Below are positions 1-64,000 of a DNA stretch of 64,000 bases, piece after piece. Positions within the stretch are counted from its first letter, which is position 1. The number at the start of each line of letters is the position of its first letter. The notes beneath the pieces are model-generated. The model was given only the letters and a program-made list of their open reading frames with translations. It was not told the DNA's origin and did not search any database. A program made the position numbers and the translations under genes. Origin of the DNA: Armatimonadota bacterium (GTDB lineage Bacteria > Sysuimicrobiota > Sysuimicrobiia > Sysuimicrobiales > Sysuimicrobiaceae); the NCBI GenBank assembly GCA_031460175.1, contig JAVKGW010000009.1:1-64000 (forward strand), read 5' to 3'.

Positions 1-86
1 CTCCCCGTCCGCAGCAGGGGAACGGTCAGGACGCCCACCAGCCCGAGGAGGACGCAAACCGCTTCCCACCCCGACATCCGTCGCAT
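1..86 (-). CDS. Unknown membrane or secreted protein, N-terminal fragment
   Basis: Partial gene running off the left edge. The ATG at 86-84 is preceded on the minus strand by AAAAGGAGG, nine bases from the start, an excellent ribosome binding site. The visible 28 residues begin MRRMSGWEAVCVLLGLVG and continue hydrophobic (VLTVPLL), so this is a signal anchor or the first membrane segment. Too little is left to assign a family; a permease subunit is possible. A HutC-type operator candidate lies about 100 bp upstream at 183-190. Confidence 0.6.
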   Translation of the reverse strand, partial: MRRMSGWEAVCVLLGLVGVLTVPLLRTG

Positions 87-429
87 GGCCCCTCGCCTCC
101 TTTTCCCGGTTTCTGGAACCGTCCCGGCCGGCCACACCCGAGAACGCCCGCACACCCCCGACGCACCCCGGTCATCCGGTCTGTCTATACAAATCCACAG
201 CACCACTCTATGGAGGTCCTCCCCTCCCGTCAATCCAGCCGTGGGGCGGGGACTCCGAAGGCTGCGGGAGCGGGGAGAGGTTGCGCCGCGTGCTTACAGG
301 GACCGTCCCGGGCGTGAGCCGCACCTCCAACCCCACCAGCGGCCGGGCGGCTGCGACCGCTGGCAAAGATTACCAGGTCGGATTAGCGAAGCCCGGGTGC
401 GGGATGCTGCGGATCCGGCCCTGGCTAGA
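87..429. other. Non-coding stretch without recognisable gene
   Basis: About 340 bp between the start of the leftmost gene and the recombinase remnant. Frames here have no good start/RBS and no family resemblance. I looked for tmRNA, RNase P RNA and 6S-like landmarks and saw none. The only signal is the operator-like octamer at 183-190. Most likely promoter region for the minus-strand gene plus decayed island DNA. Confidence 0.4.
183..190. promoter_or_regulatory. Candidate HutC/GntR operator, site A
   Basis: GTCTATAC (GTATAGAC on the other strand) matches the GT-N-TA-N-AC core bound by HutC-subfamily GntR regulators. In minus-strand context it reads TTTGTATAGACAGA, upstream of the gene starting at 86. 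The same octamer recurs at 20488-20495 and 38178-38185. A HutC-type regulator is encoded at 37380-38135. Confidence 0.4.
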
Positions 430-594
430 TCCCTCACGCAGGCGGGGCAAGTCCAAATCGCCCAGGAAGTTCGCAAACCGATCTAGTCACCACCGATAGG
501 TACCGAAGGTGGCCTGCGTGCACCCGGCTACCTGCTTGTTGAGCAGGAAGGCCTCGACCAAGGTGGTGAACCCTGGCTTTCCGGGCCGCTCTAT
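421..594 (-). pseudogene. Decayed tyrosine-recombinase (phage integrase) N-terminal fragment
   Basis: Reading the minus strand from 594, the frame gives TTLVEAFLLNKQ, then GCTQATFGTYRW, an in-frame TGA at 489-487, and then LDRFANFLGDL. This is the pattern of the SAM-like core-binding domain at the N-terminus of tyrosine recombinases (a 'fl...g.s..T...Y...l.rF..fl' spacing). There is no usable start codon, the stop interrupts the domain, and no catalytic domain (R..HxxR..Y) follows before further stops. It sits just downstream of the 3' end of tRNA-Arg and points the same way, the usual position of an integrase after insertion into a tRNA 3' end. Identification rests on pattern resemblance over about 45 residues. 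Confidence 0.5.
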
Positions 595-633
595 TGAGGT
601 CGCGGGCGGCTGAAACTCTTGCGGTACAAGCGC

Positions 634-709
634 TGGCGCGCCCGGAGGGATTCGAACCCCCGACCCGCTGCTTAGAAGGCAGCCGCTCTCTCCCCTGAGC
701 TACGGGCGC
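634..709 (-). tRNA. tRNA-Arg (anticodon TCT)
   Basis: On the minus strand: acceptor GCGCCCG pairs with CGGGCGC, discriminator G, and the CCA is encoded (634-636). The D arm has AGCTCAGGGGAGAGAGC. The anticodon stem GCTGC/GCAGC holds loop CTTCTAA with anticodon TCT. The T arm carries GGTTCGAATCC. The length is 76 nt. The adjacent recombinase remnant suggests this gene served as an integration site. Confidence 0.95.
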
Positions 710-719
710 GGCCCTGCTC

Positions 720-725
720 ATTCTA
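720..725 (-). promoter_or_regulatory. Likely -10 box for tRNA-Arg
   Basis: TAGAAT on the minus strand, ending 11 bases before the first tRNA-Arg base, puts a start site a few bases upstream of the mature 5' end. No convincing -35 hexamer is visible 17 bp further upstream. Confidence 0.4.
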
Positions 726-841
726 CTGCGCCGGAGCACGATCCGGGAATCGCTCCAACAGGAAGGGGACGGGGAGGCCTCCCATCAGCGCCCACGGGCA
801 AGACCCTGGGACCGACCGACGATGGCGCGGGGTGCTCCGTG

Positions 842-850
842 TGGTATAAT
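842..850 (+). promoter_or_regulatory. Extended -10 promoter of tRNA-His
   Basis: TGG-TATAAT is a perfect -10 hexamer (845-850) with the TGN extension of promoters that do not need a -35 box, and no -35 is evident. The predicted start near 857 gives a 15-nt leader before the tRNA. Confidence 0.6.
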
Positions 851-871
851 CCCCCTGGCTCACGGAGGCAC

Positions 872-947
872 GGTGGCCGTAGCTCAACGGCAGAGCACCA
901 GACTGTGGCTCTGGGGGTTGGGGGTTCAAATCCCCTCGGCCACCCCA
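872..947 (+). tRNA. tRNA-His (anticodon GTG)
   Basis: The acceptor GTGGCCG/CGGCCAC is extended by the extra 5' G (position -1, base 872) opposite C73, the identity element of tRNA-His. The anticodon stem CCAGA/TCTGG holds loop CTGTGGC with anticodon GTG. The T arm is GGGGGTTCAAATCCCC and CCA is encoded at 945-947. Confidence 0.96.
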
Positions 948-1005
948 GCAGAACCCCGAGGGTAGGAGAGGACTGTTCTGCAGGGTTCGACTTGGCGGGA
1001 GCCTC

Positions 1006-1041
1006 TTGACAGTAGTGTACTCTGTATACAAAACTCTGTAT
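1006..1041 (+). promoter_or_regulatory. Promoter and palindromic operator of the FadR-type regulator operon
   Basis: A perfect TTGACA -35 box (1006-1011) is followed by the 8-bp palindrome TGTATACA (1023-1030), overlapping possible -10 hexamers TATACA (1025) or TACAAA (1027, 15-bp spacing). CTCTGTAT occurs twice, at 1020-1027 and 1034-1041. TGTATACA-type sites are typical operators of FCD-domain GntR regulators, so autoregulation by the next gene is likely: a regulator bound here would block the -10 region. The spacing is suboptimal, consistent with a controlled promoter. Confidence 0.55.
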
Positions 1042-1079
1042 TGAACTAGCCGTATGGAGACCGATCGAGGCGGTGGCCC

Positions 1080-1940
1080 GTGCTGGCCCGGGATGCGGAG
1101 CGCCTGATCCGGTCCGAGGTCCTTCCCCTGGAGCGCTCCGAGATCAGCGCGCAGATCGCGGAGATCCTGGCCAACGAGATCATCCAGGGTCGCCTGCCCG
1201 GAGGTACCAGGCTCCGGGAAGAGGCCTTGGCCGCCCAATTTAAGACCAGCCGCACGCCGGTCCGGGAAGCCCTCCGACGCCTGGAGCGAGAGCACCTGGT
1301 GGAGCACATCCCCCGTCGAGGGTTCGTGGTGGCGACCATCCACGCCCGTGCCGTCGCGGGGATCTATCTCTGTCGGGCCTGGCTTCACGGCCTGGCCGCC
1401 CGGCAGGCCACCCTGGTCGCCACGCAGGCGGAGATCGAGGAGCTCGAGAGCTTCGTCCGCCAGATGCGCCAGGCCTTAGAGCCCCCGAATGTGCCGGAAC
1501 TGTTCCGCCTCAACGTGATCTTCCACCAGCGGATCGCGGAGATCGCCCAGAACCCAACCCTGGAGGAGATCCTGCGCGGGCTGGGACGGCCCATTCTGCG
1601 CCTTCGGTACATGTCCATCTCCGTTCCGGGACGGGCGGAGGCGTCCGTGCGGGCCCATGAGGAGATCATGACAGCGTTCCGCGCCCGGGACCCCATCCGC
1701 GTGGAAACCCTGGTCCGCGAGAACATCCTGGCCGCGGGGGAGGCGATTCTGCGCCACTACTTCCCCGAGGAACTGGGCCGGGATCCCACGCTCCTGGAGA
1801 CTTATCTGACCACGGGATACGGCCGGCCGCAGGCCTCCGTTCAGCCCGTGGCCTCGGCTCTCTCTGGGGTAGGAAAGGCCGGGGAGGGTGTTGATCGCAG
1901 GGGGCGCAAAACCGAAAGCGGGAGGAGGGCAAAGCCGTGA
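1080..1940 (+). CDS. GntR-family (FadR/FCD) transcriptional regulator
   Basis: A 286-residue protein starting at GTG. The winged helix spans about residues 15-88, with the recognition segment TSRTPVREALRRLEREHL and a wing ending RRGFVV. The all-helical FCD effector domain follows to about residue 235, with ligand-binding histidines in NVIFHQRIAEIAQN and RAHEEIM. FCD domains usually bind a carboxylate through a metal ion. It is the first gene of the operon running to 16749 and overlaps the next gene by a GTGA junction, so it probably senses a pathway acid and controls the whole operon, itself included. The last 50 residues are low-complexity and Arg-rich. The exact start is uncertain. Confidence 0.85.
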   Translation: MLARDAERLIRSEVLPLERSEISAQIAEILANEIIQGRLPGGTRLREEALAAQFKTSRTPVREALRRLEREHLVEHIPRRGFVVATIHARAVAGIYLCRAWLHGLAARQATLVATQAEIEELESFVRQMRQALEPPNVPELFRLNVIFHQRIAEIAQNPTLEEILRGLGRPILRLRYMSISVPGRAEASVRAHEEIMTAFRARDPIRVETLVRENILAAGEAILRHYFPEELGRDPTLLETYLTTGYGRPQASVQPVASALSGVGKAGEGVDRRGRKTESGRRAKP

Positions 1941-2902
1941 GACGCGTGGCCTTTCAGACGGGATTGGCCGGCTTTGTGGTGACGGTCCTGATCGTGTGCT
2001 CCGTCTCGTCCGTTCCCGCCCAGGCCCCGGTACGGCTCCGGGTGGGCATCATTCCCATCGTGGATCTGCTCCAGCTGTTCGTGGCAGACGCCAAGGGCTA
2101 CTTCGCAGAGGAAGGCTTGCGGGTGGAGACCACGACCATGGCGGGAGGTGCGCAGATCGCCCCCGCGGTGGAAGGGGGCAGTCTGGATGTGGGATGGTCC
2201 AATGTCGTCTCCATCCTGCTGGCCCGGGAGCGGGGGTTTGACTTCGTGTTCTTCGCACCGGGAGCGTTCGAGGTGGATCCCCACAACCGCGTCCACCAGT
2301 TGTTGGTCCCCGCGGACTCCCCGGTGCGCGGGGCGCGGGACCTCGTGGGCAAGACCGTGGCGGTCAACACCCTGGCGAACATCCCCTACCTCGCGGCCCT
2401 CGCGTGGCTCGACCAGCACGGGGTGAATCCGGTCCAGGTCCGGTTCGTGGAAATTCCGTTCCCCGATATGCCGGCGGCCCTGAGCGGGAAGCGGGTGGAT
2501 GCCGCGGTGGTCATCGAGCCCTTCGCGAGCGTGGCGTTGGCCCAGGGGGTTGCTCGGGTACTGGATCCACGTCCCTTCGCGGTCTTCGGTCGGAGGGTCC
2601 TGGTGGCCTCCTGGTTCGCGAAGCGCTCCTGGCTCGATCGAAACCGGCAGGCCGCAGCCGCCTTCAACCGGGCCATCCGGCGAGCGAACGAGTTCATCCT
2701 CCGTCGTCCCGGTGAGGCCCGGGCCCTGATCCCCCGGTACACCCGGGTCCCCGCGGATGTCGCGGAGCGGATGCCCCTGCCAGGGTTCTTCTCCACGGTG
2801 TTCGATTCGGACGTGCAGCCGGTGGTGGAGGCGGCTGTCAAACACGGGCTGCTGCGGAGGCCTCTTGCGCTCGGAGACATCTTAGTGCGAGGCCTGCGCT
2901 AA
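1937..2902 (+). CDS. ABC importer substrate-binding protein, SsuA/TauA/NMT1-like
   Basis: A 321-residue exported protein. The GTG start overlaps the stop of the regulator and lies behind GGAGGAGGG. The signal peptide covers residues 1-30 (ending VPAQA). The body has the family-16 solute-binding pattern: VGIIPIVD near the mature N-terminus, DAKGYFAEEGLRVE, an AALSGKRVDAAVVIEPF segment, and an aromatic/acidic pocket. These proteins bind small organic anions such as sulfonates, nitrate, aromatic acids or pyrimidine precursors. Genes for two permeases and an ATPase follow directly. The substrate is not readable from sequence, but the operon context suggests an organic acid feeding the CoA pathway downstream. 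Confidence 0.85.
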   Translation: MRRVAFQTGLAGFVVTVLIVCSVSSVPAQAPVRLRVGIIPIVDLLQLFVADAKGYFAEEGLRVETTTMAGGAQIAPAVEGGSLDVGWSNVVSILLARERGFDFVFFAPGAFEVDPHNRVHQLLVPADSPVRGARDLVGKTVAVNTLANIPYLAALAWLDQHGVNPVQVRFVEIPFPDMPAALSGKRVDAAVVIEPFASVALAQGVARVLDPRPFAVFGRRVLVASWFAKRSWLDRNRQAAAAFNRAIRRANEFILRRPGEARALIPRYTRVPADVAERMPLPGFFSTVFDSDVQPVVEAAVKHGLLRRPLALGDILVRGLR

Positions 2903-2905
2903 AGG

Positions 2906-3700
2906 ATGAGCACCGTGTGGCTCCAGGGGAAGGGATTTGACCGGTGGGTCTCGGTCCTGGGAGCGGTGCTGGCGTGGGAGGTGGTCTCCAGGGCCGGAAT
3001 TCTGCCCCCGGCCTTCTTCCCCCCTCCCAGCCGGGTCCTCCTGGCCCTGGTACGGGAACTGGGAACGGGTGAGATCCCCAAACACACCCTGACCACCCTC
3101 GCGGCCTATGCACGGGGTCTCGCCCTGGCCCTGGCCATCGGGGTGCCGTGGGGCGTCCTGCTGGGCCGGGTCCGGATCATGCGGCGGGCCAGCGCGGTGC
3201 TGATCGAGATGCTGCGGCCCATCCCCTCTGTGGCCATCATTCCCGTGGCCATCCTGCTGCTGGGGATCGGGGAGGAGATGCGGTTCGCGGTGGCTTGCTA
3301 TGCGGCGGTGTGGCCCGTGCTGTTCAACACCATGTACGGGGTCTACAACGCAGATCCCGTACTCGTGGACAGCGCCCGGGTCTTTGGGTTCGCGCGGTGG
3401 GAGGTCCTCTGGCGGGTCGTGGTTCCGTCCGCCCTTCCGTTCATCACCACGGGCATTCGGGTGAGCTCCGCGGTGGCCCTCATCGTGACCGTAACCGCGG
3501 AGATGGTGGCGGGCACCGGAGGGCTCGGCTTCTACGTGAAGGCTACAGAGCTAGGGAGCCGTGTCCCAGAGATGTACGGGGGGATTTTGCTTCTGGGAAT
3601 CCTGGGATACCTGCTGAACCACCTCCTGCGAGCCTTGGAGGGCCGGACCCTGGGGTGGTACCGGGGAGCCATGGGACGGGCGGAGGAGGCAGGAGGGTGA
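2906..3700 (+). CDS. ABC importer permease, SsuC/TauC-like (first copy)
   Basis: A 264-residue inner-membrane protein with about six membrane segments. The N-terminal helix (VLGAVLAWEVVSRAGILPPAFFPPP) is typical of this family. The cytoplasmic coupling loop lies around residues 150-175 (DSARVFGFARWEVLWRVVVPSALP). It starts four bases after the binding-protein stop. A second permease gene follows, so the importer probably uses a heterodimeric channel rather than the SsuC homodimer usual for the family. Confidence 0.88.
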   Translation: MSTVWLQGKGFDRWVSVLGAVLAWEVVSRAGILPPAFFPPPSRVLLALVRELGTGEIPKHTLTTLAAYARGLALALAIGVPWGVLLGRVRIMRRASAVLIEMLRPIPSVAIIPVAILLLGIGEEMRFAVACYAAVWPVLFNTMYGVYNADPVLVDSARVFGFARWEVLWRVVVPSALPFITTGIRVSSAVALIVTVTAEMVAGTGGLGFYVKATELGSRVPEMYGGILLLGILGYLLNHLLRALEGRTLGWYRGAMGRAEEAGG

Positions 3701-3702
3701 GG

Positions 3703-4485
3703 ATGCCGAGGGGATGGCGCGGGGTCCGGATGGCCAACTGGGCGGGATGGCTGGTTTTCCTGGCGTTTCTGGGGCTTTGGGAGATCCTTTCCCGCCGATC
3801 CGGGTCCCTGTACTTTCCCCCGATCACCCGGATCGTCGAGACCTTCATGGCCGTGTGGCAGGCCCGAAACCTCTCGGCCCACGTGGTGCCCAGCCTGGTG
3901 CGGATGGGGGAAGGGTACGGCCTCGCGGCGCTTGTGGGGACGGTCCTGGGGATTGCCATGGGGCATTGGAGACGGCTGGATCGGTTCGTGGACCCCCTCG
4001 TGGAGTTCTTCCGGGCCATCCCGCCGCCTGCGCTCATCCCCTTTGCCCTCCTCACGATGGGAATCGGAGACGCGAGCAAGGTGTTCGTGATCGCCTTCTC
4101 CAGTCTCTGGCCCATCCTCCTGAACGCCCGGGATGGGGTGCGGAACGTGGATCAGGTAATGATCGAGACCGCCAGGATGTTCGGCCTCAGCGCCCGAGAG
4201 GTGGTGATGGGGGTGGTGGCTCCGGCCACCATGCCCCAGCTCTTCGCGGGTCTCCGGACGAGTCTCGGCGTGGCCTTCATCACCATGGTGATCGCGGAGA
4301 TGGTGGGAAGCACCAATGGGCTGGGGTACTTCATCCTGAATGCCCAGCGCCTGTTTGCGGTGCCGGAGATGTACGCGGGCATCCTCCTGCTGGGCCTGTT
4401 GGGATACCTGGTAAACGGCGCTTTCGAGCGGGTGGAGGGCCGCGTCCTGGGCTGGCATCGGGGATCCCGGGCGGTGCAGCCATGA
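3703..4485 (+). CDS. ABC importer permease, SsuC/TauC-like (second copy)
   Basis: A 260-residue membrane protein, paralogous to the preceding permease: WEILSRRSGSLYFPP at the N-terminus and a coupling loop ETARMFGLSAREVVMGVVAPATMP. I take the ATG at 3703, two bases past the upstream stop and behind GGAGGGTGAGG; ATG 3730 (MANWAG) is an alternative. Two tandem, diverged permease genes next to one ATPase gene argue for a heterodimeric translocation pore. Confidence 0.85.
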   Translation: MPRGWRGVRMANWAGWLVFLAFLGLWEILSRRSGSLYFPPITRIVETFMAVWQARNLSAHVVPSLVRMGEGYGLAALVGTVLGIAMGHWRRLDRFVDPLVEFFRAIPPPALIPFALLTMGIGDASKVFVIAFSSLWPILLNARDGVRNVDQVMIETARMFGLSAREVVMGVVAPATMPQLFAGLRTSLGVAFITMVIAEMVGSTNGLGYFILNAQRLFAVPEMYAGILLLGLLGYLVNGAFERVEGRVLGWHRGSRAVQP

Positions 4486-5294
4486 GCCGGGTCGTGCTGG
4501 AAGTGGTGGACGTGAGCAAGGAATTCTCGGAACGCCAGCGGGCGGCCCTCCAAGGGGTTTCCTTCTCCGTGATGGAAGGGGAATTCGTGGCCATCGTCGG
4601 GCCCTCGGGATGCGGGAAGTCCACCTTGCTCAAGTGCGTGTGTGGTCTTATGGCCCCGTCCCGGGGCGAGATCCGGGTGGAAGGGCGTCGGGTGACAGGG
4701 CCGCCGCCCGGAGTCATCCTGGTGTTCCAGGAGTACAACCGATCCCTGTTCCCCTGGCTCACGGTGATCCAGAACGTGATGCTCCCCCTGCGGAAGCGGA
4801 AAGGACTCACGCCCCTGGACCGGGAGGGACTGGCCCTCCGGATGCTGGCGGCGGTGGGCCTCGACGGGTTCGGGAACCACTATCCGTGGGAGCTCTCCGG
4901 GGGGATGCAGCAGCGGGTGGCCATCGCCCGGGCTCTGGCCTTTCAGCCCCGCATCCTCCTCATGGACGAACCCTTCGGCTCTGTGGATGCCCTCACGCGG
5001 ATGGAGCTGGAAGATCTGTTGCTGAACCTCTGGACCCAGTTCCGGTTTACCACCCTGCTCGTCACGCACGACGTGGACGAGGCCATCTACCTCGCGGATC
5101 GAGTTCTGGTGTTCAGTGGGTCTCCGGGAAGGGTGGTGGACGACGTGCCGGTGGATCTGCCGCGACCTCGTGATCAGATCGCGACGCGGTCCGCGGCCGC
5201 GTTCGCTTCCTTGCGAAGCCGGATCTTCCGTCAGATCGGGAGCCGAAGACCGGACTGGGTGGCAACTCCGCCAGGCGAAGGAGGGCCGCGATGA
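4482..5294 (+). CDS. ABC importer ATPase, SsuB/TauB-like
   Basis: A 270-residue nucleotide-binding subunit. The Walker A GPSGCGKS is at residues 40-47, the Q-loop in VFQEYN, the signature LSGGMQQR, Walker B ILLMDEP, D-loop SVDA, and the H-loop histidine in LLVTHDVDEA. The ATG overlaps the permease stop (ATGA), so expression is translationally coupled. It energises uptake through the two preceding permeases. Confidence 0.92.
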   Translation: MSRVVLEVVDVSKEFSERQRAALQGVSFSVMEGEFVAIVGPSGCGKSTLLKCVCGLMAPSRGEIRVEGRRVTGPPPGVILVFQEYNRSLFPWLTVIQNVMLPLRKRKGLTPLDREGLALRMLAAVGLDGFGNHYPWELSGGMQQRVAIARALAFQPRILLMDEPFGSVDALTRMELEDLLLNLWTQFRFTTLLVTHDVDEAIYLADRVLVFSGSPGRVVDDVPVDLPRPRDQIATRSAAAFASLRSRIFRQIGSRRPDWVATPPGEGGPR

Positions 5295-6187
5295 ATCCGG
5301 ACAAGGTGCGAAGCTTGCAGGAGGTGGTGGCGTCCGTCCCGGAGGGGGCACATGTGGCCCTGGGAGGATTTGCCGTCTCGGGCTGCCCCATCGCCTTCGT
5401 GCACGAGATGATCCGGCAGCGGCGGGGAAGGCTGACCCTCAGTCAGGCGGTGGGGGGAATGGATACGGACCTCCTGGTGGGCGCGGGGCTGGTGGACACC
5501 CTGATCTTTGGAGGCGGATCCCTAGATCGGGCGGGCCTGCTGAACCGGGTGAACGAGGCGATCCTGAGGGGCAGGGTCCGGGTCCTGGAGCAAAGCAGCT
5601 TGGCCATCACCCTCCGCTACCATGCGGGGGCCCTCGGCATTCCTTACATTCCCACCCGTACGCTCCTGGGATCCGAGATGCTGGAACCTCTCGTGGAGGC
5701 GGGGGAGGCGGAGGTGGCGGAGGATCCCTTTGAAGGCCAGAGGATCGTCCGGCTCCGAGCCCTGCGGCCGGATGTGGCGGTGCTGCACGTCCAGATGGCA
5801 GATCGTCAGGGAAATTGCCGGATCCTGGGGCCCACGTGGGACAACCTGGAGAAGGCCCGGGCCGCCCGCCGCACCATCGTGCTCACGGAGGAGCTGGTGG
5901 ACGAGGAGGCGTTCCGGAGATCCCCGGAGGGGACGGTCCTGAGCGGCCTCTACGTGGACGCGGTGGTCCCCCTCCGTTTCTCCGCTTACCCCACCGCCTG
6001 CTACCGGAAGTACGATTACGACTTCGACCATCTGCGGCGCTACGCCACGCTCGCACAAACCGAGGAGGGGTTCGCCCAATACCTGGAGGAGTACGTCCTG
6101 GGAACCTCCGACCACGAGGGATACCTGCACCGCGTGGGGGAGGAACGCCTGCGGGATCTGGTGGCGGATCCGGAAAGGGGGTATTGA
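5291..6187 (+). CDS. CoA-transferase subunit A (family I, glutaconate/3-oxoacid type)
   Basis: A 298-residue alpha subunit of a heterodimeric family I CoA-transferase. It has the VALGGFAVSGCPIAFVHEM start, a GGGSLDRAGLLNRVN loop and an RPDVAVLHVQMADRQGN segment typical of GctA-like proteins. With the subunit encoded at 6192 it would move CoA between an acyl-CoA donor and a carboxylate acceptor, activating a substrate for the acyl-CoA dehydrogenase downstream. Its ATG overlaps the ATPase stop, tying acid uptake to acid activation. The acyl specificity cannot be read. Confidence 0.85.
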   Translation: MNPDKVRSLQEVVASVPEGAHVALGGFAVSGCPIAFVHEMIRQRRGRLTLSQAVGGMDTDLLVGAGLVDTLIFGGGSLDRAGLLNRVNEAILRGRVRVLEQSSLAITLRYHAGALGIPYIPTRTLLGSEMLEPLVEAGEAEVAEDPFEGQRIVRLRALRPDVAVLHVQMADRQGNCRILGPTWDNLEKARAARRTIVLTEELVDEEAFRRSPEGTVLSGLYVDAVVPLRFSAYPTACYRKYDYDFDHLRRYATLAQTEEGFAQYLEEYVLGTSDHEGYLHRVGEERLRDLVADPERGY

Positions 6188-6191
6188 GGCG

Positions 6192-6962
6192 ATGAGCAAA
6201 AGCCAGAGGTACAGCCCGAGCGAGATGATGGTGGTGGCCGCCTCCCGGTTGCTCCGGGACGGGGAGATCGTGTTGGTGGGACTGGGGCTTCCGCAGCTGG
6301 CGTGTCTGCTGGCGAAGGCCACGCACGCCCCGGGACTCCGAATGGTCCTCGAGATCGGAGTCCTCGAGCCCGAGCCAGTAGATCCCGCCATCGGGATCGC
6401 GGATCCACGCCTCTGGTACCGCGCCACCTGCCACACGAGCTTCACGGAGACCCTCGGGGTCCTGCTTCAAGGCGGCCGGATCGACGTGGGGTTCTTGGGC
6501 GGGGCCCAGGTGGACCGGTTCGGCAACATCAACTCCACGCACGTGTGCCAGAACGGACGGCCCGTCCGCAGATTTCGGGGCAGCGGAGGCGCATGCGACA
6601 TCGCGGCCCTGGCGGGACGGGTGATCATCATCACGCCCCACGAGCGGCGCAGGTTCCCGGAACGGGTGGATTACCGTACAAGCCCGGGCTTCCTCGAGGG
6701 AGGGCGCAGCCGGGAGGCTGCAGGCCTGCGCGGGGGGCCGGTGCACGTGATCACGGATCTGGCCGTGCTGGGGTTTGATGCGGAAACCCGGGAGATGCGG
6801 CTGATAAGCGTGCACCCGGGCGTGGACCCCGAGGCGGTGCAGGAGGCCACAGGCTTCCCGTTGGTCTGGGCCGGGGAGATCCAGACCACCCCACCCCCCT
6901 CTCGGGAGGAGCTGGAGATCCTGCGGACCCGCATCGATCCGCATGGCTGGTACCTGAGGTGA
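6192..6962 (+). CDS. CoA-transferase subunit B (family I)
   Basis: A 256-residue beta subunit, four bases after subunit A. In this family the beta subunit carries the catalytic glutamate that forms the glutamyl-CoA thioester; the equivalent stretch here is MVLEIGVLEPEP, with Glu54 the best candidate. Further family features are GLGLPQLACLLAKATHAPG near residues 30-48, the GGAQVDRFGNINST loop and the ITDLAVLGFD strand. It should act only as a complex with the preceding gene product. Confidence 0.85.
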   Translation: MSKSQRYSPSEMMVVAASRLLRDGEIVLVGLGLPQLACLLAKATHAPGLRMVLEIGVLEPEPVDPAIGIADPRLWYRATCHTSFTETLGVLLQGGRIDVGFLGGAQVDRFGNINSTHVCQNGRPVRRFRGSGGACDIAALAGRVIIITPHERRRFPERVDYRTSPGFLEGGRSREAAGLRGGPVHVITDLAVLGFDAETREMRLISVHPGVDPEAVQEATGFPLVWAGEIQTTPPPSREELEILRTRIDPHGWYLR

Positions 6963-6983
6963 GACGGAAAGGAGGGGGCGATC

Positions 6984-8144
6984 ATGGAACGAGGCTCTCC
7001 GGAGTCCCTGGCCCTGTTGCGGGAGTCCATCCGGGAGCTGTGCAAGCGGTTCCCGGACGAGTACTGGAGGGAGCTGGATCGACGGCGTGCCTACCCGGAG
7101 GAGTTCATCCGGGTCCTCACGGAGCAGGGGTATCTCTCCATCCTCATTCCGGAGGAGTACGGAGGGGCGGGGCTGGGGATCACGGAGGCCAGCGTGATCC
7201 TGGAGGAGATCAACCGCTCCGGGGGAAACGCGAGCGCGTGCCACGCGCAGATGTACACCATGGCGCCCATCCTCCGCTACGGCAGCGAGGAACAGAAACG
7301 CCGGTACCTGCCGAGGATCGCCAGCGGGGAACTCCGACTCCAGGCCTTTGCCGTCACGGAGCCCGATGCGGGCTCGGACACCACCCGGATCACCACCTTC
7401 GCCCGCCGGGTGGGAGACCGCTACGTGATCCGCGGCCAGAAGATCTTCATCTCCCGGGTCCTGCAGTCCGACCTCATGCTCCTGCTGGCCCGCACCACCC
7501 GCTACGAGGAAGTGGCTCAGAAAACCGAGGGGATGTCCCTGTTCCTCATTGACCTGCGGGAAAGCCGGGACCGGATCCGGATCACCCCCATCGAGACCAT
7601 GCTCAACCATCCCACTTACCAGCTGTACTTCGATGACCTGGAGGTCCCGGAGGACGCCCTGGTGGGGGAGGAAGGGAAGGGGTTTCGATACATCGTGGAC
7701 GGGTGGAATGCGGAGCGGATTCTGGTGGCGGCGGAGGCCATCGGGGACGCCCGGTGGTTCATCCAGCGGGCCGTGGAATACGCGAAGAGGCGCGTGGTGT
7801 TCGGCCGTCCCATCGGCGCGAACCAGGGGATTCAGTTCCCCATTGCCCAGGCCTTCGCCCACACGGAGGCCGCGGATCTCATGCGGTTCGAGGCCGCCCG
7901 TCGGTTCGACCGGGGAGAGAGCTGCGGCGCCCAGGCGAACATGGCGAAGCTGTTGGCCACGGAGGCCGCGTGGGAGGCGGCCAACGTCTGCATGAACGTC
8001 CACGGAGGGTACGGCTTCGCGGTGGAGTACGACGTGGAGCGGAAGTTCCGGGAGACCCGTTTGCTCATGACGGCACCGGTGAGTCCGAACCTCATCCTCG
8101 CGTACCTGGGCCATCGGGTGCTGGGCCTGCCGAGATCCTACTGA
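6984..8144 (+). CDS. Acyl-CoA dehydrogenase
   Basis: A 386-residue FAD enzyme, standard length. It has the N-terminal helical domain (ELCKRFPDEYW), the FAD-contacting stretch FAVTEPDAGSD, and the C-terminal motif GGYGFAVEYDVERKFRE; Glu348 in that motif aligns with the catalytic base of the SCAD group. It would introduce an alpha,beta double bond into the CoA ester made by the upstream transferase and pass electrons to the ETF encoded at 12879-14685. RBS AAAGGAGGGG precedes the ATG. Confidence 0.9.
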   Translation: MERGSPESLALLRESIRELCKRFPDEYWRELDRRRAYPEEFIRVLTEQGYLSILIPEEYGGAGLGITEASVILEEINRSGGNASACHAQMYTMAPILRYGSEEQKRRYLPRIASGELRLQAFAVTEPDAGSDTTRITTFARRVGDRYVIRGQKIFISRVLQSDLMLLLARTTRYEEVAQKTEGMSLFLIDLRESRDRIRITPIETMLNHPTYQLYFDDLEVPEDALVGEEGKGFRYIVDGWNAERILVAAEAIGDARWFIQRAVEYAKRRVVFGRPIGANQGIQFPIAQAFAHTEAADLMRFEAARRFDRGESCGAQANMAKLLATEAAWEAANVCMNVHGGYGFAVEYDVERKFRETRLLMTAPVSPNLILAYLGHRVLGLPRSY

Positions 8145-8160
8145 GAGGAGGGAGAGGGCG

Positions 8161-9054
8161 GTGGAGATGGATCTGAAACGTTCGTGGCTGTTCGTCCCGG
8201 GGAACCGACAGCGGATGATCGACAAGGCCTTCGGGCTGGCCGCGGACGCCCTCATGCTGGACCTGGAGGATGGGGTCCCCCCGGCCGCCAAGGAGGAGGC
8301 GCGGGAACGCATCGCGGAGGCTCTGGAGCGACCCCGGACGGAGGGAGGCCCCATGCGCTTCGTCCGGGTGAACGGCATCCGGCACCCCGACCTGGAACGG
8401 GATCTCTGGTGCGCGGTGCGCCCAGGGGCGGATGGGTTGGTGCTTCCGAAGGTGGAAAGCCCGGAGCAGGTCCAGGAGATGGACGAGCGCGTGGGTCGGG
8501 TGGAGGCAGAACGGGGGATGGCGGTGGGGGGTCTCCGCTTCCTGGTGGCCATCGAGAGTCCCCTGGGGTTGCTGGAGGCCTACCGCATCGCCCGGTCGAG
8601 TGAGCGGGTGGTGGGGTTGCTCTTCGGGGCCGAGGACTACTCCCGCGAGCTGGGTCTCCCCGTGGTGCGAGAGAAGGAAGCCCGGGAATTGCTGTACGCC
8701 CGGTCCGCGTTCGCCACCGCAGCCGCCGCCGCGCACGTGCAGGCGGTGGACGGGGTCTGGCCCGATCTGAACGACATCGCGGGCCTGTGGCAGGACTGCT
8801 GGATGGCCCGGAGGCTCGGGTTCACGGGGAAGTCCATCATCCACCCCTCCCAGATCGAGCCCGTGAACCACGTGTTCACCCCTTCCGCCAGCGACCTGGA
8901 GTTCGCCCGGCGGGTGGTGGAGGCCTTCGAGCAGGCGGAGGCCGCAGGGGTGGGCTCCATCACCCTGGGAGGACAGCTCATCGATCGCCCCATCGTGGAG
9001 CGGGCTCGGGCCACCCTACGCCTCGCAGAGAGTCTGGGGGTGATCTCAAGATGA
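8161..9054 (+). CDS. CitE-like / HpcH-family CoA-ester lyase (citramalyl-, malyl- or beta-methylmalyl-CoA lyase type)
   Basis: A 297-residue TIM-barrel enzyme. The Mg/CoA-ester site motifs are visible: RSWLFVPGN at the N-terminus, LMLDLEDGVPP, FVRVNG, LVLPKVESPEQV and LLFGAEDYSRELG, including the Glu and Asp metal ligands. Such lyases cleave 3-hydroxyacyl-CoA esters to acetyl- or propionyl-CoA plus pyruvate or glyoxylate. With the MaoC hydratase and CoA-transferases of the same operon it fits a citramalyl-CoA lyase role. GTG 8161 is preferred for its RBS spacing; ATG 8167 is possible. Confidence 0.85.
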   Translation: MEMDLKRSWLFVPGNRQRMIDKAFGLAADALMLDLEDGVPPAAKEEARERIAEALERPRTEGGPMRFVRVNGIRHPDLERDLWCAVRPGADGLVLPKVESPEQVQEMDERVGRVEAERGMAVGGLRFLVAIESPLGLLEAYRIARSSERVVGLLFGAEDYSRELGLPVVREKEARELLYARSAFATAAAAAHVQAVDGVWPDLNDIAGLWQDCWMARRLGFTGKSIIHPSQIEPVNHVFTPSASDLEFARRVVEAFEQAEAAGVGSITLGGQLIDRPIVERARATLRLAESLGVISR

Positions 9055-10058
9055 AGTACGACATCGAGCTGAATTCTGCCGCGCACTATCCTGCAGATCA
9101 GGTGGTCGGTCTCGCGGTGCTGGCGGAGGAGGCAGGTTTCGGAGCACTCTGGAAAGGGGAGTCCAACAGCACGGACCCCCTCGTGCTCCTGTCCGCGGTG
9201 GCCAGCAGGACCCAGCGCCTCCTCCTGGGGACCGCCATCTACCACATCCACGGGCGCAGCCCCGTGACCCTGGGGATCCAGGCAGCCACCCTCCAGGATC
9301 TCAGCGGGGGGCGGTTCCTCCTGGGTCTCGGCGTGGGGAACGAGAACATCGCGGGCTGGCATGGGAGCACCCTGACCAAGCCCCTGGAGCGGATCCGGGA
9401 GTACATCGAGATCGTGCGCCGGGTGGCCCGGGGCGAGCGGGTGGAGCACCAGGGCCATTTCTACTCCACCGGTCAGCGGTTCCGGCTCGCGTGGCGGCCC
9501 CGGTACGGACCCCCTCCCGTGTACGTGGCCGCCCTGGGACCTCGCATGGCCCACCTGGCGGGGGCCGTGGGGGACGGGGTGCTCATCAACATGGCCCTCC
9601 CTCAGAAGATCCGGGAGATCGCGGCCAACGTGCGTCGGGGGGCAGAGGACGCGGGAAAGGACCCCAACTCCGTGGAGATCATCGCCAAGGTTCGCGTTTC
9701 CGTGCACCCGGACGAACGAAAGGCCAGGAGCCGGCTCCGGCAGGTCCTGACCTTCTACAACCTCGCGGAGTACTACCGCGACATGCTGCGGGAGATGGGC
9801 TTCCGCGCGGAGGTGGACCGGGTGCACGAGGCCTTCCGGGAAGGGGGGTTCAAGGCCGCCCAGGAGGCCATCACGGACGAGTACATGGACCGGCTGCCGG
9901 TCATCCCGGCCGCCTCCGTGGAGGAGGTCCGGGCGCGGCTTGAGCCCTTTGCGGAGGCCGGGGTCACCCGGCTGATCATCCCGTACGTGCCCGCAGAAGA
10001 TCCTCCCGCGGAGGACGCGGCCCGGTTCCTCCGGGCATGGAGCGCGGTGAGAGTGTAG
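9051..10058 (+). CDS. LLM-class flavin-dependent oxidoreductase
   Basis: A 335-residue luciferase-like TIM barrel: GFGALWKGESNSTDP near the start, LLLGTAIYHIHGRSP, DLSGGRFLLGLGVGNE (the usual 'G R..lGlG.G' turn) and VYVAALGPRMAHLAG. Members use FMN or F420 as monooxygenases or dehydrogenases. The ATG overlaps the lyase stop (ATGA). Its role is unclear; it could oxidise the imported compound before CoA activation. The cofactor cannot be decided from sequence. Confidence 0.85.
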   Translation: MKYDIELNSAAHYPADQVVGLAVLAEEAGFGALWKGESNSTDPLVLLSAVASRTQRLLLGTAIYHIHGRSPVTLGIQAATLQDLSGGRFLLGLGVGNENIAGWHGSTLTKPLERIREYIEIVRRVARGERVEHQGHFYSTGQRFRLAWRPRYGPPPVYVAALGPRMAHLAGAVGDGVLINMALPQKIREIAANVRRGAEDAGKDPNSVEIIAKVRVSVHPDERKARSRLRQVLTFYNLAEYYRDMLREMGFRAEVDRVHEAFREGGFKAAQEAITDEYMDRLPVIPAASVEEVRARLEPFAEAGVTRLIIPYVPAEDPPAEDAARFLRAWSAVRV

Positions 10059-10109
10059 CGCCCAAGAGGCCGAAACCCATGGAGAGCCTTGCGAGGAGGA
10101 GGTGTGGAA

Positions 10110-11123
10110 ATGTGTGACCTCTATGACCAGCAGGCGGCGGAACAGATCATGGTGGGACGTACCCTGACCCTGAAGCGGGTCCGGGAGCTGAATGCGAAGG
10201 ACTACTTCTACCAGATGCTGAAGGACCGCCCGGAGATCCGGAGGATCTATCCCGGAATCGAGAACGAGCTCCTGGTGGGAGCCATCGACACGCACATCCA
10301 CGCCTATCCGGATTTCGTCTATCGATCCCAGGACATGATCCAGGTGGCCATAGACGCGGCGAAGGCCCGCATGCGGGCCGTGGTGTTCAAGGACCATTAC
10401 AACATCAGTTGCAACGCGGCATACGTGGTGCAGCGGTACATCGACGACCTGGTGGCCCGGGGGGAATTGGAGCACCGGGTGGAGGTCTACGGGGGGATGG
10501 GCACCTGCCACGGGATGAACCCGGAGTATGTGCGGATCGCCCTCCAGTACCCGAACTGCAAGATGATCTGGTTCCCCACCTTCACCTCCTACGGGTACTG
10601 GCGATCCGCGGGCCGGCCGGAGCTCGGGAAGGTGCGACTGGTGGATGACAACGGGGAGGTCCTCCCCGAGGTGGTGGAGATCATGAAGCTGGCCGTGGAG
10701 CACCGGGTGGGGATCGGCTTCGGACACACGGATTTTCAGGAGCTCCTCCCCCTCGCGAAGAAGGCCAAGGAGCTGGGCGTCCGGGCCGTCCTGGACCATC
10801 CCCTTCTGGAGCTCAACAAGCTCCTGCTGGACGAGATGCGGGAGCTGGCGGACCTGGGAGTCTACGTGGGAACCTACTGCCAGCCCATGATCCCCAGCCT
10901 GTACCAGCCCGTGGCGGATCCCATGGAGACCATCGAGGCCATCAAGCAGATCGGACCGGAGCGGTGCATCATCGGGAGCGATTTCGGGCAGGTGATGCAC
11001 ATGGACACCATGGACGGGATGCGGGTCTTCCTGAGAGCCCTGCTGGCCTTCGGCATCAGCAAGGAGGACATCCGGAAGATGCTGGTGGAGAACCCGGCGA
11101 AGCTGATTTGGCTGGAGGATTAA
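10110..11123 (+). CDS. DUF6282-type amidohydrolase-superfamily metallohydrolase
   Basis: A 337-residue protein with a TIM-barrel metallohydrolase pattern: DTHIHAYPD with His62 and His64 as HxH metal ligands, VFKDHYN, GIGFGHTDF and IIGSDFGQVMHMD at later ligand positions. The start at 10110 is chosen because AGGAGGAGG lies seven bases upstream. The reaction is not known to me for this family; deacylation or hydrolytic ring opening of the imported compound would fit the operon. It sits between the flavin oxidoreductase and the MaoC gene. Confidence 0.75.
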   Translation: MCDLYDQQAAEQIMVGRTLTLKRVRELNAKDYFYQMLKDRPEIRRIYPGIENELLVGAIDTHIHAYPDFVYRSQDMIQVAIDAAKARMRAVVFKDHYNISCNAAYVVQRYIDDLVARGELEHRVEVYGGMGTCHGMNPEYVRIALQYPNCKMIWFPTFTSYGYWRSAGRPELGKVRLVDDNGEVLPEVVEIMKLAVEHRVGIGFGHTDFQELLPLAKKAKELGVRAVLDHPLLELNKLLLDEMRELADLGVYVGTYCQPMIPSLYQPVADPMETIEAIKQIGPERCIIGSDFGQVMHMDTMDGMRVFLRALLAFGISKEDIRKMLVENPAKLIWLED

Positions 11124-11144
11124 CCGGAAAGGGAGGTGAGGGAG

Positions 11145-11648
11145 ATGCCGGTGAAGCCGGGTTGGGAAGGCCGGTTCTTCGAGGACTTCGAGGTGGGAGA
11201 TGTGTACAGGAGCCGGCTGGGCCGGACCATCACGGAGGCGGACAACATCTGGTTCACCCTCCTGACCAACAACACCAACCAGATCCACTTCAATGTGGAA
11301 TACGCGAAGCGGACGGAGTTCGGGAAGCCCCTGGTGAACAGCGCCCTGACCCTGGCCATCGTGGCGGGGTTGGGGGTCCAGGACACGAGCGAGAACGGGT
11401 TCGCCTTAGGCTGGGACGAGATCAAGCTTCCAAAGCCGGTCTTCGTGGGGGACACCCTGTACTCGGAGTCGGAGGTGGTCGAAAAACGGGAAAGCCGATC
11501 CCGGCCTCAATTCGGGATCGTGAAGTTCCGGACCAGGGGGATTAACCAGCGGGGGGAGGTGGTGATCGAGTACACGCGGAGCGTCATGGTCTGGAAACGG
11601 GAGTACGCGCCACGGCGGGACCTGTTCCCCACCCCGCGGGAGGAGTGA
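11145..11648 (+). CDS. MaoC-family (hot-dog) enoyl-CoA hydratase-like protein
   Basis: A 167-residue single hot-dog protein. ATG 11145 is preferred over GTG 11136 because GGGAGG then has correct spacing. The hydratase-2 motif region reads NNTNQIHFNVEYAKRTEFG. The His is kept, but the Asp five residues before it is Asn, and the usual 'HG' following 'FG..' is 'NS'. In a CoA pathway it should hydrate an unsaturated dicarboxylyl-CoA, e.g. itaconyl- or mesaconyl-CoA type. Its stop overlaps the next ATG (TGATG). Confidence 0.8.
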   Translation: MPVKPGWEGRFFEDFEVGDVYRSRLGRTITEADNIWFTLLTNNTNQIHFNVEYAKRTEFGKPLVNSALTLAIVAGLGVQDTSENGFALGWDEIKLPKPVFVGDTLYSESEVVEKRESRSRPQFGIVKFRTRGINQRGEVVIEYTRSVMVWKREYAPRRDLFPTPREE

Positions 11649-12856
11649 TGCCGGGCGTCCTGGCAGGGAAGCGGGTGGTGGCCCTGGAGGTGGCGGTGGC
11701 GGGGCCGTTCTGCACGAGCCTCCTCGGGGACATGGGGGCGGAGGTCATCAAGATCGAGAGGCCGGGGGGAGATCTCATCCGATCGTGGGACAGCGTGGTG
11801 CGGGGGCTGAGCTCTGGATACGTGTGGGTGAACCGGAACAAGCGGAGCGTGGTGCTGGATCTCAAGCGCCCGCGGGCTCGGGAGGTGGCCCGGCGGCTGG
11901 TGGAGCGTGCGGACGTGTTCGTGGAGAACCACGCGCCGGGCGTGGCGGAGAGCTTGGGGCTAGGCTATGGGAACGTCCGATCTTGGAACCCCCGGCTCGT
12001 TTACTGCTCCATCTCCGGATACGGGCGGGAGGGGCCGTACCGGGAGATGAAGGCCTACGATCTGCTGGTGCAGGCAGAGGCGGGCATGATGGCCGTCACG
12101 GGGTACCCGGAGGCACCGGCCAAGGTGGGCGTACCGGTGGCGGACCTCGCCGCGGGGCTGTACGGGGCCCTAGGGATCGTCCTGGCCCTGCTGGAGCGGG
12201 AGCGGACCGGGGAGGGGCAGTTCGTGGAGGTGTCCATGTTCGAGGCGATGCTGGCGTGGCTGGGGTACTTCCCCTACCACGTCTGGTACGGCGGAGAGGA
12301 GCCCGGGCGCGCGGGCATGCGGCACCACTACATCGTGCCCTACGGGCCGTTCCAGGCGGCGGACGGGAAGTGGATCTGCTTCGCGGTGGCCAGCGACCGG
12401 GATTGGAGGCGGTTCTGCGAGCAGGTCATCGAGCGGCCGGAGCTCGTGGACCACCCCGATTTCCACACCGTGGAGAAGCGCCGGCAGAACCGGGAGGTGC
12501 TGGAGCCGCTCCTGGAGCAGATCCTGAGGACCCGCGGCCAGGAGGAGTGGGCGCGGCGGCTGCAGGCAGCGGGCCTGCCGTGGGGGGTTATGCGGAGCAT
12601 CGGGGAGGTGCTGGAACACCCCCAGGTGCTGGCCCGAGGACTGATCCAGGAGCTGGACTCCCCGGTGGGGAAGGTGAAGACCATCGCGAGCCCCCTGCGG
12701 CTAGAGCGGAACCGGGCACAGTACACCCGGGTTCCGGACCTGGGAGAGGATACGGTCCCCGTGCTGCGGGAGCTGGGGTTTTCCCCGGAGGAGATCCGGG
12801 ACCTCCAGGCGGAGGGCGTGATCGGGACGGGGCCGGACCCGGAGGAAAGCCCGTAG
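11648..12856 (+). CDS. CaiB/BaiF-family (class III) CoA-transferase
   Basis: A 402-residue protein of standard length. N-terminal LLGDMGAEVIKIERPGGD, RNKRSVVLDLK and GYGREGPYREMKAYDLLVQAEAG are family hallmarks. Asp166 in VPVADLAAGLYGALG sits where formyl-CoA transferase has its nucleophilic Asp169. It would move CoA, for example from succinyl-CoA, to a dicarboxylate. The operon thus has two unrelated CoA-transferases, suggesting two activation steps or two related substrates. Confidence 0.9.
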   Translation: MPGVLAGKRVVALEVAVAGPFCTSLLGDMGAEVIKIERPGGDLIRSWDSVVRGLSSGYVWVNRNKRSVVLDLKRPRAREVARRLVERADVFVENHAPGVAESLGLGYGNVRSWNPRLVYCSISGYGREGPYREMKAYDLLVQAEAGMMAVTGYPEAPAKVGVPVADLAAGLYGALGIVLALLERERTGEGQFVEVSMFEAMLAWLGYFPYHVWYGGEEPGRAGMRHHYIVPYGPFQAADGKWICFAVASDRDWRRFCEQVIERPELVDHPDFHTVEKRRQNREVLEPLLEQILRTRGQEEWARRLQAAGLPWGVMRSIGEVLEHPQVLARGLIQELDSPVGKVKTIASPLRLERNRAQYTRVPDLGEDTVPVLRELGFSPEEIRDLQAEGVIGTGPDPEESP

Positions 12857-12878
12857 ACGCGGGTGAGGAGGCGGACGG

Positions 12879-13673
12879 ATGCGCATCGTGGTGTGCGTGA
12901 AGCAGGTGTTGGACCCGGAGCTGCCCGCGGAGGAGTTCGCCGTTGACCGGGCGGCGAGGCGGCCCGCGGTGGAGAACCCCCGATTGGTGATGAGCACCTT
13001 CGATGAGATCGCGCTGGAAGTCGCCCTCCAGCTGCGGGAGGCGGCGGGGGAAGCCTCCGTGGTGGCTCTGAACCTGGGCGGTCGAAGCGCGGACGAGGTG
13101 CTGCGGAAGGCCCTGGCCATGGGGGCCCAGGAATCGTTGCGGGTCGATGCCTCGTCCCTGGAGGAACCGGATGGGGTCCAGACGGCCGCGGCGCTGGCGG
13201 CTGCCCTCCGGGGCCACCTGTGGCCCGTGGATGTGGTGGTCTGCGGCCGGCAGGCCGCGGACACGGACGCGGGTCAGGTGGGGCCTCTCCTCGCGGAGAT
13301 GTTGGGCTTCCCCGTGGTGACCAACGTGCTCCGGGCGCGTCCGGGTGCTCCGGGTGCCCTTCACGTGGAGCGGGAGACGGAAGAGGGCACGGAGGTCGTG
13401 GAGGTGCAGCTTCCCGTCCTCCTGACGGTCACCAACGCGGAGTGCAACGTTCCCCGCATGCCGCGGGTCCGGGACATCATGGCCGCCCAGCGGAAGACGG
13501 TTCCCACCGTGGGGGTAGGGGATCTGCCCCCGGAGGCCGCGTCCCCGTGGACGACGCTCGTGGAGCTGGACCTGCCGCGGGTGGAGGGCCGGTGCCAGAT
13601 GATCGAGGGAGAGACGGTGGAGGCGAAAGTGGAAGCCCTGCTGGCGGAGCTGGAGCGGCTGAAGGTGGTGTGA
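12879..13673 (+). CDS. etfB: Electron transfer flavoprotein subunit beta
   Basis: A 264-residue ETF beta. The N-terminus MRIVVCVKQVLDPE, the nucleotide-pocket segment VVCGRQAADTDAGQVGPLLAEML, and the C-terminal PEAASPW region are typical. It binds AMP and forms the ETF heterodimer with the next gene product, accepting electrons from the acyl-CoA dehydrogenase at 6984. RBS GTGAGGAGG precedes the ATG. Confidence 0.93.
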   Translation: MRIVVCVKQVLDPELPAEEFAVDRAARRPAVENPRLVMSTFDEIALEVALQLREAAGEASVVALNLGGRSADEVLRKALAMGAQESLRVDASSLEEPDGVQTAAALAAALRGHLWPVDVVVCGRQAADTDAGQVGPLLAEMLGFPVVTNVLRARPGAPGALHVERETEEGTEVVEVQLPVLLTVTNAECNVPRMPRVRDIMAAQRKTVPTVGVGDLPPEAASPWTTLVELDLPRVEGRCQMIEGETVEAKVEALLAELERLKVV

Positions 13674-13683
13674 GGAGGCGGAG

Positions 13684-14685
13684 ATGCGTGTGCTCGCGGT
13701 GGTCCTTTCGAGCCCCTCGAATTCCGCATGGGCGGAAGTGGTGGGAGCCGGGCGCGCGGCGGTCCAGGTCGCGGACGGTGCCCTGGAGGTGGCCGTCCTC
13801 GGTCCGGAGGAGGAGGTCGCTCAGGAGATGGCGCGGGAGGCCTGGCGAGGAGGGGCCGAGCGGATCTGGCTGGCGACGGACCCTGTCCTTCAAGACCTGT
13901 CCAGCGATCGGTACGTGGCGGCCCTGACGGAGGTCGCGCGCGCGGTACAGCCCACCGTCCTCCTGCTCCGGGCCGACCCGATGGGCGCGGAGCTCGGTCC
14001 CCGGGTCGCGTGGCGGCTGCAGGCGGCCTCGATCACGGATGTGGTGGGCGTGCGCCGGGATCCGGAGGGCTCTCTCCTCTGGATCCGGCCCATGTACGGC
14101 GGGAAGGCCCTGGCTGCGGTGAGATCCCACCGCCCCGTGACCGTGGTGACCGTGCGGCCCCGGGCGTTCTCCGCGCAGCCGGTGCGATCCGGGGATCCAG
14201 GTCCGGAGGGAATCCGAACCGTCCCGCTGGACGAGGCCGTGCGGATCGTTCCCCGGATCCGGGTATTGGAGCACCGCAGGCAGGAGACCACGGGGCCCCG
14301 CCTGGAGGAGGCCCGGGTGGTGGTCGGAGGAGGGCGGGGCATCGGCGGGGAAGAGGGCTTCCGGGTGCTGGAGGAGCTCGCGCGTCTGATGGGGGGGACG
14401 GTGGGAGCGAGCCGTGCCGCGGTGGACGCCGGTTGGGCTCCCGGTCACCTCCAGATCGGCCAGACGGGGAAGAAGATCGCCCCCGAGCTTTACCTCGCGG
14501 TCGGGATCAGCGGGGCAAGCCAGCACCTCGCGGGGGTGAGCGGTGCGCGGCACATCGTGGCCATCAACACCGATCCGGAAGCTCCGATCTTCAAGGCGGC
14601 GGAAGTAGGCGTGGTGGAGGACTGGAGGGAGATCGTCCCCCGGCTTGTGGAGCGGCTGAAGGAGAGGAAGAGGGCGGATCCCTAG
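13684..14685 (+). CDS. etfA: Electron transfer flavoprotein subunit alpha
   Basis: A 333-residue ETF alpha. The C-terminal FAD domain has [53 protein letters not shown] and [19 protein letters not shown], all signature stretches. It starts ten bases after etfB. FAD bound here passes electrons to the membrane Fe-S protein encoded next. Confidence 0.94.
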
Positions 14686-14706
14686 ATCTTCTGAGGGAAC
14701 GAATCC

Positions 14707-16749
14707 ATGCCACCGGAGACGTTGCGCGAAGCCACCCGGGAGGTCTTCTGGAACATCCCACCTCTCGGCGTGGGGATCATGTACCTCCTCACCGCGGTGG
14801 CGGTGGGGATCTTCGGGTACGGGATCTATCGGGAGGTCCGGAGGTGGCGCCGGGGAAAACCCGCGGATCGCCTCCGGCCCGTCTGGCCCCGTCTGAGGCT
14901 CGTCCTCCTCCACGTGGCGGGACACGCCCGGATGTTTGCGGAGCGGGTGCCGGGGTTGTACCACTTCGCCTTCTTCTGGGGATTCCTCGTGCTCTTCCTT
15001 GGGACCGTGGTGGTTTTCATCCACCACGATCTCCGAATCCCCATCATGCGGGGGCCTTTCTACCTGTACTTCCAATCCGCCACCCTGGACCTGATGGGCC
15101 TGGTGGCCGTGGTGGGGGTGGGCGCGGCTCTCATCTACCGGCACGTGGGAGGTCCACCCCGACTCCGGAGAGGGATCTGGTCGGATACCCTCCTTCTCCT
15201 CCTCTTCGAGGCCATCCTCCTCACGGGGTTCGTGGTGGAGGGGTTGCGCATCGCGGCCACGGAGGACCCTTGGGGGCGGTGGAGCCCGGTGGGGTTCGCC
15301 GTGGCGTGGCTCGTCCGGGGCACGGGCTGGGAGTTCCCGGTTGTCCGAGGGCTCCATGCAGTCCTGTGGTGGCTCCACTTCCTCCTCGCCACCGCCTTCG
15401 TGGCGTACATCCCTTACTCGAAGCTCTTCCACCTCCTCCTGGCCCCCCTGAACGTGTACCTCCAACCGTTGGAGGGAGCAGGGTCCCCGCGTCCCCTCCC
15501 GTTGGAGGAAGCCGCCACCTTGGGAGCGCGGAGCCTGGAGGACTTCACCTGGAAGGATCTTTTGGACCTCGATGTCTGTACGGAGTGCGGACGGTGTACG
15601 GCGGTCTGCCCTGCATCCGCTACGGGCAAACCCCTCTCCCCCATGCACCTGATCCTGGACCTCCGAGGGGTGCTCCGGGGGCGGGGCTCCCCAGCTCCCC
15701 TCGCCGGAGGGGTGGCGCGGGAGGAGACCCTCTGGGCGTGTACCACGTGTATGGCGTGTATGGAGGCATGCCCCGTATTCATCGAGCACGTCCCGAAGAT
15801 CCTCGACCTGCGCCGCTACCTGGTGATGGAGGAGGCCCGGATCCCCGGGGGGATGCGGGAGGCCCTCCGCAGCTTGGAAGCGCGGGAGCACCCGTGGGCA
15901 GGGACCCGGTGGAGCCGGCGAGACTGGTACCGGGGGGTACCGGTCCGGGAGCTACGGGAGGCGGGGCGTGCGGAGAAGGTGGATGTGGTTTACTGGGCGG
16001 GGTGCGCGGTGCTGGATGAGCGTTACCAGCGGGTGGCCCGCGCCCTCATGCGCGTCCTGGACCACGCCGGGTTGCGGGTGGGGGTTCTGGGCCCTGAGGA
16101 GCGGTGCACCGGCGACCCCGCCCGGCGGATAGGGGACGAATTCCTGTTCCGTACCCTGGCCACCGCGAACCTCGAGACGTTCGCCCGATATGGGGTGCGG
16201 CGGGTGGTGACCTCCTGTCCGCATTGCTACAACGTGCTGAAGAACGAGTACCGGGACCTGGGCGGGAACCTGCAGGTCCAGCACCACACGGAGCTCCTCC
16301 GCTCCTTGCTCCGGCAGGGGAAGCTCGAAGGTCCCGTGCAGAAGGTCGGGGAAGGTCGGGTCCGCGTGACCTACCATGACCCCTGCTATCTGGCCCGGTA
16401 CAACGGGGTGGTGGATCCTCCTCGGGAGGTCCTGGCGGGGCTTGTAGGGCTGGAGCTGGCGGAGATGCCCCGGAGGGGCAGGAACACCTTCTGCTGCGGA
16501 GCCGGAGGGGGGCGGGCCTGGATGGAGGAGCGGGGAGAAGAACGGGTGGCCCTCCAGCGGGCGCGGGAAGCGGTGGGGACAGGGGCGGAGGCGGTGGCCG
16601 TGAGCTGCCCGTTCTGCCTCCAGATGCTGGAGGACGCAGTGAAGTCCGCGGCCCCGGGGCACCCGGTGCGCGTCCTGGACGTGGCGGAGCTGGTGGCGGA
16701 ATCCCTCCCGGAGCCGGAACGGGTCGGGTCAGAGCCGGAGGCGGAGTAG
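14707..16749 (+). CDS. Membrane Fe-S oxidoreductase, EtfD-like (ETF:menaquinone oxidoreductase type)
   Basis: A 680-residue fusion. Residues 15-250 hold about five to six membrane segments of the cytochrome-b-like NarI type with several His. Two [4Fe-4S] motifs follow (Cys291/294/297/301 and Cys345/348/351/355). The C-terminal part has two CCG-like cysteine domains as in HdrD/GlpC (CPHCYN, YHDPCYLARYNG, CCGAGGG). Proteins of this build encoded beside etfBA carry electrons from ETF to (mena)quinone. That makes the operon self-contained for respiratory acyl-CoA oxidation. The last 21 bases overlap the convergent amidohydrolase gene. Confidence 0.88.
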   Translation: MPPETLREATREVFWNIPPLGVGIMYLLTAVAVGIFGYGIYREVRRWRRGKPADRLRPVWPRLRLVLLHVAGHARMFAERVPGLYHFAFFWGFLVLFLGTVVVFIHHDLRIPIMRGPFYLYFQSATLDLMGLVAVVGVGAALIYRHVGGPPRLRRGIWSDTLLLLLFEAILLTGFVVEGLRIAATEDPWGRWSPVGFAVAWLVRGTGWEFPVVRGLHAVLWWLHFLLATAFVAYIPYSKLFHLLLAPLNVYLQPLEGAGSPRPLPLEEAATLGARSLEDFTWKDLLDLDVCTECGRCTAVCPASATGKPLSPMHLILDLRGVLRGRGSPAPLAGGVAREETLWACTTCMACMEACPVFIEHVPKILDLRRYLVMEEARIPGGMREALRSLEAREHPWAGTRWSRRDWYRGVPVRELREAGRAEKVDVVYWAGCAVLDERYQRVARALMRVLDHAGLRVGVLGPEERCTGDPARRIGDEFLFRTLATANLETFARYGVRRVVTSCPHCYNVLKNEYRDLGGNLQVQHHTELLRSLLRQGKLEGPVQKVGEGRVRVTYHDPCYLARYNGVVDPPREVLAGLVGLELAEMPRRGRNTFCCGAGGGRAWMEERGEERVALQRAREAVGTGAEAVAVSCPFCLQMLEDAVKSAAPGHPVRVLDVAELVAESLPEPERVGSEPEAE

Positions 16750-17745
16750 CCGGCGCGCGTTCCCCTCCAGGATCGCCCCTTTCGCTTCGGGTGAGAACGA
16801 GACGTTCTCCACCACCCGGATGGTCTCCCGGATGTAGAGGGCTCCGCCCTCAGGATCAAAAGGGAAATCCGTGGCGAAGAGAACCCGCTCGGCCCCGAAG
16901 AAGGCGATCCCGCACTCCGTGGCCGGAAGCGCCCCGAAGAGGGCGGTGTCCGCATAGAACAGGCGGAAGTATTCCAGGGGGCGTCTCTTCAGGGCCTCCT
17001 TGGCCCGCAGGTCCTCCTCGGAGTCCGTGCGGGTTCCCAACTGGTCCAGCCCCCAGCCCACCCGGCCCTCGAAGTACGGCACCATGCCGCCCATGTGGTG
17101 GGTGAGGATCTTCAGGTTCGGGAACCGGTCGAACAACCCCGAGAACACCACGCGGGCCATGAAGACGCTGGTCTCGTACGGCCACCCGAAGGTCCACCAG
17201 ATGTCGTACTTGGAGCGGGTCTCCGTGGGATAGTCGGGCTGGTCCGGGGGACGGGTGGGGTGGACCCAGAGGGGAAGGTCGTGCTGACTCATCCGTTCGA
17301 AGAGGGGGAGGTATTCGGGAGCGTCCAGGGGCTTTCCGTTCACGTTGGTGTAGATCTGGACCCCCGTGGCTCCCAGCTCCCGGATCGCCCGGTCCGCCTC
17401 CCGGACCGCGGCCTCGGGATGGTTCATGGGCAGGGAGGCCACGAAGCCCACGAACCGGTCGGGGTACCGGTCCACCAGTTCCGCCAGGGCGTCGTTGGCC
17501 ACCCGGGCGAGCTCGGGGGAACGATCCGGCGGCGCCACGGCCTCCAGGGGCGGCGCCGCCAGGGAGAGGACCTGGACGTAGTCGGGGTAGGCGTCCAGGA
17601 GGCGGAAGCGCGCGTCGAGATCGTAAAGGGCCGGGATCCCACGCACCCGCTTCTGCATGTATGCTTCCCCGGCCACGTGGCGCACCAGGTAGTCGTAGTA
17701 CCGCTTTGGGAGAATGTGGCAGAAGACGTCAATTTTCCACGTCAT
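16729..17745 (-). CDS. Amidohydrolase-2 / ACMSD-like decarboxylase or hydrolase
   Basis: A 338-residue TIM-barrel protein of the aminocarboxymuconate-semialdehyde decarboxylase group: IDVFCHILPKRYY at the start, GFVASLPMNHPE, ATGVQIYTNVNGKPLD, WVHPTRPP, LKILTHHMGGMVPYFEGR and LFATDFPFDP. The first metal motif, normally HxH, is Phe8-Cys9-His10, while later His and Asp ligands are present. It is the last gene of the minus-strand cluster that also encodes the lower meta-cleavage enzymes, compatible with decarboxylating a ring-fission product. Altered metal binding or another reaction is possible. Confidence 0.78.
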   Translation of the reverse strand: MTWKIDVFCHILPKRYYDYLVRHVAGEAYMQKRVRGIPALYDLDARFRLLDAYPDYVQVLSLAAPPLEAVAPPDRSPELARVANDALAELVDRYPDRFVGFVASLPMNHPEAAVREADRAIRELGATGVQIYTNVNGKPLDAPEYLPLFERMSQHDLPLWVHPTRPPDQPDYPTETRSKYDIWWTFGWPYETSVFMARVVFSGLFDRFPNLKILTHHMGGMVPYFEGRVGWGLDQLGTRTDSEEDLRAKEALKRRPLEYFRLFYADTALFGALPATECGIAFFGAERVLFATDFPFDPEGGALYIRETIRVVENVSFSPEAKGAILEGNARRLLRLRL

Positions 17746-17766
17746 GTCCGTCCTCCGGCGCTGGAT

Positions 17767-18801
17767 TCAGCGGGACCCCCGCTCCCGGATCCGGTCCAAG
17801 GCCTTCTGTAGGTAGCTGAAGTCCACGAGCTGCTCCGTGGGGATTATGGCCCGGATGGCCCGCCACTCCAGCATGAACTCCTGCAGGGGTCTGATGTAAC
17901 TCACGTTGAAGGTGCCGTCCGGCCGCAGGCCCGGCCAGATCATGTTCCGGTACACCTCCACGTCCTTGAAGGGGAGGTACTTGAGGAAGATGCGGATCAC
18001 CTCCTCCCGGACGGAGGGATCCCGCATCGCCACGTCGTAGTAACGCAATCCCCGGATGTACGCGGTCATCCACCGCACCGCCAGGTCCGGGTTGGCGAGG
18101 ATCGCGGGCCCGTAGAAGATCACCCCGATGGGGAAGTCGTTCACCACGCGGTCCGCGGTCATGAGGACCACCGCGGACTTGAGCCGGTAGGTGGCCACGG
18201 TGGCCACGGGCTCGATCACGAAGGCGGCGTCCACGGCGCCGTTCTGTAGGGCCACGGGCATCTCGGGGTTCGGCAGGACCACCAGGTCCACGTCCCGCAG
18301 GGAGAGCCCCGCGGTCCGGAGCATCTCCTGGACCTCGAAGGTCACCGCACCCTCCAGGTTCGTCACCGCCAGCTTCCGACCCCGGAGTCCCGCGATGGAG
18401 CGCACTCCCTGTTCGTACAGCTGCCGGCGGACGAGCAGCACGTTGAACCCGTTGCCCCGCCGGATGATCCCCTTCCCGGCCACGACCTTCAGGTTGATCC
18501 CCTGGTGGATGGCGTTGATGAAGGCGGGATCGAGAGCTCCTCCCCCCACGTGGAGCTGCCCCGTGGCCAGCAGCGGGATGGTCTGCCCGCCCGTGCGGAA
18601 GGTGTTGTTCATGGAGACCTCGATGCCCTCCTCCGCGAAGTAGCCCTTCTCCATGGCGATGTACATCCCGGCGTCGGAGGGATGGCCCACGGTCCCCACC
18701 ACCACCCGGTCCAGCCGCCGCTGCCCCAAGGCCGCCTCCCAGCCCCCAGCCAGGGCTAGGACGCAGGCCAGTCCGAACACCGCCCACCGCCAGATCCGCA
18801 T
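17767..18801 (-). CDS. ABC importer substrate-binding protein, SsuA/NMT1-like
   Basis: A 344-residue exported protein. The start at 18801 is chosen for the signal peptide MRIWRWAVFGLACVLALAGG and the GGAGGTGAGG upstream; an ATG 54 bp further out would spoil the signal. The body reads VGTVGHPSDAGMYIAMEKGYFAEEGIE, NTFRTGGQTIP, ALQNGAVDAAFVIEP and IWPGLRPDGTFNVSYIRPLQ. A clear paralogue is encoded at 48535-49548. Permease and ATPase genes lie directly upstream on the same strand. Confidence 0.86.
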   Translation of the reverse strand: MRIWRWAVFGLACVLALAGGWEAALGQRRLDRVVVGTVGHPSDAGMYIAMEKGYFAEEGIEVSMNNTFRTGGQTIPLLATGQLHVGGGALDPAFINAIHQGINLKVVAGKGIIRRGNGFNVLLVRRQLYEQGVRSIAGLRGRKLAVTNLEGAVTFEVQEMLRTAGLSLRDVDLVVLPNPEMPVALQNGAVDAAFVIEPVATVATYRLKSAVVLMTADRVVNDFPIGVIFYGPAILANPDLAVRWMTAYIRGLRYYDVAMRDPSVREEVIRIFLKYLPFKDVEVYRNMIWPGLRPDGTFNVSYIRPLQEFMLEWRAIRAIIPTEQLVDFSYLQKALDRIRERGSR

Positions 18802-18820
18802 CCTCCTCACCTCCCCCGGA

Positions 18821-19632
18821 TTACTGCCAGGGCACCAGGATCCTGCGCAGGGCATCCACGGCCAGCACGGAGAGGTAACCGAGCAGGGCGGTGATCATGA
18901 GCACCGCGTACAGGGTCGGCACGCTGAAGGTCTGCCAGCTGCTCCACAGCACGTACCCCAGCCCGTTGCGGGCTCCCAGCATCTCCGCCAGCACCACGAG
19001 GATCAGGCTCAGCCCGATTCCCAGCCGTGCTCCCGCCATGATGAGGGGGAGAGCCCCTGGGAGGGCCACCGTGCGGATCATCTGCCAGCGGGTGGCGGAG
19101 AAGCTGCGGGCCACGTCGAAGTACACCCGCCCCGTCACCAGAACCCCCTCCATGGCGTTCACCACCATCACGAAGAACACCCCGATGGCGGACATGGTGA
19201 GCTTGGAGCCCTCTCCCAGCCCGAAGATCAGCAGCAGGAGCGGCAGCAGGGCACTTTTCGGAATGGGGTACAGGGCAGCCACCACGGGGTCCAGGGCGGC
19301 CCGCACCCATGGCGAAAGCCCCATCAGGATGCCCAACAGGGCCGCGGGCACAGCCCCGATCACAAACCCCACCCCGAGCCGGGCCAAGGTGGCCCCCAGG
19401 TGCGGCAGCAGTTCCCCGCTCGCCAGTCCCCGCACCAGGGTCTCGAAGATGAGGCTCGGGGGTGGGAAGAACCGGGCGTCCATCCAGCCCATCCGCGCCG
19501 CTGCCTCCCAGGCGCCCAGCCACACGAGGGGGAAGGCGCTGCGGGCCAGGGCCGCGGCCTGGATCCCGAGTCCCGAGCTTTGGGAGGCGGGCCTCCGCTC
19601 CAGGGCCTGTGCGGGAAGGATCCGCTCCTCCA

Positions 19633-19633
<1 letters not shown>
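18821..19633 (-). CDS. ABC importer permease, SsuC/TauC-like
   Basis: A 270-residue membrane protein with about six membrane segments and coupling loop FDVARSFSATRWQMIRTVALPGALP. The GTG start shares one base with the ATPase TAG stop. Single permease gene, so probably a homodimer, unlike the 2906-4485 system. Confidence 0.88.
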
Positions 19634-20424
<791 letters not shown>

Positions 20425-20487
20425 CGAATCCCCCCGAAACGTCCGGCTATTATGGTGGGGAGTTCTTCAAGCGTGTGCAAGTCGGTC

Positions 20488-20495
20488 GTCTATAC
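20488..20495. promoter_or_regulatory. Candidate HutC/GntR operator, site B
   Basis: GTATAGAC on the minus strand, in context TTCGTATAGACGACC, with GT-N-TA-N-AC form. It overlaps the stop codon of the hydratase gene and lies upstream of the importer genes starting at 20424. Identical octamers occur at 183-190 and 38178-38185. A weak -10-like CATAAT follows downstream on the minus strand before the ATPase start. Confidence 0.4.
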
Positions 20496-21281
20496 GAACC
20501 GTACGGAGAGCGAGGGGGCCCCAGACATCTCCAGGGTGATCACATCCCCGCGTTGGACCGGAACGGCCCTTCCCAGGGACCCGCTGAACACGATGTCCCC
20601 GGCCTGCAACTCCTCATCGAATTCCGCGAGCTTGTTGGCAAGCCAGGCCACGCAGCGGGCCGGATGCCCCAGGGCCGCGGCGCCCAGACCCTCCGTGGCC
20701 GCCCGGCCGTTATGCCAGAGGATCATGCCCACCAGGCGCAGGTCCGCCTCCCGCATCCGGCTCGACCACGGCCCCACCACGAACCCTCCGAAGGAGGCGT
20801 TGTCCGCGATGGTGTCCGTGATCTTGATGCGCCAATCGGCGATGCGGGAGTCGATGATCTCGATGCCCGCGGTGACGGCCTCAGAAGCGGCCAGCACGTC
20901 CTGCAAGGTGACGTGGGGGCCCCGCAGGGGCCGGCCCAGCAAGAACGCCACCTCTCCCTCCACCCGCGGCTGCAGGAAGAGGTCGTAGGGAACCTCCGCC
21001 CGACCGGCCTGAACCGGGAAGTACCGGGAGCCCCACAGGCACCCGTAGTCCGGTTCGTTCACCCCCAGCTGGGCCTGCATGGCGGCGCTCGTGAGCCCGA
21101 TCTTCCGACCCACGATGCGCTCCCCGCACTGGATGCGCAGACGCATCCAGTGCTGCTGCACCGCGTACGCATCCGGAATCTGCACCAGCCCGGCCTCCTC
21201 GCTCAGGGGCGGGATGGGCCGACGGCTGAGCAACGCCTCCTCCAGCCGTTGCGCGAGGACCTCTACCGGTTGCTGAGGCAT
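20490..21281 (-). CDS. 2-keto-4-pentenoate hydratase / 4-oxalocrotonate decarboxylase family (copy 1)
   Basis: A 263-residue FAH-fold protein of the MhpD/DmpE/DmpH group: IVGRKIGLTSAAMQAQLGVNEPDYG, FLQPRVEGEVAFLLG, AGIEIIDSRIADW, TIADNASFGGFVVG and a C-terminal AGDIVFSGSLGRA strand. Such enzymes hydrate 2-hydroxypenta-2,4-dienoate to 4-hydroxy-2-oxovalerate, or decarboxylate 4-oxalocrotonate. The start at 21281 overlaps the ALDH stop by 19 bp. As it has the standard length and full acidic metal-ligand set, it is the better hydratase candidate of the two copies. Confidence 0.85.
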   Translation of the reverse strand: MPQQPVEVLAQRLEEALLSRRPIPPLSEEAGLVQIPDAYAVQQHWMRLRIQCGERIVGRKIGLTSAAMQAQLGVNEPDYGCLWGSRYFPVQAGRAEVPYDLFLQPRVEGEVAFLLGRPLRGPHVTLQDVLAASEAVTAGIEIIDSRIADWRIKITDTIADNASFGGFVVGPWSSRMREADLRLVGMILWHNGRAATEGLGAAALGHPARCVAWLANKLAEFDEELQAGDIVFSGSLGRAVPVQRGDVITLEMSGAPSLSVRFV

Positions 21282-22720
21282 ACGGTTTTCGCTTCCGTGT
21301 AGAACTCCAGGCTGTACTGGGCACCCTCCCGGCCGATGCCGCTGTCCTTCATCCCGCCGAAGGGCACCCGCAGGTCCCGGACGAAGAAGTCGTTCACCCA
21401 CACCGTGCCGACTTCCAGGGCGTTGGAGACCCGGATGGCCCGCCCCACGTCCTTGGTCTGTACCACCGCGCTCAGCCCGTAGTTCACACCGTTTGCGATC
21501 TCGATGGCTTCCTCCTCCGTCTCGAAGGGCAGAACCGTGACCACGGGACCGAAGACCTCCTCCTGGCAGATGCGGTCCGAGGGCCGGACGCCCGTGATGA
21601 CCGTGGGATTGAGGAAGTTGCCGCGATCGAAGGGGGCGGGAAGGGAGGGCCGATCCCCGCCCAACAGGATCTGGGCTCCCTGTGCCTTGGCCTCCTCCAC
21701 GTACCCCAAGACCCGCTGGAGGTGCTCCGGCATGATGAGGGCACCGAGGGTGGTTTGGGGGTCCATGGGGTCCCCGGGCCGCAGCCGCTCGCAGGCGGCG
21801 ACAAACCGGTCCAGGAAGGCCTCGTAGATCGGCCGTTGCACGAGCACCCGCGGGCCCGCCAGGCAGAACTCCCCCTGGTTGAAGAAGCCCGCCCGCAGGC
21901 TCACCTCCACGGCCCGGTCCAGGTCCACGTCCGCGAAGACGATGTTCGGGCCCTTGCCGCCCAGCTCGAAGCTCAGCCGCTTGAGGGTGGGAGCGGCGTT
22001 CTGCATGATGATGCGGCCCGTGGTGGTCTCCCCGGTGAAGGAGATGAGCCGCACGAGCGGGTGCTTGGTGAGGAACTCCCCCGCGGAGTCCGGGCCGAAT
22101 CCGTGGACCACGTTCAGCACACCCGGCGGGAGCCCGACCTGGTGCGCGAGCTGCGCAAGCTTCCAGGCGCCGATGGGGGTCCACTCCGCGGGCTTGAGGA
22201 CCACGGTGTTCCCGAACGCCAGGGCCGGCCCGATCTTCCACGTCTCCAGCAGGAGGGGCACGTTCCACGGCGTGATGAGGGCGGCGACTCCTACAGGCAT
22301 CCGCTGCACGTAGTTCACGTACCCGGTGTCCATGAGGAAGGCTTCCGTGCCGTGGGTCACGGCGAAGTCCGCGAAGAACTCGATGTTGTTCGCCACCCGG
22401 GCGATGTACACCGCGGGGTCGTTCTCCCGGATGGGGCGTCCCACGTCCCAGGTCTCGATGCGGGCCAGCTCCTCCGCGGACTCCCGGATGGCGTTCGCGA
22501 ACGCCCGCAGGTACCTCCGGCGCTCCACGGCCGGCAGACGGCTCCACGTCCGGAAGGCCCGGTGGGCGGCCTGGACCGCGGCGTCCACCTCCTCCGCGGT
22601 GGCCTCCGGGGCGGTGCCGATCACCTCGTTCGTGGCGGGGTAGTACACCTCGAACCGGTTCCTCCCCTTCGCGAACTCACCGCCGATGTAGTGCTCCAGC
22701 TCGAAGAACGGCCGGTCCAT
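21263..22720 (-). CDS. Aldehyde dehydrogenase, 2-hydroxymuconate / 2-aminomuconate semialdehyde dehydrogenase type
   Basis: A 485-residue NAD-dependent ALDH with all catalytic residues: Asn153 in PWNVP, Glu252 in FELGGKGPN and Cys286 in QGEFCLAG. The flanking genes are hydratase/decarboxylase paralogues of the meta-cleavage route, so oxidation of a muconic semialdehyde is the best assignment. Whether the substrate is the 2-hydroxy or the 2-amino form depends on whether the ACMSD-like protein at 16729 is a true decarboxylase. Confidence 0.87.
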   Translation of the reverse strand: MDRPFFELEHYIGGEFAKGRNRFEVYYPATNEVIGTAPEATAEEVDAAVQAAHRAFRTWSRLPAVERRRYLRAFANAIRESAEELARIETWDVGRPIRENDPAVYIARVANNIEFFADFAVTHGTEAFLMDTGYVNYVQRMPVGVAALITPWNVPLLLETWKIGPALAFGNTVVLKPAEWTPIGAWKLAQLAHQVGLPPGVLNVVHGFGPDSAGEFLTKHPLVRLISFTGETTTGRIIMQNAAPTLKRLSFELGGKGPNIVFADVDLDRAVEVSLRAGFFNQGEFCLAGPRVLVQRPIYEAFLDRFVAACERLRPGDPMDPQTTLGALIMPEHLQRVLGYVEEAKAQGAQILLGGDRPSLPAPFDRGNFLNPTVITGVRPSDRICQEEVFGPVVTVLPFETEEEAIEIANGVNYGLSAVVQTKDVGRAIRVSNALEVGTVWVNDFFVRDLRVPFGGMKDSGIGREGAQYSLEFYTEAKTVCLSNR

Positions 22721-22721
22721 C

Positions 22722-23459
22722 TCAGCCCCCTCCTTTCCCGATCCCGACCTCGCCGTGGAAGGTTACGAGCAGCAGGTGACCGTCGCCGACGACTTCCACC
22801 ACTCCGGGCTCCGCGGAGACCGCGGGGGCGGGAGAACCCAGGAACACCACCTGGCCCGCCCGGAGCCCGCCCACCCGGTCCGCGAGCCAGCACAGCCGCA
22901 GGGCCGGGTCACCGAGGGATTCCGTGCGCCCCTCCGTGCGCAGGGTCCCGTTGATGTACAGGCGGAGCGTCTCGGGGGGATGGTCCCTTAAGAGGACTTC
23001 CCCGAGCACGAACCCTCCGCCCGAGGCGTTGTCCGCCACCACTTCCGCCGCGGTGAAGCGATAGTCCTGCCAGACGCTGTCCAGGATGTCCAGTCCCAAA
23101 AACCAACCGGCCATGGCCTTCCGCGCGGCCCCGGGAGGGCTTCCGGGTGGAAGGTCCTGTTGGAGGATGGTGACGAGTTCCGGCTCCAGGCGGGGCTGGA
23201 GGAAGCGGAGGAGGGAGACCTCGCGCTCCAGCAGCATGTCCGCGCAGATTCGCCCGTAGATGGGTTCGTGCACGCCCATCTGGGCCTGCTTCGCCTCGCT
23301 CAGCAGGCCCAGCTTGAACCCTCGCAGAACCCGACCCGCACACAGGGCCTCCTGGATCCGGTAGGCCACCGGGAGGTCCAGCTGCGCTCCGGCACTGGGG
23401 ACAGGGGTGCGGCGGTGCCTCGCCTTGCGGATCTCCTCCGCGAGCTGGGTCTCCGTCAT
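22722..23459 (-). CDS. 2-keto-4-pentenoate hydratase / 4-oxalocrotonate decarboxylase family (copy 2)
   Basis: A 245-residue paralogue of the 20490 product: [64 protein letters not shown] and [13 protein letters not shown]. Hydratase and oxalocrotonate decarboxylase are homologous and work as a complex in known meta pathways; two copies with an aldolase fit that pair, and this one is the likelier decarboxylase. The ATG overlaps the aldolase stop by four bases. Which copy does which step is inference. Confidence 0.82.
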
Positions 23460-24505
23460 CCGCCCACCGCCGCCTGTTCCCGGGCCCGTACCAGGTCCAG
23501 GGCCACGTCCAGGATCCAGTCCTCCTGCCCTGCCACCGCCTTGCGCCGTCCCAGCTCCACCAGGATCTCCCGGGGATCGATGCCGAGCCGCTCCCCGATC
23601 CGCCGGGCGTGGAGGAGGAAGGTGGAGTACACCCCCGCGTACCCGATGGTGACCGCGTCCCGATCCGGGAAGGGCTGGAAGGGCATCATGGGGGCCAGGA
23701 GGAACTCCGCGGCATCCATGAGTTTGAAGACGTCCAGGCCGGGGTTGATGCCGGCCTTGTCCAGGACCGCGGCCAGCACCTCCGTGGCCGCGTTCCCCGC
23801 GCCTGCTCCGCATCCCCTCAGGCAGGCGTCCACCTGGTCCGCCCCCGCCTCGATGGCGGCCAGGGTGTTCCCGATGGCCAGGCCCAGGTTGTTGTGCGCG
23901 TGGAATCCCACCTGTACTTTGAGGGCTTGCCGGAGGGCCCGGACCGCGGCCGCGGCCTCCCAGGGCAGCATGGCCCCTGCGGAGTCCACCACGTACACGC
24001 AGTCCGCCCCGTAGGACTCCATGAGGAGGGCCTGCTCCGCCAGCACCTCCGGAGGCCGCATGTGGGCCATCATGAGGAAGCCCACGGTCTCCATGCCGAG
24101 CTCTTTGGCCAGCCCGAAGTGCTGCTCGGAGATGTCTGCCTCCGTACACTGCGTGGCGATGCGGGCGATGGTGGCTCCCCGACGGACCGCCTCCCTGAGC
24201 TCGTGTCGGGTGCCGATGCCGGGGAGGAGCAGCACCGCGATGCGGGCCCGCTTGACCACGGAGGCGGCCTCCTCCACGAGGTCCAGGTCCGGCACCCGGG
24301 AGAACCCGTACTGGATGCTGGAACCCGCAAGCCCATCCCCGTGGCTCACCTCGATCACGGGAACCCCGGCCTCATCCAGGGCCGCGGCCAGCTTGCGGAC
24401 TTGCTCCCGGGTGAACTGGTGACGGAAGGCGTGCGACCCGTCCCGGAGGGTGGTGTCCGTGACCCGGGGCGGCTTCAGGTTGCGCTTCTCCACCAGCGTG
24501 CTCAT
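23456..24505 (-). CDS. dmpG: 4-hydroxy-2-oxovalerate aldolase
   Basis: A 349-residue class II aldolase of DmpG/MhpE type. [17 protein letters not shown] carries the catalytic Arg and metal Asp; [17 protein letters not shown]-equivalent [16 protein letters not shown] and [15 protein letters not shown] (metal His pair) follow. It splits 4-hydroxy-2-oxovalerate into pyruvate and acetaldehyde, which is channelled to the partner dehydrogenase encoded directly upstream; the two genes overlap by 4 bp as expected for a complex. Confidence 0.95.
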
Positions 24506-25419
24506 GCGGTTACCCTCGCGAGCATGTGTTGAGCCATGAGCTCGCCCACCCGGCGGGCCGCGGAGGTCATGATGTCCAGGTTGCCCGCATAGGGCGGGAG
24601 GAAGTCCCCCGCGCCCTCGATCTCCAGGAGCATGGCGATGACCGTGCGCTCGCCCCACGGTGTCTCCCGACGATCGAAGTGCACGGGGTTCTTCAGCCGG
24701 TATCCGGGGACGTAGCGCTGTACCTCCGCCACCATCTGCTCCACGGACTCCCGGATGGTCTGAGGGTCCAGGTCCTCCGAGGCGGGGATGCAGTAAATGG
24801 TGTTGCGCATGATGATGGGCGGCTCCGCGGGGTTCAGGATGATGATGGCTTTGCCCTTCGCGGCCTTCCCCAGGACCTCCAGACCCCGGGCCGTGGTGGA
24901 GGTGAACTCATCGATGTTCTGGCGGGTTCCAGGGCCCGCGGAGCGACTCGCCACCGTGGAGACGATCTCCGCGTACTGGACAGGGGTGACCCGGCTCACC
25001 GCGTACACGAGGGGGATGGTGGCCTGCCCGCCGCAGGTGATGAGGTTCACGTTGGGGGCGTCCACGTGCTCCCCGAAGTTCACGGGGGGCACCACGTGAG
25101 GCCCCACCGCGGCCGGCGTGAGGTCCACCGCCACCTTCCCCGCTTCCCGCAGCAGCTTGGCATGACGGACGTGGGCTTTGGCGCTGGTGGCGTCGAACAC
25201 GATGCGGATCTCCGGATCCTCCAGCACCGCCCGGATCCCCTCCACGCTCGTGCGGATCCCCAAGGACCGGGCCCGGGCAAGGCCCTCCGAATTCGGGTCA
25301 ATCCCCGCCACCAGCACGAGCTCCATGGGCCCCGGATTTTTGAGGATCTTGTACATGAGATCGGTCCCGATGTTCCCGGATCCCAGGATGGCCACCTTCA
25401 CCCGTCCGTTTCCCCGCAT
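24502..25419 (-). CDS. dmpF: Acetaldehyde dehydrogenase (acylating)
   Basis: A 305-residue DmpF/MhpF enzyme. The NAD site GSGNIGTD is at residues 13-20. The catalytic Cys129 lies in [30 protein letters not shown] and [13 protein letters not shown] are family hallmarks. It converts channelled acetaldehyde to acetyl-CoA. The start at 25419 follows GGGGAG, and N-terminal extensions in frame look non-coding. First gene of the minus-strand cluster. Confidence 0.95.
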
Positions 25420-25487
25420 CTGAACTCCCCCTCTTCGCATCTTACGCGGGCGACGCTGACTTTCGTCCGACCCACGCCACGTTCCAT

Positions 25488-25493
25488 ATTCTA
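25488..25493 (-). promoter_or_regulatory. Possible -10 box of the lower meta-pathway operon
   Basis: TAGAAT on the minus strand, within an AT-richer patch about 69 bp upstream of the dmpF start. No clear -35 was found, so support is moderate. Confidence 0.35.
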
Positions 25494-25565
25494 CTCCCAA
25501 GGCCCGGGAAGGGGGAAACCGGTTTTCCCGGAGTCGTGCCTCTGCCCTATGGGGGGAATTGACCG

Positions 25566-25605
25566 GTCGGGTAAGGCTCTGCTAAGTCGGGTAAGGCTCT
25601 GCTAA
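25566..25605 (+). repeat. Perfect tandem repeat, 2 x 20 bp, in a divergent promoter region
   Basis: The unit GTCGGGTAAGGCTCTGCTAA occurs twice without gap. The repeat lies between the divergent dmpF and livK genes and directly follows a TTGACC hexamer (25559-25564), so it may carry duplicated regulator sites or a duplicated -10 region (CTAAGT in each copy). It could also be a recent slippage duplication. Confidence 0.85.
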
Positions 25606-25677
25606 GTTTGGAGAGGAAGCCGGAGGGTTCGCGTCGAAGGGTCAGGGCCGGAATCCTCACGGGAGGCAGGCGGGAGG

Positions 25678-26877
25678 ATGAAGCGGCTGGCGTTCGCGGG
25701 AATCCTGGCGTGGGTTTGCGTGGGCCTATCCGTGGCCGGAATGGGGGCTCCCCTGGCGACCATCCGCCTGGGGGCGGTGGTCCCCCTCACGGGCCGGTTC
25801 GCGTCCGGGGGGGCTCAGGTGCGGGCGGGATACGAGCTGGCGGTGGAGGACATCAACGCCCGCGGGGGCGTTCCGGTGGGGGGCCAGCGGTTGAGGCTGG
25901 AGCTGGTGATGCTGGACGACGAGTCGGATCCCACCAAGACCGTGAGCCGGATGGAAGCCTTGGCGCAGCAGGGCATCGCCGCGTATCTGGGTGGGTTCGG
26001 GAGCGATCTGCACGCGGCCGCCGCGGCGGTGGCGGAGAAGAACCGCATCCCGTACTGCGGAGTGGCGTTCGCCCTGTGGAGCATCCACCAGCGGGGCTAC
26101 CGGTACCTCTTCTCCCCGTTCCCGAAGTCTCCGGACATGGCCGTCGAGACCTACCGGATGCTCAACGGTTTCCTTCCCCCCGAACAGCGGCCGCGGCGGG
26201 TGGCCATCTTCGCGGAACGCACGGACTGGGGCCGGGAGATGGCATCCCTGTGGTCGGTGCGGTCCACGGAGCTCGGCTACCAGGTGGTGTTCCGGGGCGA
26301 GTACACCGTGGGCACCCGGGACATGAGCGATCTGATCCTGCGGGCCAAGGCCGCGGGCGCGGAGCTGGTGCTCGGGGTTCCGACGCCGCCGGACGGCATC
26401 ACCCTGATCCGCCAGATGAAGGAGCTGGACTACAACCCCAAGGCGTATCTGCTGATCCGGGCGCCGGACGCGGTCACCTGGGCTCAGAGCTTGGGCAAGG
26501 ACGGCGATTACACCCTGCTCATCCCGGGCTGGCACCACGCGGTGAAGTTCCCGGGCGTCCAGGAGCTGAACGCGAAGCACCAGCAGCGGTTCGGCCGGCC
26601 CGCGGACGTCATCGTGGGTCCCGCGTACGCCTGCGTGCAGGTGGTGGCAGACGCCATCCGGCGGGCGGGGAGCCTGGATCACGGGAAGATCCGGGATGCC
26701 ATGGCCTCCACGAACCTCATGACCGTGGTGGGACCCGTGCGGTTCCGGCCGGACGGTACGAGCCCGGTGCGGGTGATCATCGTGCAGTGGCAGGGAGGAC
26801 GACAGGAGCTCGTCTGGCCCCGGGAGTTCGCCACCGCCTCCTTCGTGTATCCGGCCCCGCCCTTCCGCAGCCGGTGA
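25678..26877 (+). CDS. livK: Branched-chain-type ABC importer substrate-binding protein (system 1)
   Basis: A 399-residue periplasmic-type protein with signal peptide (residues 1-22), IRLGAVVPLTGRFASGG, AVEDINARGGVPVGGQRL, DDESDPTKTVSRME and AYLGGFGSD, as in type I solute-binding proteins of the Leu/Ile/Val-binding class. Members in catabolic loci often bind aromatic acids, amides or urea rather than amino acids. First gene of a complete K-G-F-H-M operon, with GGGAGG upstream of the ATG. Confidence 0.9.
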   Translation: MKRLAFAGILAWVCVGLSVAGMGAPLATIRLGAVVPLTGRFASGGAQVRAGYELAVEDINARGGVPVGGQRLRLELVMLDDESDPTKTVSRMEALAQQGIAAYLGGFGSDLHAAAAAVAEKNRIPYCGVAFALWSIHQRGYRYLFSPFPKSPDMAVETYRMLNGFLPPEQRPRRVAIFAERTDWGREMASLWSVRSTELGYQVVFRGEYTVGTRDMSDLILRAKAAGAELVLGVPTPPDGITLIRQMKELDYNPKAYLLIRAPDAVTWAQSLGKDGDYTLLIPGWHHAVKFPGVQELNAKHQQRFGRPADVIVGPAYACVQVVADAIRRAGSLDHGKIRDAMASTNLMTVVGPVRFRPDGTSPVRVIIVQWQGGRQELVWPREFATASFVYPAPPFRSR

Positions 26878-27611
26878 TGCCCCCGGGTCGCGCCCTCCTT
26901 GAGGTCCACGGACTGTGGAAGGCCTTCGGAGGGGTACAGGCGGTCCGGGACCTCACCCTTTGTGTGGAAGAGGGAGAGATCTTCGGGCTCCTCGGTCCCA
27001 ACGGCTCGGGCAAGACCACGGTGTTCAACCTGGTGGCGGGCACGCTCCGCCCGGACCGAGGGGAGATCCGGTTTCGAGGGGTCTCCCTCAACGGGGTTCC
27101 GGCCCACCGACGGGCCGCGATGGGGATCGCCCGCACCTTTCAGCTGGTGCGCAGCCTGCACCACCTCTCCGTGCTGGACAACGTGGCCATCGCCCGTCTG
27201 TACGGGGCGCATCCCGCCCCCTCCGTTGCCGCCGCCCGCAGGGAGGCGGAGGAGCTCTTGGGCCTCGTGGGGCTGCGGGAGAAGGCATCCCTCGCGGCAG
27301 CTCAGCTGAATCTGGCGGAGCGCCGGCGGTTGGAGGTGAGCCGGGCCCTGGCCACCCGACCCCGCCTGCTGCTTCTGGACGAACCCTTCGCGGGGCTGAA
27401 CCCGGAGGAGGTTCAGGCGGAGATCGCCCTCTTCCAGCGTCTCCGGGCGGAAGGGCTCACCCTGGTGTTGGTGGAGCACAACGTGCCCGCGGTCCGGGCC
27501 CTGTGCGGACGGGTGGTGTTCCTGAACTCCGGGGAGAAGATCGCGGAGGGAACTCCCGAGGAAGTGCTCGGCCACCCCCGGGTGGTGGACATCTACCTGG
27601 GCCGAGGGTGA
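26877..27611 (+). CDS. livG: Branched-chain-type ABC importer ATPase LivG (system 1)
   Basis: A 244-residue nucleotide-binding subunit: Walker A GPNGSGKTT, GIARTFQLVRSL around the Q-loop, Walker B LLLLDEPFAGL, H-loop LVEHN. The signature is LNLAERRR, diverged from LSGGQ. The ATG overlaps the livK stop (TGATG). Confidence 0.9.
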   Translation: MPPGRALLEVHGLWKAFGGVQAVRDLTLCVEEGEIFGLLGPNGSGKTTVFNLVAGTLRPDRGEIRFRGVSLNGVPAHRRAAMGIARTFQLVRSLHHLSVLDNVAIARLYGAHPAPSVAAARREAEELLGLVGLREKASLAAAQLNLAERRRLEVSRALATRPRLLLLDEPFAGLNPEEVQAEIALFQRLRAEGLTLVLVEHNVPAVRALCGRVVFLNSGEKIAEGTPEEVLGHPRVVDIYLGRG

Positions 27612-27615
27612 TCCC

Positions 27616-28329
27616 ATGGCTCCCCTCCTGGAGGTCCGGGACCTGGAGGCCGCGTACGGGGATGTGCAGGTGTTGTGGGGGGTGAACTGGCGGGTGGAGC
27701 CCGGGGAGGTGGTGGCGGTGGTGGGACCGAACGGCGCGGGCAAGAGCACCACCCTCCGGGTCGTCGCGGGCCTCTTGCGGCCCCTGCGCGGGGAGGTGCG
27801 GTTCGAGGGGGAACGCCTGGATGGGAAGCCCGCGGAGGCGGTGGTGGATCGGGGCATCGCCATGGTTCCCGAGGGCCGCCGCCTCTTTGCCCACATGACG
27901 GTCCTGGAGAACCTGTGGATGGGCGGGTACGTGGCCCGGGCCCGCCCCCACCGGGCCCGGGCCCTGCAGGAAGTCTTCGACCTCTTCCCCATTCTCGCGG
28001 AGCGGCGGCACCAGCTCGCGGGAACCCTCTCCGGTGGTCAACAGCAGATGTTGGCCATCGCCCGGGCCCTCATGAGCCGGCCCCGGCTGCTGCTCCTGGA
28101 TGAACCCTCTCTGGGGCTGGCTCCGCGCGTGGTGCAGCAGGTGTACGAGGCCGTGCACCGCATCGTCCGGGAGGGAGTCACCGTGGTGATCGTGGAGCAG
28201 AACGCGTTTCCGGTGCTGGAGCACGCCTCGCGAGGATACGTGATGGCGCAGGGGCGGGTGCTCGTGGAAGGAAGCGCTCGGACGCTTCTCGGGACGGAAG
28301 AGGTGCGGCGTTCCTACGTGGGGTCCTAG
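27616..28329 (+). CDS. livF: Branched-chain-type ABC importer ATPase LivF (system 1)
   Basis: A 237-residue subunit: Walker A GPNGAGKST, MVPEGRRLFAHMTVLENLWMG typical for LivF, signature LSGGQQQM, Walker B LLLLDEPSLGL, H-loop IVEQN. It pairs with LivG to drive the LivH/LivM pore. Confidence 0.93.
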   Translation: MAPLLEVRDLEAAYGDVQVLWGVNWRVEPGEVVAVVGPNGAGKSTTLRVVAGLLRPLRGEVRFEGERLDGKPAEAVVDRGIAMVPEGRRLFAHMTVLENLWMGGYVARARPHRARALQEVFDLFPILAERRHQLAGTLSGGQQQMLAIARALMSRPRLLLLDEPSLGLAPRVVQQVYEAVHRIVREGVTVVIVEQNAFPVLEHASRGYVMAQGRVLVEGSARTLLGTEEVRRSYVGS

Positions 28330-29204
28330 TGGAGATCTGGCTGCAGAACCTCATCTTCGGAGCCCTGGTGGGCGGAGTGTACGGCCTTGCGGCGGTGGGG
28401 CTCGCCCTGGTGTTCGGCGTCCTGCGCATGCTGAATGTCTCCCATGGCGAGCTCATCATGCTGGGCGGGTACGCCACCTTCTGGGCCTTCTCCCTGTGGG
28501 GGGTGGATCCGTTCGCCTCCCTCCTGATCACGGGCCCCCTCCTGTTCGGGGTGGGCGTGGTGCTCTACCAGGCGCTGTTCGGCCGGTTGGTTCGAATTGA
28601 GGAGGAGGCGAAGGTTCAGCTATCCATTCTCATCGGATTCGGCCTCGCCCTGGTGCTCCACGCCCTCGCCATCTTCGCGTGGACCGCGGACGAGCGGGCC
28701 GTGACCACCGCCTACGCGGGGCGCGTGGTTTCCCTCGGACCCCTGGTGGTCCCCCTGACGCGTCTGGGAAGCCTCGGGGTGGCGTTTGCGACGTTGGGGG
28801 GGCTGCACCTCTTCCTGCAACGGACGGACCTGGGCCGGGCCATCCGGGCCACCGCGGAGGACTGGGAGGCAGCCAGCCTCATGGGAGTACCGGTGCGCCG
28901 CGTTTACCGGACCGCGTTCGCCCTGGGAAGCGCCCTCGCGGGGGTCGCGGGAGCCCTCGTCACGGTGTCGGACGCCATCAGTCCGGCCATCGGCTTGGGC
29001 TGGACCCTCAAGGCCCTCATCGTAGTGGTCCTGGCGGGCTTGGGGAGCATCTTCGGAACCTTCGTGGCGGGCGTCCTGCTAGGGATGGCGGAATCCGCGG
29101 CGGCCTTCGCCTTCGGGGGGGTGTTCCGGGAGGTGGTAGGGTTGGTGCTCTTCCTCGTGGTCCTCATCCTCCGGCCGCAGGGCCTGTTCGGGAGGGGCGG
29201 GTGA
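28329..29204 (+). CDS. livH: Branched-chain-type ABC importer permease LivH (system 1)
   Basis: A 291-residue membrane protein starting at a GTG that shares its G with the livF TAG stop. GGVYGLAAVGLALVFGVLRMLNVSHGELIMLGGY at the N-terminus is the LivH hallmark. About eight membrane segments. The cytoplasmic ATPase-contact segment is RATAEDWEAASLMGVPVRRVYRTAFALG. Confidence 0.92.
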   Translation: MEIWLQNLIFGALVGGVYGLAAVGLALVFGVLRMLNVSHGELIMLGGYATFWAFSLWGVDPFASLLITGPLLFGVGVVLYQALFGRLVRIEEEAKVQLSILIGFGLALVLHALAIFAWTADERAVTTAYAGRVVSLGPLVVPLTRLGSLGVAFATLGGLHLFLQRTDLGRAIRATAEDWEAASLMGVPVRRVYRTAFALGSALAGVAGALVTVSDAISPAIGLGWTLKALIVVVLAGLGSIFGTFVAGVLLGMAESAAAFAFGGVFREVVGLVLFLVVLILRPQGLFGRGG

Positions 29205-30151
29205 AGCGGGCGGGAGCCGTGGTGGCCGGGGTCGGGCTCCTGGTCCTGCCCCTCGTGGTCCGGGAGGCCGCGGTGGTGAACTGGACCTTCCTCGTGCTCC
29301 TCTCCGTCGCCCTCGCCCAGTCCTGGAACCTCGTGGGGGGATTCGGAGGACAGGTTAACCTGGGGCTGGCTGCCTTCTTCGGGATCGGGGCCCTCCTCAC
29401 CCGCTTCCTCTGGCTGGGCGGAGTCCCCGTCGTTGCGGCCCTGGCCGCGGGATGCGCGGGCAGCGTGCTGGCCGGCCTCCTCGTGGGAGCCCCCTCCCTC
29501 CGCCTCCGGGGACCGTACTTCGCCATCGGAACCCTGGCCATGGCGGAGATCCTGCGCATCGTGGTGGGCACCACTCTGCCGGAGGTCTCCGCGCTCCCCT
29601 CCCGGGCCATCGCCACATACCGCCTCCTCCCCCGCTACTACCTCGTCCTCCTCGTGGCGGCCGCGGTCACCCTGGCTGCCTGGTGGCTCTCCCGTGCCCG
29701 GTTCGGACTGGGGCTGGTGGCGGTGCGGGAAGACGAGCTCGTGGCGGAGAGCGTGGGGGTGGACGCTTTCCGACATAAGCTCCTCGCCTTCCTGTTGAGC
29801 GCGGGATTCGCCGGGGCCGCGGGTGGTGCGTTCGGCTATTACCACCCCAGCTTCTACCCCCAGTTCGCCTTCAGTCCCGTGTGGACCTTCGACAGCATGC
29901 TCATGGTGTTCCTGGGAGGGATCGGGACCGTGTGGGGGCCCGTGGTGGGAGCCGCGTTCTTCGTAACCGTTCGGGAGATCCTGGCCCTGGGCCTCGCGGA
30001 GGTTCACGTGCTCGTGTTCGGACTTCTCTTCATCTTAGTGGTTCTGTTGCTCCCCGGGGGACTGGTGGAGATCGGCCGGAGCCTGCGCCGCTTCGTCCCC
30101 GCTCGGACGGCCCCGAAGCGGCGACCCGCGGATCTCGTGAGAGGGATTTAA
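29201..30151 (+). CDS. livM: Branched-chain-type ABC importer permease LivM (system 1)
   Basis: A 316-residue permease starting at GTG 29201, overlapping the livH stop by four bases. WNLVGGFGGQVNLGLAAFFGIGA, LRLRGPYFAIGTLAMAEILR and VREDELVAESVGVDAFRHKLLAF are LivM signatures. It forms the heterodimeric pore with LivH. Confidence 0.92.
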   Translation: MKRAGAVVAGVGLLVLPLVVREAAVVNWTFLVLLSVALAQSWNLVGGFGGQVNLGLAAFFGIGALLTRFLWLGGVPVVAALAAGCAGSVLAGLLVGAPSLRLRGPYFAIGTLAMAEILRIVVGTTLPEVSALPSRAIATYRLLPRYYLVLLVAAAVTLAAWWLSRARFGLGLVAVREDELVAESVGVDAFRHKLLAFLLSAGFAGAAGGAFGYYHPSFYPQFAFSPVWTFDSMLMVFLGGIGTVWGPVVGAAFFVTVREILALGLAEVHVLVFGLLFILVVLLLPGGLVEIGRSLRRFVPARTAPKRRPADLVRGI

Positions 30152-30198
30152 TCCCGAAGGCCGGGCTGCGTTGTGGGGGCCCGCCGTTCGTGCTAGAG

Positions 30199-30204
30199 TA
30201 CAAT
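30199..30204 (+). promoter_or_regulatory. Likely -10 box of the second branched-chain-type operon
   Basis: AG-TACAAT lies in the 86-bp gap between the two Liv operons, 34 bp before the ATG. TTGTGG at 30171-30176 is 22 bp away, too far for a normal -35. The same AGTACAAT string occurs before the hibernation-factor gene (63844-63851). Confidence 0.4.
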
Positions 30205-30237
30205 TTGCGTGCGGATTTTACGGGAGGTGAGGGGGAA

Positions 30238-31434
30238 ATGCGGAACTTGAGGATTGCCGGAGCGGTGGTGATCCTTGGGTTGGTCGGGGTGCTGGCTGTG
30301 CCCACCGGTGGGCAGGTCCGGCCCCTGAAGGTGGCGGCCCTGACGGCCCTGAGTGGCCCGTTCGCCTTCTGGGGCGTGAACGTACGGGACGGGATGCGCA
30401 TGGCGGTGGAGGAGCTGAACGCGGCGGGAGGAGTCCTGGGACGCCCTGTGGAGTTCGTCGAACGCGATGACCGCAACAGCCCCGCGGAGGCCATCAGCGC
30501 TTTCCGGTTCCTGGTGGAACGGGAAGGGATCGCGGCCGCGGGAGGGATGATCAGCAGCGACATCGGGGCCGCCCTCGCGCGGGAGGCAGAGTCCCTGCGG
30601 GTTCCCATCTTCCTCACCCGGGCGGGTGCGCACACCATCCTCCGGAAGAGCAGCCGCTATACCTTCCGGACGTGCCTGGTGGCCTCTCCCATGTACGTGC
30701 AGGCGTCCGCGGCCCTCATGCAGTTCTCCAAGTACACCCGGGTGGGGGCCATCATCGCGGACTATGCGTGGGGGCGGTCCTACATGCAGTGGCTGGAACG
30801 CTACGTGCGCTCCATCCCGGGCATGCAGATCCAGATCGAGATCGCCCCCGTGGCCACCTCCGACTTCACCCCCTACCTGCGGCGCCTGCAAGGGTTTAAC
30901 CCCCAGTTCCTGGACATCGGCGGCCATCCGCCCGGCATCCCGGTGATCGTGCGGCAGGCCACGGAGTTGGGCATGCGCCAGCAGATGTTCGGGGCCCACA
31001 ACCCGCCGGAGTGGATCGTGCAACGGGCTGGCGAGGCCCTCTATGGACGCTACGTGGACTACACCTGCGCGGACTTCACCCACCCCACCTTCCGTCGGCT
31101 GGCGGAACGGTTCTACTCCACCTACCGGCGTTACTTTGACGACAACGCCTTCTCGGGCTATGCCATCGTGAAGATGGTGGCGGACGCAGCCCGGAAGGCG
31201 AACTCCACGGATCCCCGCCGCATCGCGGACGTGATCCGGCGGGGCCGGTTCGTGCAGCCCGGATACGGTTGGCCCCTTTCCTTCACGGAGTGGGGCGAGA
31301 TGAAGGAAGCGCGCCCCATCATGTTCACCATCCAGCGGGGGGATCCGCCGGGCGGGATCTGCCCGGGCTGCGGGTGGAAGCAGAAGTACGAGTTCCGGGT
31401 GCCGCAGCTGGAGCCGTATGTCCCCGAGGAGTGA
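30238..31434 (+). CDS. livK: Branched-chain-type ABC importer substrate-binding protein (system 2)
   Basis: A 398-residue exported protein: signal peptide to about residue 25, VAALTALSGPFAFWGVNVRDGM, VEELNAAGGVLGRPVEF, DDRNSPAEAISAFRFLVE and a VGAIIADYAWGRSYMQW hinge segment. It is clearly diverged from system 1 in its pocket regions and ends with an unusual ICPGCGWKQKYEFR stretch holding two cysteines. RBS GGGAGGTGAGGGG. The ligand cannot be told. Confidence 0.9.
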   Translation: MRNLRIAGAVVILGLVGVLAVPTGGQVRPLKVAALTALSGPFAFWGVNVRDGMRMAVEELNAAGGVLGRPVEFVERDDRNSPAEAISAFRFLVEREGIAAAGGMISSDIGAALAREAESLRVPIFLTRAGAHTILRKSSRYTFRTCLVASPMYVQASAALMQFSKYTRVGAIIADYAWGRSYMQWLERYVRSIPGMQIQIEIAPVATSDFTPYLRRLQGFNPQFLDIGGHPPGIPVIVRQATELGMRQQMFGAHNPPEWIVQRAGEALYGRYVDYTCADFTHPTFRRLAERFYSTYRRYFDDNAFSGYAIVKMVADAARKANSTDPRRIADVIRRGRFVQPGYGWPLSFTEWGEMKEARPIMFTIQRGDPPGGICPGCGWKQKYEFRVPQLEPYVPEE

Positions 31435-32188
31435 GGCCGCCTTCCTGCGATGCCGGGGGATCACGAAGCGCTTCGGGGGCATGGTGGCCCTCCGGGATGT
31501 GACCTTCGACGTGGAGCGGGCCAGCCTCGTGGGATTGATCGGCCCCAACGGGGCCGGCAAGACCACCCTCCTCAGCGTGATCAACGGGCTGTTGCGGCCG
31601 GAGGAGGGCGTGGTGGAACTGGAGGGCGAGCGGATCTCCGGGCTCCCCGCCCACGTGGTCACCCGTCGGGGCGTGGGCCGGGTGCTCCAGATCCCGCGGC
31701 TCTTTCCCCGCCTCACGGTGGAGGAGAACGTCTTAGTCGGTGCTCTCTTCGGCCGTCCCGGGAGGGTGTCTTGGCAGGAGGCGCAGAGGCGGACAGAGGA
31801 AGCGCTGAGCCTGGTGGGGATGGAGCGGAAGCGGGGAGAGGTGGTGGGGAAGCTCAACACGCAGGAGCGGCGACTGGTGGACTTGGCACGGGCCCTCGCG
31901 GCAGGCCCCCGACTGCTCCTGGTGGATGAGCTGATGAGCGGATTGAGCCCCGTGGAGATCGAGCAGTGCACCGCCCTGCTCCGGCGCATCCGGCAGGAGC
32001 TGGGGATGACCATCCTCTGGGTGGAGCATGTCATGGAGGCGGTCCTGGGGACCGTGGACCGGGTCATCGTCCTCGACCACGGCGCGGTCATCGCGGACGG
32101 CCCGCCCGCGCGGGTTGCTCAGGATCCCGTGGTGGTGGAGGCCTACCTGGGGGTTTCCATGCACGAGCTGGAGGGGGCACGCGGGTAG
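31418..32188 (+). CDS. livG: Branched-chain-type ABC importer ATPase LivG (system 2)
   Basis: A 256-residue subunit overlapping the livK stop by 17 bp. Walker A GPNGAGKTT, GVGRVLQIPRLFPRLTVEENV, signature-equivalent LNTQERR, Walker B LLLVDELMSGL, H-loop WVEHVMEA. The degenerate signature and the 'DEL' after Walker B differ from LivG of system 1. Confidence 0.88.
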   Translation: MSPRSEAAFLRCRGITKRFGGMVALRDVTFDVERASLVGLIGPNGAGKTTLLSVINGLLRPEEGVVELEGERISGLPAHVVTRRGVGRVLQIPRLFPRLTVEENVLVGALFGRPGRVSWQEAQRRTEEALSLVGMERKRGEVVGKLNTQERRLVDLARALAAGPRLLLVDELMSGLSPVEIEQCTALLRRIRQELGMTILWVEHVMEAVLGTVDRVIVLDHGAVIADGPPARVAQDPVVVEAYLGVSMHELEGARG

Positions 32189-32191
32189 CCC

Positions 32192-32929
32192 ATGCTGGAA
32201 GTCCGGAACCTCTGGGCAGGATACAACGGGATCACGGTCATCCGGGACATCAGCTTAGAGGTCCCCGGAGGGAATGCCACCGCGATCTTGGGGCCCAACG
32301 GGGCCGGCAAGACCACCCTCTTCCGAAGCATCGCAGGCCTGGTCCGGCCGCATCGGGGAACTGTGGTCTTCGAGGGATCCCCCATCCACGGGCTTCCCCC
32401 CCATGAGATCGCCCGCCGGGGCCTCGTGTACGTGCCCGCGGAGCGAGAGCTGTTCCCGCAGCTCACGGTTCTGGAGAACCTGGAGCTGGGAGCCTACAGT
32501 TCTCCCGACGGGTTCCGGTCCCGGTTGCGGCGGGTGTTCGACCTGTTCCCCCGCCTGGCGGAGCGGCGGGGGCAACGGGCAGGGACCCTCAGCGGCGGGG
32601 AGCAGCAGATGCTGGCCATCGCCCGGGCCCTGATGGGGCGCCCGAAGCTCATGCTGCTGGACGAGCCCTCCACGGGGCTTGCCCCCCGTCTGGTGGCGGA
32701 GCTGTACCGGCAGCTGGCGGTGCTGCAGCGGGAGGGGGTGACCATCCTCCTCGCGGAGCAGCAGGTGCGGGCGGCCCTGGGGCTGTGCGAGCGGGTCTAC
32801 GTCCTCCGGGATGGACGGGTGGTGTTCCAGGGGAGCGCGTCCGAGCTGTGGGGAAGGCCGGAGCTGCGCCGGGCGTACCTGGGAGAATTGCGCCGCGTGG
32901 AACCCGTGGGGGAAGCGAGGGACGGGTGA
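32192..32929 (+). CDS. livF: Branched-chain-type ABC importer ATPase LivF (system 2)
   Basis: A 245-residue subunit: Walker A GPNGAGKTT, YVPAERELFPQLTVLENLELGAY, signature LSGGEQQM, Walker B LMLLDEPSTGL, LLAEQQ at the H-loop, where Gln replaces the usual His, as in many LivF proteins. Confidence 0.91.
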   Translation: MLEVRNLWAGYNGITVIRDISLEVPGGNATAILGPNGAGKTTLFRSIAGLVRPHRGTVVFEGSPIHGLPPHEIARRGLVYVPAERELFPQLTVLENLELGAYSSPDGFRSRLRRVFDLFPRLAERRGQRAGTLSGGEQQMLAIARALMGRPKLMLLDEPSTGLAPRLVAELYRQLAVLQREGVTILLAEQQVRAALGLCERVYVLRDGRVVFQGSASELWGRPELRRAYLGELRRVEPVGEARDG

Positions 32930-33783
32930 TGGGCATCGTCCTGGACGGTCTCGTGCAGGGCTTGCAGCTGGCCCTCCTCAGCGTGGGCGTGGTGTTCGTG
33001 TACGGACTCGGAGGGGTGTTGAACCTGGCCCACGGGCAGGTGGCGGTGTCCGGCGGGCTTGTGGCCGCGCTCCTCATGCAGAACCGCCTGCCACCGGTTC
33101 TGGCCTGCGTGGCGGGGATCCTCTTTGCGGGGCTTGTAGCCCTCCTCCTGGATCAAACCCTTCTGCGGCAGGCATACGCACGTCGCGGGGAGGAACGCCT
33201 GCTTTTGGGAATCATCCTGACCCTGGGGCTCTCCTTCGCCCTGGACGGGCTCTTCACCTGGCGGTACCCGAACGTGGCCCTGACCCTGCAGATGGGCTCT
33301 CCTTATGTCCGCCTGGGAGGGCTCACGGTCCGGACGGGGAGCCTGGCGGTGGCGGCCCTCGCCCTGGCCGCCTTCCTCCTCCTTCTGGCGTTTCTGAAGA
33401 CCACCTTCCTGGGCAAGGCCATCCGGTGCATCATCCAGAACGAGGTCGGGGCTTGGCTGTGTGGGGTGGACGTGCACCGGGCCCGGACCCTCACGGTGCT
33501 CCTCAGCGGGCTTCTGGCAGGGGTGGCGGCCGTCGCCCAGGGCTTCTTCTCGTACCTGGGCCCGGAGATGGGCACGGAATTCACCATCCTGGCCCTGATC
33601 GTGGCCGTGGTGGGCGGGGTGCGGAGCCTCACGGGAACTTTCCTGGCGAGTCTCATGCTGGGGCTGGTGAACGCTGCGCTCAGCTACACGGTGGGGACCT
33701 ACATCACCTGGGTCGTGCTCCTGGCGGTGGCGGCTTGCACCCTGTTGATCCGGCCGGAAGGCCTGCTGGCGTACTGGCCATGA
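32929..33783 (+). CDS. livH: Branched-chain-type ABC importer permease LivH (system 2)
   Basis: A 284-residue permease, ATG overlapping the livF stop (TGATG). GLQLALLSVGVVFVYGLGGVLNLAHGQVAVSGG is the LivH N-terminal hallmark. The contact segment is IIQNEVGAWLCGVDVHRARTL. About eight membrane segments. Confidence 0.91.
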   Translation: MGIVLDGLVQGLQLALLSVGVVFVYGLGGVLNLAHGQVAVSGGLVAALLMQNRLPPVLACVAGILFAGLVALLLDQTLLRQAYARRGEERLLLGIILTLGLSFALDGLFTWRYPNVALTLQMGSPYVRLGGLTVRTGSLAVAALALAAFLLLLAFLKTTFLGKAIRCIIQNEVGAWLCGVDVHRARTLTVLLSGLLAGVAAVAQGFFSYLGPEMGTEFTILALIVAVVGGVRSLTGTFLASLMLGLVNAALSYTVGTYITWVVLLAVAACTLLIRPEGLLAYWP

Positions 33784-34814
33784 GCGGACGCCGTCTCCTC
33801 ACCCACGCCCTCCCCGTCTTGGGGGCGGGGATCGCCCTGGCGGCCGTCCCCCTCCTCGTGGGCGGAAGCCCGTACGGGCTTCGCATCACAAGCCTCATGC
33901 TGATCCTGGCCATCTACGCGGTGGCCTTCAACCTCCTGTTCGGACACACCCGGCAACTCTTCCTGTGCGTCGGGGCGCTCGCGGGGCTGGGGGCATATGC
34001 CTCCGTGATCCTGGTCCGGGACGTGAGGCTCTCCCCCCTCCTGGCCACGGCCCTGGCCACCGTGGGCGTCGGGTTGGTGGGAGGGTTTCTGAGCTATGTG
34101 GGGGTGCGTCGGGGGCTCGGGGTGCTGTTCGTGGGGATCATCACCGTGGCGGTCTCCCTCATCTTCCACAACCTCCTGCTCGGCCTGCGGCAGTATACGA
34201 ACGGGGAGACAGGGCTCTCCACCCGGGGGCTCGGATTCGGGCTCGGGGAGACTCCGGAGCGCGCGTACTACGTGCTCCTTGCGGTGTTGGTCCTGTCCCT
34301 GGGAGGGTATCAGCTCCTCCTGCGCTCCCGGCACGGGCTGGCGTTCCGGGCCCTGGAGGACGACGAGCTGAACGCGGAGCTTTCCGGCATCGACGTCACC
34401 CGGTACAAGGTCGGGACCGCGATCCTGGCCTCCGCCCTCATCGGGCTTGTGGGGGCTCTGTACGCGGACGTGAACGGGTTCATCAGCCCCTCCGTCTTCG
34501 CCGTGGGGCACGTGGACATCCCCGTGCTCATCGCCCTGCTGCTGGGCGGGATGGGGACCACCCTGGGCCCGGTGGTGGGAGCGGTGGTGTTCACCCTGGT
34601 GGACGAGCTCGTGCGTCCCTTCGGGCAGTTGACCGTCCTCACGTACGGCGTTCTCCTCATCGTCCTCTTCCTGATCTTCCGAGAGGGCGTGGTACCGATT
34701 GGCGTCCAGCTCTTCCTGCGGCTTGGTCGGGTCCTCTCCCGGAGACTGCTCCGGGAGGCGGAAGGTGTCCCGGAAGGGAGCATGGGGAGTTCGGAGTCCA
34801 CACAGGGAGGATGA
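33780..34814 (+). CDS. livM: Branched-chain-type ABC importer permease LivM (system 2)
   Basis: A 344-residue permease, four-base ATGA overlap with livH. FNLLFGHTRQLFLCVGALAGLGAY, FVGIITVAVSLIFHNLLLGLRQYTNGETGL and RALEDDELNAELSGIDVTRYKVG are LivM-like. A C-terminal cytoplasmic tail of about 30 residues (REAEGVPEGSMGSS) is longer than in system 1. Confidence 0.91.
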   Translation: MSGRRLLTHALPVLGAGIALAAVPLLVGGSPYGLRITSLMLILAIYAVAFNLLFGHTRQLFLCVGALAGLGAYASVILVRDVRLSPLLATALATVGVGLVGGFLSYVGVRRGLGVLFVGIITVAVSLIFHNLLLGLRQYTNGETGLSTRGLGFGLGETPERAYYVLLAVLVLSLGGYQLLLRSRHGLAFRALEDDELNAELSGIDVTRYKVGTAILASALIGLVGALYADVNGFISPSVFAVGHVDIPVLIALLLGGMGTTLGPVVGAVVFTLVDELVRPFGQLTVLTYGVLLIVLFLIFREGVVPIGVQLFLRLGRVLSRRLLREAEGVPEGSMGSSESTQGG

Positions 34815-34832
34815 GGGAAAGGAGGCAAGGGG

Positions 34833-35261
34833 ATGCAGGAAGGACTTCCTCCTCGACGGATGGACGAAGCAGAGATCCAACAGCTCCGATCGGTGTACGT
34901 GGACCTGATGGGGTTCGTCCCTCCTCGGATCCAGGCCCGTACGGATCTCCTCTCCCGGGTGGATCCGGAAGGTCTGCGGCTGCAGGAAGCCCTGCGGCGC
35001 CACTTCATGTATCCCAAATGCTTCGACGTGAAGACGGCCCAGTTGATGCTGTTCGGAATGCTGCTCATGAATCTCCAGGACGCCGCGAAGTTGCACGCCA
35101 TCGCCGCGCGTCGGGCGGGGGCCACGTGGGAGGAGCTGGCGGCGGTGGTGGGGCTTGCGTTCCTCTTCCGTGGGCTTTCCGCCGCCAACTACGGATCCCA
35201 GATCCTCATGGAGATCGCGCAGGCAGAGGCGCAGGAAGCGGAGCAAGCCGGTAGGAGGTGA
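34833..35261 (+). CDS. Carboxymuconolactone decarboxylase-like (AhpD-fold) protein without CxxC
   Basis: A 142-residue helical protein with the CMD-family core [32 protein letters not shown]. Peroxidase-type members carry a CxxC at the start of the core; here only a lone Cys (YPKCFD) appears earlier. It is therefore nearer the decarboxylase-type or a non-catalytic member. RBS AAAGGAGGCAAGGGG. It directly precedes the ring-cleavage dioxygenase gene, with a five-base gap, supporting an aromatic-catabolic role. Confidence 0.75.
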
Positions 35262-35265
35262 GCGG

Positions 35266-36246
35266 ATGATCCAGCCCGTGGTGGCGCAGCTGTTGCACGT
35301 GGAACTCCTCACGCCCAAGCCGGAGGAGACCTACTGGTTCTTCCACGACCTTTTGGGCTTGGAGGAGACCACCCGTCACGGACGGTCCGTGTACTTACGG
35401 GCCTATGAGGACGCCTACCACCACACGTTGGTGATCACGGAGGGCCCTACCGCGGGGCTGGGACACATCGCGTGGCGGGCCCCGAGCCCTGAGGGGTTGC
35501 AGGCGGCCGTGGAGCGGCTGGAGCGGAGCGGCTACGGGCGCGGTTGGTCCGAGGGGGATCTGGGACACGGGCCCGCATACCGGTTCACCACGCCGGAAGG
35601 CCACCCCATGGAGATCCTGTGGGAGGTGGAGTACTACCAGGTGCCCCCGGAGAAGCGCACGGCCCTGCGCAACCGACCCCAGAGGCGGCCCCTGCGGGGC
35701 GTCCCTGTGCGGCGGATCGACCACGTGAACCTCATGGCGAGCGCTGTCCCCCCCATGCGGGAGTTCTTCCAGGAGGTGCTGGGCTTCCGCCTGCGGGAGC
35801 AGAAGATCGGGGAAGGAGGAGTCGAGGTCGGTGCGTGGCTCAGCGTAAGCCCCTTGGTCCATGAGATCGCGGTGATGCGGGACGCCACGGGCCAGCGGGG
35901 CCGGTTCCACCACCTCGCCTACTGGTACGGATATCCCCAGCACCTCCTGGACATCGCGGACATCTTCAGCGACTATGGAGTCCGGATCGAGGCGGGACCT
36001 GCAAAACACGGGACCACCCAGGCCTACTTCCTGTACGTGTTCGAGCCTGGAGGAACCCGCATCGAGCTCTTCGGCGATACGGGATACCTGATCTTCGACC
36101 CGGATTGGAAGACGGTGGTGTGGGACGTCTCGAACGAAAGCGACCTGGAGAAGAGCAGCATCTGGTTCGGGGGGCGGCTGCCGGAGACCTTCTACACGTA
36201 CGGCGTGCCGTCCATCCCGAGGGAGCCTGCGGGCGTGTCCCGGTGA
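35266..36246 (+). CDS. Extradiol ring-cleavage dioxygenase (catechol 2,3-dioxygenase type, VOC superfamily)
   Basis: A 326-residue two-domain VOC protein of the usual length. Fe(II) ligands align with the catechol 2,3-dioxygenase triad: His153 in RRIDHVNLM, His215/216 in GRFHHLAYW and Glu267 in GTRIELFGD. The N-terminal domain (residues 5-125) is the usual non-catalytic repeat. It would open a catechol-like ring to a muconic semialdehyde, the substrate type of the lower-pathway enzymes at 20490-25419. RBS TAGGAGGTGAGCGG. Confidence 0.9.
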
Positions 36247-36257
36247 GGGGGGATGCC

Positions 36258-37376
36258 ATGGGGAAAAGCCCTCTGGAAGTCTCAGGCCTGCCGTTGTTCT
36301 TCCGGGTCGGGGCCGCAGACCCCAGCCTGCGGCCCTCCCGGATCCCCGGGGGGATTGGGGTCCGTACCGTGGCCCGGTCGTTGTCCACCATGCAGAAGGA
36401 AGCCCTGGTGGCTACGGGGGCCAGCCAGGCCATCTGGCGGCTCGCGAGCGACGAGGGCCCCTACCTCCTGGGCGACGACGTGGCACCCCCTCCCCTGGCC
36501 TTTTTCAGCGTGGGGTTGGTGACGGATTTCGCGGAGGCCCTCCAGCGAGGCGCGGACTCGATGGAGGGGGCGTGGACAGCGGTCCGGATTCAGCTGGACA
36601 CCCGGTATACCATGAAGGGGTCTGCCAGCCAGGGAACTCTTCGCGCGGGTGCGTTGTCCCCGGAGCTCTCCGTGGAAGGGGATCTGCCGGAGGAGCGGAT
36701 CCAGGAGGCGGTGCGGACCGCGTCCGCGTACGGCTTGGTGCGTTCGGGACTCGTGAGCCGGTTCTCACTGGTCCACAACGGCCGGCCTTTGAAGGTCCTG
36801 CGGGTCATGCCCGCGGACACCTCGGTCCCCGCGGATCCTGACCGGCTCTTCGACCAGGCGGCCCCTGCGGAGGCTCCGGGAGTGGTGGAGCGGGACGGCC
36901 CCACCCCGAAAACCGAGGAGGACACCAGCTACCAGGGGTCGAGCCTCGCGGAGACCCAGGATCGGACCCTGCACCTGCAGGCCATCTGCACCAGAACCCC
37001 GGAGGGGCTGTGGCACGTGGAGCAGCGCATGTACAACCCAAGGGGAACCATCTTCCGGTTTCTGTGTGACCCATCTGGCCTGCGCGCGCCGGACCCCCTC
37101 GCGTATCTGTCCGCGGGGATCGCCTTCTGCTTCATGACCCAACTGGCCCGGTTTGCCAAAATCCGGCGCAAAGCCCTCCGTGCCTGCCGGGTGGTGCAGG
37201 ATACGGGCTTCCGGGCCGGGGGAGACGCGGATCCTGTGGTGACGCACGTCTTCCTGGACACGGACGAGGACGACGCCTTCGCCGAGGAGATCCTCGCCAT
37301 GGGCGAGCAAACCTGCTTTCTCCACGCCCTCTGCCGCACGGAACTGGACGTGCGGATTCGCCTCCACGCGGTCTGA
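36258..37376 (+). CDS. Tandem OsmC-like domain protein
   Basis: A 372-residue protein with two OsmC/Ohr-like halves. The first (about 60-180) has VAPPPLAFFSVGLVTDFAEAL and SPELSVEGDLPEERIQEAVRTASAYGLV but no cysteine at the catalytic helix start. The second (about 230-372) has ADPVVTHVFLDTDED plus cysteines in GIAFCFMTQLARFAKI and EQTCFLHALCRTELDV, the peroxidatic/resolving pattern. Single-chain OsmC duplications would mimic the normal homodimer with one active site. It could protect the oxygen-sensitive dioxygenase encoded upstream from peroxides. Function inferred. Confidence 0.65.
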   Translation: MGKSPLEVSGLPLFFRVGAADPSLRPSRIPGGIGVRTVARSLSTMQKEALVATGASQAIWRLASDEGPYLLGDDVAPPPLAFFSVGLVTDFAEALQRGADSMEGAWTAVRIQLDTRYTMKGSASQGTLRAGALSPELSVEGDLPEERIQEAVRTASAYGLVRSGLVSRFSLVHNGRPLKVLRVMPADTSVPADPDRLFDQAAPAEAPGVVERDGPTPKTEEDTSYQGSSLAETQDRTLHLQAICTRTPEGLWHVEQRMYNPRGTIFRFLCDPSGLRAPDPLAYLSAGIAFCFMTQLARFAKIRRKALRACRVVQDTGFRAGGDADPVVTHVFLDTDEDDAFAEEILAMGEQTCFLHALCRTELDVRIRLHAV

Positions 37377-37379
37377 GGG

Positions 37380-38135
37380 ATGAGCCGGAAACCCACCTCG
37401 GAAGCGAGCCAGGCCCAGCCAGCCCTTTACCGGTACCAGCGCATCCGGGAACACCTCCTTCAGCAGATCCAGTCGGGAAATCTGCGCACGGGGGACCGGA
37501 TCCCGCCGGAGGAGGAGCTGGCGGAGCAGTTCGGCGTGAGCCGCATGACCGCTCGTCAGGCGGTCATGGAGCTGGTGCGTGAGGGCTGGCTGTACCGACG
37601 ACAGGGCGTGGGGACCTTCGTGACCCAGCCTCCCTTCGAACGCCAGCTCAGCCGTCTCACCACCCTTTCGGAAGAGCTGGAAGCCCGGGGGCAGGGGGAC
37701 CGGCTCCGATCCAAGGTGCTCAGCTGGTGTGTCCTCCCAGCGGCACGCCCTGTGGCGGAGATCTTCGACCTCCCCCCCAGGACCCCCTTGCTCCGCATGA
37801 GCCGGGTCCGCTACCTAGACGAGGCGCCCCTCGCCCTGCAGGTGATCTACATGCCCGCCGAGATGGTCCGAGGGCTGCGTCCCCGGGACCTGGAGCGCGG
37901 GTCCGTGTACCGGGTGCTGGAAGATCGGCTGCGGCTGCGCATCTACCGGGCGGAGCAACGGGTGGAGGCCGTCCCCGCCACGCGTTTCCACGCCCGGGTG
38001 CTGGAAGTGCCCGTGGGCAGCCCCCTCCTCCTCGCGCGCAGGCGGGCCTACCTCGCGACGGGCCAGCTGTTCGAGGTCACCCGTACCTACTACCGGGCCG
38101 ACCGCTATTATTTCCAGGTCACCCTCTATCGGTGA
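37380..38135 (+). CDS. GntR-family (HutC/UTRA) transcriptional regulator
   Basis: A 251-residue regulator. The winged helix spans residues 15-85 (RIREHLLQQIQSGNLRTGDRIPPEEELA, SRMTARQAVMELVREGWLYRRQGVGTFV). The UTRA ligand domain covers about 95-250 (PLLRMSRVRYLDEAPLALQVIYMP, GSVYRVLEDRLRLRIYRAEQ). HutC-type proteins bind GT-N-TA-N-AC operators. One such site, GTATAGAC, lies 42 bp past this gene at the next gene's 5' end, and two more at 183 and 20488. It is the likely regulator of the M24 and following genes. Confidence 0.88.
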   Translation: MSRKPTSEASQAQPALYRYQRIREHLLQQIQSGNLRTGDRIPPEEELAEQFGVSRMTARQAVMELVREGWLYRRQGVGTFVTQPPFERQLSRLTTLSEELEARGQGDRLRSKVLSWCVLPAARPVAEIFDLPPRTPLLRMSRVRYLDEAPLALQVIYMPAEMVRGLRPRDLERGSVYRVLEDRLRLRIYRAEQRVEAVPATRFHARVLEVPVGSPLLLARRRAYLATGQLFEVTRTYYRADRYYFQVTLYR

Positions 38136-38177
38136 GGCCCCACGAGAAGGAAGGACGGGAGAGGACCGCGTAGTAAT

Positions 38178-38185
38178 GTATAGAC
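38178..38185. promoter_or_regulatory. Candidate HutC/GntR operator, site C
   Basis: GTATAGAC in context AATGTATAGACAAAA, in the only sizeable gap (70 bp) of this part of the gene run, directly between the HutC-type regulator and the M24 gene. TATAGA inside the site could serve as a -10, so binding would block initiation. The site overlaps an in-frame ATG at 38176, which argues that the M24 gene starts at 38206 instead. Confidence 0.5.
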
Positions 38186-38205
38186 AAAACGATCCGGTGG
38201 CGCGT

Positions 38206-39348
38206 ATGGAGGTGCTCCCAGCATCCCTTCCCCCGCGGCAGGAGCGGGACTGGCGGATCCGTCGGATCCGGGCGGCTATGGCGGAGGCCGAGCTCGAGGG
38301 GGTCCTCCTCTGGGGTCCGGCCTGGAGACGGGAGAACGTGCGCTACCTCACCGGGGCTCCGCTCCGGGGGAGTTTCTCCGCGGTGTACGTGCCGGCGGTC
38401 GGAGAGCCTACCGCCTTCGTCTCCCGAGAGGAAGACCGTGATGCGGTGGAACGGATCGGATGGATCCGGGACATCCGCCCGCTTGGGTTTCCCGGCTGTC
38501 AGGAGCTGGTGAGCCGGATCCGCGATGGAGGTCCTCCGGCGCGGATCGGGGTGGCCTTATGGGAACTCGTGCCGGAGGCCCTGGGAGGGGTTCTCCGGCG
38601 GGAGCTCCCCCGGACGGAGGTTGTCTGCGCCACCGACCTCCTGGATCGCCTCCGGATGGTGAAGAGCTCTTGGGAAGTGGAGCAAATCCGGAGGGCGGCG
38701 CGGGTGTGCGAGGCGGGGTGGGAGGCGTTTCTGCAGGCCCTCCGGCCGGGGATCGCCGAGTACGAGGTGGTGGCGGCGGTGGAGGAGACGCTGAAGCGGC
38801 TGGGAGCGGAGGACAACTTCATGCTCATCGCCTCCGGAAGGGACGAGGTCCGGGGCATGACCCCTCCTCGCCCGCGCCGCATCGAGCGGGGGGATCTCGT
38901 GCGCACCGAGCTCACTCCCCAGGTCAACGGGTACTGGGCCCAGATCTGTCGCACCGCGGTGGTGGGAGCGCCTGCGGAGCCTCACCTCCGGTCGCTGGAG
39001 CTGTTCCGGGAGGCGATGGAAGCAGGCATCGCGGCCTGTCGGCCGGGGGCCACCGCCCACGAGGTGGCGAAGGCCCAGAACGACGTCTTCCGGAAGCACG
39101 GCTACGGGGAGTACTGCACGAGCCGGTACACCCGGGTGCGGGGGCACGGGCACGGCCTGCACCTGGACGAGTGGCCCACCCTCCTGGAAGGGGTGGAGGT
39201 TCCCCTGGAGGAGAACACGGTGCTCATCGTGCACCCGAACACCTACACGCCGCTCGCGGGTTACTTCGTGCTGGGGGATCCCGTGGTGGTCACCCGGGAG
39301 GGCTGCGAGCGGCTGCTCCGGACGGAGCCCATCCTGTTCGCCGTGTAA
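38206..39348 (+). CDS. M24-family creatinase/ectoine-hydrolase-like protein (pita-bread fold)
   Basis: A 380-residue protein: N-terminal creatinase domain (about 15-150) then pita-bread domain (about 160-380). The metalloprotease ligands are mostly replaced: the two Asp positions read TELTP and GYWAQICRT (Glu, Gln), and the last Glu region reads FVLGDPVVVT. GHGHGLHLDEWP keeps His and Glu. This matches metal-independent members such as creatinase and DoeA-like hydrolases, which cleave C-N bonds of small molecules rather than X-Pro peptides. Start at 38206 chosen because the upstream ATG lies in the operator. Confidence 0.8.
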   Translation: MEVLPASLPPRQERDWRIRRIRAAMAEAELEGVLLWGPAWRRENVRYLTGAPLRGSFSAVYVPAVGEPTAFVSREEDRDAVERIGWIRDIRPLGFPGCQELVSRIRDGGPPARIGVALWELVPEALGGVLRRELPRTEVVCATDLLDRLRMVKSSWEVEQIRRAARVCEAGWEAFLQALRPGIAEYEVVAAVEETLKRLGAEDNFMLIASGRDEVRGMTPPRPRRIERGDLVRTELTPQVNGYWAQICRTAVVGAPAEPHLRSLELFREAMEAGIAACRPGATAHEVAKAQNDVFRKHGYGEYCTSRYTRVRGHGHGLHLDEWPTLLEGVEVPLEENTVLIVHPNTYTPLAGYFVLGDPVVVTREGCERLLRTEPILFAV

Positions 39349-39358
39349 GGGGAGACCG

Positions 39359-40444
39359 ATGAAGCGAGGACTCGTGGTGCTGGATCCGCTTGAGGTCACC
39401 CCGGAGGAGTATGCCCAGCGAGTGGGGGCGTTTCAAAATCTCCTCCGTGCCTCCGGCTGCGGCCTGGGGTTGATCTACGGGGACGTGTACCGATCCGGGG
39501 ACCTCACGTATCTCACCAACCTGTGCCTGTACTGGAACGAGGGCATCCTCGCAATCCCCGCGGAGGGAGAACCCGCGTTCCTCACCAGGCTCTCCCCTCG
39601 CGTCCATCCCTGGATTCGGTCCACCAGCACGGTCTCGGATCTGAGGAGCGACCAGGATCTCGCGGCCCTCGTGGAGGCCGTTGCCACGGGGCATCCGGAG
39701 GGGGCCGTGGGGCTGGTGGAAGAGGCGTGGTGGCCGGCCCCCCTGCTGGAGTCCGTCCGGAAGCGGCTCGTGGACCGCACGGTGCGCGACCTGGGACCGG
39801 CGGTCCGGGCCCTGCGGCGCCGTCCTTCCGGGGCGGAGCGCCGGCTCCTCCGGCAGAGCGCCAGGCTCGCGGCCATCGCGGTGGCCGTGGCCGCCTCCAC
39901 CTCCGGCGGGAGGTCCGAGCGCGTGGCCGCCGCGGAGGGGGAGTTGCGGAGAGCGGGCGTCCGGGATGTGATCCTCTGGTGCGATCCCAGACCCGGGGGA
40001 ACCTGGATCGTGGAGGCCAGGGTGGATTGGCGGGGATACTGGGCCCACGCGGCCCGTACGGTTCTCCCCGGCCAGGCCCCCTCCGAACCCGAGGAGCGGT
40101 TCGTGGAGGCCTATCGGGAGGCTGCGGCGGTCCTCCGGGCCGGGGTACGGCAAAGCCAGGTAGAAGCGGAGGTGCGATCCCTCCTCGGGGACCTGCCGGA
40201 GGAACGGTGGTCCGTGGAGGTCTTGGAGCACGTGGATCTCGAGACCTGGGGAGAGCACCGGCCGCTCGAGCCGTGGGACGAGCCGATTCCCGAGGGCGCC
40301 GTGGTTTCCCTGGCGCTCCGGCTCCGGGGACCGGAGAGGGGCTGGTGGGTTGCCGCGGACACGTATGAGCTACACGCGACCGGCGCGGACCGCCTCACGG
40401 ACCGGTTGCCCCCGATTCCGGTGTGGCGGGAGGCGGTGGGGTAG
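39359..40444 (+). CDS. Second, degenerate M24-fold protein
   Basis: A 361-residue protein starting ten bases after the first M24 gene. The creatinase N-domain is recognisable (GLIYGDVYRSGDLTYLTNLCLYWNEGILAIPAEGEPAFL). The C-terminal half retains only the outline RGYWAHAARTVLPG, SQVEAEVRSLL and PEGAVVSLALRLR; the GHGxG histidine motif is absent and the metal Asp is His. Probably catalytically inert by itself, perhaps a partner of the preceding protein in a heteromer. Its role is unknown. Confidence 0.65.
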   Translation: MKRGLVVLDPLEVTPEEYAQRVGAFQNLLRASGCGLGLIYGDVYRSGDLTYLTNLCLYWNEGILAIPAEGEPAFLTRLSPRVHPWIRSTSTVSDLRSDQDLAALVEAVATGHPEGAVGLVEEAWWPAPLLESVRKRLVDRTVRDLGPAVRALRRRPSGAERRLLRQSARLAAIAVAVAASTSGGRSERVAAAEGELRRAGVRDVILWCDPRPGGTWIVEARVDWRGYWAHAARTVLPGQAPSEPEERFVEAYREAAAVLRAGVRQSQVEAEVRSLLGDLPEERWSVEVLEHVDLETWGEHRPLEPWDEPIPEGAVVSLALRLRGPERGWWVAADTYELHATGADRLTDRLPPIPVWREAVG

Positions 40445-40453
40445 GAGGGAGGC

Positions 40454-41533
40454 ATGCGGATTCTCACCAACGCGGAGATCGAGCAGGTGCTCACCATGCA
40501 GGACTGCATCGAGGCCCTGGAGCAGGCCTATAAGGAGCTGGCTCAGGGGCTCGGCGCGAACCGACCCCGGAACCACACGTACTTCCCCGTGGAGGACCCC
40601 CGCTACCCCGGCTTCCGGTTCCGGTTCAAGTCCCAGGAAGGGGGGTGCGTGAGCGCAGGGGTGTGGGCCCTCCGGATCACCTCGGACCTCGCGGGCGTGG
40701 AGGTCCTCCCGGGCGGGGTGAAGCGGCGGCGTCTTCTTCCCGCGGCCCCGGGAGACCGGTACGTGGGACTGGTCTTCCTGTTCAGCCTCCGGGATCTCGC
40801 GCCCCTTGCCGTCCTCCACGACAGCGTGATCCAGAAGATGCGGGTAGGGGCAACGAGCGCCCTGGGCATCCGGGAACTGAGCAATCCGGATGCCCGGGTG
40901 GCGGGCCTCTTCGGATCGGGATGGCAGGCAGGGGCGCACCTGGAGGCGCTGCTGCTGGTCCGGCCCGGCATCGAGGAGATCCGGGTCTACAGCCCCACCC
41001 GGGAACACCGGGAAACGTTTGCCGCCCAGTGGAGCGAGCGGACGGGCAAGCGGGTCATCGCCGTGGACCATCCCCGCGAGGCGGTAGAGGGTTGCCAGAT
41101 CGTCACGTGCGCCACCGCGGCCATGGATCCCTGTTTTGACGGTGCCTGGCTGGAGCCCGGAACCCACGTGACCTGCATCACGAGTCCGGACGGGACCGCC
41201 ATGCGCCGAGAGCTCGACGACACCACCTTCGATCGGGCGGACGTGATCGTGGTGCTCTCCAACGAGCAGGTGGAGCACGACAACCAGATCGACATCCTGG
41301 GGCCCGTGCGGCGTGGAAGGAAGCGGCGGGAGGAGATCCGGGAGTTGGGGGAGGTGTTGCTCGGACGGGCTCCTGGACGCACCCGCCGGGACCAGATCAC
41401 GGTGTTCGCCAACAACACGGGGATGGGGATCCAGTTCGCGGCAGTCGGAGCCCGGGTCCTGGCGAGGGCGGAGGCCCTGGGTCTGGGGCGGACCATCCCC
41501 GTGGAGTGGTTCCTGGAGGAGACCACTCCGTGA
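40454..41533 (+). CDS. Ornithine cyclodeaminase / mu-crystallin family protein
   Basis: A 359-residue NAD(P)-dependent protein. RFRFKSQEGG carries the substrate-binding Lys59, VHDSVIQKMRVGATSALGI is the family dimer/substrate segment, and GLFGSGWQAGAHLEALL is the dinucleotide-binding GxGxQA turn. The C-terminal QITVFANNTGMGIQFAAVG matches the family end. Members are ornithine cyclodeaminases, ketimine (Delta1-pyrroline-2-carboxylate) reductases or amino-acid dehydrogenases. Next to C-N hydrolase-like and hydro-lyase genes, an imine reductase role is plausible. RBS GGAGGGAGGC. Confidence 0.82.
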   Translation: MRILTNAEIEQVLTMQDCIEALEQAYKELAQGLGANRPRNHTYFPVEDPRYPGFRFRFKSQEGGCVSAGVWALRITSDLAGVEVLPGGVKRRRLLPAAPGDRYVGLVFLFSLRDLAPLAVLHDSVIQKMRVGATSALGIRELSNPDARVAGLFGSGWQAGAHLEALLLVRPGIEEIRVYSPTREHRETFAAQWSERTGKRVIAVDHPREAVEGCQIVTCATAAMDPCFDGAWLEPGTHVTCITSPDGTAMRRELDDTTFDRADVIVVLSNEQVEHDNQIDILGPVRRGRKRREEIRELGEVLLGRAPGRTRRDQITVFANNTGMGIQFAAVGARVLARAEALGLGRTIPVEWFLEETTP

Positions 41534-41552
41534 AGAGAGGAGGGGGGAGCGG

Positions 41553-43343
41553 ATGTCCGACCGCGTGGGCGGGAAGTGCATCCGGTTCGGTGACCACGTG
41601 AACACGGACGTGATCATCCCGGGCCGGTACCTGGTGAGCATCGATCCTGCGGAACTCGCCCCGCATGCCTTCGAGCCCCTCGGCCCCGAAGTGCAGGCGC
41701 GCCTGCGCACGAGCCAGGTGGTGGTGGCGGGTCAGAACTTCGGGTGCGGGAGCGCCCGCGAACAGGCGGCCACGTGTCTACTGGGTGCCGGGATCCGGGC
41801 CGTGGTGGCCCGGTCCTTTGCCCGCACCTTCTTCCGCAATGCCATCAACACCGGGCTGGTGGCGGTGGAGTGCCCGGAGGCCGCGGAGGCCGCGGAGGAC
41901 GGGGCGGAGGTCTGGGTGGACCTGGCGGCGGGGACGGTGGAGGTGGACGGTCAAGCCTTCCGCTTCCGGCCGTATCCCGAGACCCTGCGGGAGATCCTGG
42001 CCGCGGGAGGTCTCATCCCGTACCTCGCGAGCGGGGCGGCCACAAGGCCCCGGCCCGCGCCGCCCGGGAGGCCCGGCCCCAAGACCTTCGCGGAGAAGGT
42101 GCTGGCCCGGGCCGCCGGCCTCCCCTTCGTGGACGCGGGCCAGATCGTAGACGTCTACCCGGACCTCTACATGAGCCACATGGCCTCCTGGCGGTGCATC
42201 CGGACGCTGGAGAAGCTCGGCGTGGATCGCCTGTACGATCCGGACCGCATCGCGATGGTCATGGATCACATCTCCCCGCCCAAGACCGCCAAGACCGCGG
42301 CGGACATGAAGCTGTGCCGGGAGTTCGCCCGGCGGCACGGGATCCGGAAGTTCTACGACATGGAGGCGGGGATCGCCCACGTGGTCCTCATGGAGGAGGG
42401 ACACGTGCGGCCCGGCATGGTGCTCATCGGCACGGACTCCCACTCCACCATCTACGGGGCTCTGGGGGCCTTCGGGACCGGCGTGGGGTTCAGCGAGCTC
42501 ACCGCCACTTGGGTGACGGGCCGGCTGTGGATGCGGGTTCCGGAGTCCATCCAGGTGGCCATCGAGGGACCGCTGGCGCCCGGATGCAGCGCCAAGGACG
42601 TGATGCTGAGGCTCATCGGGGACCTCACCGCGGATGGCGCCACGTACTGCTCCGTGGAGTTCACGGGCTCGTACATCCGTGGCCTTTCGGTATCGGAACG
42701 CATGACCCTGTGCAACCTGGCCATGGAGCTGGGGGCCAAGTGCGCCTATGTGCCTCCCGATGACGTAACCCGGAACTACCTGGCATCGCGGGGGATATTC
42801 CCCGACCAGTACGAGGAGGTGTTCCCGGATCCGGATGCCGCATACCGTCGGGTGGTACACATCGACGGCCGTCATTTGGTCCCTCAGGTAGCCTGCCCGC
42901 ACAGCGTAGACAATGTGAAGCCCGTGACGGAGGTGGCGGGGATTCGGGTGGATCAGGTGTTCATCGGCTCGTGCGCCAACGCGAAGTACGAGGACCTGGT
43001 GGAGGCGGCCCGCTACCTGCGGGGGAGAAGGGTCGCTCCGGGCGTGCGCCTCATCGTCACCCCCGCGAGCAAGGAGACCCTCCAGCGGATGGTGGAGGAC
43101 GGGATCTTCTCCGTCTTCCTGCAGGCAGGGGCCCTCATCACGAACCCGGGGTGCGGGGCGTGTGCGGGCGATGGTGGGGCCCTCGCGGACGGGGAGGTGT
43201 GCCTCAGCACCGCCAACCGGAACTTCCAGGGGCGGATGGGAAGCTACAACGCCTCCATCTACCTCTGCAGTCCGGCCACGGCCGCGGCCTCCGCGGTGAC
43301 GGGAGTCATCACGGATCCCCGTACGGTGCCGTTGGAAGTCTGA
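41553..43343 (+). CDS. Fused aconitase-superfamily hydro-lyase, LeuD-like domain followed by LeuC-like domain
   Basis: A 596-residue protein. Residues 5-165 are a small-subunit (swivel) domain: GDHVNTDVIIPGRYL, QNFGCGSAREQAA and ARSFARTFFRNAINTGL. Residues 175-596 are a large-subunit catalytic domain: MDHISPPKTAKTAADMKL, GTDSHSTIYGALGAFGTGVG, SCANAKYEDL (Cys474), NPGCGAC (Cys534, Cys537) and STANRNFQGRMGS. All three [4Fe-4S] ligands are present. Isopropylmalate dehydratases are normally two chains, and fused aconitases of the AcnA type put the swivel last; here it is first. A 2-hydroxy-dicarboxylate dehydratase/isomerase is expected, substrate unknown. [16 protein letters not shown]. Confidence 0.85.
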   Translation: MSDRVGGKCIRFGDHVNTDVIIPGRYLVSIDPAELAPHAFEPLGPEVQARLRTSQVVVAGQNFGCGSAREQAATCLLGAGIRAVVARSFARTFFRNAINTGLVAVECPEAAEAAEDGAEVWVDLAAGTVEVDGQAFRFRPYPETLREILAAGGLIPYLASGAATRPRPAPPGRPGPKTFAEKVLARAAGLPFVDAGQIVDVYPDLYMSHMASWRCIRTLEKLGVDRLYDPDRIAMVMDHISPPKTAKTAADMKLCREFARRHGIRKFYDMEAGIAHVVLMEEGHVRPGMVLIGTDSHSTIYGALGAFGTGVGFSELTATWVTGRLWMRVPESIQVAIEGPLAPGCSAKDVMLRLIGDLTADGATYCSVEFTGSYIRGLSVSERMTLCNLAMELGAKCAYVPPDDVTRNYLASRGIFPDQYEEVFPDPDAAYRRVVHIDGRHLVPQVACPHSVDNVKPVTEVAGIRVDQVFIGSCANAKYEDLVEAARYLRGRRVAPGVRLIVTPASKETLQRMVEDGIFSVFLQAGALITNPGCGACAGDGGALADGEVCLSTANRNFQGRMGSYNASIYLCSPATAAASAVTGVITDPRTVPLEV

Positions 43344-43359
43344 TCGGGGAGGGGGGAGC

Positions 43360-44376
43360 ATGCGAAGAGTGCCGTGGGTGCTTGTGGGCTTGATCCTGCT
43401 GGCCGCCGGTTCCGCCAGGACCCTGGCAGGCCCGTCCGTTCCGGACTCCGTACGGCTCCCGGAGCCCACCACCGTCCGCGCGGTGGTGATCCCCGGAGCG
43501 CAGGACTTCGTGATCAACGTGATGCAAAAACAGGGCTTCGACCGCAAGTACAACCTGGTGCTGGACATCCGGCGGGTGCTGCAGCCCCAGTTCGCAGACC
43601 AGGCGGTGGCGGAACGGCTGGTGGACATCGGATTCATGGGGATCGTGGGGGCGGTGAAGGCACGGGCGGAGGGGAAGGGGGTCGTGATCTTCAACGTGCT
43701 CACCGGCCCCAGCAACCTGGTCCTCGCTCCGCAAGCTTCCCCGGTGCGGACCCTGGCGGACCTGCGGGGGAAGAAGATCGGGACCTTCAGCGGCCCCGGA
43801 AGCGCCACCTACGCCATGCTGGTCGCCATCGGACGGCACGTCTACGGCATCGATCTGGAGAAGGAAGCGCAGCTCGTCTCCGCCCCGAACCCCGCCCTCA
43901 AAGGGCTCATGGACCGAGGCGAGCTCGCGGCGGCGTTGTTCGGCACCGTGGACAGCGTGAAGGTGTTCCTGGAGGGACGGTACCGGATTGTGAGCGACCT
44001 CGCGGAGGACTTCCAGAAACGGTTCGGGCGGGTGGCCGCCCACGTGGTCATGGCCACCACGGAGGATTACGCACGTCGGCATCCGGAGGTCCTGCGGGCC
44101 TTCGTGGCCGCGTACAACGACACCATGCGGTACGTGGATCGGGAACGCCGGGTGTGGGTGGAGTACGCCCGGCAGTTGGAGTTCCCTAGCCCGGAGGCGG
44201 CCGCGGTCCTGTTGCGCCAACGCATGGGAAGCCGGTTCATCCGGCGGTGGGATGAGGAGCAGCGGAAGGTGCAGGAGCAGTTCATCCGGATCCTGATCGA
44301 GGTGCTGGGCCCGGAGCGGTTCGTCCGGGACGTCCCACCCGGGCTCATGCGCCTGGACCTGCAGCCGCGGCGGTAG
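43360..44376 (+). CDS. ABC importer substrate-binding protein, SsuA/NMT1-like
   Basis: A 338-residue exported protein with signal peptide (residues 1-24, MRRVPWVLVGLILLAAG). The body has NVMQKQGFDRKYNLVLDI, VDIGFMGIVGAVKARAEGKG, VRTLADLRGKKIGTFSGPGSATYAML and a long helical C-terminus. It differs from the other three SsuA-type proteins of the window. Permease and ATPase genes follow. The importer is embedded between two aconitase-superfamily genes, so its ligand is probably the hydroxy or unsaturated dicarboxylate they convert. Confidence 0.83.
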   Translation: MRRVPWVLVGLILLAAGSARTLAGPSVPDSVRLPEPTTVRAVVIPGAQDFVINVMQKQGFDRKYNLVLDIRRVLQPQFADQAVAERLVDIGFMGIVGAVKARAEGKGVVIFNVLTGPSNLVLAPQASPVRTLADLRGKKIGTFSGPGSATYAMLVAIGRHVYGIDLEKEAQLVSAPNPALKGLMDRGELAAALFGTVDSVKVFLEGRYRIVSDLAEDFQKRFGRVAAHVVMATTEDYARRHPEVLRAFVAAYNDTMRYVDRERRVWVEYARQLEFPSPEAAAVLLRQRMGSRFIRRWDEEQRKVQEQFIRILIEVLGPERFVRDVPPGLMRLDLQPRR

Positions 44377-44385
44377 GCTCGGACC

Positions 44386-45144
44386 ATGGCTTGGCGAAGC
44401 GGGGCCGTCCGCCTGGTGGGAGTCGCGGGAATGCTGGTGGTGTGGATGGGAGCGGCTTCGCTGCTCCCCGATACGGTCCTGCCAGGTCCCTCCGCGGTGT
44501 TGCAGACCATCTGGCGGAACCTCCATCAGCCGGAGACCTTCTACCACATCGGGGTTACCGTGCGGCGGGTTCTGGTGGGCATGGGGCTGGCCCTGGTGGC
44601 GGGCACCCTGGTCGGGGTGATCATGGGGATCTCCCGGGTGGGGGAGTGGGTGCTGGATACCTGGGTGCTGGTGGGCCTCACCATCCCAGCGGTGGTCTAC
44701 GGGATCGTGTGTATCCTCTGGTTTGGCCTTCGCGACCTCGCGGCGTTCATGGCCATCGGGATCTCCGCGTTTCCCGCCATTGCCATCAACATGTGGCAGG
44801 GAGTGAAGGCCATCGATCTCTCCCTGGTGCACATGGGAAAGGCGTTCCGCCTCTCCCGGCGCGCGCTGGTTCTGAAGGTGGTCATTCCTCAAACGGTGCC
44901 CTATCTGCTGGCGGCGGTGCGGTACGCGCTCGGGATCTCCTGGAAGATCGCCACCGTGGTGGAACTGATCGGTCTGTCGAGCGGAGTCGGGTACATGCTG
45001 CACTACTGGTACGGTCTGTTCTCCATGCGGCAGGTGCTCGCCTGGACCCTGACGTTTACGGGGGTGCTCGTGCTCTTCGAATTCGTGGTGCTCAAACCCC
45101 TGGACGGGTGGGTGACCCGATGGCGGCCCAGGGTCTCGACGTAG
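44386..45144 (+). CDS. ABC importer permease, SsuC/TauC-like
   Basis: A 252-residue membrane protein: LLPDTVLPGPSAVLQTIWRN near the start, about six membrane segments, coupling loop HMGKAFRLSRRALVLKVVIPQTVP, and KPLDGWVTRWRP at the end. It lies ten bases after the binding-protein gene with only a weak ribosome binding site, so translation may be coupled. Confidence 0.88.
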   Translation: MAWRSGAVRLVGVAGMLVVWMGAASLLPDTVLPGPSAVLQTIWRNLHQPETFYHIGVTVRRVLVGMGLALVAGTLVGVIMGISRVGEWVLDTWVLVGLTIPAVVYGIVCILWFGLRDLAAFMAIGISAFPAIAINMWQGVKAIDLSLVHMGKAFRLSRRALVLKVVIPQTVPYLLAAVRYALGISWKIATVVELIGLSSGVGYMLHYWYGLFSMRQVLAWTLTFTGVLVLFEFVVLKPLDGWVTRWRPRVST

Positions 45145-45155
45145 GAAGGGAACCC

Positions 45156-45953
45156 GTGCGGGCAAGCCCCAAGATCCGGCTGGAGCGGGTTTCGAAGCGG
45201 TTCCAGCTGCCCCGGGGCGGGGAGCTCCGGGTCCTGGAGCGGCTGGATCTGGAGGTCGAGGAGGGAGCGCTGCTCTCCATCGTGGGACCCTCGGGGTGCG
45301 GGAAATCGACCCTACTGAACATGGTGGCGGGACTGGAGCCGGCCTCGGAGGGACGGGTCCTGGTGAGCGGAAAGGAAGTGGGGCCGGGACGGGGGACGGT
45401 GCGGGTGGGGTACGTGTTTCAACAGCCGCGGCTGCTCAGCTGGCGCACCCTACGGGGGAACGTGCTCCTTCCGTTGGAGGAAATGGGGCTGTCGCGTGCG
45501 GAGCGGGAGGCGCGGGCGGATCGGTATCTGGCCCTGGTGGGGCTCCAGGAGTTCGCCCACTACTATCCCCTGCAGGTGTCCGGAGGGATGCAGCAACGGG
45601 TGGCCATCGCCCGGGCGCTGGCGGTGGAACCGGAGGTGCTGCTGGCGGATGAACCGTTCTCCGCCCTGGACGAGATCACAGCCCGTCGGCTGCGGGAGGA
45701 GTTCGTGCGGATCTGGCAGGCCACGGGTCGGACGGTTCTGTTCGTGACGCACAGCATTCGGGAAGCGGTGTTCCTCTCCACCCGGGTGGTGGTGGTGACC
45801 CCCCGGCCCGCCCGGATCTACCTGGATGTGCCGGTGCCGATCCCGTATCCGAGGACGTACGAGGACGAGCGGCTGTTCGCCCTCGAGCGGGAGATCACCC
45901 GCGAGTTCCTCCGAATGGAGAAGATGGTGGGGCCTCACGTAGGGATCGCGTGA
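45156..45953 (+). CDS. ABC importer ATPase, SsuB/TauB-like
   Basis: A 265-residue nucleotide-binding subunit: Walker A GPSGCGKST, Q-loop VFQQPRLLSW, signature VSGGMQQR (Val for Leu), Walker B VLLADEPFSALDE, H-loop LFVTHSIREA. I place the start at GTG 45156, five bases behind GGAAGGG. An ATG at 45120 in the same frame would overlap the permease gene by 25 bp. Confidence 0.88.
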   Translation: MRASPKIRLERVSKRFQLPRGGELRVLERLDLEVEEGALLSIVGPSGCGKSTLLNMVAGLEPASEGRVLVSGKEVGPGRGTVRVGYVFQQPRLLSWRTLRGNVLLPLEEMGLSRAEREARADRYLALVGLQEFAHYYPLQVSGGMQQRVAIARALAVEPEVLLADEPFSALDEITARRLREEFVRIWQATGRTVLFVTHSIREAVFLSTRVVVVTPRPARIYLDVPVPIPYPRTYEDERLFALEREITREFLRMEKMVGPHVGIA

Positions 45954-45972
45954 GATGCGGAAGGAGCGTCCC

Positions 45973-47241
45973 ATGACTCTGGTGGAGAAGATCCTGGCGC
46001 GGGCGAGCGGACGCACCCGGGTGGAGCCCGGAGAGGTGGTGGTGGCGGACGTGGATCTCATCCTCCTGCATGACCTCAGCGGATACCTGACGGCCCGGGT
46101 GTTCGAGGAAAAGGTGCGGCTCCCCCTGCGGTACCCGGAGCGGGTGGTGATGGTGTTCGATCACCACTTCTCTCCTCCCACGGAGGAGGGGGCGAGGCTG
46201 CTGGAGGAGAACCGGGCCTTCGCCCGACGGTACGGGATTCGGCTCTTCGACTGCGGGCACGGGAACATCCACAACGTGGCGGTGTGGGCCGGGCTCGTGC
46301 GCCCCGGGATGGTGGTGGTGGGCTCCGACAGCCATACCCCGGTGCACGGGACGCTGGGCTGCTTCGCGGCGGCCCTCGGCAACGACTCCCACGCGGCCCT
46401 GGGATTCCCCTACGGGAAGGCCTGGTTCCGGGTGCCCCACACCGTCCGCATCGAGCTCGAGGGGACGTCCGGTCCCGGAGTCACGCCCCGGGACGTGGCC
46501 CTTTGGCTTGCTGCCACCATCGGGGAGGGCGGGGCCATCTACAAGGCTCTGGAGTTCGACGGCCCGTACCTCCGGCAGCTCGGCTTCTGGGACCGTTGGC
46601 TGTTCCCCCTTCTCACCGTGGACGTGGGCGCGAAGTGCGGGTACATTGAGCCCGATGAGGTGACGGAAGCCTTCCTCCGCTCCGTCACGAAGGAGCCCTA
46701 CGAGGTGGTGCGGGGGGATCCGGATCGGGAGTACGAGGCGGTGTGGCGGTACGAGGTGAGCGGACTGGAGCCCCAGGTGGCCTGCCCGCCGACGGTGGGG
46801 AACGTGAAACCGGTGACGGAGGTGGCCGGTGTCCCCATCCAGTGGGCCGAGTTGGGAGGACATGGAGGATGCCGGATCGAGGACATCCGGCTTGCCGCGC
46901 GGATTCTGAGCGGCCGCAGGAAGCACCCGCAGGTGAAGTTCAACATCGTGCCCTCAAGCCGCGCGGTCTTCACGCAGGCCCTGCGGGAGGGTCTGGTGGA
47001 GGTCCTCCACGAGGCAGGGGCCACGTGGTTTCCGCCCAGCGCGGGCAGCAACCAGGCCATCAACATGGGCGCCATGGCCGCGGGCGAGGCCATGATCTCC
47101 ACTCACTCCCGGAACTTTCCCGGCCGCAATGGAAGCCCGCAGGCCAAGATGTATCTCGCGAGCGCCCTCACCGTGGCCGCCTCTGCGGTGGCAGGGTGTA
47201 TCACGGATCCGAGGGAGTTCCTCAGAGAAGGAAGGGAGTAG
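45973..47241 (+). CDS. LeuC-like large subunit lacking all three Fe-S cysteines
   Basis: A 422-residue homologue of isopropylmalate dehydratase/aconitase large subunits. Substrate-site motifs remain: FDHHFSPP, GSDSHTPVHGTLG (Asp119-Ser120-His121) and HSRNFPGRNGSP. The cluster ligands are gone: against the 41553 protein, Cys474 aligns with His297 (GGHGGCRIED), Cys534 with Ala357 and Cys537 with Asn360 (PPSAGSN). Cys300 is in a non-ligand position. The enzyme, if active, must work without a [4Fe-4S] cluster, maybe with a metal at His297. ATG 45973 follows AAGGAG with correct spacing and is preferred to ATG 45955. The small subunit gene follows after one base. Confidence 0.85.
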   Translation: MTLVEKILARASGRTRVEPGEVVVADVDLILLHDLSGYLTARVFEEKVRLPLRYPERVVMVFDHHFSPPTEEGARLLEENRAFARRYGIRLFDCGHGNIHNVAVWAGLVRPGMVVVGSDSHTPVHGTLGCFAAALGNDSHAALGFPYGKAWFRVPHTVRIELEGTSGPGVTPRDVALWLAATIGEGGAIYKALEFDGPYLRQLGFWDRWLFPLLTVDVGAKCGYIEPDEVTEAFLRSVTKEPYEVVRGDPDREYEAVWRYEVSGLEPQVACPPTVGNVKPVTEVAGVPIQWAELGGHGGCRIEDIRLAARILSGRRKHPQVKFNIVPSSRAVFTQALREGLVEVLHEAGATWFPPSAGSNQAINMGAMAAGEAMISTHSRNFPGRNGSPQAKMYLASALTVAASAVAGCITDPREFLREGRE

Positions 47242-47242
47242 G

Positions 47243-47746
47243 ATGAGGTTCCGGGGGCGGTGTTGGAAGTTCGGGGATTACATCCCCACGGATCAGATCG
47301 TGCCCTCGCACCTGGTGTACCGTCCCATGTCGGAGATCGTGCGGCACGTGCTCGTGAATTTGAATCCGGAGTTCCCTGAGCGCGTGCAGCCCGGAGACAT
47401 CGTGGTGGCGGGGAAACACTTCGGGCAGTCCTCCGGCCGGGCCATCGCCGCCAAGGCCATTCAGGCCACGGGGGTGGCCTGCGTGGTGGCCGAGAGCTTC
47501 GCCCGCACCTTCTACCGGAATGCCTTCGAGATCGGCCTGGCCATCCTGGAGTGCCCGGGGATCTCGGAGGCTGTCCGGGAAGGGGATGTCCTGGACGTGA
47601 ACCTGGAGACCGGGTGGGTGCGCAACGAGAGCACGGGCAGAACGCTCCGCGGCGAGCCCACCCCTCCATTTCTCCTCGAGATGCTCCGGGCAGGCGGGTT
47701 GATCCCGTTCGCGCCGAGGTTGCTGGAGGAGGGCGGGAAGCGGTGA
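47243..47746 (+). CDS. LeuD-like small subunit, partner of the Fe-S-less large subunit
   Basis: A 167-residue swivel-domain protein: FGDYIPTDQIVPSHL, ESFARTFYRNAFEIGLAILECP and LLEMLRAGGLIPF. The active-site loop reads KHFGQSSGRAIAAKA, where canonical small subunits, including the domain in the 41553 protein, read NFGCGS(S/A)REQA or SREHA. Ser64 and Arg66 are kept but the Glu after Arg is Ala. This matches the divergence of its large subunit, so both have probably drifted together toward a different mechanism or substrate. Confidence 0.84.
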   Translation: MRFRGRCWKFGDYIPTDQIVPSHLVYRPMSEIVRHVLVNLNPEFPERVQPGDIVVAGKHFGQSSGRAIAAKAIQATGVACVVAESFARTFYRNAFEIGLAILECPGISEAVREGDVLDVNLETGWVRNESTGRTLRGEPTPPFLLEMLRAGGLIPFAPRLLEEGGKR

Positions 47747-48528
47747 ACTTCCGGATCGTGGACTTAAGCGTCCGCGTGGACCACCGGAGCCCGGACGAGC
47801 CCTGGCCTGCGGAGGTCCGGCGGGTAGATCATCGGACCGCCGCCCTCCAGCGGGCGGCGGCATTTGGGATTTCCCCCGACGAGTTCCCGGGGGGACTCCA
47901 CCTGGCCAATGAGGAGTGGCGCCTCATCACCCACGTGGGGACCCACATGGATGCCCCGTGGCACTATGGCCCCACTTCCCAGGGAAGAAAGGCGCGCACC
48001 ATTGACGAGATCCCCCTCGGTTGGTGCTTCGGACCGGGGGTCGTGCTGGACGTGAGCCACCGGAGGGCGGGGGAGGAGATCGTCCGGGCGGACCTGGAGC
48101 GAGCCGTGAGCGGAATCGGCTACACGCTGAAGCCAGGGGACATCGTGTTGCTCTATACCGGGTGCGATGCGTATCTGGGCACGAAGGAGTACTTGGAGGC
48201 CCACCCCGGGCTCTCCCGGGAGGGCCTGCTGTGGCTGCTGGATCAGGGGATTCGGGTCATCGGCATCGACGCGTACAGCCTGGATCGGCCCTTTCGGGTG
48301 ATGGCGGATGCCTACAAGCAAGCAGGGGCGAAGGCCCTGTTCCCCGCGCATTATGCGGGACGGGAGCGGGAGTACTGCCAGATCGAGAAGCTCTGCAACC
48401 TGAAGGCCATCGGACGCGCGTGGGGGTTCTGGGTGGCGGCATTCCCCATCAAACTGGCCGGCTCGGGAGCGGGCTGGGTCCGTGCCGTGGCGCTCGTGCC
48501 GGAAGAGGGCGGAGGAGAGGAGGCGTAG
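47743..48528 (+). CDS. Cyclase-family (kynurenine formamidase-like) metallohydrolase
   Basis: A 261-residue protein with the signature metal motif HVGTHMDAPWH (His64, His68, Asp70, His74), plus GPGVVLDVSHRRAG, LKPGDIVLLYTGCD and GIDAYSLDRPF. Members include N-formylkynurenine formamidase, isatin hydrolase and other amide or lactam/lactone hydrolases using Zn or Mn. The GTG start overlaps the small-subunit stop (GTGA), coupling it to the Fe-S-less hydro-lyase pair. It may open a lactam or lactone feeding that pair. Confidence 0.85.
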   Translation: MNFRIVDLSVRVDHRSPDEPWPAEVRRVDHRTAALQRAAAFGISPDEFPGGLHLANEEWRLITHVGTHMDAPWHYGPTSQGRKARTIDEIPLGWCFGPGVVLDVSHRRAGEEIVRADLERAVSGIGYTLKPGDIVLLYTGCDAYLGTKEYLEAHPGLSREGLLWLLDQGIRVIGIDAYSLDRPFRVMADAYKQAGAKALFPAHYAGREREYCQIEKLCNLKAIGRAWGFWVAAFPIKLAGSGAGWVRAVALVPEEGGGEEA

Positions 48529-48534
48529 GATCTC

Positions 48535-49548
48535 ATGCGAAGGCCATGGCGTGTGGGAGTGGTCGTGCTGCTCGCCTCGGTCTTCTGGTCGGGGATGCTG
48601 GCCGGGCAGGAACGGTTGGACCGCATCCGGGTGGGAACCGTGGGCACCACGGCGGATGCGGGGATCTACGTGGCCCAGGAGAAGGGGTTCTTTCGGGATG
48701 AGCGCATCGAGGTGGTGGTCCAGAACACCTTCCGGACCGGCGGGGAGATGATCCCCTTCGTGGCCACCGGTGAGCTCCCGGTGGCGGGTGGGGCAATGGA
48801 TGCGGCGTTCATCAACGCCGTGCGACAGGGGATTCACCTGCGGGCGGTGGCGACCAAGGGGAGCATGAAGCAGCAGGTGCTGGTGGTCCGCCGTGAGCTG
48901 TTCGAACAGGGGCTGCGCACGGTCGCAGGGCTGCGGGGGCGAAGGATCGCGGTGAGCAGTCCCTCCGGGGCCGTGGCCTTCGAACTGCAGGAGGCGTTGC
49001 GAACCGCAGGACTCACCCTGGACGATGTCCAGCTGGTGACCCTGCGGTTCCCGGACATGCCCGTCGCCCTCCAGAACGGATCCGTGGACGCGGCACTCAT
49101 GATCGAGCCCTCCCGGACAGTGGCGGTGGACGGGTTGAACGCGGGGAGGGACCTCATGACCCTGGATCGGGTGCTTCCCGATTTCCCCATCGGCGTCCTC
49201 TTCTACGGGGAGCGGATGTACCGGGATCGGAACCTGGGGATCCGATGGATGGCGGCATACGTGCGGGGTCTGCGGTATTACGAACGGGCCCGACGGGAGG
49301 GCCGGCTCGAGGAGATGCGACGGATCCTGAGCCGGTATCTGCAGTACGAACGGGTGGTTTGGGAGCGGATGATCTGGCCGGACCTCCGGCCGGATGGAAC
49401 CTTTGACGCGAAATACCTGCGCCCGCTCCAGGAGTTCATGTTGGGCCGGAGGGCCATCGGAGGGATCGTGCCCACGGAGGAACTCGTGGACTTCAGCTTC
49501 CTGCAGGCTGCTCACGAGCACCTGCGAAGGAAAGGGATTCGTGATTGA
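48535..49548 (+). CDS. Orphan ABC substrate-binding protein, paralogue of the 17767 protein
   Basis: A 337-residue exported protein (signal residues 1-24). It shares RLDRI/VVVGTVG, the NTFRTGGEMIP stretch, VAGGAMDAAFINAVRQG, PVALQNGSVDAALMIEP and IWPDLRPDGTFDAKYLRPLQEFML with the 17767-18801 product. No permease or ATPase gene is adjacent, so it may feed the importer at 18821-20424 or the one at 44386-45953. Confidence 0.85.
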   Translation: MRRPWRVGVVVLLASVFWSGMLAGQERLDRIRVGTVGTTADAGIYVAQEKGFFRDERIEVVVQNTFRTGGEMIPFVATGELPVAGGAMDAAFINAVRQGIHLRAVATKGSMKQQVLVVRRELFEQGLRTVAGLRGRRIAVSSPSGAVAFELQEALRTAGLTLDDVQLVTLRFPDMPVALQNGSVDAALMIEPSRTVAVDGLNAGRDLMTLDRVLPDFPIGVLFYGERMYRDRNLGIRWMAAYVRGLRYYERARREGRLEEMRRILSRYLQYERVVWERMIWPDLRPDGTFDAKYLRPLQEFMLGRRAIGGIVPTEELVDFSFLQAAHEHLRRKGIRD

Positions 49549-49563
49549 TTCCAGGGAGAGGAC

Positions 49564-51357
49564 ATGGGACCGCAGGAGTGTCTGTTGGGAAGCTCGTTCG
49601 GCACGGATTGGCGAACATCCCCTCGACAATACGGTGTGGTGGTGGAGCGGGATGTCCGGGTACGGATGAGCGACGGAGTACACCTGAGTTGTGACATCTT
49701 CCGGCCGGACGCGAACGGACGCTTCCCGGTCATCCTGGGTTGTCATCCTTACGACCCCAAGGGACAGACGGCACCCATCCGGCCCGGCCCCCTCTCCACC
49801 ACGCGATGGCGGAATCCTGGCCAGGAGCGGACGAACGCCTCCCTGGAAGCGGGGGATCCGTACTTCTTCGCCCGTCGGGGCTACGTCCACGTGATCTGCA
49901 ACGTCCGGGGGACGGGGCGGTCGGAGGGGCTCTGGCAGTTCATGGGGCGGCGGGAGGTCCAGGATGTGTGCGAGCTCATCCGTTGGATCCGACAGCAGCC
50001 CTGGTGCAACGGACGGGTCGGGATGTTCGGGGTCTCCTACTTCGCGCGGATCCAGCTGTTCGTTGCCGCTGAGCATCCGGAGGGGTTAACGTGTCTATTC
50101 TGCCCCTGGGCCTCGACGGATTTCTATCGGGACGTGATGTACCGAGGAGGAATCCTGGCCCATGAGTGGCTGCTGGGGTGGAGCCGGACCTCCCTTTCCT
50201 ATGCGGGATGCCGGCCCGCGAACCACAGCAAGGCCATGCTCGGAGAGCGGGCCTATCGTCAGGCCGTCCAGGGACTCCTGGAGGATGAAGACCTGGCAGG
50301 AGTGCCGGAGCTCCGTACCGTCCTCGAAAATCCGGAGAAGGGGATTCATCCCTTCATCGTGGACGTCCTCCTGCACCCCCTGTACGACGCGTTCTGGGAA
50401 GAGCGTTCTGCCCGCCTGGATGCCATCGAAATTCCCGCGTACTTGGGCGGGGACTGGGGGATTTTCGGCCTCCACCTGCCGGGGGCGTTTCGGAGCTGGC
50501 GACGGATTCGGGGGCCCAAGAAGATGCTGATCGGACCCCCCGTGTACCTTGATCGTCCCCTCTACCAACTGCATTTCGAAGCCCTCCGCTGGTTCGATTA
50601 CTGGCTCAAGGGCATGGAGACCCGCATTCTCGAAGAGCCTCCGGTTCGGCTGTTCATCGTCGGCCTGGAAGACTGGCGGGAGGCCACGGACTGGCCGGTC
50701 CCGGGCACGCGGTGGATCCCCTTCTTCCTGCACGAGGGAGGGCTGCTTTTGGACCGCGAGCCTTTCGGGGAGGAGGGCAGCGATGCGTGGGAGGACTCCC
50801 CGTGGTACCGGGGCGCATTGGAGTACGTGACCCCGCCCATGGTGGAGACCACGGAGATCCTGGGGCCTATGGTCCTGGTGCTGCGGGCGGCGAGCACGGA
50901 CGTGGAGATCTTTTGGATCGCGTCGGTTTACAGGGAGGATCGAGATGGGAACCGGACGCTCCTGACCCGGGGGTGGTTGCGGGGCTCCCAGCGCCACGTG
51001 GACTGGGAGGCATCCTGCCCATGGGAGGTGCACCATCCGCATGATCGCCGGGAACCGCTACGCCCGGGAGAGATGTACGAGTTCTTCATCAACATCGTCC
51101 CCACGGGCGTGCGACTTCGGCCCGGAGAGCGGCTCCGGCTCAGGCTGAGCGGTGTGGAGGATCCTGCCACGAATCCCCTGGAGGTCATCGGAAGCGGCAG
51201 CCTCCGGCGGCAGTCCCCTTCCCGCATCACGGTTTTCCGAAATGCCCAACACCCCTCGTTCCTGCTGGTGCCCGTGACCCGGGGAAACCTCCTGGGCAGT
51301 TTTGTCTCCGGAGGCAGGTGGCCGGGGGGCTCCGGACGAACGGACGAAGGTCAGTAA
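49564..51357 (+). CDS. CocE/NonD-family (X-Pro dipeptidyl-peptidase S15) hydrolase-like protein
   Basis: A 597-residue alpha/beta hydrolase with C-terminal jelly-roll. VRVRMSDGVHLSCDIFRPD, NVRGTGRSEGLW and the nucleophile elbow GMFGVSYFARIQL (Ser present) are clear, as is the PPG-type C-terminal domain (about 380-590, ending in VFRNAQHPSFLLVPV). The usual catalytic His motif GPWTH is GPPVYLD, and the Asp-bearing GGWxD segment reads GGDWGIF. Hydrolytic activity is therefore uncertain. Canonical members cleave esters such as cocaine, acyl-amino acids or glutaryl-cephalosporins. Confidence 0.78.
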   Translation: MGPQECLLGSSFGTDWRTSPRQYGVVVERDVRVRMSDGVHLSCDIFRPDANGRFPVILGCHPYDPKGQTAPIRPGPLSTTRWRNPGQERTNASLEAGDPYFFARRGYVHVICNVRGTGRSEGLWQFMGRREVQDVCELIRWIRQQPWCNGRVGMFGVSYFARIQLFVAAEHPEGLTCLFCPWASTDFYRDVMYRGGILAHEWLLGWSRTSLSYAGCRPANHSKAMLGERAYRQAVQGLLEDEDLAGVPELRTVLENPEKGIHPFIVDVLLHPLYDAFWEERSARLDAIEIPAYLGGDWGIFGLHLPGAFRSWRRIRGPKKMLIGPPVYLDRPLYQLHFEALRWFDYWLKGMETRILEEPPVRLFIVGLEDWREATDWPVPGTRWIPFFLHEGGLLLDREPFGEEGSDAWEDSPWYRGALEYVTPPMVETTEILGPMVLVLRAASTDVEIFWIASVYREDRDGNRTLLTRGWLRGSQRHVDWEASCPWEVHHPHDRREPLRPGEMYEFFINIVPTGVRLRPGERLRLRLSGVEDPATNPLEVIGSGSLRRQSPSRITVFRNAQHPSFLLVPVTRGNLLGSFVSGGRWPGGSGRTDEGQ

Positions 51358-51366
51358 GGGAGGTGG

Positions 51367-53073
51367 ATGGTGGACCGAGCGGGACGTCGAGAGGAAGGCC
51401 TGCGGAGGCGGTGGCGGAGCTGCCTTGCGGAGGAATCCCCGCGGTGGGCGGTGCGGCGGGCGCACTGGCGGGCCATGGGGCTCACGGAGGAGGATCTGGA
51501 ACGGCCCAAGATCGCCATCGTCAACAGCTCCTCGGAACTGGCCATGTGCTTCCGGCACCTGGACGGGATTGCGGCGCGGCTCAAGGAGATCATCCGGGCG
51601 GCGGGAGGGGTACCCTTCGAGATCCGGACCGCGGCCCCCGCGGACTTCATCACCAGCGCCGGGCACGGGGGAGGATATGTGCTCAGCGCCCGGGACCTCA
51701 TCGTGAACGACATCGAGGTCGCGGTGGAGGGGGCCCTCCTGGACGGCATGATCTGCCTCTCGTCCTGTGACAAGACGGTTCCCGCCCACCTCATGGCCGC
51801 CGCCCGGCTGAACCTTCCGACCCTCATCGTGGCCTGCGGGTACCAGCCCAGCGGCGAATACAAGGGAAGAGCCGTGGACATCGAGGACGTGTTCCTGCAC
51901 GCTTCCGGCGCGGCCGCGGGAGCCTGCGATCTCCGAGAGGTGTGGGAGATGGCGGACCGGGCCATCCAGGGGCCCGGCGTGTGCCCGGGCATGGGCACCG
52001 CGAACTCCATGCACATGGCCTGCGAGGCCCTGGGGATGGCATTGCCCGGAAGCACACCGGTGCTCGCGAATGGTCCCCGGATGTGGGGAGTGGTGGAGGA
52101 GGCCGGCCAGCGCATCGTGGAGCTGGTGGTGGAGGACGTGCGGCCCCGCTCAATCCTCCGCCCCGAAGCGTTCGCCAACGCGGTCACGGTGATGCTGGCA
52201 GTGGGGGCGAGCATCAACGTGGTGAAGCACCTTCAGGCGGTGGCGCGGGAAGCCCGCTGCCCGGTGGACATCTACGAGCTCTTCGCGCAGTATGAGGAGA
52301 AGGTGCCCCTCCTGGTGGCGGTCCGGCCGAACGGCGAACACCGCATCGAGGATCTGGAAGAGGCCGGGGGGACCCTGGCGGTCCTGAAGCGGCTGGAGCC
52401 CCTGCTGGCCGCGGACGTTCCCACCGTGGCGGGACGGACGCTCCGGGAAATCCTCCGGGACGTGCGGGTGGGCCGGGAGGAGGTGGTCCGTCCCCTGGAC
52501 CGACCCTGGCGGAGGCGGGGAACCATCGTGATCCTGAGGGGCTCCCTCGCCCCCCAGGGGGCCATCGTACGGCTGGGATCCGCGCAGGACGGGTCGACAC
52601 GTTTCTCCGGGCCGGCCAAGGTCTACGACTCGCAGGAGCGAGCCCTGGAGGGGTTGCGGAGGGGAGAGGTGGGTCCGGGACAGGTGGTGGTGATCCGGGG
52701 GATGGGCCCCCGGGGCAGACCCGGCATGGGGATGGTCTCCGCGTTCGCCTTTGCCCTGGACCGGGCCGGGCTCAGCGGGCGGGTCGCGATGGTCAGCGAC
52801 GGACAGGTGTCCGGTCTGCTCAACCGCGGGCTCGTGGTGGCGGAGGTTTCCCCGGAGGCCGCAGAAGGGGGTCCTCTCGCGTGGGTGGAGGACGGGGATC
52901 GGATCGTCATCGATCTCGAGGCGCGCCGGGTGGATCTGGAGGTGCCCCCGGAGGTGCTCGAGGCCCGGCGGCAGGCCCGTCCCTGGGAAAGCCCGGTGGA
53001 GGAGCACGGATGGTTGGAGATTTACCGGAGGCTCGTACGTCCCCTGCGGGACGGCGCCATCCTGGTGGAGTAA
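51367..53073 (+). CDS. IlvD/Edd-family Fe-S dehydratase
   Basis: A 568-residue dehydratase of dihydroxy-acid/sugar-acid type. The cluster cysteines are Cys61 (ELAMCFRHLDG), Cys134 (LSSCDKTVPAH) and Cys206 (GPGVCPGMGTANSM). The C-terminal signature, usually SDGRFSG, reads SDGQVSGLLNRG. The length fits the [2Fe-2S] aldonic-acid dehydratases and DHAD alike. In a catabolic cluster with a ThDP enzyme a hydroxy-acid dehydratase is more likely than valine synthesis, but this is inference. Confidence 0.86.
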   Translation: MVDRAGRREEGLRRRWRSCLAEESPRWAVRRAHWRAMGLTEEDLERPKIAIVNSSSELAMCFRHLDGIAARLKEIIRAAGGVPFEIRTAAPADFITSAGHGGGYVLSARDLIVNDIEVAVEGALLDGMICLSSCDKTVPAHLMAAARLNLPTLIVACGYQPSGEYKGRAVDIEDVFLHASGAAAGACDLREVWEMADRAIQGPGVCPGMGTANSMHMACEALGMALPGSTPVLANGPRMWGVVEEAGQRIVELVVEDVRPRSILRPEAFANAVTVMLAVGASINVVKHLQAVAREARCPVDIYELFAQYEEKVPLLVAVRPNGEHRIEDLEEAGGTLAVLKRLEPLLAADVPTVAGRTLREILRDVRVGREEVVRPLDRPWRRRGTIVILRGSLAPQGAIVRLGSAQDGSTRFSGPAKVYDSQERALEGLRRGEVGPGQVVVIRGMGPRGRPGMGMVSAFAFALDRAGLSGRVAMVSDGQVSGLLNRGLVVAEVSPEAAEGGPLAWVEDGDRIVIDLEARRVDLEVPPEVLEARRQARPWESPVEEHGWLEIYRRLVRPLRDGAILVE

Positions 53074-53100
53074 ATCCACCGAAGAACAGGAGGGGAGGAG

Positions 53101-53835
53101 ATGGCTACAGGACGCTGGCCGAGGGCCATTTTCTACGATTCGAAGACCACCCTGTTCGACTGGGCGTGGAGCTGGCGAGAGGCCGCGCAGCGCATCGCGG
53201 CCAAGTACGGCGGCGGCGTGGACGTGGACGAGTTCACGGAGGACTGGATCGTGATGTTCGAGGGGTTCCAGCGCCGGGCGGCCTTCACCCGGTACGCGGA
53301 TCTCACGAATCACATCCGGGACGGGCTGCGGTACGCCTACCGGCTGCACGGGATCCGGGGGAACCCGGATGAGGACGTGAAGATCTTTTTGGAGCTGCAG
53401 GAACGGGTGGAGCCGTTCCCGGAGGTGCTGGAGGAACTCCAGCGGCAGCGGGATCTGGGAGTGAAGATCCTCATCTTCTCGGACGTGGAGACGAAATACA
53501 TCGAGATGTACGTGAGCAAGCTCCGGGGGTTCCGGCCGGATTTCGTGGGGAGCACGGAGCAGGCCCGGGTGCACAAGCCGAATCCCCGGGTGTACTTCTG
53601 GGTTCTCCGGCAGGTGGGCCTGGAGCCCCGGGATGTCCTCTACTGCGCCGCGCCCCAGTTCGACGTGCAGGGCGCCATCGCCTGCGGGATGAAGGCCGCG
53701 TGGCTCCGGCGGGCGCACGGACGACTGGGACGCCGGAACGTGACCTTCGAGGCGGGGGATGTCCCCGCGGATTACGAGATCGAGGATCTCCGGCAGCTCA
53801 CGCGCATCGTGGAGATGAACCTCCGGCTGTCGTGA
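53101..53835 (+). CDS. HAD-superfamily hydrolase, haloacid dehalogenase-like
   Basis: A 244-residue HAD protein. Motif I is IFYDSKTTLFDW with nucleophile Asp13. The residue two positions on is Lys15, not the Asp of phosphatases nor the Tyr of typical L-2-haloacid dehalogenases. Motif II is LIFSDVE, motif III Lys in VHKPNPRVYF, and motif IV YCAAPQFDVQGAIACG is of dehalogenase type (Asp present). A C2-type helical cap spans about residues 30-110. It is not expected to be a phosphatase; substrate unknown. RBS GGAGGGGAGG. Confidence 0.78.
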   Translation: MATGRWPRAIFYDSKTTLFDWAWSWREAAQRIAAKYGGGVDVDEFTEDWIVMFEGFQRRAAFTRYADLTNHIRDGLRYAYRLHGIRGNPDEDVKIFLELQERVEPFPEVLEELQRQRDLGVKILIFSDVETKYIEMYVSKLRGFRPDFVGSTEQARVHKPNPRVYFWVLRQVGLEPRDVLYCAAPQFDVQGAIACGMKAAWLRRAHGRLGRRNVTFEAGDVPADYEIEDLRQLTRIVEMNLRLS

Positions 53836-53847
53836 GGAGGTGGGGGC

Positions 53848-54996
53848 ATGCAGGTGGAGACGGTCCGGACCCCGCACGGGGAGACGGAAGGGGGGCCGGG
53901 TCGGGTGCAGATCCGGCTGGAGGGCGTGACCCGGCGGTTCGGGAGCGTGACCGCGGTGGATCGGGTCACCCTGGAGGTGGCCAAGGGGGAGTTCGTGACC
54001 CTGCTGGGCCCGAGCGGCTGCGGGAAGACCACCACCCTGCGCATCATCGCGGGACTGGAGGAGGCGGATGAGGGCCGGGTGTACATCGGGGGCCGGCTGG
54101 TGAGCGACCCGCACGTGGGGATCTTCGTCCCCCCCGAACGGCGGTCCGTGGGGATGGTGTTCCAGTCGTACGCGGTGTGGCCGCACATGACGGTGTTCGG
54201 GAACGTGGCCTTCCCCCTCCGGGTGCGGCGCTGGCCCGCGGAGGCCATCCGGCGGCGGGTCACGGAGGTCCTGCAGCTCGTGGGCCTCCAGCACCTGATG
54301 GATCGTCCGGCCACCGCCTTGAGCGGCGGTCAGCAGCAGCGGGTAGCCATCGCCCGGGCCATCGTGTACGAGCCCGAGGTCCTCCTGATGGACGAACCCC
54401 TGAGCAACCTGGACGCGAAGCTGCGGGAGGAGATGCGCAATGAGCTGCGGGCCCTGCAGCGCCGGCTGGGCATGACCACCGTGTACGTCACCCACGATCA
54501 GGAGGAGGCCATGGTGCTCTCGGATCGGGTGGTGGTGATGCACGCGGGCCGGGTCCTCCAGGTGGGTACTCCGGAGGAGATCTATCTGCAGCCCGCGGAC
54601 GCCACGGTGGCGGAGTTCCTGGGTTCCCCGACCCTGCTGGACGCCACCGTGCGGGGGAGCGAGGGAAGCCCGGACGGGGTCCTGGTGGAGGTGGAAGGGG
54701 TGGGGTGGCGTGGCTGGTGCAGGGCCCGGGAGCCGATCCCCGCGGGCACCCGGGTGAAGGTGTGCGTGCGGGGGGAGGACCTGGAGGTGCGCCGGGATCC
54801 GAAAGCCGACGGAGGGGCGTCCTGGCGGGGGCGAGTGGAGCAGAGCCGTTTCCGGGGGCAGTCCCGGCTCCTGGTGATCCGAGGCGAAGCGGGGGTGTTC
54901 CGGGTGGAGGTCCCCAAGACGGAGCGGTTCGAGGAAGGAGAGTCCGTGTGGGTGGTGGCCCAGGTGGGCCGTCTCCTGGCCTTTCCCATCCGTTAG
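53848..54996 (+). CDS. ABC importer ATPase, PotA/FbpC/MalK type with TOBE domain
   Basis: A 382-residue subunit. ATPase domain: Walker A GPSGCGKTT, Q-loop VFQSYAVWPHMTVFGNV, signature LSGGQQQR, Walker B VLLMDEPLSNLDAKLR, H-loop YVTHDQEEA. The C-terminal 110 residues are a TOBE/OB regulatory domain (GVLVEVEGVGWRGWC, RVEQSRFRGQSRLLV). It powers the importer formed with the two following genes. Confidence 0.92.
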   Translation: MQVETVRTPHGETEGGPGRVQIRLEGVTRRFGSVTAVDRVTLEVAKGEFVTLLGPSGCGKTTTLRIIAGLEEADEGRVYIGGRLVSDPHVGIFVPPERRSVGMVFQSYAVWPHMTVFGNVAFPLRVRRWPAEAIRRRVTEVLQLVGLQHLMDRPATALSGGQQQRVAIARAIVYEPEVLLMDEPLSNLDAKLREEMRNELRALQRRLGMTTVYVTHDQEEAMVLSDRVVVMHAGRVLQVGTPEEIYLQPADATVAEFLGSPTLLDATVRGSEGSPDGVLVEVEGVGWRGWCRAREPIPAGTRVKVCVRGEDLEVRRDPKADGGASWRGRVEQSRFRGQSRLLVIRGEAGVFRVEVPKTERFEEGESVWVVAQVGRLLAFPIR

Positions 54997-55017
54997 GATG
55001 CCGAAGGAGGTGGTGCG

Positions 55018-56091
55018 ATGCGCATGCCGCGGAAGGGGAGCGGTTGGTCTCGGGAGGGAGTACTGTTGTCCGCGCTCGCGATTTGTCTGCTGGCGGCCCT
55101 CGCGGGGTGGAGCTCGCCCGCGGATGGTTGGTCGCAGGTGGTGGAGGCGGCCCGGCGGGAAAACCAGCTCGTGCTCTACGATGGCCACGGGGGGGCCATC
55201 CCCACCATCCAGTTCGCGGCGGAGCGCTTCCAGCGGAGGTACGGGATCCGGGTGGAAGTGAGCGTCATGCGGGCCAGCGAGGCGGTGGAGCGGGTACGCA
55301 TCGAGCAGCGTGCGGGCCGGCCCGTGGCGGACCTCGTGACCGTGGGGTCCACCACCGCCTGGCAGATGAAGAACCTGGATCGGACCCTGCAGCCCCTGGG
55401 CCCCCTTCCGAGCGGGAGGAAGGTTTCAGCTCAGATCCGCCTCCAGATGGAGGCGTGGGGGATCGGGGACGTGATGCTCACGGAAGCCGTACAGCTCTAC
55501 GGGATCCTCGTCAACACGCAGCTCGTGCCGCCGCAGGAGGAGCCCAGGAGCTGGATGGACCTGTTGGATCCGAGGTGGCGGGGCAAGCTCATCACGGATG
55601 ACCCCCGGGCTCCTGGGGGAGGCTTCGTGTTCTTCGCCGCCACATACAAGCAGCTGGGTCGGCGATACCACGAGGCCCTGGCCGCCCAACGGCCGTTCCT
55701 GACCCGGGCCATCGCGGAGGCCGCGAACCGGGTGGCCCGGGGAGAGTTCGCCCTCATGTACCCCTTCGCCCTGGGGCTCTTCCCCCGGGTCCGGGACCTC
55801 CCCAACGTGAAGGTGGTCATCCCGCGGGAGGGCGCGCCCTACGTCTTCCAGGGAGTCTCCATGCCCCAGACCGTGCGGCACCCGAACGCGGCACGGCTGT
55901 TCGCGGAGTTCCTCCTCTCGGAGGAGGTGCAAAAGCAGCTGGCGCGGGACTACCTCCTGCCCGCGGTGGCCGGCACCCTCCTGCAGGCGCCTCCGGAGGT
56001 TCGGACCCTCCTGCGGGCCAGGCTGTGGGACACCACGGATCCACCCCGGGCGGAAGAGCAACTGAAGGCGGCCGCGGAGATCTACCGGTAG
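55018..56091 (+). CDS. ABC importer substrate-binding protein, Fe3+/thiamine/phosphonate type
   Basis: A 357-residue exported protein: signal peptide to about residue 38 (with LSALAICLLAALAGWSS), then VVEAARREN-QLVLYDGHGG, FQRRYGIRVEVSV and VERVRIEQRAGRPVADLVTVG, as in type II binding proteins of the FbpA/ThiB/AfuA class. The tyrosine cluster of iron binders is not evident, so another small anion is possible. RBS GGAGGTGG. Confidence 0.82.
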   Translation: MRMPRKGSGWSREGVLLSALAICLLAALAGWSSPADGWSQVVEAARRENQLVLYDGHGGAIPTIQFAAERFQRRYGIRVEVSVMRASEAVERVRIEQRAGRPVADLVTVGSTTAWQMKNLDRTLQPLGPLPSGRKVSAQIRLQMEAWGIGDVMLTEAVQLYGILVNTQLVPPQEEPRSWMDLLDPRWRGKLITDDPRAPGGGFVFFAATYKQLGRRYHEALAAQRPFLTRAIAEAANRVARGEFALMYPFALGLFPRVRDLPNVKVVIPREGAPYVFQGVSMPQTVRHPNAARLFAEFLLSEEVQKQLARDYLLPAVAGTLLQAPPEVRTLLRARLWDTTDPPRAEEQLKAAAEIYR

Positions 56092-57825
56092 ATGGTCGGC
56101 GCGCAGGTCTGGCGTCCTGAGATCCCCGGTGTACGGGCGTCCCTCCGGCGGGAGGGAACGGCGGTCCTGCTCCTGTTGGGTCTCGGCCTCTTGGTGGTCT
56201 ACCCCACCGCGTTCCTGATCTACGGAAGCCTCTACAGCGCGCCCCCCGGGGATCCCGGAACCTTGACCGCGCAGGGGTATCGGGCCCTGGGGTCCGGGGA
56301 GAACCTCCGGATCCTACTGGAGACGTTCGGGTTCGCGCTCGCGGGGTCGGGTACGGGGCTCGTGCTTGGGCTTCTGTTGGGATGGGTGGTGGCGAGGACA
56401 GACGTCCCCGGTGCGGCCCTGTGGGAAGCCCTATTCACCCTCCCCCTCTTCATCCCTCCCGTGTTGATGGCGGCGGCCTGGGGGATGCTGGCGGCCCCGC
56501 GGGCGGGCCTGCTGAACGCCGCTTTCCGGACGCTCTTCGGCGGGGAAGGTCCCTTCAACGTCTACTCCGCGGGTGGCCTGGTGTGGTACCTGGTTCAGTA
56601 CAGTGCCGCCTTCCAGCTCGGCGTGATCACGGGGCCCCTCCGGGCCTTCGACGCCACCCTGGAGGACGCGGGCAGGGTGTGCGGGGCATCCCGGGGACGC
56701 GTTTTCTGGTCCGTGGTCTTGCCCGTGATGTATCCCGTGGTCTCCAACGCGTTCCTGTATTCCTTCGTGCGGGGCTTTGAGTCCTTCGAGGGACCGCTGC
56801 TGCTGGGCCTCCCCGCGGGCATCCGCATGCTGGCCACCCAGATCTACGAGGTGATCCACCAACGACACCGGCCCGACTACCCCCTGGCCACCGCCATGGG
56901 GGTGGTGGCGCTGCTGCTCACCGCCCCTCTGGTCTGGGTCCAGTGGCGGCTGCAACGGCGGGGGAGCTTCGCGAGCATCACCGGGCGCGGATACATCCCC
57001 AAACCCGTGCGGCTCCGGCGGTGGCGCTGGGTGGCCTTCGGTGGGTGCCTCCTGTACGCCCTGCTCGTGGTGGGTCTGCCCGTGGGGCAGCTCGTCCTCG
57101 GCAGCTTCTTGCGGTTCTTCGGCCTGTACGGCGCGAATGCCTGGACGCTCCAGCACTACCAGCGGGTGCTGCGCGACCCCTTCGTCCTGGGAGCCCTCCG
57201 CAACACCCTCCTGCTGGGCGCGGTGGGCGCCACCCTGGCCGTGCTGCTGGGCGCCGCGGTGGCGTACGTCTCGGTGCGGGGCCGGACCGCGGGATGGGTA
57301 CGGGCCGGGGTGAACCTGCTCAGCTGGCTCCCCCTCCTGATGCCCGGGGTGGTTCTGGGGATCGCGTTCCTGTGGGCATACGCGTTTCTCCCCCGTTCCA
57401 TCTCCCTTTACGGCACCGTGTGGGCCCTGCTGTTCGCCTACGTGACCCTGTGCCTTCCCGTGGCTTCCCGGGTCAACGCGGGAGCCTTCGCACAGGTGTC
57501 CGGTGAGCTGGAGGAGTGCGCCCGGGTGTGTGGGGCGAGCGGGTGGCGGACCTTCTGGAGCGTGGTGGCAAGGCTGGTGTGGCCCTCCGTGGCGGTGGGA
57601 TGGATCCTCAGCTTCGTGCTCATCGTGCGGGAGGTGAGTGCCTCCATCATGCTGGCCGCTCCCGGCGCCCAGGTGCTTTCCGTGAGCATCGTGTATCTCT
57701 GGGGTCAGGGCCGTTTGGAAGAGGTGTGCGTGGTGGCCGTCCTCATGCTGGTCCCGGTATTCCTCGGGAGGTACTTGGTGGGCCGGCTGCAGCGGGCCGA
57801 GCTGCAGCACGGGAGCGCGGGCTGA
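56092..57825 (+). CDS. ABC importer permease, duplicated FbpB/ThiP type
   Basis: A 577-residue membrane protein with about 12 segments and two permease halves, each with a coupling loop: EDAGRVCGASRGRVFWSVVLP (about 190-210) and EECARVCGASGWRTFWSVVARLVWP (about 472-495). One polypeptide thus makes the whole pore. The ATG directly abuts the binding-protein TAG. Confidence 0.9.
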   Translation: MVGAQVWRPEIPGVRASLRREGTAVLLLLGLGLLVVYPTAFLIYGSLYSAPPGDPGTLTAQGYRALGSGENLRILLETFGFALAGSGTGLVLGLLLGWVVARTDVPGAALWEALFTLPLFIPPVLMAAAWGMLAAPRAGLLNAAFRTLFGGEGPFNVYSAGGLVWYLVQYSAAFQLGVITGPLRAFDATLEDAGRVCGASRGRVFWSVVLPVMYPVVSNAFLYSFVRGFESFEGPLLLGLPAGIRMLATQIYEVIHQRHRPDYPLATAMGVVALLLTAPLVWVQWRLQRRGSFASITGRGYIPKPVRLRRWRWVAFGGCLLYALLVVGLPVGQLVLGSFLRFFGLYGANAWTLQHYQRVLRDPFVLGALRNTLLLGAVGATLAVLLGAAVAYVSVRGRTAGWVRAGVNLLSWLPLLMPGVVLGIAFLWAYAFLPRSISLYGTVWALLFAYVTLCLPVASRVNAGAFAQVSGELEECARVCGASGWRTFWSVVARLVWPSVAVGWILSFVLIVREVSASIMLAAPGAQVLSVSIVYLWGQGRLEEVCVVAVLMLVPVFLGRYLVGRLQRAELQHGSAG

Positions 57826-57839
57826 AAGGGGGTGATGGG

Positions 57840-59525
57840 ATGCGTGCTATGGAGGCGAGGCAGGCGAGGGCCGCTCACGCGTTGCTGGCTGCCCTTCGGG
57901 CCCGGGGGGTCCGGTTCCTCTTTGGCCTGCCGGGCAGCACGGAGGCCGCGGTGCTGGATGCCCTGCGGGAAGCGCCGGACATCCGGTACGTCCTGACCCT
58001 GCAGGAGGGGATCGCGGTGGCCATGGCGGATGGCTACGCCCGGGCGAGCGGGCAGGCGGGCGTGGTGAACCTGCACACCACGGTGGGAACCCTGGCGGGT
58101 CTCAGCCTGCTGTACAACGCGTGGCGGGATCGGGTTCCTGTAGTGGTCCTGGCGTGCCACAAGGATACCCGGATCCTGGGGCGCGGCGGGTTCACCACGC
58201 TCCCGGACACCACGGCCCTGGTGCGCCCCCTGGCGAAGTGGGCACACCAGACCCTGAATCCGGAGCAGGTGGGGGAAGACGTGGAGCGGGCCTTTCAACA
58301 GGCCTTGGCTTGGCCCCGGGGCCCCGCCTACGTGATCGTGCCGGAAAACCTGCTCGCCGCGCCGGTTTTCGTGGATCCTCCCCGTCCCGCGCCGGTCCCG
58401 TCCCCGCCCCGGCCGCACCCAGAAGCGGTACGGGAGGTCGTGGACTGCCTGAGCCGGTCGGAGCGGGCCGTGCTGGTGGTGGGGACGGAGGTGGCCCGTG
58501 GGGGGGCGGTGGAGGTGGCGGTGCAGCTCGCGCATGCCCTGGAACTCCCCGTCCTGTGGGAGTCGCGGCGCACCCTGCTCGAACCGCCGTATCCCGTGGA
58601 GGACCCGCACTTCGTGGGAATGTACGACCCCCGCCATCCTGCCGTGGCGGAGGCGGAGGTGCTGGTGGTCGTGGGAGCCACCCTCTTCGTGGAGTTCGCT
58701 CCCCCTCCCGCTCCGGAGATCCCGCCTCGGGTTTTCCTCGTTCACGTGCACCCCGACGCCGCGGAGCTGGGCCGCCTGTATCCTCCGAATCTCGCGGTGC
58801 AGGCGGAAGCGGGGCTGTTCTTAAAAGATCTGCTGGAGGCGGTGCGCGCGGAAGGGAGGTCCCTCGGAGATCCGGGGGCCCTCCGGCGGGCGTGGGTGGC
58901 GGAGCTGCGGGCACGGTGGGAGGCCCAGCGGGCAGAGCGGCGCCGGCGCGAAGCCGACCGCCGGCCCCTCTCCGCCTTCCAGGTGGGCGAGACCCTGGGG
59001 CGGGTCCTTCCCAGGGAGACAGTGGTGGTGGAGGAGGCCGTCCGCTCGTGTTGGGCCTTTCTGGACGGGTTCCCCGTGCGATTGGGCGGGCTGTTCCGGA
59101 CCGCCGGCGGATCGCTCGGGTGGGGAGTTCCCGCGGCCCTGGGGGTGCAGATGGCGCTGCCGGGTCGGCCCGTGGTGGCCGTGGTGGGAGATGGGAGCCT
59201 GCACTTCACGCCCCAAGCCCTGTGGACGGGGGTCCAGCAGGGACTGCCGGTGCTCGTGGTGGTCCTCAACAACCGCAAGTACCTGGCGGTGGAGGCCGGC
59301 CTGCGGGAGCTTCTGAAGACCCGGGAGGCCCTTCCGTCAACCCCCGGGATCGAGCTCCCGGGCATTGACCACGCGACGGTGGCGCAGGGCTACGGCGCAG
59401 GGGGTGTCCGGGTGGAGGACCCGGATGCGCTCGGAGACGTGGTGGATCACGCGTTCCGCAGATCCCGGGAGGAAGGGCGGCCGTACCTTGTGGACGTGCC
59501 CGTCCGGGAGGAGTGGGGAGGGTAG
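57840..59525 (+). CDS. ThDP-dependent enzyme (benzoylformate decarboxylase / acetolactate synthase family)
   Basis: A 561-residue three-domain ThDP protein. The cofactor-activating Glu56 is in TLQEGIAVAMADGYARASG. The central domain contains VLVVGTEVARGGA and VLVVVGATLF. The C-terminal ThDP/Mg motif starts VVGDGS and ends VVLNNRKY, the canonical GDG-x(24-27)-NN. FRTAGGSLGWGVPAALG is typical of the decarboxylase branch. It would decarboxylate or ligate a 2-oxo acid, possibly the IlvD product's keto acid or an aromatic 2-oxo acid. The last 189 bp overlap the convergent CopC gene. Confidence 0.86.
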   Translation: MRAMEARQARAAHALLAALRARGVRFLFGLPGSTEAAVLDALREAPDIRYVLTLQEGIAVAMADGYARASGQAGVVNLHTTVGTLAGLSLLYNAWRDRVPVVVLACHKDTRILGRGGFTTLPDTTALVRPLAKWAHQTLNPEQVGEDVERAFQQALAWPRGPAYVIVPENLLAAPVFVDPPRPAPVPSPPRPHPEAVREVVDCLSRSERAVLVVGTEVARGGAVEVAVQLAHALELPVLWESRRTLLEPPYPVEDPHFVGMYDPRHPAVAEAEVLVVVGATLFVEFAPPPAPEIPPRVFLVHVHPDAAELGRLYPPNLAVQAEAGLFLKDLLEAVRAEGRSLGDPGALRRAWVAELRARWEAQRAERRRREADRRPLSAFQVGETLGRVLPRETVVVEEAVRSCWAFLDGFPVRLGGLFRTAGGSLGWGVPAALGVQMALPGRPVVAVVGDGSLHFTPQALWTGVQQGLPVLVVVLNNRKYLAVEAGLRELLKTREALPSTPGIELPGIDHATVAQGYGAGGVRVEDPDALGDVVDHAFRRSREEGRPYLVDVPVREEWGG

Positions 59526-59936
59526 CGAGGAGGCCGGGACGCCCTCAAGGGATCCGTAAGGCCCGCGCGGCTGGACGGTGAACCGGAACCTCCCCCGGGC
59601 CACGTACCCATCGTCTGCGGAGACCGCAGTCCATCGGACCGTGTAGGCTCCCGGACCCAGGCGGCCCACCCGGACCACCAGGGTCCGCCGATCCAGATCT
59701 CCGAGGTCCACCCCTCCTCTAGCCACCACGCGGCCTCGGGCATCCACGACCTCCAAGCGGCTGGCGGAGGGATCCAGTTCTTCGTTGAACCAGGCGCGGA
59801 CCACCCGAGGTGGAGCGGGGAGCACGGCCCCGTCCGATGGATTGGATCGGACCAGCCGGGCATGGGAGAATCCCGGGCCGACGCTGGCTGCCAGGAGCAG
59901 GAACACCAGGAAGGCCCGTTTTCCGAGCCGTCTCAT
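59337..59936 (-). CDS. CopC-domain exported protein with a tail antisense to the ThDP gene
   Basis: A 199-residue protein. Signal peptide to about residue 24; His25 would be the mature N-terminal residue (SHARLVRSNPSDGAVLP), the Cu(II) ligand position of CopC. The beta-sandwich ends near residue 125 (YTVRWTAVSADDGYVARGRFRFTV), where the second copper His (DGH) is Tyr. The remaining 70 residues (GPYGSLEGVPASSL...) look unlike any domain and are encoded antisense to the ThDP gene end, as if an original stop was lost. The start ATG 59936 is preferred to TTG 59948. Confidence 0.75.
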   Translation of the reverse strand: MRRLGKRAFLVFLLLAASVGPGFSHARLVRSNPSDGAVLPAPPRVVRAWFNEELDPSASRLEVVDARGRVVARGGVDLGDLDRRTLVVRVGRLGPGAYTVRWTAVSADDGYVARGRFRFTVQPRGPYGSLEGVPASSLPSPLLPDGHVHKVRPPFLPGSAERVIHHVSERIRVLHPDTPCAVALRHRRVVNARELDPGG

Positions 59937-59955
59937 CCGGTGCCTCAACCGGGTC

Positions 59956-61803
59956 CTATGGCGGGAGCAACAGGAGGGCGTCGCTCACGGGCCGCTCTCC
60001 CGTCTCGTCGGAGGGCCGGTTCACCACCTGGCCGTGAACCACAAGGGTGGTGGAACCGCCGCCATCCAGGTTCAAGGCCTCCACGGCCCCGAGCCGGCGC
60101 ATCTCCATAGCGAGTTCCGGGATGGTCATTCCTAGGCCATGCTCGGGCGCCCGCCCGTCCACCACGAGGAGGATCACGGTGCCATCCGGGGTCACCCCTA
60201 CCGCGGTTCGCGGATGCCTCCGGTAAAGGAACGCCTCGGGAAACCCCTCGGAATCAGGGATCGGCTGACCGCGGGCCAGCAGCCTCGGACCCCCGCACAG
60301 GATATCCCGCACCCGCTGCCAGCGGGGATCCCCGGAGGAGGGTTCCACGCGGATCTGCACGTGCACGGGATCGCCGGGTCGGAGCCTCGCGAGAACCTCC
60401 GCGGGAAGGCCGTGGCCGGAGAGGACGAACCCCTCAGGAGGGACCGAGGCAGGCGGGATTGCCCGTACCTCCTGGACCATCCCGCCGGAAACCACAACTT
60501 CTATCCCCCCCGGTCGGGTCCGGAGGGGCGAGCCGAGCCGCGGGGTAAACAGGACCACCTCTTCGGATCCCCGCGGGCGGTTGACTCCTTGGATCGGGAC
60601 AGTCCCCCAGGGGGTTACCGCCTCCGCCTTCCAGTTCAGGATGTCGAACACCACCTCCTCCGTCTCCGTGATCCCAAGGCACGAACGACCGGGAAGGGGC
60701 TCGCTCACCCACTCTCTCCCGATCATCACCCCCCCGAGGGGGTCTCCGTCCGGGGCAAAGTACCCACCGTTCACCGCGGCCACCGCGCCGAATCGCCGGG
60801 CGATCGACGAGGTTCGCTCCCGTCCGGCCACCCGATCTTGGGCGAGGGCCACCCGCAGCCTTCCGCTTCCCCTGGTGAGCCGGAGGACGGCCATCCACTG
60901 GGGTCCGGGGAGGGACTCGAAGTCCCGCAGGGTGGAGACGACCCACGTGGGATGGCCTTCCTCCGCGAGCTGGGCGCGCAGGGGTTCCGCCTCCCAACGG
61001 CTTCCGTACGCTCCAACCCGCACCTTGTACAGCCCGTCCAGGAGATCTACGAAAACCGGGAGCCCCCGCTTCCGGATCTCCTGGGCTAAGCGATGGGCGT
61101 TCTGCGGGGACGCGAAGGCTCCGATCTGCACCCGCCAGATGGGCGGAGTCCGGAGGGATCCCCGTTTCTCCACCGCCAGCAAAACCCCGGGCCTGAGGAA
61201 ACGGTGCGTGTGCAGACGTGTACCGTTCTCCAGGGCCTGTAGGTAGCTCCAGATCAGGAGGGCCCCTTCTTTCCGGGTGACATGAGCCCGAGGCCGGAAT
61301 CTCCGGGAGGAGGGGTCCGGGAGGAGAGGGGGACGGCTCAGGTAGGCCACCGCCACCGCGCCCCGGTGAAGGGGGGAGAGCCCCTCGAGGTCCTCAAACG
61401 GGAGGGGATGATCCGAGAGGGCAGCTGCCTCCCATGCGTGCCCCAGGGCCCGCACCGTCCACAGGATCGCGTCCTGCCGGGTGAGGGGAGCGTACGGTCG
61501 GAACAGTCCCCGCTCGTTGAGGATCCCGTGGGCCATGGCCGCGTGCACGAAGGGCACAAGCCCCTGGGGGACGTCCGGAAACGGCAGGGGGATCGAGGAG
61601 TCCAGGGGGAGTCCCTTGGCCCGCACCAGCCACCGCACGAACTCTCCTCGCAAGACGGGGCGGCGGTCTCCACCCGGCACAGACTCCAGAACCCCCCGCT
61701 CCACGAGGGCGGTCAGGGGGTCTGGGATCCGGGAAGCACTGAAACCTGGGAAGGCCACCGTCCCGAGGGCGAGGGCCAGCGCGAGCGCCTCTGGGGCCCG
61801 CAT
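59956..61803 (-). CDS. Secreted SLH-SPOR-phosphodiester glycosidase (NAGPA) protein
   Basis: A 615-residue exported protein. After a signal peptide (MRAPEALALALALG) there are two to three S-layer-homology repeats (about 25-195: FPDVPQGLVPFVHAAMAHGIL, FRPYAPLTRQDAILW, FRPRAHVTRKEGALLIW). A SPOR domain follows (about 220-290: WRVQIGAFASPQNAHRLAQEI), then a phosphodiester-glycosidase/DUF2233 domain (about 330-615: AAVNGGYFAPDGDPLGGVMIG, GVTPDGTVILLVVDGR, EALNLDGGGSTTLVV). SLH anchors to secondary cell-wall polymer, SPOR binds denuded peptidoglycan, and the glycosidase may trim GlcNAc-phosphodiesters. Unusual to have both wall-binding modules. Confidence 0.87.
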   Translation of the reverse strand: MRAPEALALALALGTVAFPGFSASRIPDPLTALVERGVLESVPGGDRRPVLRGEFVRWLVRAKGLPLDSSIPLPFPDVPQGLVPFVHAAMAHGILNERGLFRPYAPLTRQDAILWTVRALGHAWEAAALSDHPLPFEDLEGLSPLHRGAVAVAYLSRPPLLPDPSSRRFRPRAHVTRKEGALLIWSYLQALENGTRLHTHRFLRPGVLLAVEKRGSLRTPPIWRVQIGAFASPQNAHRLAQEIRKRGLPVFVDLLDGLYKVRVGAYGSRWEAEPLRAQLAEEGHPTWVVSTLRDFESLPGPQWMAVLRLTRGSGRLRVALAQDRVAGRERTSSIARRFGAVAAVNGGYFAPDGDPLGGVMIGREWVSEPLPGRSCLGITETEEVVFDILNWKAEAVTPWGTVPIQGVNRPRGSEEVVLFTPRLGSPLRTRPGGIEVVVSGGMVQEVRAIPPASVPPEGFVLSGHGLPAEVLARLRPGDPVHVQIRVEPSSGDPRWQRVRDILCGGPRLLARGQPIPDSEGFPEAFLYRRHPRTAVGVTPDGTVILLVVDGRAPEHGLGMTIPELAMEMRRLGAVEALNLDGGGSTTLVVHGQVVNRPSDETGERPVSDALLLLPP

Positions 61804-61807
61804 GAGG

Positions 61808-62398
61808 CTAGCGGATCTCCAGGGATTCCACCAGGATCTCAAGTTCCTCGAACAGGATGCGGAGCTCGTAGTGGCCCACGGGGACCTGGAAGAGGGCGAA
61901 CTGCCCGGATTCGTCCACCGGAGCCGAGAAGGAGGCCGACAGCGAGGAGAGGATCGCCTCCCCCCGTCGGGGTCTCTCCTGACCTCCAAGGATTCCGAAC
62001 ACGGATCTGCAGGCCGGGTTTTGGAGATCCTGGGCCACCTCCACCGTGAGCGTGTACTCCTCCCCCGCATACGTGGTCCGGGAGGAGGAGTCGGCTCCCC
62101 GGAGGGCAAAGGCCGCAAGAAGCGGCGGGGCGGGGCGTAAGGTGAGCGCTCGGCGGGGAGCCCCGTGGACCCCTCCCCCGAGAAGGGCCTCCAGCCATCG
62201 GAGCTCCTCCTGGCAGCGGGGGCAGGTGATCAGGTGATCCTGGACCTCCGGGGCTTGGAGGAGTCCAAGCCGCCACTCCCCCAACCGCTCCGGAGGGGGA
62301 CAGTGAAGGCGGTACAGCCGCCGTCGGAGGATGCCCTCTAGGGGATCCGGAGGTTGCGTGGGCTCCGTCGGGCGCTTGGGCATGCGTCCCCGCTTCAT
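61808..62398 (-). CDS. Zinc-finger (anti-sigma HC2-like) protein
   Basis: A 196-residue protein with an N-terminal cysteine/histidine motif RLHCPPPERLGEW ... DHLITCPRCQEEL (Cys33, His55, Cys59, Cys62) like the zinc-binding anti-sigma domain. No clear membrane segment follows (only a short LLAAFAL stretch). The C-terminus (about 105-196) is a beta-rich domain of unknown type with YTLTVEVAQDL and VGHYELRILFEELEIL. No sigma-factor gene is adjacent. Its stop lies five bases before the SLH protein start, so the two are probably co-transcribed. The start is uncertain (62398 or 62383). Confidence 0.6.
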   Translation of the reverse strand: MKRGRMPKRPTEPTQPPDPLEGILRRRLYRLHCPPPERLGEWRLGLLQAPEVQDHLITCPRCQEELRWLEALLGGGVHGAPRRALTLRPAPPLLAAFALRGADSSSRTTYAGEEYTLTVEVAQDLQNPACRSVFGILGGQERPRRGEAILSSLSASFSAPVDESGQFALFQVPVGHYELRILFEELEILVESLEIR

Positions 62399-62534
62399 GA
62401 ACGGTCCTGCTATCCGAGTTTCGAGCTCAATCCTCAGGATCCTGCGGGCCTGGCAAGGAAGTTGCTGCAATTCCGGCTACGAACCGTACGCAAACATCAG
62501 ACCGCCAAATTGCTCGTTCATACCAAACAAAATT

Positions 62535-62584
62535 ATCGATTGATTCGATGGCACAGTCGGTAAACCCGAGCAGAATGATAGAAT
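62535..62584 (+). promoter_or_regulatory. Extended -10 promoter and inverted repeat upstream of the XRE regulator
   Basis: This gap between divergent genes is markedly AT-rich for the window. ATCGA-TTGAT-TCGAT (62535-62549) is a perfect 5-bp inverted repeat, a plausible operator. TGA-TAGAAT (62576-62584) is an extended -10. No good -35 precedes it. Start near 62591 gives a very short leader containing AGGAGAGG before the ATG at 62603. Confidence 0.5.
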
Positions 62585-62602
62585 TAACTTTAGGAGAGGA
62601 CG

Positions 62603-63172
62603 ATGGGCCGGTTGGTTTCGGAGGTTCTGCGCACGTTTGGATTGCGGGTTCACGAGGCCCGCACGTCCGCGGGCCTCTCGCAGAGGGCGCTCGCCCGGCT
62701 GCTGGGGCTCCGGAGTGCCGTGGCGGTGGGCGACTGGGAACGGCAGAAGGCCTTTCCCAAGTTCCTCACCTTCCTCCGGCTGTGCGAGGTCCTCAATCGG
62801 CCTCCCGCGTACTTCCTGGAGGGCTACACGGAGGCCCCGGCGCAGGAGGGAACGGTGGAGGCGCTGGAGCGCCTGGAGGCCAAGCTGCACCAGCGTCACC
62901 TGGAGCTCATCCACCGGCTGGAGCAGTTGCCCGCGGAGATCAGCGGGTGCATCCCTCCCGACGAAATCCTCTCCTTCCTGGAGAAGATGGACTTCGAGCG
63001 GGACGTGCTCCCGCACCTTCCCCTCGATCTCCGCGGCGCCCTCCGGGCCCGGAAGCTCCCTCCCGAGTTCGAGGAGGCCGCGTACAGCATCGCCCGCAAC
63101 GCCGCTTGGCACGCCTGGGAGGTGACCCGCGAAGGGGTCCGGGAGTGGGTCCGGAAGCGAAGAAGGGGATGA
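62603..63172 (+). CDS. XRE-family helix-turn-helix regulator
   Basis: A 189-residue protein. The XRE domain spans residues 10-70 (LRVHEARTSAGLSQRALARLLGL, DWERQKAFPKFLTFLRLCEVL). A helical, possibly coiled-coil part follows (VEALERLEAKLHQRHLELIHRLEQL) and a C-terminal helical segment of unknown function. The inverted repeat just upstream suggests autoregulation. Flanked by genes on the other strand, so probably monocistronic. Confidence 0.82.
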   Translation: MGRLVSEVLRTFGLRVHEARTSAGLSQRALARLLGLRSAVAVGDWERQKAFPKFLTFLRLCEVLNRPPAYFLEGYTEAPAQEGTVEALERLEAKLHQRHLELIHRLEQLPAEISGCIPPDEILSFLEKMDFERDVLPHLPLDLRGALRARKLPPEFEEAAYSIARNAAWHAWEVTREGVREWVRKRRRG

Positions 63173-63256
63173 AAGACGTCAGCGGCCGCGCTTCCAAAGT
63201 GACCTCGGTCGGTTCCCCGGCCTCGACCCCTCTGGATCGCTTGCCGCTGACGTCTT
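63173..63256 (+). terminator. Long-loop 14-bp inverted repeat behind the XRE gene
   Basis: AAGACGTCAGCGGC (63173-63186) is perfectly repeated inverted at 63243-63256 (GCCGCTGACGTCTT), followed by CCTTTTACC. The left arm starts at the base after the XRE stop codon. The 56-nt loop can itself form a smaller hairpin (GGTCG...CGACC). Position between convergent genes and the short T-run suggest a terminator of unusual shape; a structured RNA or protein-binding element is an alternative. Confidence 0.5.
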
Positions 63257-63322
63257 CCTTTTACCACAGATCCACCGTGGAGAGCAATGGGGATCGTGTG
63301 TTCGCCAGAAGAGTTCCGTCCT

Positions 63323-63799
63323 CTAGGGGAGGAGCAGGCGACGCGTGGCGGTGGTCACCTCTTCCACGATGGAGGGCCAACGGTTGAGAACCTCGGCCAG
63401 GGCCTGTCGGGCCCTGGTTCTCAGGGGTTCTGGGAGATCCTCCATCTCCTCCTCGTCCAGTACCTTCGGCTCGGCGCCCGGCCGGATAAGCACGTCCACC
63501 GCGAGGTCAAGCCAGGCGATGCGATCCGCCTCCAGGTGCACCTCCCCACTCAGGTTGATGTAGCACCCGATGGATTCCCCGTGCGGCGTGATCCAGTGGT
63601 AGACGTTGTAGGGGCGGTCTGCCCAGAAATGGCCGTAGGTGACCGTGCCGGATTCCAGCGGGAGGTCGTCCACCTGCCGGGGGTGCGTGATCACGTATCG
63701 GAGCACCACGTGGGCTCCCTCCCGGAGAACCAGCTCACACCGGAACACCTCCTCCCGACCGTCCGGCCGCCGCTTGATCTCCAGAAACGGGGCTCCCAT
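63323..63799 (-). CDS. DUF402-family protein
   Basis: A 158-residue protein of the DUF402/FomD-like beta-barrel family: TVTYGHFWADRPYNVYHWITPHGESIGCYINLSGEV, then IAWLDLAVDVLI and KVLDEEEMEDLPEPL. The Asp/Glu-rich strand residues match the divalent-metal site of nucleoside diphosphate/triphosphate phosphatase members. A role in nucleotide hydrolysis is possible. No strong ribosome binding site before ATG 63799. Confidence 0.82.
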   Translation of the reverse strand: MGAPFLEIKRRPDGREEVFRCELVLREGAHVVLRYVITHPRQVDDLPLESGTVTYGHFWADRPYNVYHWITPHGESIGCYINLSGEVHLEADRIAWLDLAVDVLIRPGAEPKVLDEEEMEDLPEPLRTRARQALAEVLNRWPSIVEEVTTATRRLLLP

Positions 63800-63845
63800 G
63801 ATGCCGGCCCCCGGTCTCTTCGACGTTCCGGGCGCGGACTCCTAG

Positions 63846-63851
63846 TACAAT
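63846..63851 (+). promoter_or_regulatory. Likely -10 box upstream of the hibernation-factor gene
   Basis: AG-TACAAT, 88 bp before the ATG at 63940, in the gap between divergent genes. No clear -35. The leader has a C/G-rich segment with hairpin potential (CCCCGGG ... CCGGGG near 63871-63897). Confidence 0.4.
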
Positions 63852-63939
63852 GGGGATACCCGGACTCATCCCCGGGCCTTCGGAGAAAGCCGGGGTTGCC
63901 GGAGATGGCGGGAGGGAGATCCATCAGTGGGAGTGTCCG

Positions 63940-64000
63940 ATGAACATCGTCCTCACAGCCAAGAACGTGACCCTCAATGAACACCTGCGCCGATATGCGA
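63940..64000 (+). CDS. hpf: Ribosome hibernation-promoting factor, N-terminal fragment
   Basis: Partial gene cut by the window end. The visible residues MNIVLTAKNVTLNEHLRRYA match the start of the HPF/RaiA fold (first beta strand, then the helix with 'T..L..y'). The protein binds the 30S decoding region and dimerises or silences ribosomes in stationary phase. Only 20 residues are visible. The upstream GGAGGGAG is 21 bp away and GTGGGAGTG is closer, so the start is plausible but not proven. Confidence 0.7.
   Translation, partial: MNIVLTAKNVTLNEHLRRYA

Follow-up and report, generated by a model that had tools for sequence, protein, structure and literature searches.

The iron-sulfur cluster is regarded as the hallmark and the catalytic Lewis acid of the aconitase superfamily, and in the known aconitase-type enzymes it serves the departure of the hydroxyl group. 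The residue numbering of aconitase, used below for equivalent positions, and the roles of its residues are established knowledge. The iron regulatory proteins (IRPs) are large single-chain proteins in which the cysteines are kept, and IRP1 can exist without the cluster and then binds RNA. Dimethylmaleate hydratase (DmdAB) is a LeuCD-family hydratase of anaerobic nicotinate breakdown, and DmdA is a cluster enzyme. Structures are available for LeuCD (MJ0499, 4kp1/4nqy; small subunit 3vba) and HacAB (MJ1003, 4kp2; small subunit 2pkp) of M. jannaschii. AcnX, including mevalonate 5-phosphate dehydratase, departs from the standard cluster; its cluster, [2Fe-2S] in AtAcnX, is bound by three cysteines (Cys273, 508, and 510), and its cluster cysteines are placed elsewhere, including at the position of His147 (PMC8184944, where the aconitase residue roles are also partly restated). 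PMC5144071 places AcnX in hydroxyproline-metabolism gene clusters.

The window analyzed here is a stretch of 64,000 nucleotides from an Armatimonadota genome (GCA_031460175.1, contig JAVKGW010000009.1). It encodes, in two intact reading frames on the + strand, a LeuC/LeuD-like pair, here called X, whose large subunit has no cluster cysteines. The large subunit (X-LSU; 45973-47241, 422 aa; PF00330, E 6.7e-63) starts at an ATG at 45973, in agreement with the starts of its homologues, another in-frame ATG being found at 45955. The LeuD-like small subunit (X-SSU; 47243-47746, 167 aa; PF00694, E 1.5e-11) starts at an ATG at 47243 and has an altered active-site loop. Alignment of X-LSU to MJ0499 and mitochondrial aconitase equates His297 (codon 46861-46863) with Cys358, while Ala357 to Asn360 (47041-47052; codons 47041-47043 and 47050-47052) take the places of Cys421 and Cys424. 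The sequence-only reading of this DNA was thus right in placing His297, Ala357, and Asn360 at the cluster-cysteine positions, in coordinates as well as residues.

The AlphaFold2 model of X-LSU (pLDDT 90.5), which covers the large subunit alone, matches 4kp1 with a TM of 0.92 (Foldseek E 7.8e-50), HacA of the same branch and fold with 0.91, and mitochondrial aconitases with 0.81-0.85, whereas the value for AcnX is about 0.55. X is thus much nearer to LeuC than to AcnX, and no AcnX match for X was found in Pfam/NCBIfam or by sequence in PDB; the earlier statement that AcnX is different and keeps ligands of its own agrees with PMC8184944. Like M. jannaschii LeuCD, X consists of separate subunits and has the same catalytic residues except those around the cluster, where X has other residues in place of the three cysteines and of Asn446, and a different small-subunit loop. 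HacA likewise differs from X in retaining the three cysteines. The comparison with IRP1/IRP2 differs again, since X is permanently without the cysteines and lies in a metabolic operon.

Both aconitase domains are recognized in X (PF00330, 213.7 bits against a cut-off of 28.7; PF00694, 45.2 against 22.8). However, unlike LeuCD, X scores far below the LEU2/leuD equivalog cut-offs: X-LSU obtains 310.6 against 610.65 for TIGR02083 and 140.3 against 560.25 for the second LeuC model, TIGR00170. It also falls below the HacA equivalog NF040615 (305 against 550) and, by a wide margin, below the aconitase equivalogs. The aconitase/IPM dehydratase large-subunit subfamily model NF001614 (PRK00402) is passed by the X-LSU of the window (396 against 385), and other clade members straddle its cut-off (404, 357, and 379); the broad NCBIfam label of the window protein, aconitase/3-isopropylmalate dehydratase large subunit, is probably misleading. 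X-SSU fits TIGR02087, the 'LeuD/DmdB' small-subunit model (157.9 bits, cut-off 108.95), which is its point of likeness to DmdAB. A separate LeuC in the same genome passes TIGR02083 (612.1) and so covers leucine synthesis; yet another PF00330 gene of this genome lies in a 932-codon frame.

A scan for patterns from the C-terminal part of X, run over about 85,000 species genomes, identified 35 loci with 70-84% identity; as exact short peptides were required, the scan finds close relatives only and the clade may be larger. The loci belong to Actinomycetota (18), Bacillota (nine), Spirochaetota (three), Pseudomonadota (two), Myxococcota (one), Chloroflexota (one), and one other Deltaproteobacterium. 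Together with the window and a sister genome of the same genus (G001) they make up an X clade of 37, that is, 36 homologues outside the window genome. The comparison set was formed by 88 family members outside the clade, among them the partner paralogues of these loci and the top LeuC-type matches from several hundred genomes. The three-cysteine [4Fe-4S] signature (358, 421, and 424) is absent from all 37 X large subunits, which come from at least six phyla. His297 and Asn360 are common to all of them, and both positions hold Cys in 88/88 of the others. Of the three residues His, Ala, and Asn, the first and third are therefore common to the homologues, but position 357 is Thr in 28, Ala in only seven, and Ser in two. 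In a maximum-likelihood tree one branch (SH-aLRT 100) separates all 37 X large subunits from the rest, and their stem measures 1.65 changes per column; the tree comes from a quick search with SH-aLRT but no bootstrap and contains no DmdA reference, and its long stems make the exact attachment of X uncertain.

The sister genome shares the operon, from its GntR gene to IlvD, and its X subunits are 93% (large) and 92% (small) identical to those of the window, with all altered residues kept. Nei-Gojobori dN/dS between the two genomes is 0.063 for X-LSU and 0.099 for X-SSU, compared with 0.076-0.294 for the other operon genes. The X pair is thus under strong purifying selection, at the low end of the operon. 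None of the clade members was found on a plasmid; the 491 plasmid records that matched were all below 60% identity, the best at 41.5%. The loss of the three cysteines, taken by itself, is what a decayed LeuC/LeuD copy or a sequencing error could also produce, but the homologues refute this reading, whose probability we regard as negligible: the change is common to 36 other genomes, the frames are intact, dN/dS is 0.06, and the operon is the same. The replacement recurs in 36 further genomes, which span at least six phyla, and a normal LeuCD-like pair lies next to it; X is therefore, as judged from the sequences, a real and selected branch of the aconitase family that has no cluster, rather than a product of decay. 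The proposal of a coordinated, functional change in both chains is supported by the 36 homologues, the purifying selection, the conserved operon, and the retained catalytic residues. The sister genome also has another LeuC/LeuD-like gene (L028, G001:C12:57959-59198), whose match comes in two overlapping pieces; this suggests a frameshift.

The remaining active site of X is largely conserved. The motifs DHH (residues 63-65), SDSHT (118-122), and SRNFPGR (379-385) are present, as the sequence-only reading had maintained, and wherever the frame is complete the clade keeps the equivalents of Asp100, His101, His147, Asp165, Ser166, His167, Arg447, and Arg452 (D63, H64, H100, D119, S120, H121, R380, and R385 of X-LSU). 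The X pair has the catalytic residues of the superfamily, Ser642 and Arg644 included, with the exception of the Glu262 and Asn446 equivalents. Conservation of the active-site positions is thus incomplete: the Asn446 equivalent is Ala or Ser, the Glu262 equivalent varies (Glu in 22, His in ten, Gln in four, and Thr in one), and the second serine of GSSR is changed. In X-SSU the loop HFGQSSGRA (residues 59-67; 47417-47443, + strand) replaces NFGC(G/N)S(A/S)RE, in agreement with the altered loop reported earlier. It is identical in all 41 X small subunits that cover it, while partner small subunits have NFGCGSARE (25/25) or NFGCNSSRE (7/7). The Ser642 and Arg644 equivalents (S64 and R66) are kept, the Ser643 equivalent has become Gly65, and the following Glu has become Ala.

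Altogether, 34 positions are constant within the X clade but different in the other family members, which argues for an altered rather than a relaxed function. Glu293, His297, Asn360, Gln361, Cys94, and Asn98 are both invariant and new in the clade; His65 is present in 36/37 X large subunits, and Asn364 is invariant in X yet also found in some partners of the C1 type described below. From these patterns, the X active site is predicted to retain the substrate-binding and proton-transfer parts around a rebuilt cluster site. A displaced ligand was considered at Cys300 of the window protein, three residues past His297, and rejected, as this position is Gly in 35/37 clade members; the cysteines have neither moved nearby nor been retained in X-clade homologues, the two outcomes that would have spoken for error or a pseudogene. 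An iron-sulfur cluster held by other ligands, for example Cys94 and His297 together with substrate or small-subunit residues, would have a precedent in AcnX, whose cluster cysteines sit elsewhere, and all X large subunits, but none of the others, have Cys94. However, Cys94 is the sole fully invariant cysteine of the large subunit (C222 is cysteine in 97% of the clade), no fully invariant cysteine was found in the clade alignment of the small subunits, and one Cys plus one His are too few for any known aconitase-type cluster; we therefore regard such a cluster as very improbable.

X-LSU and X-SSU lie in a larger cassette on the + strand of the window. A putative GntR-like regulator (37380-38135; family name from reading the sequence), whose ORF clusters with cassette-adjacent ORFs in L065 and L062, precedes two M24-fold proteins, M24a (38176-39348; PF00557, E 2.3e-36) and the adjoining, very divergent M24b (39359-40444; PF00557 below cut-off). 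They are followed by an OCD/mu-crystallin-family oxidoreductase (40454-41533; PF02423, E 3.2e-42), whose top solved relative is delta1-pyrroline-2-carboxylate reductase (6t3e), and by C1 (41553-43343), a LeuCD-like partner whose sister-genome copy has 92% identity over 596 aa. C1, named earlier as the intact relative of X, does have the three cluster cysteines but is a single fused small-large ORF. The fusion is found in the window genus (sister copy L027:8302-10089), and the other loci have separate genes. An ABC importer (43360-45953), in the same layout in the sister genome, lies between the two LeuCD-like pairs and comprises an SsuA-like binding protein (43360-44376), a permease (44386-45144), and an ATPase (about 45137 to 45953). 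After the X pair, at 47743-53073, genes were found for a Cyclase (PF04199), a second SsuA-like binding protein, a CocE/S15-type hydrolase, and an IlvD-family dehydratase; IlvD is also near the cassette in L062 and CocE in L066.

In aerobes the cassette has the order M24a - M24b - OCD - LeuD - LeuC - LeuC(X) - LeuD(X); a regulator and an importer, of the SsuA-like ABC or the MFS type, usually stand before it. The anaerobic carriers (Clostridia, Lachnospiraceae, Peptococcaceae, Flexilinea, and Spirochaetes) have TRAP - PreA-like oxidoreductase - LeuC - LeuD - M24a - M24b - LeuC(X) - LeuD(X); a second LeuD(X) is common. Two X-type small subunits per X large subunit, both with QSSGR, were observed in anaerobic loci, at L061:10453-11514, L072:10447-11463, L081:10448-11459, L086:10492-11483, and L088:10488-11514. 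A PreA/dihydroorotate dehydrogenase-like oxidoreductase with a ferredoxin domain stands in place of OCD in L061, L067, L071, L072, L081, L086, and L088, being cut off by the contig end in L071. The partners fall into two distinct clades, C1 in the company of OCD and C2 in that of PreA; members of either have the three cysteines, and the PreA swap always coincides with the change of partner clade. Distances between the cassette proteins are correlated (r 0.79-0.91; 0/500 permutations as high), so the cassette is largely inherited as a unit, with shared species history also contributing. Where no partner pair or no M24 genes are visible, the contig mostly ends early. A real exception is L059 (Myxococcota), which has X, OCD, and C1 and lacks an M24 gene over about 9-10 kb; putative UbiD-like decarboxylases (L059:14897-16300 and 18492-19880; named from reading the sequence) lie downstream.

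The constant company of a cluster-bearing pair raises the main rival to a catalytic X, namely a non-catalytic regulatory or scaffolding partner forming a hetero-oligomer with the active LeuCD-like pair. A cluster-bearing pair is near X in every locus that is long enough, often with overlapping stop and start codons, and M24a and M24b in the same cassette are a comparable pairing with one very divergent member. However, the catalytic and substrate-binding residues of X are invariant, which is unusual for a pseudoenzyme, and the pairs are separated by the ABC transporter in the window or by M24 genes in anaerobes. In addition, the same X clade accompanies either C1 or C2, which suggests successive steps of a pathway rather than one fixed complex. 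We consider a non-catalytic role unlikely.

M24a resembles X in its changed metal site. Compared with prolidase, D209/D220/E313/E327 are replaced by E/Q/H/G in 30-31 of 31 loci, and only His284 is kept among the five metal ligands; M24a is thus predicted to be the second de-metallated protein of the cassette. The AlphaFold2 model of M24b (pLDDT 91.3) has prolidase/creatinase as top Foldseek matches (E 1e-18), and this protein is possibly a heteromeric partner or a pseudoenzyme. Two M24-fold enzymes, ectoine hydrolase and the metal-independent creatinase, hydrolyse C-N bonds, and by this analogy a reaction of that kind within the pathway is plausible. The ectoine pathway, which also has M24 and OCD proteins, was rejected as an identity of the cassette, the NCBIfam ectoine models giving 75 against 575 and 122.7 against 471.65.

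With some reserve, we favour the explanation that X is catalytically competent and cluster-free, an aconitase-superfamily enzyme that arose inside the LeuC/HacA-type branch and carries out one step of a catabolic cassette. Against competence stand the variable Glu262 equivalent, the loss of the cluster, which would disable the standard mechanism unless the chemistry has changed, and the ever-present nearby cluster-bearing paralogue, which also fits a non-catalytic partner. What we infer of activity, metal state, substrate, and subunit pairing is as follows. The subunits presumably pair as in LeuCD, and three arginines (R380, R385, and R66 of the small subunit) would hold the carboxylates. S64 would act as the serine base that abstracts the proton next to a carboxylate, a step that X most likely still performs since the arginines, S64, and the Asp-His pairs are kept. 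In place of the Lewis-acid cluster, an invariant polar set (His297, Asn360, Gln361, Asn364, and Glu293) would act either through hydrogen bonds that activate the leaving or attacking group or by holding a single metal ion, and the step would be one addition/elimination or isomerization. The metal-ion variant (Fe, Mn, Zn, or Mg, through His297 and its neighbours) is a tentative sub-case of this favoured explanation, which we hold possible rather than probable. A His invariantly replaces the cysteine, the X-specific polar residues E293, H65, C94, N98, N360, and Q361 are located within active-site motifs or adjacent to them, and the related AcnX uses other cluster types and ligand positions (PMC8184944); however, M24a in the same cassette is without metal ligands, and the pathway may tolerate metal-free catalysis.

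Transporters near the cassettes are of the SsuA/NMT1-like ABC, TRAP, TctC, and MFS types and regulators of the MarR, GntR, IclR, and PaaX types (several named from reading the sequence). These types fit the uptake and catabolism of an organic acid. The cassette looks like an uncharacterized breakdown operon, and the importers, regulators, OCD-family oxidoreductase, and M24 proteins together suggest catabolism of a nitrogen-containing organic acid. M24a, M24b, the OCD or PreA-like oxidoreductase, and the cluster-bearing LeuCD-like enzyme would degrade the imported acid along with X, by a route whose presence in strict anaerobes suggests that it is oxygen-independent. Most likely, X acts as a hydro-lyase or isomerase that needs no cluster, in the breakdown of a probably nitrogen-containing carboxylic acid. 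Dipicolinate was dropped as a guess for the substrate after a search. HyuB- and MmgE/PrpD-like genes adjoin the cassette in two distant bacteria (L064:291-3289 and L068:4890-10128, the latter also with HyuA), a possible clue to the substrate. These and further neighbours, including UbiD (L059), amidase, aldehyde dehydrogenase, amidohydrolase, luciferase-like proteins, IlvD, and CocE, are too rarely shared to decide the substrate.

In open-access papers, the scope of our search as distinct from subscription papers and preprints, no description of a cluster-free LeuCD-type enzyme or of the X operon was found, and the novelty of the clade is provisional. In many phyla the X pair is accompanied by a LeuCD-like pair that does carry the cluster, by two M24-fold proteins, and by an oxidoreductase, an association invisible from the window alone; the cassette points to a catabolic pathway not described before. 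It is, in our judgement, an evenly balanced proposition that this superfamily branch has abandoned its cluster permanently, with catalysis by side chains or one metal ion, in an undescribed oxygen-independent catabolic pathway of aerobes and strict anaerobes in which an M24-fold enzyme would also have been stripped of its metal site. X could serve as an oxygen-robust scaffold for hydratase engineering. As a natural and conserved cluster-free LeuCD-type clade, it makes directly testable whether the aconitase fold works without its cluster, and what replaces the cluster.
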